From the NCBI GenBank assembly GCA_024278345.1, contig JAJRTK010000062.1, positions 1 to 15,006 on the forward strand: a DNA stretch of 15,006 nucleotides, given 5' to 3'. This document shows, in pieces, positions 1 through 15,006 of the stretch; the stretch's first letter is position 1; each line of letters begins with the position of its first letter. The position numbers were made by a program, and so were the translations under genes. Origin of the DNA: a bacterium (GTDB lineage Bacteria; CSSED10-310; JAJRTK01). A model generated the notes under the pieces. It saw nothing but the letters and a program-made list of their open reading frames with translations. It searched no databases and was not told the DNA's origin.

Positions 1-17
1 AAAGCCCTGCCAGGGGA

Positions 18-110
18 CCGGGGACGGAGTCCCCGGACCACCTTCGGGTAACGCACGGCGTGACCCTTCGAGTCACGCAAACGTGACCCGCCAAGCGATA
101 GCGAGGCGTT
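18..110. repeat. Cluster of short hairpins, no gene
   Basis: Positions 1-194 hold no convincing gene. Three hairpins follow one another. CCGGGGAC (18-25) pairs with GTCCCCGG (29-36) around a 3-nt loop. GGGTaACGC (46-54) pairs with GCGTgACCC (58-66) with one mismatch. GTCACG (72-77) pairs with CGTGAC (82-87). After these comes AGCGATAGCGAGGCG. Read on the minus strand, the first hairpin is preceded by GGTC, as are the hairpins at the far right edge of the window, so they may belong to one family. None is followed by a T-run in a way that supports an intrinsic terminator. Confidence 0.6.
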
Positions 111-194
111 GCTCGGACGCTTGCGATTCCACAGTCCCGGGAATGTCCCGCCTTGCGTGGATACCCCGGCACTCCGCTGATCGAGAAAACCATC

Positions 195-1283
195 ATGCTA
201 GACTTCCCCGAAAACCTATGGCGCCAGGAAGAGAGTTTGCACCTGGCCTCCGTCCGGCGCAGGAGCTTGCGGATCGTCCTTTTCACGGTGGATTCGACTC
301 GGACGCTTCTTTCGTTGAGCGAGAATCTCTGTTATGTCGCGGCGGTGGTGACGCCCAAGCTGTTTTCTACCACGGGCCGCGGAATCCGGCCCAGCCGATG
401 GCAGCGGTTTTCCCTTTTGCTTCGGCGTTTCCTGAGCCCTTCCTATTCGCCTCTCGAATCCCTGGCACATGAGTTCCGAACTCCTTTTCTACCCATCTGG
501 ACGACGCGAGATGTGCGTTTTCACGAGCTTCTTCGGAGCCTCCGGCCGGACCTTTTCATCGTGGCGGGGTTTCCCGAGATCTTTGGGCCAAAGCTCCTCC
601 GTATCCCCCGCCTTGGATGCCTCAACATCCACGGTTCCCTTCTGCCTCAGTATCGTGGCCCCCAGCCCACGGCCCAAGTGCTTCTTCGGGGCGAGCCATT
701 CACTGGTGTCACGATCCACTTTATCGACGAAGGGATCGACAGCGGAGACATCGTTCTTCAAGACGTTGTGCCGATTCTAGAGAATGATACCGTCTATTCC
801 TTGGCCAACCGCCAGTATTCCCTGGGCGTCGAGATGCTCATCGATGCTCTGGAGCGGTTGGCCACCGGAAGGCTCCAGCGGCGGCCACAGGACGAAAAGC
901 GTGCCTCCTACTATGGGCGCCTTGGTCCCGCCGATGGGGTGATCGACTGGAGCAAGCCGGCGGCGGAGATCAAAAACCTTGTTCGGCTTCATCCATGGTT
1001 GACGCCCACGACCTCTTTCCAGGGCAGGACGATCTTCGTCTCTCGTGTGGTGGAAGATGCGACACAAACGTATGCCGGCCGGACAGGAGAGCTGGAGGGA
1101 GACGGGATTCCCAGGGGACTGCCACAACCCGGGCAGATCCTTTTCCGTCAAAACAAGAAGCCCGTCATCGCTTGCGGTGATGGTCGGCTTCGTTTGGAAG
1201 AGTATAGTGTAAAGAGCCGCAACCCTTTCGTGCGGCGCCGGGTGCGCCGCCGTTTGCGCCCGCCCGAACGGTTGGGCAGTTAA
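195..1283 (+). CDS. Formyltransferase family protein (methionyl-tRNA formyltransferase-like)
   Basis: This 362-residue protein has the folate-dependent formyltransferase fold. The catalytic triad is visible as N144 and H146 in LNIHGSLLPQYRG, and D182 in IDEGIDSGDIV, matching the Asn-His-Asp of Fmt. A C-terminal domain follows with DGVIDWSKPAAEIKNLVR (about 247-264) and ACGDGRLRLEEY (about 326-337), as in Fmt. It is longer than usual Fmt (about 310-320). The N-terminal half has extra residues around 60-100 (basic, RFSLLLRRFL), and the C-terminus is an Arg-rich tail. The Fmt hallmark around NPWPGA is replaced by HPWLTPTTSF. No def gene is adjacent. It may formylate Met-tRNA or, alternatively, an amino-sugar nucleotide; the sequence does not decide. 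ATG 195 is preferred over an in-frame TTG at 153; neither has a strong ribosome site. Confidence 0.85.
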   Translation: MLDFPENLWRQEESLHLASVRRRSLRIVLFTVDSTRTLLSLSENLCYVAAVVTPKLFSTTGRGIRPSRWQRFSLLLRRFLSPSYSPLESLAHEFRTPFLPIWTTRDVRFHELLRSLRPDLFIVAGFPEIFGPKLLRIPRLGCLNIHGSLLPQYRGPQPTAQVLLRGEPFTGVTIHFIDEGIDSGDIVLQDVVPILENDTVYSLANRQYSLGVEMLIDALERLATGRLQRRPQDEKRASYYGRLGPADGVIDWSKPAAEIKNLVRLHPWLTPTTSFQGRTIFVSRVVEDATQTYAGRTGELEGDGIPRGLPQPGQILFRQNKKPVIACGDGRLRLEEYSVKSRNPFVRRRVRRRLRPPERLGS

Positions 1284-1354
1284 TCTGCTGCAGCGCCTTT
1301 GCCGCCAGACCTGTTTTCTTTTGAAACTCATGGCTCCATCAAGGGGAAGGAACA

Positions 1355-2872
1355 ATGCAAAAAAAGTTGGCCCAATTGGCATTGCTGTCGTGGTTCGCTT
1401 GCTGCGGGGGAGGGAGTGATTCCGTGGCTGGGAATGGTACCTGGAGCGCTCTCTATGGCGGCGCTGCTGGTGGGGAGGAGATGGAGGGCCTTTGGCGGAC
1501 CTCCGATGGCGGGTTCCTAGTGTCGGGCTCCACGGATTCCTACCGCGACGAAGCGGGCGATGCCTGGCTCTTGAAGATAACGGCGAAGGGAGCCATCGTC
1601 TGGCAGAAGAGCTATGGCGGCGCCGGGAACGAGTACATCATCGACGTCAAAGAGACGCCGGACGGGGGGATCATTGCCGCCGGTTGGACCGCTTCCTTTG
1701 GAGCGGGAGGCCATGATTTCTGGCTTCTGAGGCTGGATGGGGCGGGCAACATAGAGTGGGAGAAGACCTATGGCGGAGCGGGGACCGAGCAGGCATGGTC
1801 GGTGGATTTGACAAGGGATGGCGGGTTTATCGTGGCGGGCGGTACTACGTCGTTTGGCGCGGGAGCCACCGACTGCTGGCTACTCAAGCTGGATGCCGGC
1901 GGCAATATCGAGTGGCAAAAGAGTTACGGTGGCGCCGCGGATGATGGTGGCGGCGGAGATTACAACGAGCTTGTGGTGCGGGTGCTCGAAGACCTGGACG
2001 GGAACTACGTGGTGGCCACGGAGACCTTCTCCTTTGGCGCGGGAGACTCCGACATTTGGCTGTTCAAGGTGGATGGAGCCGGAGATATCATCTGGCAGAA
2101 GAGCTACGGAGGCTTCGATTCCGATTCGCTCTGGTCGTTTCAAGAGGCTTCTACGGGAGGTTATATCGTTCCAGGCGTCTCGGTTTCGTTCAGTCCCGAT
2201 GGGAGCGGAGACCTCTGGGTGCTCAGGCTCGACAAGAACGGAGATATCTTGTGGCAGAGACTTTACGGTGTTCCAGGCTATTGGGACGAGGCTATCAGCA
2301 TGGGCGCGACTTCCGACGGCGGTTCTCTCATCGGAGGCTACACCGAGGAGGGGAACGCGGATTGGGACCTCTTCTTGTTGAGGCTCGATGCCGCAGGCAA
2401 TGCTGTCTGGCAACGGCGGTACGAATATCGGTGGGACTGGCCCAACGCCATGGTGGAACTGCCGGATGGCGGTTTTTTTGTCGTCGGCGTGGCCTGGCCC
2501 AACGATCAGGGGCTTCCGGAAGATCTTTGGGTGTTGAAGTTGGCGGCGGACGGGACGATTGGTCCCTCGTGCAACCTTGTCCAGAACATCGATCTGGTCA
2601 GAGTGGAAACGAATGTCCAGCCCGCTACCACCCATGCGTCGGTGAAGAATACCAATGTTGTTCCCCAAGCCAGTGCCGCCATTGTCCGGAACAGTCCCGC
2701 TGTTCCCCGCTATCTGTGTGTCGGCCCGGTGACGGCCCCAGCTCCCGGTGAGCCAGTTCTCACTCTGCTCTTCCTGCTCCTTCCCTGGATTCTTCTGGCC
2801 CGGATGAAGAGCCGTGGGCCCTTCGCTTCCCTGCGTATCAAGAAGGTGGGGAACTCGTTAAGCGGCCACTGA
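1355..2872 (+). CDS. Secreted seven-repeat beta-propeller-like protein with C-terminal membrane anchor
   Basis: The 505-residue protein begins with a short hydrophobic signal (LAQLALLSWFACCGGG); the Cys pair at 16-17 could be lipidated, but the box is imperfect. Seven repeats then start at W30, W83, W135, W187, W247, W300 and W352. Each reads roughly WQKsYGG...DGGfivaG.t.sfGaG..D.WllrLDa.Gni and is 52-60 residues long, suggesting a seven-bladed propeller. Residues 404-456 form a Cys-bounded linker (C406, C455) rich in N, T, V and A. A hydrophobic segment (468-482, after APAPGEP) is followed by a basic tail, consistent with a C-terminal anchor or sorting signal. GGGAAGGAAC just before ATG 1355 is a good ribosome site. 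The gene lies 71 nt after the formyltransferase on the same strand. Ligand or function is unknown. Confidence 0.85.
   Translation: MQKKLAQLALLSWFACCGGGSDSVAGNGTWSALYGGAAGGEEMEGLWRTSDGGFLVSGSTDSYRDEAGDAWLLKITAKGAIVWQKSYGGAGNEYIIDVKETPDGGIIAAGWTASFGAGGHDFWLLRLDGAGNIEWEKTYGGAGTEQAWSVDLTRDGGFIVAGGTTSFGAGATDCWLLKLDAGGNIEWQKSYGGAADDGGGGDYNELVVRVLEDLDGNYVVATETFSFGAGDSDIWLFKVDGAGDIIWQKSYGGFDSDSLWSFQEASTGGYIVPGVSVSFSPDGSGDLWVLRLDKNGDILWQRLYGVPGYWDEAISMGATSDGGSLIGGYTEEGNADWDLFLLRLDAAGNAVWQRRYEYRWDWPNAMVELPDGGFFVVGVAWPNDQGLPEDLWVLKLAADGTIGPSCNLVQNIDLVRVETNVQPATTHASVKNTNVVPQASAAIVRNSPAVPRYLCVGPVTAPAPGEPVLTLLFLLLPWILLARMKSRGPFASLRIKKVGNSLSGH
1442..2560 (+). repeat. Seven tandem coding repeats (~156 bp each)
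   Basis: These are the DNA units encoding the W...YGG...D-W-LL-LD-G-N/D-I repeats of the propeller-like protein. Period is 52-53 codons, except the fourth unit, which is 60 codons because of a glycine-rich insertion (AADDGGGGDYNE). Units 2-5 are most alike; units 6 and 7 have diverged (LYGVPG and RYEYRW in place of SYGG). Confidence 0.85.
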
Positions 2873-2907
2873 ACCCGTTGCAGCCTGTGGGCGGTCTGTG
2901 AGCCAGC

Positions 2908-4737
2908 CTAGAAGCCCCGACCTTCCATGTCGATCTCCAGCACGTCTTCGTCCTTCCACAGATCCACTTTCTTGAGCTTGACGTCGAAGGTCTGGTCTTG
3001 GACCTTTTGGAGCATCTCCGCCGCTAGATCCCGGGGCGTCATGGTGCCCCGCCGTCCTTCACTGTAAGTGCGGACGTCCACGACTCCGGCGTCTCGATCC
3101 CGACCGCCCACCACGAGCATGTAGGGGATTTTCTGGGTTTCCGCTTCGCGGATCTTGTAGCCGATCTTCTCCGACCGATCATCCACTTCGACGCGGAGGC
3201 CGCTTTGGCGCAGGATAGCGGCGACTTCCCTGGCGTAGCCGTTGATTTCGTCGGTGAGTGCCATAACCCTGGCCTGCACCGGTGCGAGCCAGGTGGGGAA
3301 GGCCCCTCCAAGATGCTCAACCAGGACGGCGATGAACCGCTCGAAAGAGCCGTAGACGGCGCGATGGATGACCACGGGACGCTCGGGCCGGTTGCCCTTG
3401 CCGATGTAGGTCAGCTCGAACCGCTCCGGGAGCTGGAAATCGAGCTGTACCGTGGCCGTTTGCCAATCCCGGCCCAGGCTATCCCGGACATAGAAGTCGA
3501 TCTTTGGCCCGTAGAAGGTCCCGTCTCCGGCGTTCACCTTGAACGGTTTTCCCGAGGCCTCCAAAGCTCGGCGGAGCTGTGCTTCCGCCCGGTCCCACTT
3601 TTCCAGCTCGCCCATGTAGTTGTCGGGCCTCGTGGCGAAGAAGAGCTTCAGCTCGAATTCGAAGAGCGAGTAGGTGCGGTCGATGAGGCCGATGATTTCG
3701 CCGATCTCGGATTCGATCTGGTCCGGCCGGACAAAGACGTGGGCGTCGTCCTGCGTGAACTGGCGAACGCGGGTCAGTCCTGACAAGGTTCCGGGCTTCT
3801 CGTTACGGTGGAGGAGGCCACCTTCGGAGACTCTGAGGGGCAGGTCGCGGTACGAGTGGAGCTCGCTCTTGTAGTAGAGCATGGTGTCGGGGCAGTTCAT
3901 GGGCTTCATGGCGAACTCTTGGCCGTGAGACTCCATGGTGAACATATTTTCTTTGTAGTGGTCCCAGTGACCGGAAGTCTCGAAGAGCGCCTTATTGTAA
4001 ATGATGGGATTCCTGATTTCCAGGTAGCCGGCTTCCTTGTGGCTTTTTCGCCAATGTTCCTCCAAGGTTTGGTAGAGGGTCGTTCCCTTGGGTTTCCAGA
4101 AGGCCGATCCCGGCGACCAGGGGTGGAACCAGAAGAGGCCCAGCTCTTTTCCCAGCTTGCGGTGATCCCGTTTTTTCGCTTCTTCGCGGAGCTCCAGGTA
4201 CTGTTCCAGCTCTTTCTTTGTAGGCCAGACGGTGCCGTAGATCCGCTGGAGTTGCGGGCCGGTTTCATCGCCGCGCCAGTAGGCTCCGGAGACTGAGAGC
4301 AGTTTGAAGTTTTTGCATTTTTTCGTGTAGCGCGCGTGGGGTCCGGCGCAGAGGTCCACCAGCCTGTCGCTTTCGTAGATGGAGACTTCTTCGCCTTCGG
4401 GGATCCGGTTGATGATATCGACTTTGAACCCCTGTCCCCGCTCTTCGAAAAACCGCCGAGCCTCCTCCCGGGGAAGAACCTTCCGAACGAACCGGTGATT
4501 GCCCGCTACGATCTTGTTCATGCGTTTCGAGATTTCGGTCAGATCCTCATCCGTCAAGGGCCGCGGAAGATCGAAGTCATAGTAGAATCCGTCCTGGATG
4601 GGAGGGCCGATGGCCAGACTCGCTCCAGGGAAGATCTCCTGCACGGCTTGCGCCATGATGTGAGCGCAAGAATGGCGAAGGCGGTAGAGGCGTTCGGCGC
4701 GGGTCAGCTCGCGGGTCTTGTTTGGGTCTTCGTTCAC
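2908..4737 (-). CDS. thrS: Threonyl-tRNA synthetase lacking TGS domain
   Basis: This class II synthetase charges tRNA-Thr and edits Ser-tRNA-Thr in the cytoplasm. In its 609 residues the editing domain comes first, with H22-SCA-H26 and C130-AGP-H134. The catalytic core holds the zinc ligands C282 (MKPMNCPD), H333 (FTQDDAH) and H458 (VVIHRAVYGSFERF). Motif 2 is HRNEKPGTLSGLTRVRQF, and NAGDGTFYGPKIDF lies between. The anticodon-binding domain includes WLAPVQARVM and EKIGYKIREAETQKIPYML. The protein starts only 21 residues before the editing motif, so the usual ~60-residue N-terminal TGS domain is absent. About 20 acidic/basic residues extend the C-terminus (ending EIDMEGRGF). The start is GTG 4737, with GGGGA 8 nt upstream. 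The preceding gene ends 86 nt away, or immediately before it if a frameshift discussed in the findings is real. Confidence 0.97.
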   Translation of the reverse strand: MNEDPNKTRELTRAERLYRLRHSCAHIMAQAVQEIFPGASLAIGPPIQDGFYYDFDLPRPLTDEDLTEISKRMNKIVAGNHRFVRKVLPREEARRFFEERGQGFKVDIINRIPEGEEVSIYESDRLVDLCAGPHARYTKKCKNFKLLSVSGAYWRGDETGPQLQRIYGTVWPTKKELEQYLELREEAKKRDHRKLGKELGLFWFHPWSPGSAFWKPKGTTLYQTLEEHWRKSHKEAGYLEIRNPIIYNKALFETSGHWDHYKENMFTMESHGQEFAMKPMNCPDTMLYYKSELHSYRDLPLRVSEGGLLHRNEKPGTLSGLTRVRQFTQDDAHVFVRPDQIESEIGEIIGLIDRTYSLFEFELKLFFATRPDNYMGELEKWDRAEAQLRRALEASGKPFKVNAGDGTFYGPKIDFYVRDSLGRDWQTATVQLDFQLPERFELTYIGKGNRPERPVVIHRAVYGSFERFIAVLVEHLGGAFPTWLAPVQARVMALTDEINGYAREVAAILRQSGLRVEVDDRSEKIGYKIREAETQKIPYMLVVGGRDRDAGVVDVRTYSEGRRGTMTPRDLAAEMLQKVQDQTFDVKLKKVDLWKDEDVLEIDMEGRGF

Positions 4738-4765
4738 TTAGTTGTTCCCCGTATTCTTCAGTTTT

Positions 4766-4782
4766 CCCGCCCCCGGGGCGGG
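4766..4782 (-). other. GC-rich hairpin ahead of thrS
   Basis: CCCGCCCC and GGGGCGGG form a near-perfect palindrome about 30 nt before the thrS start codon. In the thrS-sense direction it is followed by AAAA rather than a U-run, so it is not a standard intrinsic terminator. It could affect thrS expression or simply be sequence of the upstream reading frame. There is no sign of T-box elements. Confidence 0.4.
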
Positions 4783-4823
4783 ACTTGTAAGTTTGGCTCC
4801 CTGGATTGCGCAAGGGGCTTGAG

Positions 4824-5225
4824 TCAGAGCCGCAATCCTCGGACCCGGGTTCTCTGGCGTCCAGGGGGGGGCCTGCTCGGGAGTTGCGCTACGTGTTCCT
4901 TGACGATCTTCTCGACATCGATGTTCTGAAGTTGGCAAGTCCCGTAAAGCAACAAGAAGAGGTGAGCCCAGTGCTGGTTCATTTCCTGGGGCGTTGCTTT
5001 CCAAAGCTGGCCCTCGGCGATCCTGCCCAGCACTCCCAGTGCCTGGAGCAAGCGCTGGTTGATGTCGCGGGTCGCTTCGGGGCGATGCTGCTGCTGCTGC
5101 ATGAATTCGTTGACCAGCTCCATGGCGGATTCCGCCTTTTTCCCCCGCCGTCGGCCGCCGAAATTCAAGACTCCGCCTTCAGGAACAGATGGTTGCCCGC
5201 CAAAAGGGTTCATGGGATCGTTCAT
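4824..5225 (-). CDS. Catalytically degenerate MazG-like protein
   Basis: The 133-residue product aligns without gaps to the neighbouring MazG enzyme over about 62 residues (D54-RLL...LGRIAE...AHLFLLLYGTCQLQNIDVEK). Shared positions include R58, L59, L66, G67, I69, A70, A87, L89, F90, G95, C97, D103 and E105. The four canonical metal-binding acids of the ExxE...ExxD motif are replaced by V65, R68, H85 and H88, so pyrophosphohydrolase activity is unlikely (inference). The N-terminus is Gly/Pro/Arg-rich. The start ATG overlaps the stop of the upstream gene as ATGA and has a strong ribosome site, GGGAGGA, 5 nt away. Just before its end lies a run of eight C (4864-4871 on the plus strand as G); one extra base would extend the frame to a stop abutting thrS. 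It may be a partner or regulator of the active MazG. Confidence 0.8.
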   Translation of the reverse strand: MNDPMNPFGGQPSVPEGGVLNFGGRRRGKKAESAMELVNEFMQQQQHRPEATRDINQRLLQALGVLGRIAEGQLWKATPQEMNQHWAHLFLLLYGTCQLQNIDVEKIVKEHVAQLPSRPPPGRQRTRVRGLRL

Positions 5226-5752
5226 GGGTTTCCTCCCAACAGGGGTGGATTCGTGCTTTTCAAGCCTTGTCGCATCGTCGGGGCGCTCGCAATCGGGGCC
5301 GCGTCCTCCGCCCTCATTCCAGGTCCGGGTGTCGCTGTCACGCGGATCTTCCCGTCAGGGAGGCGAAAGGCTTTCCGATTCATTACCTTCTGGAGCTTGC
5401 TCCAAAACGCCCCTTCAATATCCAGATCCAGGGCGATACAGTTCCCAAGGAGCAAGATAAACAAATCCGCGTGCTCCTCTTCCAGGGCCGCTTTGCCCTT
5501 TCCCTTGCTGATGCATTGGGCGATCTCTCCAAGCTCCTCCATGCAGAGGGTGAGCCGATAGTACATATCCTCGGCCCCTTCTTTCCGGAAACCGAAATGG
5601 TCGTGCAGTTCCCGGACGGCGTCGAGGAAGGGGCGCATCCCCGAGGCTTCCGGGGCCAATCCGCCGTGCGCGGCCGGTTTTCTTAGAGGCGTTGCCGGGC
5701 GATTCATCATCGTAAGCTCGGTGGCATGAGGGACTGGGTCATGGTCGATCAA
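5222..5752 (-). CDS. MazG-like nucleotide pyrophosphohydrolase
   Basis: The 176-residue protein carries the all-alpha NTP pyrophosphatase motif ExxE...ExxD: E73-L-G-E76 and E93-H-A-D96, spaced by 16 residues. The motif lies in a helical core (about 41-124: RPFLDAVRELHDHFG... through WSKLQKVMNR). Enzymes of this fold hydrolyse (deoxy)nucleoside triphosphates to monophosphate and pyrophosphate, often to remove damaged nucleotides; the substrate here is unknown. A Pro/Ala-rich tail of about 50 residues follows the core. TTG at 5752 overlaps the upstream stop (TTGA) and has GGGAGG 10 nt upstream. ATG 5710 or 5707 are alternatives but lack a clear ribosome site. The gene sits second in a tight leftward cluster with the cobalamin adenosyltransferase and the degenerate MazG. 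Confidence 0.85.
   Translation of the reverse strand: MIDHDPVPHATELTMMNRPATPLRKPAAHGGLAPEASGMRPFLDAVRELHDHFGFRKEGAEDMYYRLTLCMEELGEIAQCISKGKGKAALEEEHADLFILLLGNCIALDLDIEGAFWSKLQKVMNRKAFRLPDGKIRVTATPGPGMRAEDAAPIASAPTMRQGLKSTNPPLLGGNP
5231..5237 (-). promoter_or_regulatory. Ribosome binding site of degenerate MazG gene
   Basis: GGGAGGA read on the minus strand lies 5 nt before ATG 5225, inside the end of the active MazG gene. It is one of the best Shine-Dalgarno matches in the window and supports translation of the degenerate paralogue. Confidence 0.7.
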
Positions 5753-6372
5753 CCCCGATTATCCTCCCTAGACACCTTGGGGCACAAGTGCGCGGGTTCC
5801 CAGAGCTCTTCCCGGTAACCCAGCTTGAGCGTCGCCCAACGGGAGAGCACGAAGAGAAGATCGCTCAACCGGTTGAGGTAGACGAGAAGTTCCCGCCGGA
5901 CTGTCTCCTTCCTCGCCAGGCTCACCGTCCGCCGTTCGGCGCGCCGCGCCACCGTCCGAGCCTGGTGAAGAGCCGCCGCCACGGAGCCGCCCCCGGGGAG
6001 GACGAAGCTCTTGAGCGGCTCCAGCTCCGTGTTCAGGTCGTCCATGGTCCGCTCCAAATGCTCCACGGCTCTCGCGCCAATGGTCGGTTCCATCTTCCTG
6101 GGATTGTCGGCTGCCGTGGCAAGCTCGCTGCCGAGGTCGAACAGCTCGTTCTGAAGGCGGCCCAAAAGAGGGTCTAACAGCCCTTTGACCTCCGGAGTGT
6201 CCGCATCTTCCAGTGCGAGGGCAGAACGGGCCAACCCCAAAATAGACAGAAGCTCATCCACGGTTCCGTAAGCCTCGATCCGGAGCGAGTCCTTGGGGAC
6301 CTCTTCTCCCGTGGCCAAGCGAGTTTTGCCGTCGTCGCCCTGTCTTGTATAAATTTTGCTTAGATAGACCAT
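5749..6372 (-). CDS. pduO: PduO-type cob(I)alamin adenosyltransferase
   Basis: This enzyme transfers the adenosyl group of ATP to cob(I)alamin, making coenzyme B12. The 207 residues contain all PduO-family blocks: the N-terminal ATP motif KIYTRQGDDGKTRLATG (6-22), YGTVDELLSILG (35-46), SFVLPGGGSVAAALHQAR (122-139), ARRAER (142-147) and YLNRLSDLLFVLSRWA (165-180). Length matches the family (about 180-200). ATG 6372 has GGAG 6 nt upstream. It heads a leftward cluster whose next two genes overlap by 4 nt each. A structured repeat element lies 62 nt upstream in the same orientation and could be part of its leader. No B12 enzyme is encoded nearby, so the adenosylcobalamin user must be elsewhere. 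Confidence 0.95.
   Translation of the reverse strand: MVYLSKIYTRQGDDGKTRLATGEEVPKDSLRIEAYGTVDELLSILGLARSALALEDADTPEVKGLLDPLLGRLQNELFDLGSELATAADNPRKMEPTIGARAVEHLERTMDDLNTELEPLKSFVLPGGGSVAAALHQARTVARRAERRTVSLARKETVRRELLVYLNRLSDLLFVLSRWATLKLGYREELWEPAHLCPKVSREDNRG
5763..5768 (-). promoter_or_regulatory. Ribosome binding site deciding MazG start
   Basis: GGGAGG on the minus strand lies 10 nt before TTG 5752, within the end of the adenosyltransferase gene. The in-frame ATG codons at 5710 and 5707 have no comparable site, which favours the TTG start and a 4-nt overlap. Confidence 0.5.
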
Positions 6373-6434
6373 AAATTCTCCAATACTGGTGAAATCCCTT
6401 TTTCCAGAAGGAGTTTCCGATGAACTGCCGATTC

Positions 6435-6488
6435 TTTTTTGGGTTGACTTCCGCTCCCATCAGGCGCGGTCCCACGCCCGCTGCTCGC
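6435..6488 (-). repeat. Dispersed structured element, copy 1 (upstream of adenosyltransferase)
   Basis: On the minus strand it reads GCGAGCAGCGGG, then about 20 GC-rich bases able to pair (GCGCG/CGCGC), then GATGGGAGCGGAAGTCAACC followed by C and a run of A. A 25-nt part matches copy 2 (12647-12671) with one mismatch. Both copies lie shortly upstream of a leftward gene in the same orientation (62 nt here). GGG and CCC can pair around the loop AGCGGAAGYCAA. The rest of the gap between the divergent genes (6373-6638) shows no gene and no promoter I would trust. Confidence 0.6.
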
Positions 6489-6628
6489 GCGGTTTCCCCC
6501 AATTGCTCTCTGAGCAGATTCGTGGTGAGGTTTCCCAGTCTAGTTTACCGCCAAACGGCGGGGGAGGGGTTGGATCGAGGGCGCCAGTGGGGTATCTTGA
6601 CGTTGTTTTTGGGTGCTACCGCCGGCCA

Positions 6629-6635
6629 AGAGGAG
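6629..6635 (+). promoter_or_regulatory. Ribosome binding site of small Arg-rich ORF
   Basis: AGAGGAG is 3 nt before ATG 6639 and 6 nt before the following in-frame GTG. The short spacing to ATG makes GTG 6642 an equally good start. Confidence 0.45.
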
Positions 6636-6638
6636 TCA

Positions 6639-6797
6639 ATGGTGAATTCTGGTCGCCTCTATAGGGACGAAGACTATCGGATGCGTCGCGACTGGCGATG
6701 CCAAGCACCGGGGCCGGTCCGGAAGGCAGGGAACCATGCAAGATATCGGTGGTCGGGTCCGAGCGACAGCGAGAGCTGCCGAAGGTACGAACGATGA
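6639..6797 (+). CDS. Small Arg-rich ORF coupled to lipoprotein gene
   Basis: This is a possible 52-residue protein with 12 Arg, 4 Tyr, 2 Trp and 2 Cys (C21, C47). I recognise no family. It is proposed because AGAGGAG precedes its start and its TGA overlaps the ATG of the next gene (ATGA at 6794-6797), the usual form of translational coupling. It may act as a leader peptide for the lipoprotein or be chance. Codon use gives no strong support. Confidence 0.35.
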   Translation: MVNSGRLYRDEDYRMRRDWRCQAPGPVRKAGNHARYRWSGPSDSESCRRYER

Positions 6798-7882
6798 CCA
6801 AGGCCGAAACAATCCAAAGGAAAGAACACGGTTTGCATAAGTGCCGCCCCGCGAGAGTCCTACCATCCGTCTTGGAAGATGCTCTTCATCCCGTGGCCCG
6901 GCTCGGCGTTTTTCTTCTGCTTCTTTGCGCGGTCAGCGCTTGTTTGCCGGACATGGGTGGCCCGGATGAACGGGAGTTCGGCGGCAAGAAAATCGTGGTG
7001 ACTTCCCAGGCCGCCGTCTACCATAGACCGGACAGCATGTCTAGAAAACTGACGGATCTTCGGTTCGGTGACGAAGTAGGTGTCCATCAGGGACACGTGC
7101 CCGGGGTTCCCGCCGGTTGGGAAGAGGTGCGGACGGGCTCTGTTGTGGGGTTTGTCAGGGGCGATTCCCTCGTGACGCCAGAGCGGATGACTAAGGTTCG
7201 GGAGCTTCAGGAGTCCGTGGCTGGAATCCCAGTCCAGGCGCTAGGCGTGACAACGAAATCCACCTATCTGAGGCTGGCGCCGGGCCGCGGAAGCACTCGC
7301 CTGGAGAAGCTGCCGGCGGGCACGCCATTCGAAATGTTCCTGCGCCGCGCCACGTACCGGAAGATTTCTACGCCGCCAGGTTCTCCTCCATCCGAGCCAA
7401 CGGTGGCTCCCCAGCCGATCAAAGACATCTGGTACAAAATTCGCCTTCGGGACGGTCGCGTCGGATTTGTCTACACCCATAACCTCAAGTTCGATCCGCC
7501 CGTGGAGCTGGAGGGCTATACGAGGTTTCGGCGAACCGTTGCCTGGCAGGAGCTCAGGGCCGTCCGGTCGAAAACGGGTTTGACGGGCAGCGAGTACATC
7601 GTTGCATATGCGCGGCCGGGGGTGGATTCGGGGGCGGATTTCGATCGGATTGAACTCTACTCTTGGAGCGCGGAAAGAGGTTACCGGACTCCCTTTGCCC
7701 GGAGCCATCTGAAGGGGATTTTGCCTCTCCGCGTCACGCGCCGGGGAAAAGATGTCTATTTTGAGATCCGCCTTCTGGACCCGGACAAGCCGGGGCGCCT
7801 GAGAGTCATGAAATACCATTATCCCTATCCCATCAAGCTCGTGGAGGAGACCGAGATCGAAGAGGACGTGGGGCTTCATTGA
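6794..7882 (+). CDS. SH3-domain lipoprotein
   Basis: The 362-residue protein has a long N-terminal stretch, then VARLGVFLLLLCAVSAC, a good lipoprotein signal with lipobox VSAC (Cys at residue 50). Two bacterial SH3-like regions follow. The first is about 66-131 (VVTSQAAVYHRPDS...GWEEVRTGSVVGFVRGDSL). The second is about 147-238 (STYLRLAPGRGSTRLEKLPAGT...WYKIRLRDGRVGFVYTHNL), interrupted by a Pro/Ser linker. The C-terminal ~120 residues are beta-rich and unassigned. It is probably anchored in the envelope; SH3-like domains often bind peptidoglycan, but the ligand is not shown. GAAGG upstream supports ATG 6794. The 33 residues before the hydrophobic core are unusually many, and GTG 6893 would give a more typical 17-residue signal peptide. 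Confidence 0.8.
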   Translation: MTKAETIQRKEHGLHKCRPARVLPSVLEDALHPVARLGVFLLLLCAVSACLPDMGGPDEREFGGKKIVVTSQAAVYHRPDSMSRKLTDLRFGDEVGVHQGHVPGVPAGWEEVRTGSVVGFVRGDSLVTPERMTKVRELQESVAGIPVQALGVTTKSTYLRLAPGRGSTRLEKLPAGTPFEMFLRRATYRKISTPPGSPPSEPTVAPQPIKDIWYKIRLRDGRVGFVYTHNLKFDPPVELEGYTRFRRTVAWQELRAVRSKTGLTGSEYIVAYARPGVDSGADFDRIELYSWSAERGYRTPFARSHLKGILPLRVTRRGKDVYFEIRLLDPDKPGRLRVMKYHYPYPIKLVEETEIEEDVGLH

Positions 7883-8015
7883 CCAGGAGGGGGCAGGGGC
7901 GTTGCTGCGGTGGCGAGGTCTCCGGCGCACGGGTGCGGCATCCGGTGCGGCGAGGCGGTTGGCGGGCCTTGTTCCGCCCGGTTTCAGACGACAACTTGTG
8001 ACGCACGAGGAAGAT

Positions 8016-8363
8016 ATGTCGAAGCTCTTTTTTCGGATGGGTGCTCTCGTCTGTTTATTGGGGATCGTCGCCGGGGCCTTGGGTTCCCACGCGGTGTCAG
8101 AGGGCAAGGATCTCTTCGAGATCGCCGTCCGCTATCAGGTCTGGTCTGGCCTGGGGCTGCTTGCGGCGGCCTTCGCGGCGGATCGGTGGCCCGGTCCTTG
8201 GCCCGGTCGTGCCGGTGGCTTTCTTCTCTTTGGCGTGCTGCTCTTTTCCGGGAGCCTGTACCTCAAGGCGGTGGCCCACCTGTCCCTGGGTCTGGTGACG
8301 CCGCTGGGCGGGGTTTGCATGATGGCCGGTTGGTTGTGCCTGGTCCTGTCGCCGAGAGGGTGA
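8016..8363 (+). CDS. DUF423 family membrane protein
   Basis: This 115-residue integral membrane protein belongs to the DUF423 (YgdD-like) family. The N-terminal RMGALVCLLGIVAGALGSHA, the mid segment VRYQVWSGLGLL, LLFSGSLYLKAVAH, and VTPLGGVCMMAGWLCLVLS match the family's conserved blocks (GA-G-AHA, YQ-H, FSGSLY, TPxGG...GW). Four transmembrane helices are likely. The usual His of the YQxxHa motif is replaced (YQVWSG). ATG 8016 follows GAGGAAGAT, a good ribosome site. The gene lies 133 nt after the SH3 lipoprotein, and its stop faces that of the S4 gene 38 nt away. Function of the family is not established. Confidence 0.9.
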   Translation: MSKLFFRMGALVCLLGIVAGALGSHAVSEGKDLFEIAVRYQVWSGLGLLAAAFAADRWPGPWPGRAGGFLLFGVLLFSGSLYLKAVAHLSLGLVTPLGGVCMMAGWLCLVLSPRG

Positions 8364-8401
8364 GGGGGCCGTGGATTCGAATTCCGGTTCTGGTGCGTGG
8401 T

Positions 8402-8626
8402 TCAGGCGCACCGGTAGCGGCCTCGGCCGGTGACTTCCACTAGATTGCCGGGCCGCACTTTGCGGCCTCTTCGGAGGTCGGTCTCTCCGTCGATGCGGAC
8501 CTCACCGGAGAGGATCAGGATCTTGGCCTCGCCCCCGGTGGAGGCCGCTCCGGCCCATTTGAGGAACTGGTCGAGACGGATTTCGCCTCCCTGGATCTCC
8601 ACGGACTGGATGGAATGGGAAGACAT
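8402..8626 (-). CDS. S4-domain RNA-binding protein (YbcJ-like)
   Basis: The 74-residue protein consists almost entirely of one S4 RNA-binding domain: IRLDQFLKWAGAASTGGEAK, then ILSGEVRIDGETDLRRGRKV and RPGNLVEV. This is the layout of the small stand-alone S4 proteins related to YbcJ and YaaA, thought to bind structured RNA such as rRNA. ATG 8626 has AGGAG 6-7 nt upstream. It is transcribed leftward, convergent with the DUF423 gene; no clear terminator lies in the 38-nt gap. Confidence 0.9.
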   Translation of the reverse strand: MSSHSIQSVEIQGGEIRLDQFLKWAGAASTGGEAKILILSGEVRIDGETDLRRGRKVRPGNLVEVTGRGRYRCA

Positions 8627-8714
8627 TGGCGGCTCCTGGTTGGACGGGCTTTTGGGTGGATGACGGTGGTGAGATGCCTTGCGGGCATTGAGCCTGGGCG
8701 AAGGGTGGTGATGG

Positions 8715-8770
8715 GCGAGTGGCGGCGGACGGACTGCCGCCGCCGGGAGCGGAACGTAACCCTAAGAAAA
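8715..8770 (+). repeat. Dispersed structured element, copy 3 (diverged)
   Basis: It reads GCGAGTGGCGGCGG, a perfect 8-bp hairpin GGCGGCGG (8721-8728) / CCGCCGCC (8737-8744), then GGGAGCGGAACGTAACCCT and an A-rich stretch. It shares the order GCGAG-hairpin-GGGAGCGGAA-AACCC-A-rich with the copies at 6435 and 12647, but in the opposite orientation and with no gene directly downstream. It occupies most of the 211-nt gap between the S4 gene and the membrane protein gene. Confidence 0.45.
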
Positions 8771-8837
8771 GAAACCCTGTTTCAAGAGTTCTGCTCCCAA
8801 GGGGCCTCAAGACCGAAAAGCGGTGTTCGATCTGGTT

Positions 8838-9266
8838 TCATAGGAGAAGGGATGTGCCCGGGGAGAGGAGGCAGGCGAAAAGATCGCCGCCCATGGCCAG
8901 GGCTGCGCCGACGTAGAGGGTTCCCGCCGCTGGTGCCGGTCTTCCGTTTCGGACGGAGCGGAGACCCAGGGCTGACACAAATCCGGCCAGGGCCATGCTG
9001 GCTCCGATCCTGATCCAGAGACCCAGAGGATGGTCCAACATCCACAACTCAAGGAGTTGGCTTCCCCGGGGTCCGTGAAGTTGATAGAGGGTGTGGAGGA
9101 GAAAGAGGCAGCTTTTGGCGGCCAGGCTGGCCAGAAGGAGCCAGGCCAGGGTGGGCACGGGTGATTCGCTTTCTTGTTTTAGTGCGTATCGGTGGCCCAG
9201 GAGCAGGATCAGAAGGGAAGCCGCCAGGATGAGCACTGAAAGATAGACGTTCGTGGGTACGAACAA
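8838..9266 (-). CDS. Multi-helix membrane protein, possibly frameshifted at its 5' end
   Basis: The 142-residue product has four hydrophobic segments: VYLSVLILAASLLILLLGH, TLAWLLLASLAAKSCLFLLH, LWIRIGASMALAGFVSALGL and TLYVGAALAMGGDLFACLL. I recognise no family. The TTG start at 9266 has no ribosome site, and the frame is open only to 9290. Upstream, another frame from ATG 9429 encodes a hydrophobic stretch ending FTAFALTIP. Removing one base from the GGGG run at 9283-9286 would join the two into a roughly 197-residue protein reading FTAFALTIPAFASLLFVPTN. The gene follows the sensor kinase (stop 9468) by 39 nt if ATG 9429 is used, suggesting co-transcription. It is either a gene with a sequencing error, a recent pseudogene, or a shorter real protein. 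Confidence 0.6.
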   Translation of the reverse strand: MFVPTNVYLSVLILAASLLILLLGHRYALKQESESPVPTLAWLLLASLAAKSCLFLLHTLYQLHGPRGSQLLELWMLDHPLGLWIRIGASMALAGFVSALGLRSVRNGRPAPAAGTLYVGAALAMGGDLFACLLSPGTSLLL

Positions 9267-9467
9267 GAGGCTTGCGAAGGCTGGGGATTGTCAAGGCGAA
9301 CGCTGTGAAGGGCAGTGGGTGGAGTCCGGCGAGGATCGAGCTTCCGGGAAGCGGGCATACCGGAAGGAGGGCGATTCTGGCGGCTGCGCGGAGACCCGTG
9401 AAGCAAAGTGCGATGGAAAGGGTGTGCATGCTGGTCGTCGGGAGTGTAGGCGTTGCCCCGCCGGTTC

Positions 9468-12400
9468 TTAGGAGACAGGCTGTTCCACGAGGTTTCGGAG
9501 CACGGGTAGGAGGCGTTCCACATCTTTTTCGAGCTGCTGAAACTGGTGCTTGGCTTCCTGGAGATCCTGGTTGCGGCCGGCAGTTTCGACTTTTTGGGCG
9601 GCTTGGTAAGCAGCCATGGCCGAGAGGTTACCCAGTGCCCCCTTGAAGTGGTGCGCGGTGTCCTGGACCGCCTGCGGGTCGGCTTGTTCCAGGGCCTGAC
9701 GGATGGCGTCGAGGCGCTGGCCATAGCTGTCGAAAAACATGTCCACCAGAATCTTGAGGAACTCGTGATCGCCTTCGATTCGATCCATGAGGTCCGGTAG
9801 ATCGAGAATGGTTGGGTCTGGTTCCGGCGGGGGGGCGGCCTCCAACGGGTCGGCTTGCTTCGGTTTCTGGTTGTTTGAGAGAAGGCGAGCCATGGTATCG
9901 AACAGGAGCTTGGAGTTGATGGGTTTGGAGACGTAGGCATCCATCCCGGCGGCGATGCAGCGTTCTTCGTCGCCCTTCATGGCATGAGCCGTCATGGCAA
10001 TGATGGGAACGTGCCGGTCTGTTTGCTCTTCCCGGAGGCGGATGATTTGTGTGGCTTCGAGGCCCCCAAGCTCTGGCATTTGCACGTCCATGAGCACCAG
10101 ATCGTAAGTGGCCTCTTCCAGCTTTTCAAGAGCGATTTGCCCGTTTTCGGCGACTTCGATTCGGTGGCCGCGCTTCGACATCATCCGGATGACAAGCTGC
10201 TGGTTGATCTCGTTGTCTTCGGCCAGAAGGATTTTGAGTTCCCCGGGGGTCGTGGAGGTTGCTTCCTGGAGCTCAGGCTCGGGGAAGGCGGTTTCCAGGT
10301 CTTCGTCAATTTCTCCGTAGACCTGCAGGATCGCATTGAGGAGCTCGGACTGTTTGATGGGCTTGAGGAGGTAGGCTGCGATTCCCAGCTCCCGGCAGCG
10401 GGTGATATCCCCGTGATTCCCAGCAGACGTGAGCATCATGATCGTCGAGCGCGCCAGAGTAGGGGTCGTCTTGATCCGCTCCACCAGGCTAAAGCCGTCC
10501 ATTTCCGGCATGTTGCCATCCACGAGGATCAGGGAGAAGGGCGAATCCATCTTCTGTGCTTGGTCCAGGGCTTGAAGTGCCGCGTGGCCCCCGGAAACCG
10601 CCGTGGGCTTCATTCCCCAGTTTTTCGTCATCTCCCGGAGGATGAAGCGGTTGGTGACGTTATCATCGACAATGAGGACCTGGAGTCCCCGCAGGTCCTG
10701 GAGCTCTGCCGGAAGCATCCGCGGGGCCGGCGTCTTCACCGTCCCGAACCGCACCACGAAATGGAACACGCTCCCCTTCTCCTCGCTGCTCTTGACCCAG
10801 ATCCGACCGTCCATCATCTTGACGAGCTCTGACGAAATAGCAAGTCCCAGGCCCGTGCCGCCGAACCTTCTTGTGGTGGAGCTGTCCGCCTGGGAGAAGG
10901 CGTCGAAGATCGTGTTCAGCTTGTCTTCGGGGATCCCGATCCCGGTGTCGTACACGGCGAAATGAAGCTCGATGGAGCCGTTCCGAGGCCCCCTTGGCTT
11001 CACGTTCAGGACGACCTCGCCTTCTTCGGTGAACTTGATGGCATTGCCCACCAGGTTCACAAGCACCTGCCGGAGGCGGCCCGGGTCGCCCACCAAGAGA
11101 TCCGGCACGTCGGGCCGCACGTGGAACGCAAGCTCCAGTTTTTTCTTGTGCGCCCGCAGGGCCAGGGACTTCATGGTATCGCCGAGGTTTTCCCGCAGGT
11201 TGAACTCGATGGGATCGAGTTCCAGCTTGCCCGCCTCGATTTTCGAGAAGTCCAGAATGTCGTTGATCACCTCCAGCAGGGAATCCGCCGACTTCTTGAC
11301 CATTTCCAGGAACTCGCGCTGCTCGTGGGTCAAGCTCGTGTCCAGCGCAAGCTCGGTCATGCCGATGATCCCGTTGATCGGCGTCCGGATCTCGTGGCTC
11401 ATGTTCGCCAGAAAGCTGCTCTTTGCCGTGCTGGCCGATTCCGCGGCCTCTTTCGCCTTTTGCAGCTCGGCGGCGGCTCGCTTCCGCTCCGTGATGTCCT
11501 GGAAGGTCACGACGATCCCGACGATTTCACCACTCTCCCGGATGGGCGTGCTGATGTACTCCACCGGGAAGCTCGTTCCCGCCTTGTGCCAGAAGACGTC
11601 GTCCGTTCCCTGGTGTTCCTCTCCCGAGCGGAGAGCTTCGCAGACGCCGCACTCCTCTTCTCCCTTTGGCGTCCCATTGGCCCTGGTATGGTGCAGCAAC
11701 CGGTGGTGCGAACGGCCGATGAGCTCTTCGATCCCGCGGCCAATGGCCCTCATTCCCGCCGGATTCATGAAGGTGATGTTGCCCCGGACGTCCGTCCCAT
11801 AGATCCCCTCCCCCGCCGACTTTAGGATCAACTCGTTCTGGCGGCTCAGCCTCTGGAGGACCTCTTCCGTCCGCTTCCGCTCCGAGATGTCCTGCGCCAC
11901 ACAGACGATCCCCTGGAGCTTGCCGTGGCTGTCCCGCATCACCGATCCGGAAAACGAGACCGGCAGCGGCCGCCCCTTCTTGTGGCCGTACGTCTGTTCG
12001 ACGTTCTTGATGACAAACCCGCTCTCGATGAGGACCAACAGCTCTTCCAGACCGCTTCCCTCAGCGCAGATCATGGAGACTGGCGAGCGGAGAAGCTCTT
12101 CTTCCTCGTAGCCCAGCATCTCGCAGATGGCCAGATTCGCCGTCAAGATCCGGTGCTCGGGCGAAACCACCACCAGCGCGTCGTGCATCGACTGCAAAAT
12201 GTTGTCGAGGTAACCTAGGAAGACCTGATCCCGAGCCGATTGCCTCAGGTTCTTCCGAATCTCCTCCAGGTCGCCGGCCAGCTCCGCTACCTTGCCCCGA
12301 GCTTCGATGCTGATGGGCTTTTCGTAGTCCCCTTGCACCGCTCCTTGAAGTCTTTCCGACAGGCTGGTCAGCGATCGGCGCATCCGAAGCCAAACTTCCC

Positions 12401-12596
12401 CAAGCAGCAGGTTCGCCACCACGCTCAAGGAAAGCCCCACAAGCGCCGCCCGAGCAAGCCCGCTCTCCGTATTCCAGGCCGCAACAGCAAAAACCAGAAC
12501 GATGATCGTGGCGAACAGAAGAGTGAGCCCTACGAGCAAACGACTTGCCCCGCCTTGGCTCTTTCCATTGTCTCCATTTGCGCTCATCTGGTCCAT
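9468..12596 (-). CDS. Hybrid sensor histidine kinase with PAS, two receivers and HPt
   Basis: The 1042-residue protein carries a full phosphorelay. Two transmembrane helices (about 20-42 and 47-70) are separated by only a few residues, so there is no periplasmic sensor domain. A HAMP-like linker (about 70-122) is followed by PAS 1 (about 125-240) and PAS 2 (about 248-373, with LHHTRANGTPKGEEECGVCE). The kinase core has H401 in SHEIRTPINGIIG, the N box NLVGNAIKF (514-522), DTGIGIP (550-556) and GGTGLGL (579-585). Receiver 1 has phospho-acceptor D693 (LVDGNMPEMDG) and K745. Receiver 2 has D837 (LMDVQMPELGG) and K891. The C-terminal HPt has H982 (AHHFKG). Signals are probably cytoplasmic or membrane-borne (inference). 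ATG 12587 has better spacing from AGGTGA than ATG 12596. No separate DNA-binding response regulator is adjacent. Confidence 0.97.
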   Translation of the reverse strand: MDQMSANGDNGKSQGGASRLLVGLTLLFATIIVLVFAVAAWNTESGLARAALVGLSLSVVANLLLGEVWLRMRRSLTSLSERLQGAVQGDYEKPISIEARGKVAELAGDLEEIRKNLRQSARDQVFLGYLDNILQSMHDALVVVSPEHRILTANLAICEMLGYEEEELLRSPVSMICAEGSGLEELLVLIESGFVIKNVEQTYGHKKGRPLPVSFSGSVMRDSHGKLQGIVCVAQDISERKRTEEVLQRLSRQNELILKSAGEGIYGTDVRGNITFMNPAGMRAIGRGIEELIGRSHHRLLHHTRANGTPKGEEECGVCEALRSGEEHQGTDDVFWHKAGTSFPVEYISTPIRESGEIVGIVVTFQDITERKRAAAELQKAKEAAESASTAKSSFLANMSHEIRTPINGIIGMTELALDTSLTHEQREFLEMVKKSADSLLEVINDILDFSKIEAGKLELDPIEFNLRENLGDTMKSLALRAHKKKLELAFHVRPDVPDLLVGDPGRLRQVLVNLVGNAIKFTEEGEVVLNVKPRGPRNGSIELHFAVYDTGIGIPEDKLNTIFDAFSQADSSTTRRFGGTGLGLAISSELVKMMDGRIWVKSSEEKGSVFHFVVRFGTVKTPAPRMLPAELQDLRGLQVLIVDDNVTNRFILREMTKNWGMKPTAVSGGHAALQALDQAQKMDSPFSLILVDGNMPEMDGFSLVERIKTTPTLARSTIMMLTSAGNHGDITRCRELGIAAYLLKPIKQSELLNAILQVYGEIDEDLETAFPEPELQEATSTTPGELKILLAEDNEINQQLVIRMMSKRGHRIEVAENGQIALEKLEEATYDLVLMDVQMPELGGLEATQIIRLREEQTDRHVPIIAMTAHAMKGDEERCIAAGMDAYVSKPINSKLLFDTMARLLSNNQKPKQADPLEAAPPPEPDPTILDLPDLMDRIEGDHEFLKILVDMFFDSYGQRLDAIRQALEQADPQAVQDTAHHFKGALGNLSAMAAYQAAQKVETAGRNQDLQEAKHQFQQLEKDVERLLPVLRNLVEQPVS

Positions 12597-12646
12597 TCAC
12601 CTACACAAAAAACCGCCCGAATCCAGTCCATTGCATTTGGACGTTG

Positions 12647-12696
12647 TTTTGGGTTGGCTTCCGCTCCCATCGCTCACAGCCGTTCGCGCTACTCGC
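12647..12696 (-). repeat. Dispersed structured element, copy 2 (upstream of sensor kinase)
   Basis: On the minus strand it reads GCGAGTAGCGCG, a short variable part, then GATGGGAGCGGAAGCCAACC followed by C and AAAA. It ends about 50 nt before the kinase start. It matches copy 1 over 25 nt with one mismatch, and the GCGAG-AGCG part is shared as well. The remainder of the 236-nt gap to nagZ shows no gene. Confidence 0.6.
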
Positions 12697-12804
12697 CTTC
12701 CTCGCCCCTCTCCCCAGCCAGAGGCCCAAAGGTTCGGAAGATGCTCACCAATTCTGTACACACCCAAACAGGATGTTACAGCTTAGAAACCAATGATCCA
12801 AGGG

Positions 12805-12832
12805 GTGGTCACTCCCACCTGGAATGGACCAC
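12805..12832 (-). terminator. Weak hairpin right after nagZ stop
   Basis: GTGGTC (12805-12810) pairs with GACCAC (12827-12832) around a 16-nt loop, directly after the nagZ stop codon in the direction of transcription. No U-run follows, so it is at best a weak or factor-dependent terminator. Confidence 0.25.
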
Positions 12833-14413
12833 TCAAGCGTTGCCCCCGGCCAGGCCATTCCCCGGAACAAGGCGAACCGGCATCCTGGCGCTGCAAGTTT
12901 CCGGATTTTCCAGGGCCTTGACCAAGGCACGGAGGGACGGCGTGCGGTAGCCGAAAGTGAAAATCGCCGGGCCGGGGATCTCCCCGCGGGCGTAGGGGGA
13001 AGCCAGGGCGAGCTGAAGGAAAGGCCGAATCCCCCAAAGCCCCCGAGCCAGCGTTTGCTCCCCTTTCGACGGCTGAAGCCGGCTGGTCCAAAGCCACACT
13101 ACACGATCCGCCTCGGCCTGGGCTTCCTGGATTCGGGGCAGAGCAGACAGGGGATGGTCGCGGTCGTAAAGGAGCAAACGGATCCGGGGAAACCGGGCCT
13201 GAAGGAGCCGAAAGAACTCCGCCGCGATGGACTCCGAATCGGTGGCTCCGAGCTGTAGAGCCTTGGCGGCCGAAGATTCTTCCCGGCGGGCGACCAGAAG
13301 GATCGAGTCTCCCCGGCTGATGGGGAAGGGGTCCCCCACGCGGACAAGGGAGCGCTTCGCCGCGCGGAGCATGAGAGCCTCTTCGGCGCTCCAGTCCGGG
13401 AGCTTTGAGAGGCTCGGCGGTTCGGGAAATCTCTCCCGAAACCCCCGGATGCGCCCCAGCGCCTCGGCAATCCGCGCGAGGGGAATCCGGCCGCTCTCCG
13501 CCCGCCGAAGGAGCTCCTCCAGCGCTCTTTTTTGGCTGGCTACATCCCCCAAAACCAGCGCCAGGTCCGCACCAGCCCCGATGGCTTCGGCTGCCGCCGT
13601 ATGACCGTAATCCCTGGCGATCCCCCCCATATTCAGCGCGTCGGTCACCACGAGCCCCCGAAAACCGAGCTCCTCCCGAAGAAGCTGCACCAGGATCCGC
13701 CGCGAAACCGTGGCCGGCCGCCTGTCCAGCTCCTTCACCAGAAGGTGCCCCGGCATGATGGCCGCGCAACCCGCCGCGATGGCCGCCTGGAACGGCGGCA
13801 GCTCCACGGCATGAAGACGCTCCAGGCTGTGGGCCACGGTGGGAAGGCTCACGTGGGAATCCAGGTGCGTATCCCCGTGGCCGGGAAAATGTTTGGCGCA
13901 GGCCGCCACGCCTTCCCGTTGGTGGCCCCGAATGAAGGCCGCCACGTGCCGGGACACAAGATCCGGGGCCGAGCCGAAAGCCCGGGTCCCGATGACCGGA
14001 TTCCTCGGGTTCACGTTGACGTCGGCCACCGGCGCGAAATTGAGGTCGATTCCCAACGCCCGCAGCCTCCGGGCCATGGCAGCCGCCACCTCTTCCGTCA
14101 AAGCCGGATCGTCCGCCGCGCCAAGGGCCATGGCGCCCGGGCAGAGAGGTGGATCGAGGAGACGAACCACGCTCCCACCCTCCTGGTCGATGGCCAGGAT
14201 TGGGCCGGCCAGGGCGTTTCGAAGGGTCTGGCAAAGGGCGGCAGCCCTTTCCGAAGAGGGCAGGTTCCGGCGGAAAAACAGGATTCCGCCCACGGGAAAC
14301 TGCTCCAGAAGACGGGCCGAGTCGCTGTCCAGACAAGGACCCGGCAGGTCCAGGAGAACCAGACGGAGAATATCCCGTGGCTGAGCCTTCCGCCCGCCAG
14401 CGATTGTGGCCAT
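12833..14413 (-). CDS. nagZ: Beta-N-acetylhexosaminidase, glycoside hydrolase family 3 (NagZ-like)
   Basis: It removes N-acetylglucosamine from peptidoglycan fragments during cell-wall recycling (family knowledge). From ATG 14413 it has 526 residues. The catalytic barrel (about 13-330) contains AIDQEGGSVVRL (74-85), NFAPVADVNVNPRNPVIGTR (125-144) and KHFPGHGDTHLDSHVSLP (174-191), with the general acid/base Asp-His dyad around D185/H187. The nucleophile is D258 in VVTDALNMGGI. A second domain (about 345-520), ending FGYRTPSLRALVKAL...MPVRLVPG, makes it the two-domain form rather than the short E. coli type (about 340). No signal peptide is seen, so it is probably cytoplasmic. The start is uncertain: AAGGAG touches ATG 14413 with no spacing, so GTG 14440 or TTG 14491 are possible. 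Confidence 0.92.
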   Translation of the reverse strand: MATIAGGRKAQPRDILRLVLLDLPGPCLDSDSARLLEQFPVGGILFFRRNLPSSERAAALCQTLRNALAGPILAIDQEGGSVVRLLDPPLCPGAMALGAADDPALTEEVAAAMARRLRALGIDLNFAPVADVNVNPRNPVIGTRAFGSAPDLVSRHVAAFIRGHQREGVAACAKHFPGHGDTHLDSHVSLPTVAHSLERLHAVELPPFQAAIAAGCAAIMPGHLLVKELDRRPATVSRRILVQLLREELGFRGLVVTDALNMGGIARDYGHTAAAEAIGAGADLALVLGDVASQKRALEELLRRAESGRIPLARIAEALGRIRGFRERFPEPPSLSKLPDWSAEEALMLRAAKRSLVRVGDPFPISRGDSILLVARREESSAAKALQLGATDSESIAAEFFRLLQARFPRIRLLLYDRDHPLSALPRIQEAQAEADRVVWLWTSRLQPSKGEQTLARGLWGIRPFLQLALASPYARGEIPGPAIFTFGYRTPSLRALVKALENPETCSARMPVRLVPGNGLAGGNA

Positions 14414-14549
14414 CTCCTTTATAGTGTCTGCCTCCGCCACGCCTTTTCCGGCGTTGCTGTTGGCCTGCCCGGGAAACCAAAATCCCGACAACGACTGATT
14501 CCCGGTCCCGGATCACTTTGGCTTTGACAGGCGTCGGTCATGGTCTCGG

Positions 14550-14705
14550 CGGGACCTATCAGATCCCCGAGTTTTTGCTTTACACTCCGCGGCGCCGCCC
14601 TGGTGGCACCGGCATCTTGCCGGTGGCGGGCTGGACGGGATTCACGGAATTGAACGGTGGGTTCCTTTTGTGCGTGGACTTGTCAACCGGATCTGATAGG
14701 TCCCG
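14550..14705. mobile_element. MITE-like element with 17-bp perfect inverted repeats
   Basis: The 156-bp element begins CGGGACCTATCAGATCC (14550-14566) and ends with its exact reverse complement GGATCTGATAGGTCCCG (14689-14705). TCTCGG occurs directly on both sides (14544-14549 and 14706-14711), as expected for a 6-bp target-site duplication. Inside is a perfect 8-bp hairpin CACCGGCA-TCT-TGCCGGTG (14607-14625). It is too short for a transposase, so it would be moved by one encoded elsewhere. The related repeat at 14872 serves as an unoccupied site: it reads straight through without the insert. Confidence 0.8.
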
Positions 14706-14799
14706 TCTCGGCCACCCTTCAAAAAGCCGCGTAGCGCAAAAAATCCCGTTGCCTTTCATTGCGCCATGGATCCCTGCAAGATCCTTGCGCCGAGCGAGA

Positions 14800-14881
14800 C
14801 CACGACCGAAGGGAGGTGCCGGAGCGAAGCGAGAGCTCCCGGAGGCACCAATGGTGAACAGAGTGGCGGCCTCGGTCATGG
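14800..14881. repeat. Large imperfect palindrome
   Basis: The outer arms are CCACGACCGAAGG (14800-14812) and CCTCGGTCATGG (14870-14881). Inner arms are GGTGCCGGAG (14815-14824) and CTCCCGGAGGCACC (14836-14849). The right outer arm is also the start of direct-repeat copy B, so repeats overlap here. No protein-coding signal is evident. Confidence 0.55.
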
Positions 14882-14921
14882 TACCGGCCACCCGAAAAAA
14901 GCGCGCAGCGCACAAAGATGT

Positions 14922-15000
14922 GGGTCCAGGGAGCTGGCTCCCTGGCGTGGGTCTGGGAGCGGCGCTCCCAGCGGAGGTCCGGAGGCAGAGCCTCCGCCGG
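14922..15000 (+). repeat. Three tandem hairpins with differing arms
   Basis: Unit 1 has CCAGGGAGC (14926-14934) and GCTCCCTGG (14937-14945). Unit 2 has CTGGGAGC (14953-14960) and GCTCCCAG (14964-14971). Unit 3 has CGGAGGC (14980-14986) and GCCTCCG (14990-14996). Each is preceded by GGTC. The arms differ between units while pairing is kept. The array runs to the window edge and may continue. Confidence 0.7.
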
Positions 15001-15006
15001 GTTCCA

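Follow-up and report, generated by a model that had tools for sequence, protein, structure and literature searches.

A high-copy MITE with 8-bp target duplications, nested in the relic end of another mobile repeat

Introduction

Several short mobile repeats of bacterial genomes have been described in detail. The Chunjie MITE of Geobacter uraniireducens, known from 38 copies of 178-235 bp and 57 partial ones, is, like the element reported here, a short non-autonomous element with terminal inverted repeats (TIRs) and direct repeats that lies mostly in intergenic regions; it differs in its length and its host genome, and the two are likened by description, not by sequence (PMC10969869). QMITE1 and QMITE2 of Coxiella burnetii are about 190 bp at full length, occur in dozens of copies and fold into a strong hairpin, and QMITE2 is flanked by direct repeats of 7-9 bp (PMC5896051, PMC10969869). 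The repeat width of QMITE2, the many copies and the hairpin fold recall our element, again by description rather than sequence, but the TIRs of the QMITEs are 23-29 bp long, compared with 16 bp here. Correia and ERIC elements (more than 120 copies, and as many as 711) are high-copy intergenic palindromic mobile repeats (PMC10969869), and the family reported here can be described in the same words. Elements of the IS1595/IS1016 type, such as ISApl4 (PMC12561309), share with it 8-bp duplications and G-rich tips and are a candidate source of transposase; unlike it they encode the transposase themselves, and their end sequences match the MITE only loosely.

We analysed a window, the whole stretch of 15,006 nucleotides under study, from the genome of an uncultured bacterium. 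At a probability of about 97%, the element in it belongs to a non-autonomous DNA transposon (MITE) present in high copy number, and this copy is inserted into the relic end of another mobile repeat, here called repeat B. The family is new in that it was unmatched in the collections searched; its mechanism is ordinary and the kind of genome parasite is known. It is a well-documented addition to the high-copy MITEs, one that makes an 8-bp duplication and for which no surviving transposase was found. Otherwise its biology is that of a standard MITE, occupying more than 100 places in its host's genome.

Results

Boundaries of the element in the window

The features of the locus are as follows.

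14530 to 14550, resuming at 14713 and running to about 14740, plus strand: relic end of mobile repeat B, left part, split by the MITE (recognised from the match of the restored end to the end of B)
14543 to 14550, no strand: left copy of the 8-bp target-site duplication (TSD), GTCTCGGC
14551 to 14704, minus strand (the strand that puts the type-1 end, GATCCGGTTGACAA, on the left): MITE of subfamily a, 154 bp, delimited by the lengths and TSDs of 65-70 copies and by the subfamily consensus
14551 to 14566, plus strand: TIR, GGGACCTATCAGATCC, 16 bp, one of a perfect pair in this copy
14571 to 14584, plus strand: subterminal motif GTTTTTGCTTTACA, common to both subfamilies by their consensus sequences
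14607 to 14625, no strand: central hairpin, CACCGGCATCTTGCCGGTG, found in almost every copy, and repeated in tandem in three expanded copies at other places in the genome
14680 to 14688, minus strand: subterminal motif GGTTGACAA, likewise common to both subfamily consensus sequences
14689 to 14704, minus strand: TIR, GGGACCTATCAGATCC as read on this strand
14705 to 14712, no strand: right copy of the TSD, GTCTCGGC
14868 to 15006, plus strand: second copy of mobile repeat B (full length 201 bp), truncated where the contig stops

The window copy therefore reads GTCTCGGC / GGGACCTATCAGATCC ... GGATCTGATAGGTCCC / GTCTCGGC, and it holds no gene of its own. Its end motif is also written as GGGACCTATCARATCC and GGGACCTATCARAT. 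The original prediction had set the ends one base too far out on each side, which gave an element of 156 bp with 17-bp TIRs and a 6-bp TCTCGG duplication, in place of the 154 bp, 16 bp and 8 bp found here, the last width being set by 65 copies. The base preceding GGGACC is A, C, G or T, depending on the copy, and is therefore target DNA rather than position 17 of the TIR; the apparent seventeenth base (C/G), and with it the 6-bp flank, came about because the 8-bp duplication at this site begins and ends, by coincidence, with complementary bases. The internal hairpin of that prediction was correctly seen and is found again in almost every copy. The two subterminal motifs are possible transposase-binding sites.

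Copy number, length and target duplication

Copies were sampled by pattern and by region, from fetched stretches of the genome. Seventy of those recovered are complete, and 60 of the seventy measure exactly 154 bp. As the original prediction supposed, other copies with the same ends exist: exact type-1 ends occur at least 108 times in the genome, and the 15-base core of the TIR, GGGACCTATCARATY, has 257 exact occurrences, compared with none for its reversed control pattern. The core was absent from seven other genomes of the phylum, which is poorly sampled (eight genomes in the set searched), and a comparison of the element DNA with 60 genomes gave a match in one, the window's own. TIR pairing reaches 13-16 of 16 positions in 60 of the 70 copies and is perfect (16/16) in only two.

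Duplications at these other copies had been anticipated at a width of 6 bp; they are present, but at 8 bp. Among the 65 copies with both flanks readable the 8-bp duplication is perfect in 47 and matches at 7 of 8 positions in 10 more (57/65 together), and flank widths of 3-7 and 9-10 gave no perfect match in the same copies. The chance of a perfect 8-bp match is about 1.5e-5 per copy. Eight of the 65 agree at five or fewer positions, among them copies that are shifted, rearranged, decayed or mis-assembled. The duplicated target sequences show no strong consensus. Correia elements make TA duplications, as opposed to the 8 bp here. Shorter than 500 bp and without a transposase gene, with conserved TIRs, a TSD of constant length and many dispersed copies, the family has the features by which MITEs are recognised, and the MITE-like transposition first proposed is borne out: the genome neither lacks other copies nor shows the element within a larger conserved gene or RNA.

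Beyond the genome itself, the element DNA had no match in plasmids, and the TIR-pair and end patterns had none in viral contigs. Run against genome contigs, the end pattern gave one match, a truncated copy of subfamily b on a contig of a Myxococcota MAG (JAJRTE010000302.1, Dive96_bin1.27; L153:4931-5041). It adjoins other repeats that, judged by eye, resemble those of the window's genome. The contig could be mis-binned from the same community or the copy could have been transferred; the match was accordingly set aside as evidence of spread across phyla.

Insertion sites and repeat B

MITE sites lie mostly between genes. When the element and one copy of the duplication were removed, an open frame of at least 250 codons spanned 25% of 36 sites, versus 87% of 205 random positions within the same flanks. 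The window copy itself lies about 60 bp upstream of a gene for a family-3 glycoside hydrolase (12833-14491, minus strand).

In the window, the restored empty site, GGCGTCGGTCATGGTCTCGGCCACCC, matches positions 14868-14893, GGCCTCGGTCATGGTACCGGCCACCC, at 23 of 26 positions, and 37 of 51 positions agree without gaps over a wider stretch; the empty-site comparison is with this paralogous site only. What had been taken for an unoccupied paralogous site (14872-14915) belongs to the intact end of repeat B at 14868. This repeat is 201 bp long, with 24-bp inverted repeats, GGCCTCGGTCATGGTACCGGCCAC, and several short palindromes in its interior; duplications of 8-9 bp flank five of the eight complete copies seen. 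In a first look at the genome there were 533 candidates for it, and 40 of them were scored.

The two families are nested in each other. The MITE is inserted in a relic of B in the window, B is inserted in a MITE elsewhere (L102), and one MITE lies inside another (C533). An ISL3-family transposase gene is also interrupted by repeat B, with a 9-bp duplication, GTTCAAGCG (C5:1-900; L051/L203). Both families were therefore mobile over overlapping periods. Contigs of this genome often end inside the MITE or inside repeat B, and the two appear to explain much of the breakage of the assembly into 550 pieces.

Subfamilies

The copies fall into subfamily a (34 copies, mean identity 92%, 4.3% from the consensus) and subfamily b (28 copies, mean identity 97%, 1.7% from the consensus); a simple motif rule did not assign the other eight, several of which plainly belong to a or b. 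By its lower divergence, subfamily b is the younger. The two are 71% identical overall and have in common only their ends and the central hairpin, namely the terminal 25 bp or so of one end (GGGACCTATCAGATCCGGTTGACAA), the opposite end's subterminal GTTTTTGCTTTACA, whose first bases differ slightly in b, and the hairpin CACCGGCAAGATGCCGGTG.

Few ends lead into something other than the usual interior. Three (C395, C390 and C385) have a third end type and share an interior of about 97 bp; inspected as candidate long elements, they showed no second end and no transposase, and they may be remains of a longer relative. Another such candidate, C14, looks like a truncated MITE.

Source of the transposase

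A uniform length, a uniform duplication of 8 bp, a preference for intergenic sites and the insertion of the MITE and B into each other are observed properties of this repeat family. The mechanism that we infer from them is cut-and-paste transposition by a DDE transposase whose gene would now be lost or lie in sequence missing from the 88%-complete assembly. Supplied in trans, the enzyme would recognise the 16-bp ends and the subterminal motifs and insert the element at staggered 8-bp cuts, and repair of the gaps would leave the 8-bp direct repeats; one such insertion would have gone into the relic end of repeat B in the window.

We ran five transposase profiles (ISL3, IS1595, IS256, ISKra4 and DDE_Tnp_1) on the genome. 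IS256 had no match, and the other four found only relic genes, truncated or interrupted. The full-length element with these ends around a transposase that had been expected from the original prediction was not seen: none of the relics that the profiles gave was seen with the MITE ends GGGACCTATCARATCC, in an assembly that is 88% complete and breaks at repeats, its contigs often stopping about 140 bp inside the MITE. An intact high-copy IS could be absent from such an assembly. MITEs usually have an autonomous relative with their ends, though the name does not depend on one. In the last 140 bp or so of contig C390 (L200, L055) an open frame begins that runs off the contig; it has a zinc-ribbon motif, CPQCGS...CRGCGRQF, and looks similar to InsA of IS1 elements.

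G-rich tips and a duplication of 8 bp are compatible with IS1595, ISL3, ISKra4 or IS6. ISL3, ISKra4/ISMich2 and IS6 elements also duplicate about 8 bp of target and begin with GG at their ends, and ISL3 and ISKra4-like relics are present in the genome; we give roughly even odds to the MITE being driven by one of these three families or by an undescribed DDE family. The resident relics themselves probably do not supply the ends, however. The likely end after the ISL3 gene, GGCTCTTCGCCATC, and those around the ISKra4-like genes, GGTGCGGCTCTTT, all read by eye, differ from the MITE end; allowing up to five mismatches, no end like that of the MITE is present on the ISL3 relic of C5, and IS256 is absent from the genome. 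Derivation of the MITE from the resident ISL3 or ISKra4-like elements was accordingly rejected, as their likely ends do not match.

It is possible, though rather unlikely, that the MITE arose by deletion from an IS1595-type (IS1016-like) element, or is a partner sharing the ends of one, and uses the transposase of that family, which makes duplications of about 8 bp and has ends starting with GG. The TSD and G-rich tip of the MITE would fit, ISApl4 having ends GGGGCTGTACTAGA and 8-bp direct repeats (PMC12561309), and two truncated IS1595 transposase genes occur in the genome. The one visible end of an IS1595 relic, GGCTCTATATGCGATCC (read by eye), is only loosely like the MITE end, with CTAT and GATCC in the same order, and the ends of the MITE itself were not seen on any copy.

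That the repeat is instead REP/BIME-like or a structured RNA, spread by another route than transposition, is very improbable: it could draw on the central hairpin of almost all copies, the stable fold (z = -4.45) and the tandem hairpin units of three copies, but the fold score is largely owed to the TIRs, Rfam gave nothing at gathering score, and the constant 8-bp duplications, which would have to be coincidence, are together with the fixed length and conserved tips signatures of transposition.

Tandem hairpin arrays

Within the MITE family so identified, the least usual feature is the tandem hairpin arrays at three loci. Each is a MITE copy whose hairpin units run to the contig end: 4.8 units of 43 bp in C494 (L138:523-727), 4.8 units of 35 bp in C28 (L165:1571-1737), and three hairpins spaced 43 and 45 bp apart in C153 (L188:1-110). 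A CRISPR-like reading was ruled out, as the intervening sequence is identical in every unit; the arrays are therefore minisatellites. One could speculate that the hairpin is an independent cassette, kept across otherwise unrelated interiors and amplifying in tandem in 43- or 35-bp units, so that palindromic minisatellite arrays would start within the MITE and might be spread when it transposes. We regard this as improbable; if true, the hairpin would have a function of its own, for instance by influencing transcription, replication or the efficiency of transposition.

Rare variants of the hairpin stay paired with other bases (CACA/TGTG, CGCC/GGCG). In one copy (C36, L086) it has been lengthened and forms a palindrome of some 43 bases (CCGTCCAGCCCGCCACCGGCA...TGCCGGTGGCGGGCTGGACGG), perhaps by template switching or gene conversion.
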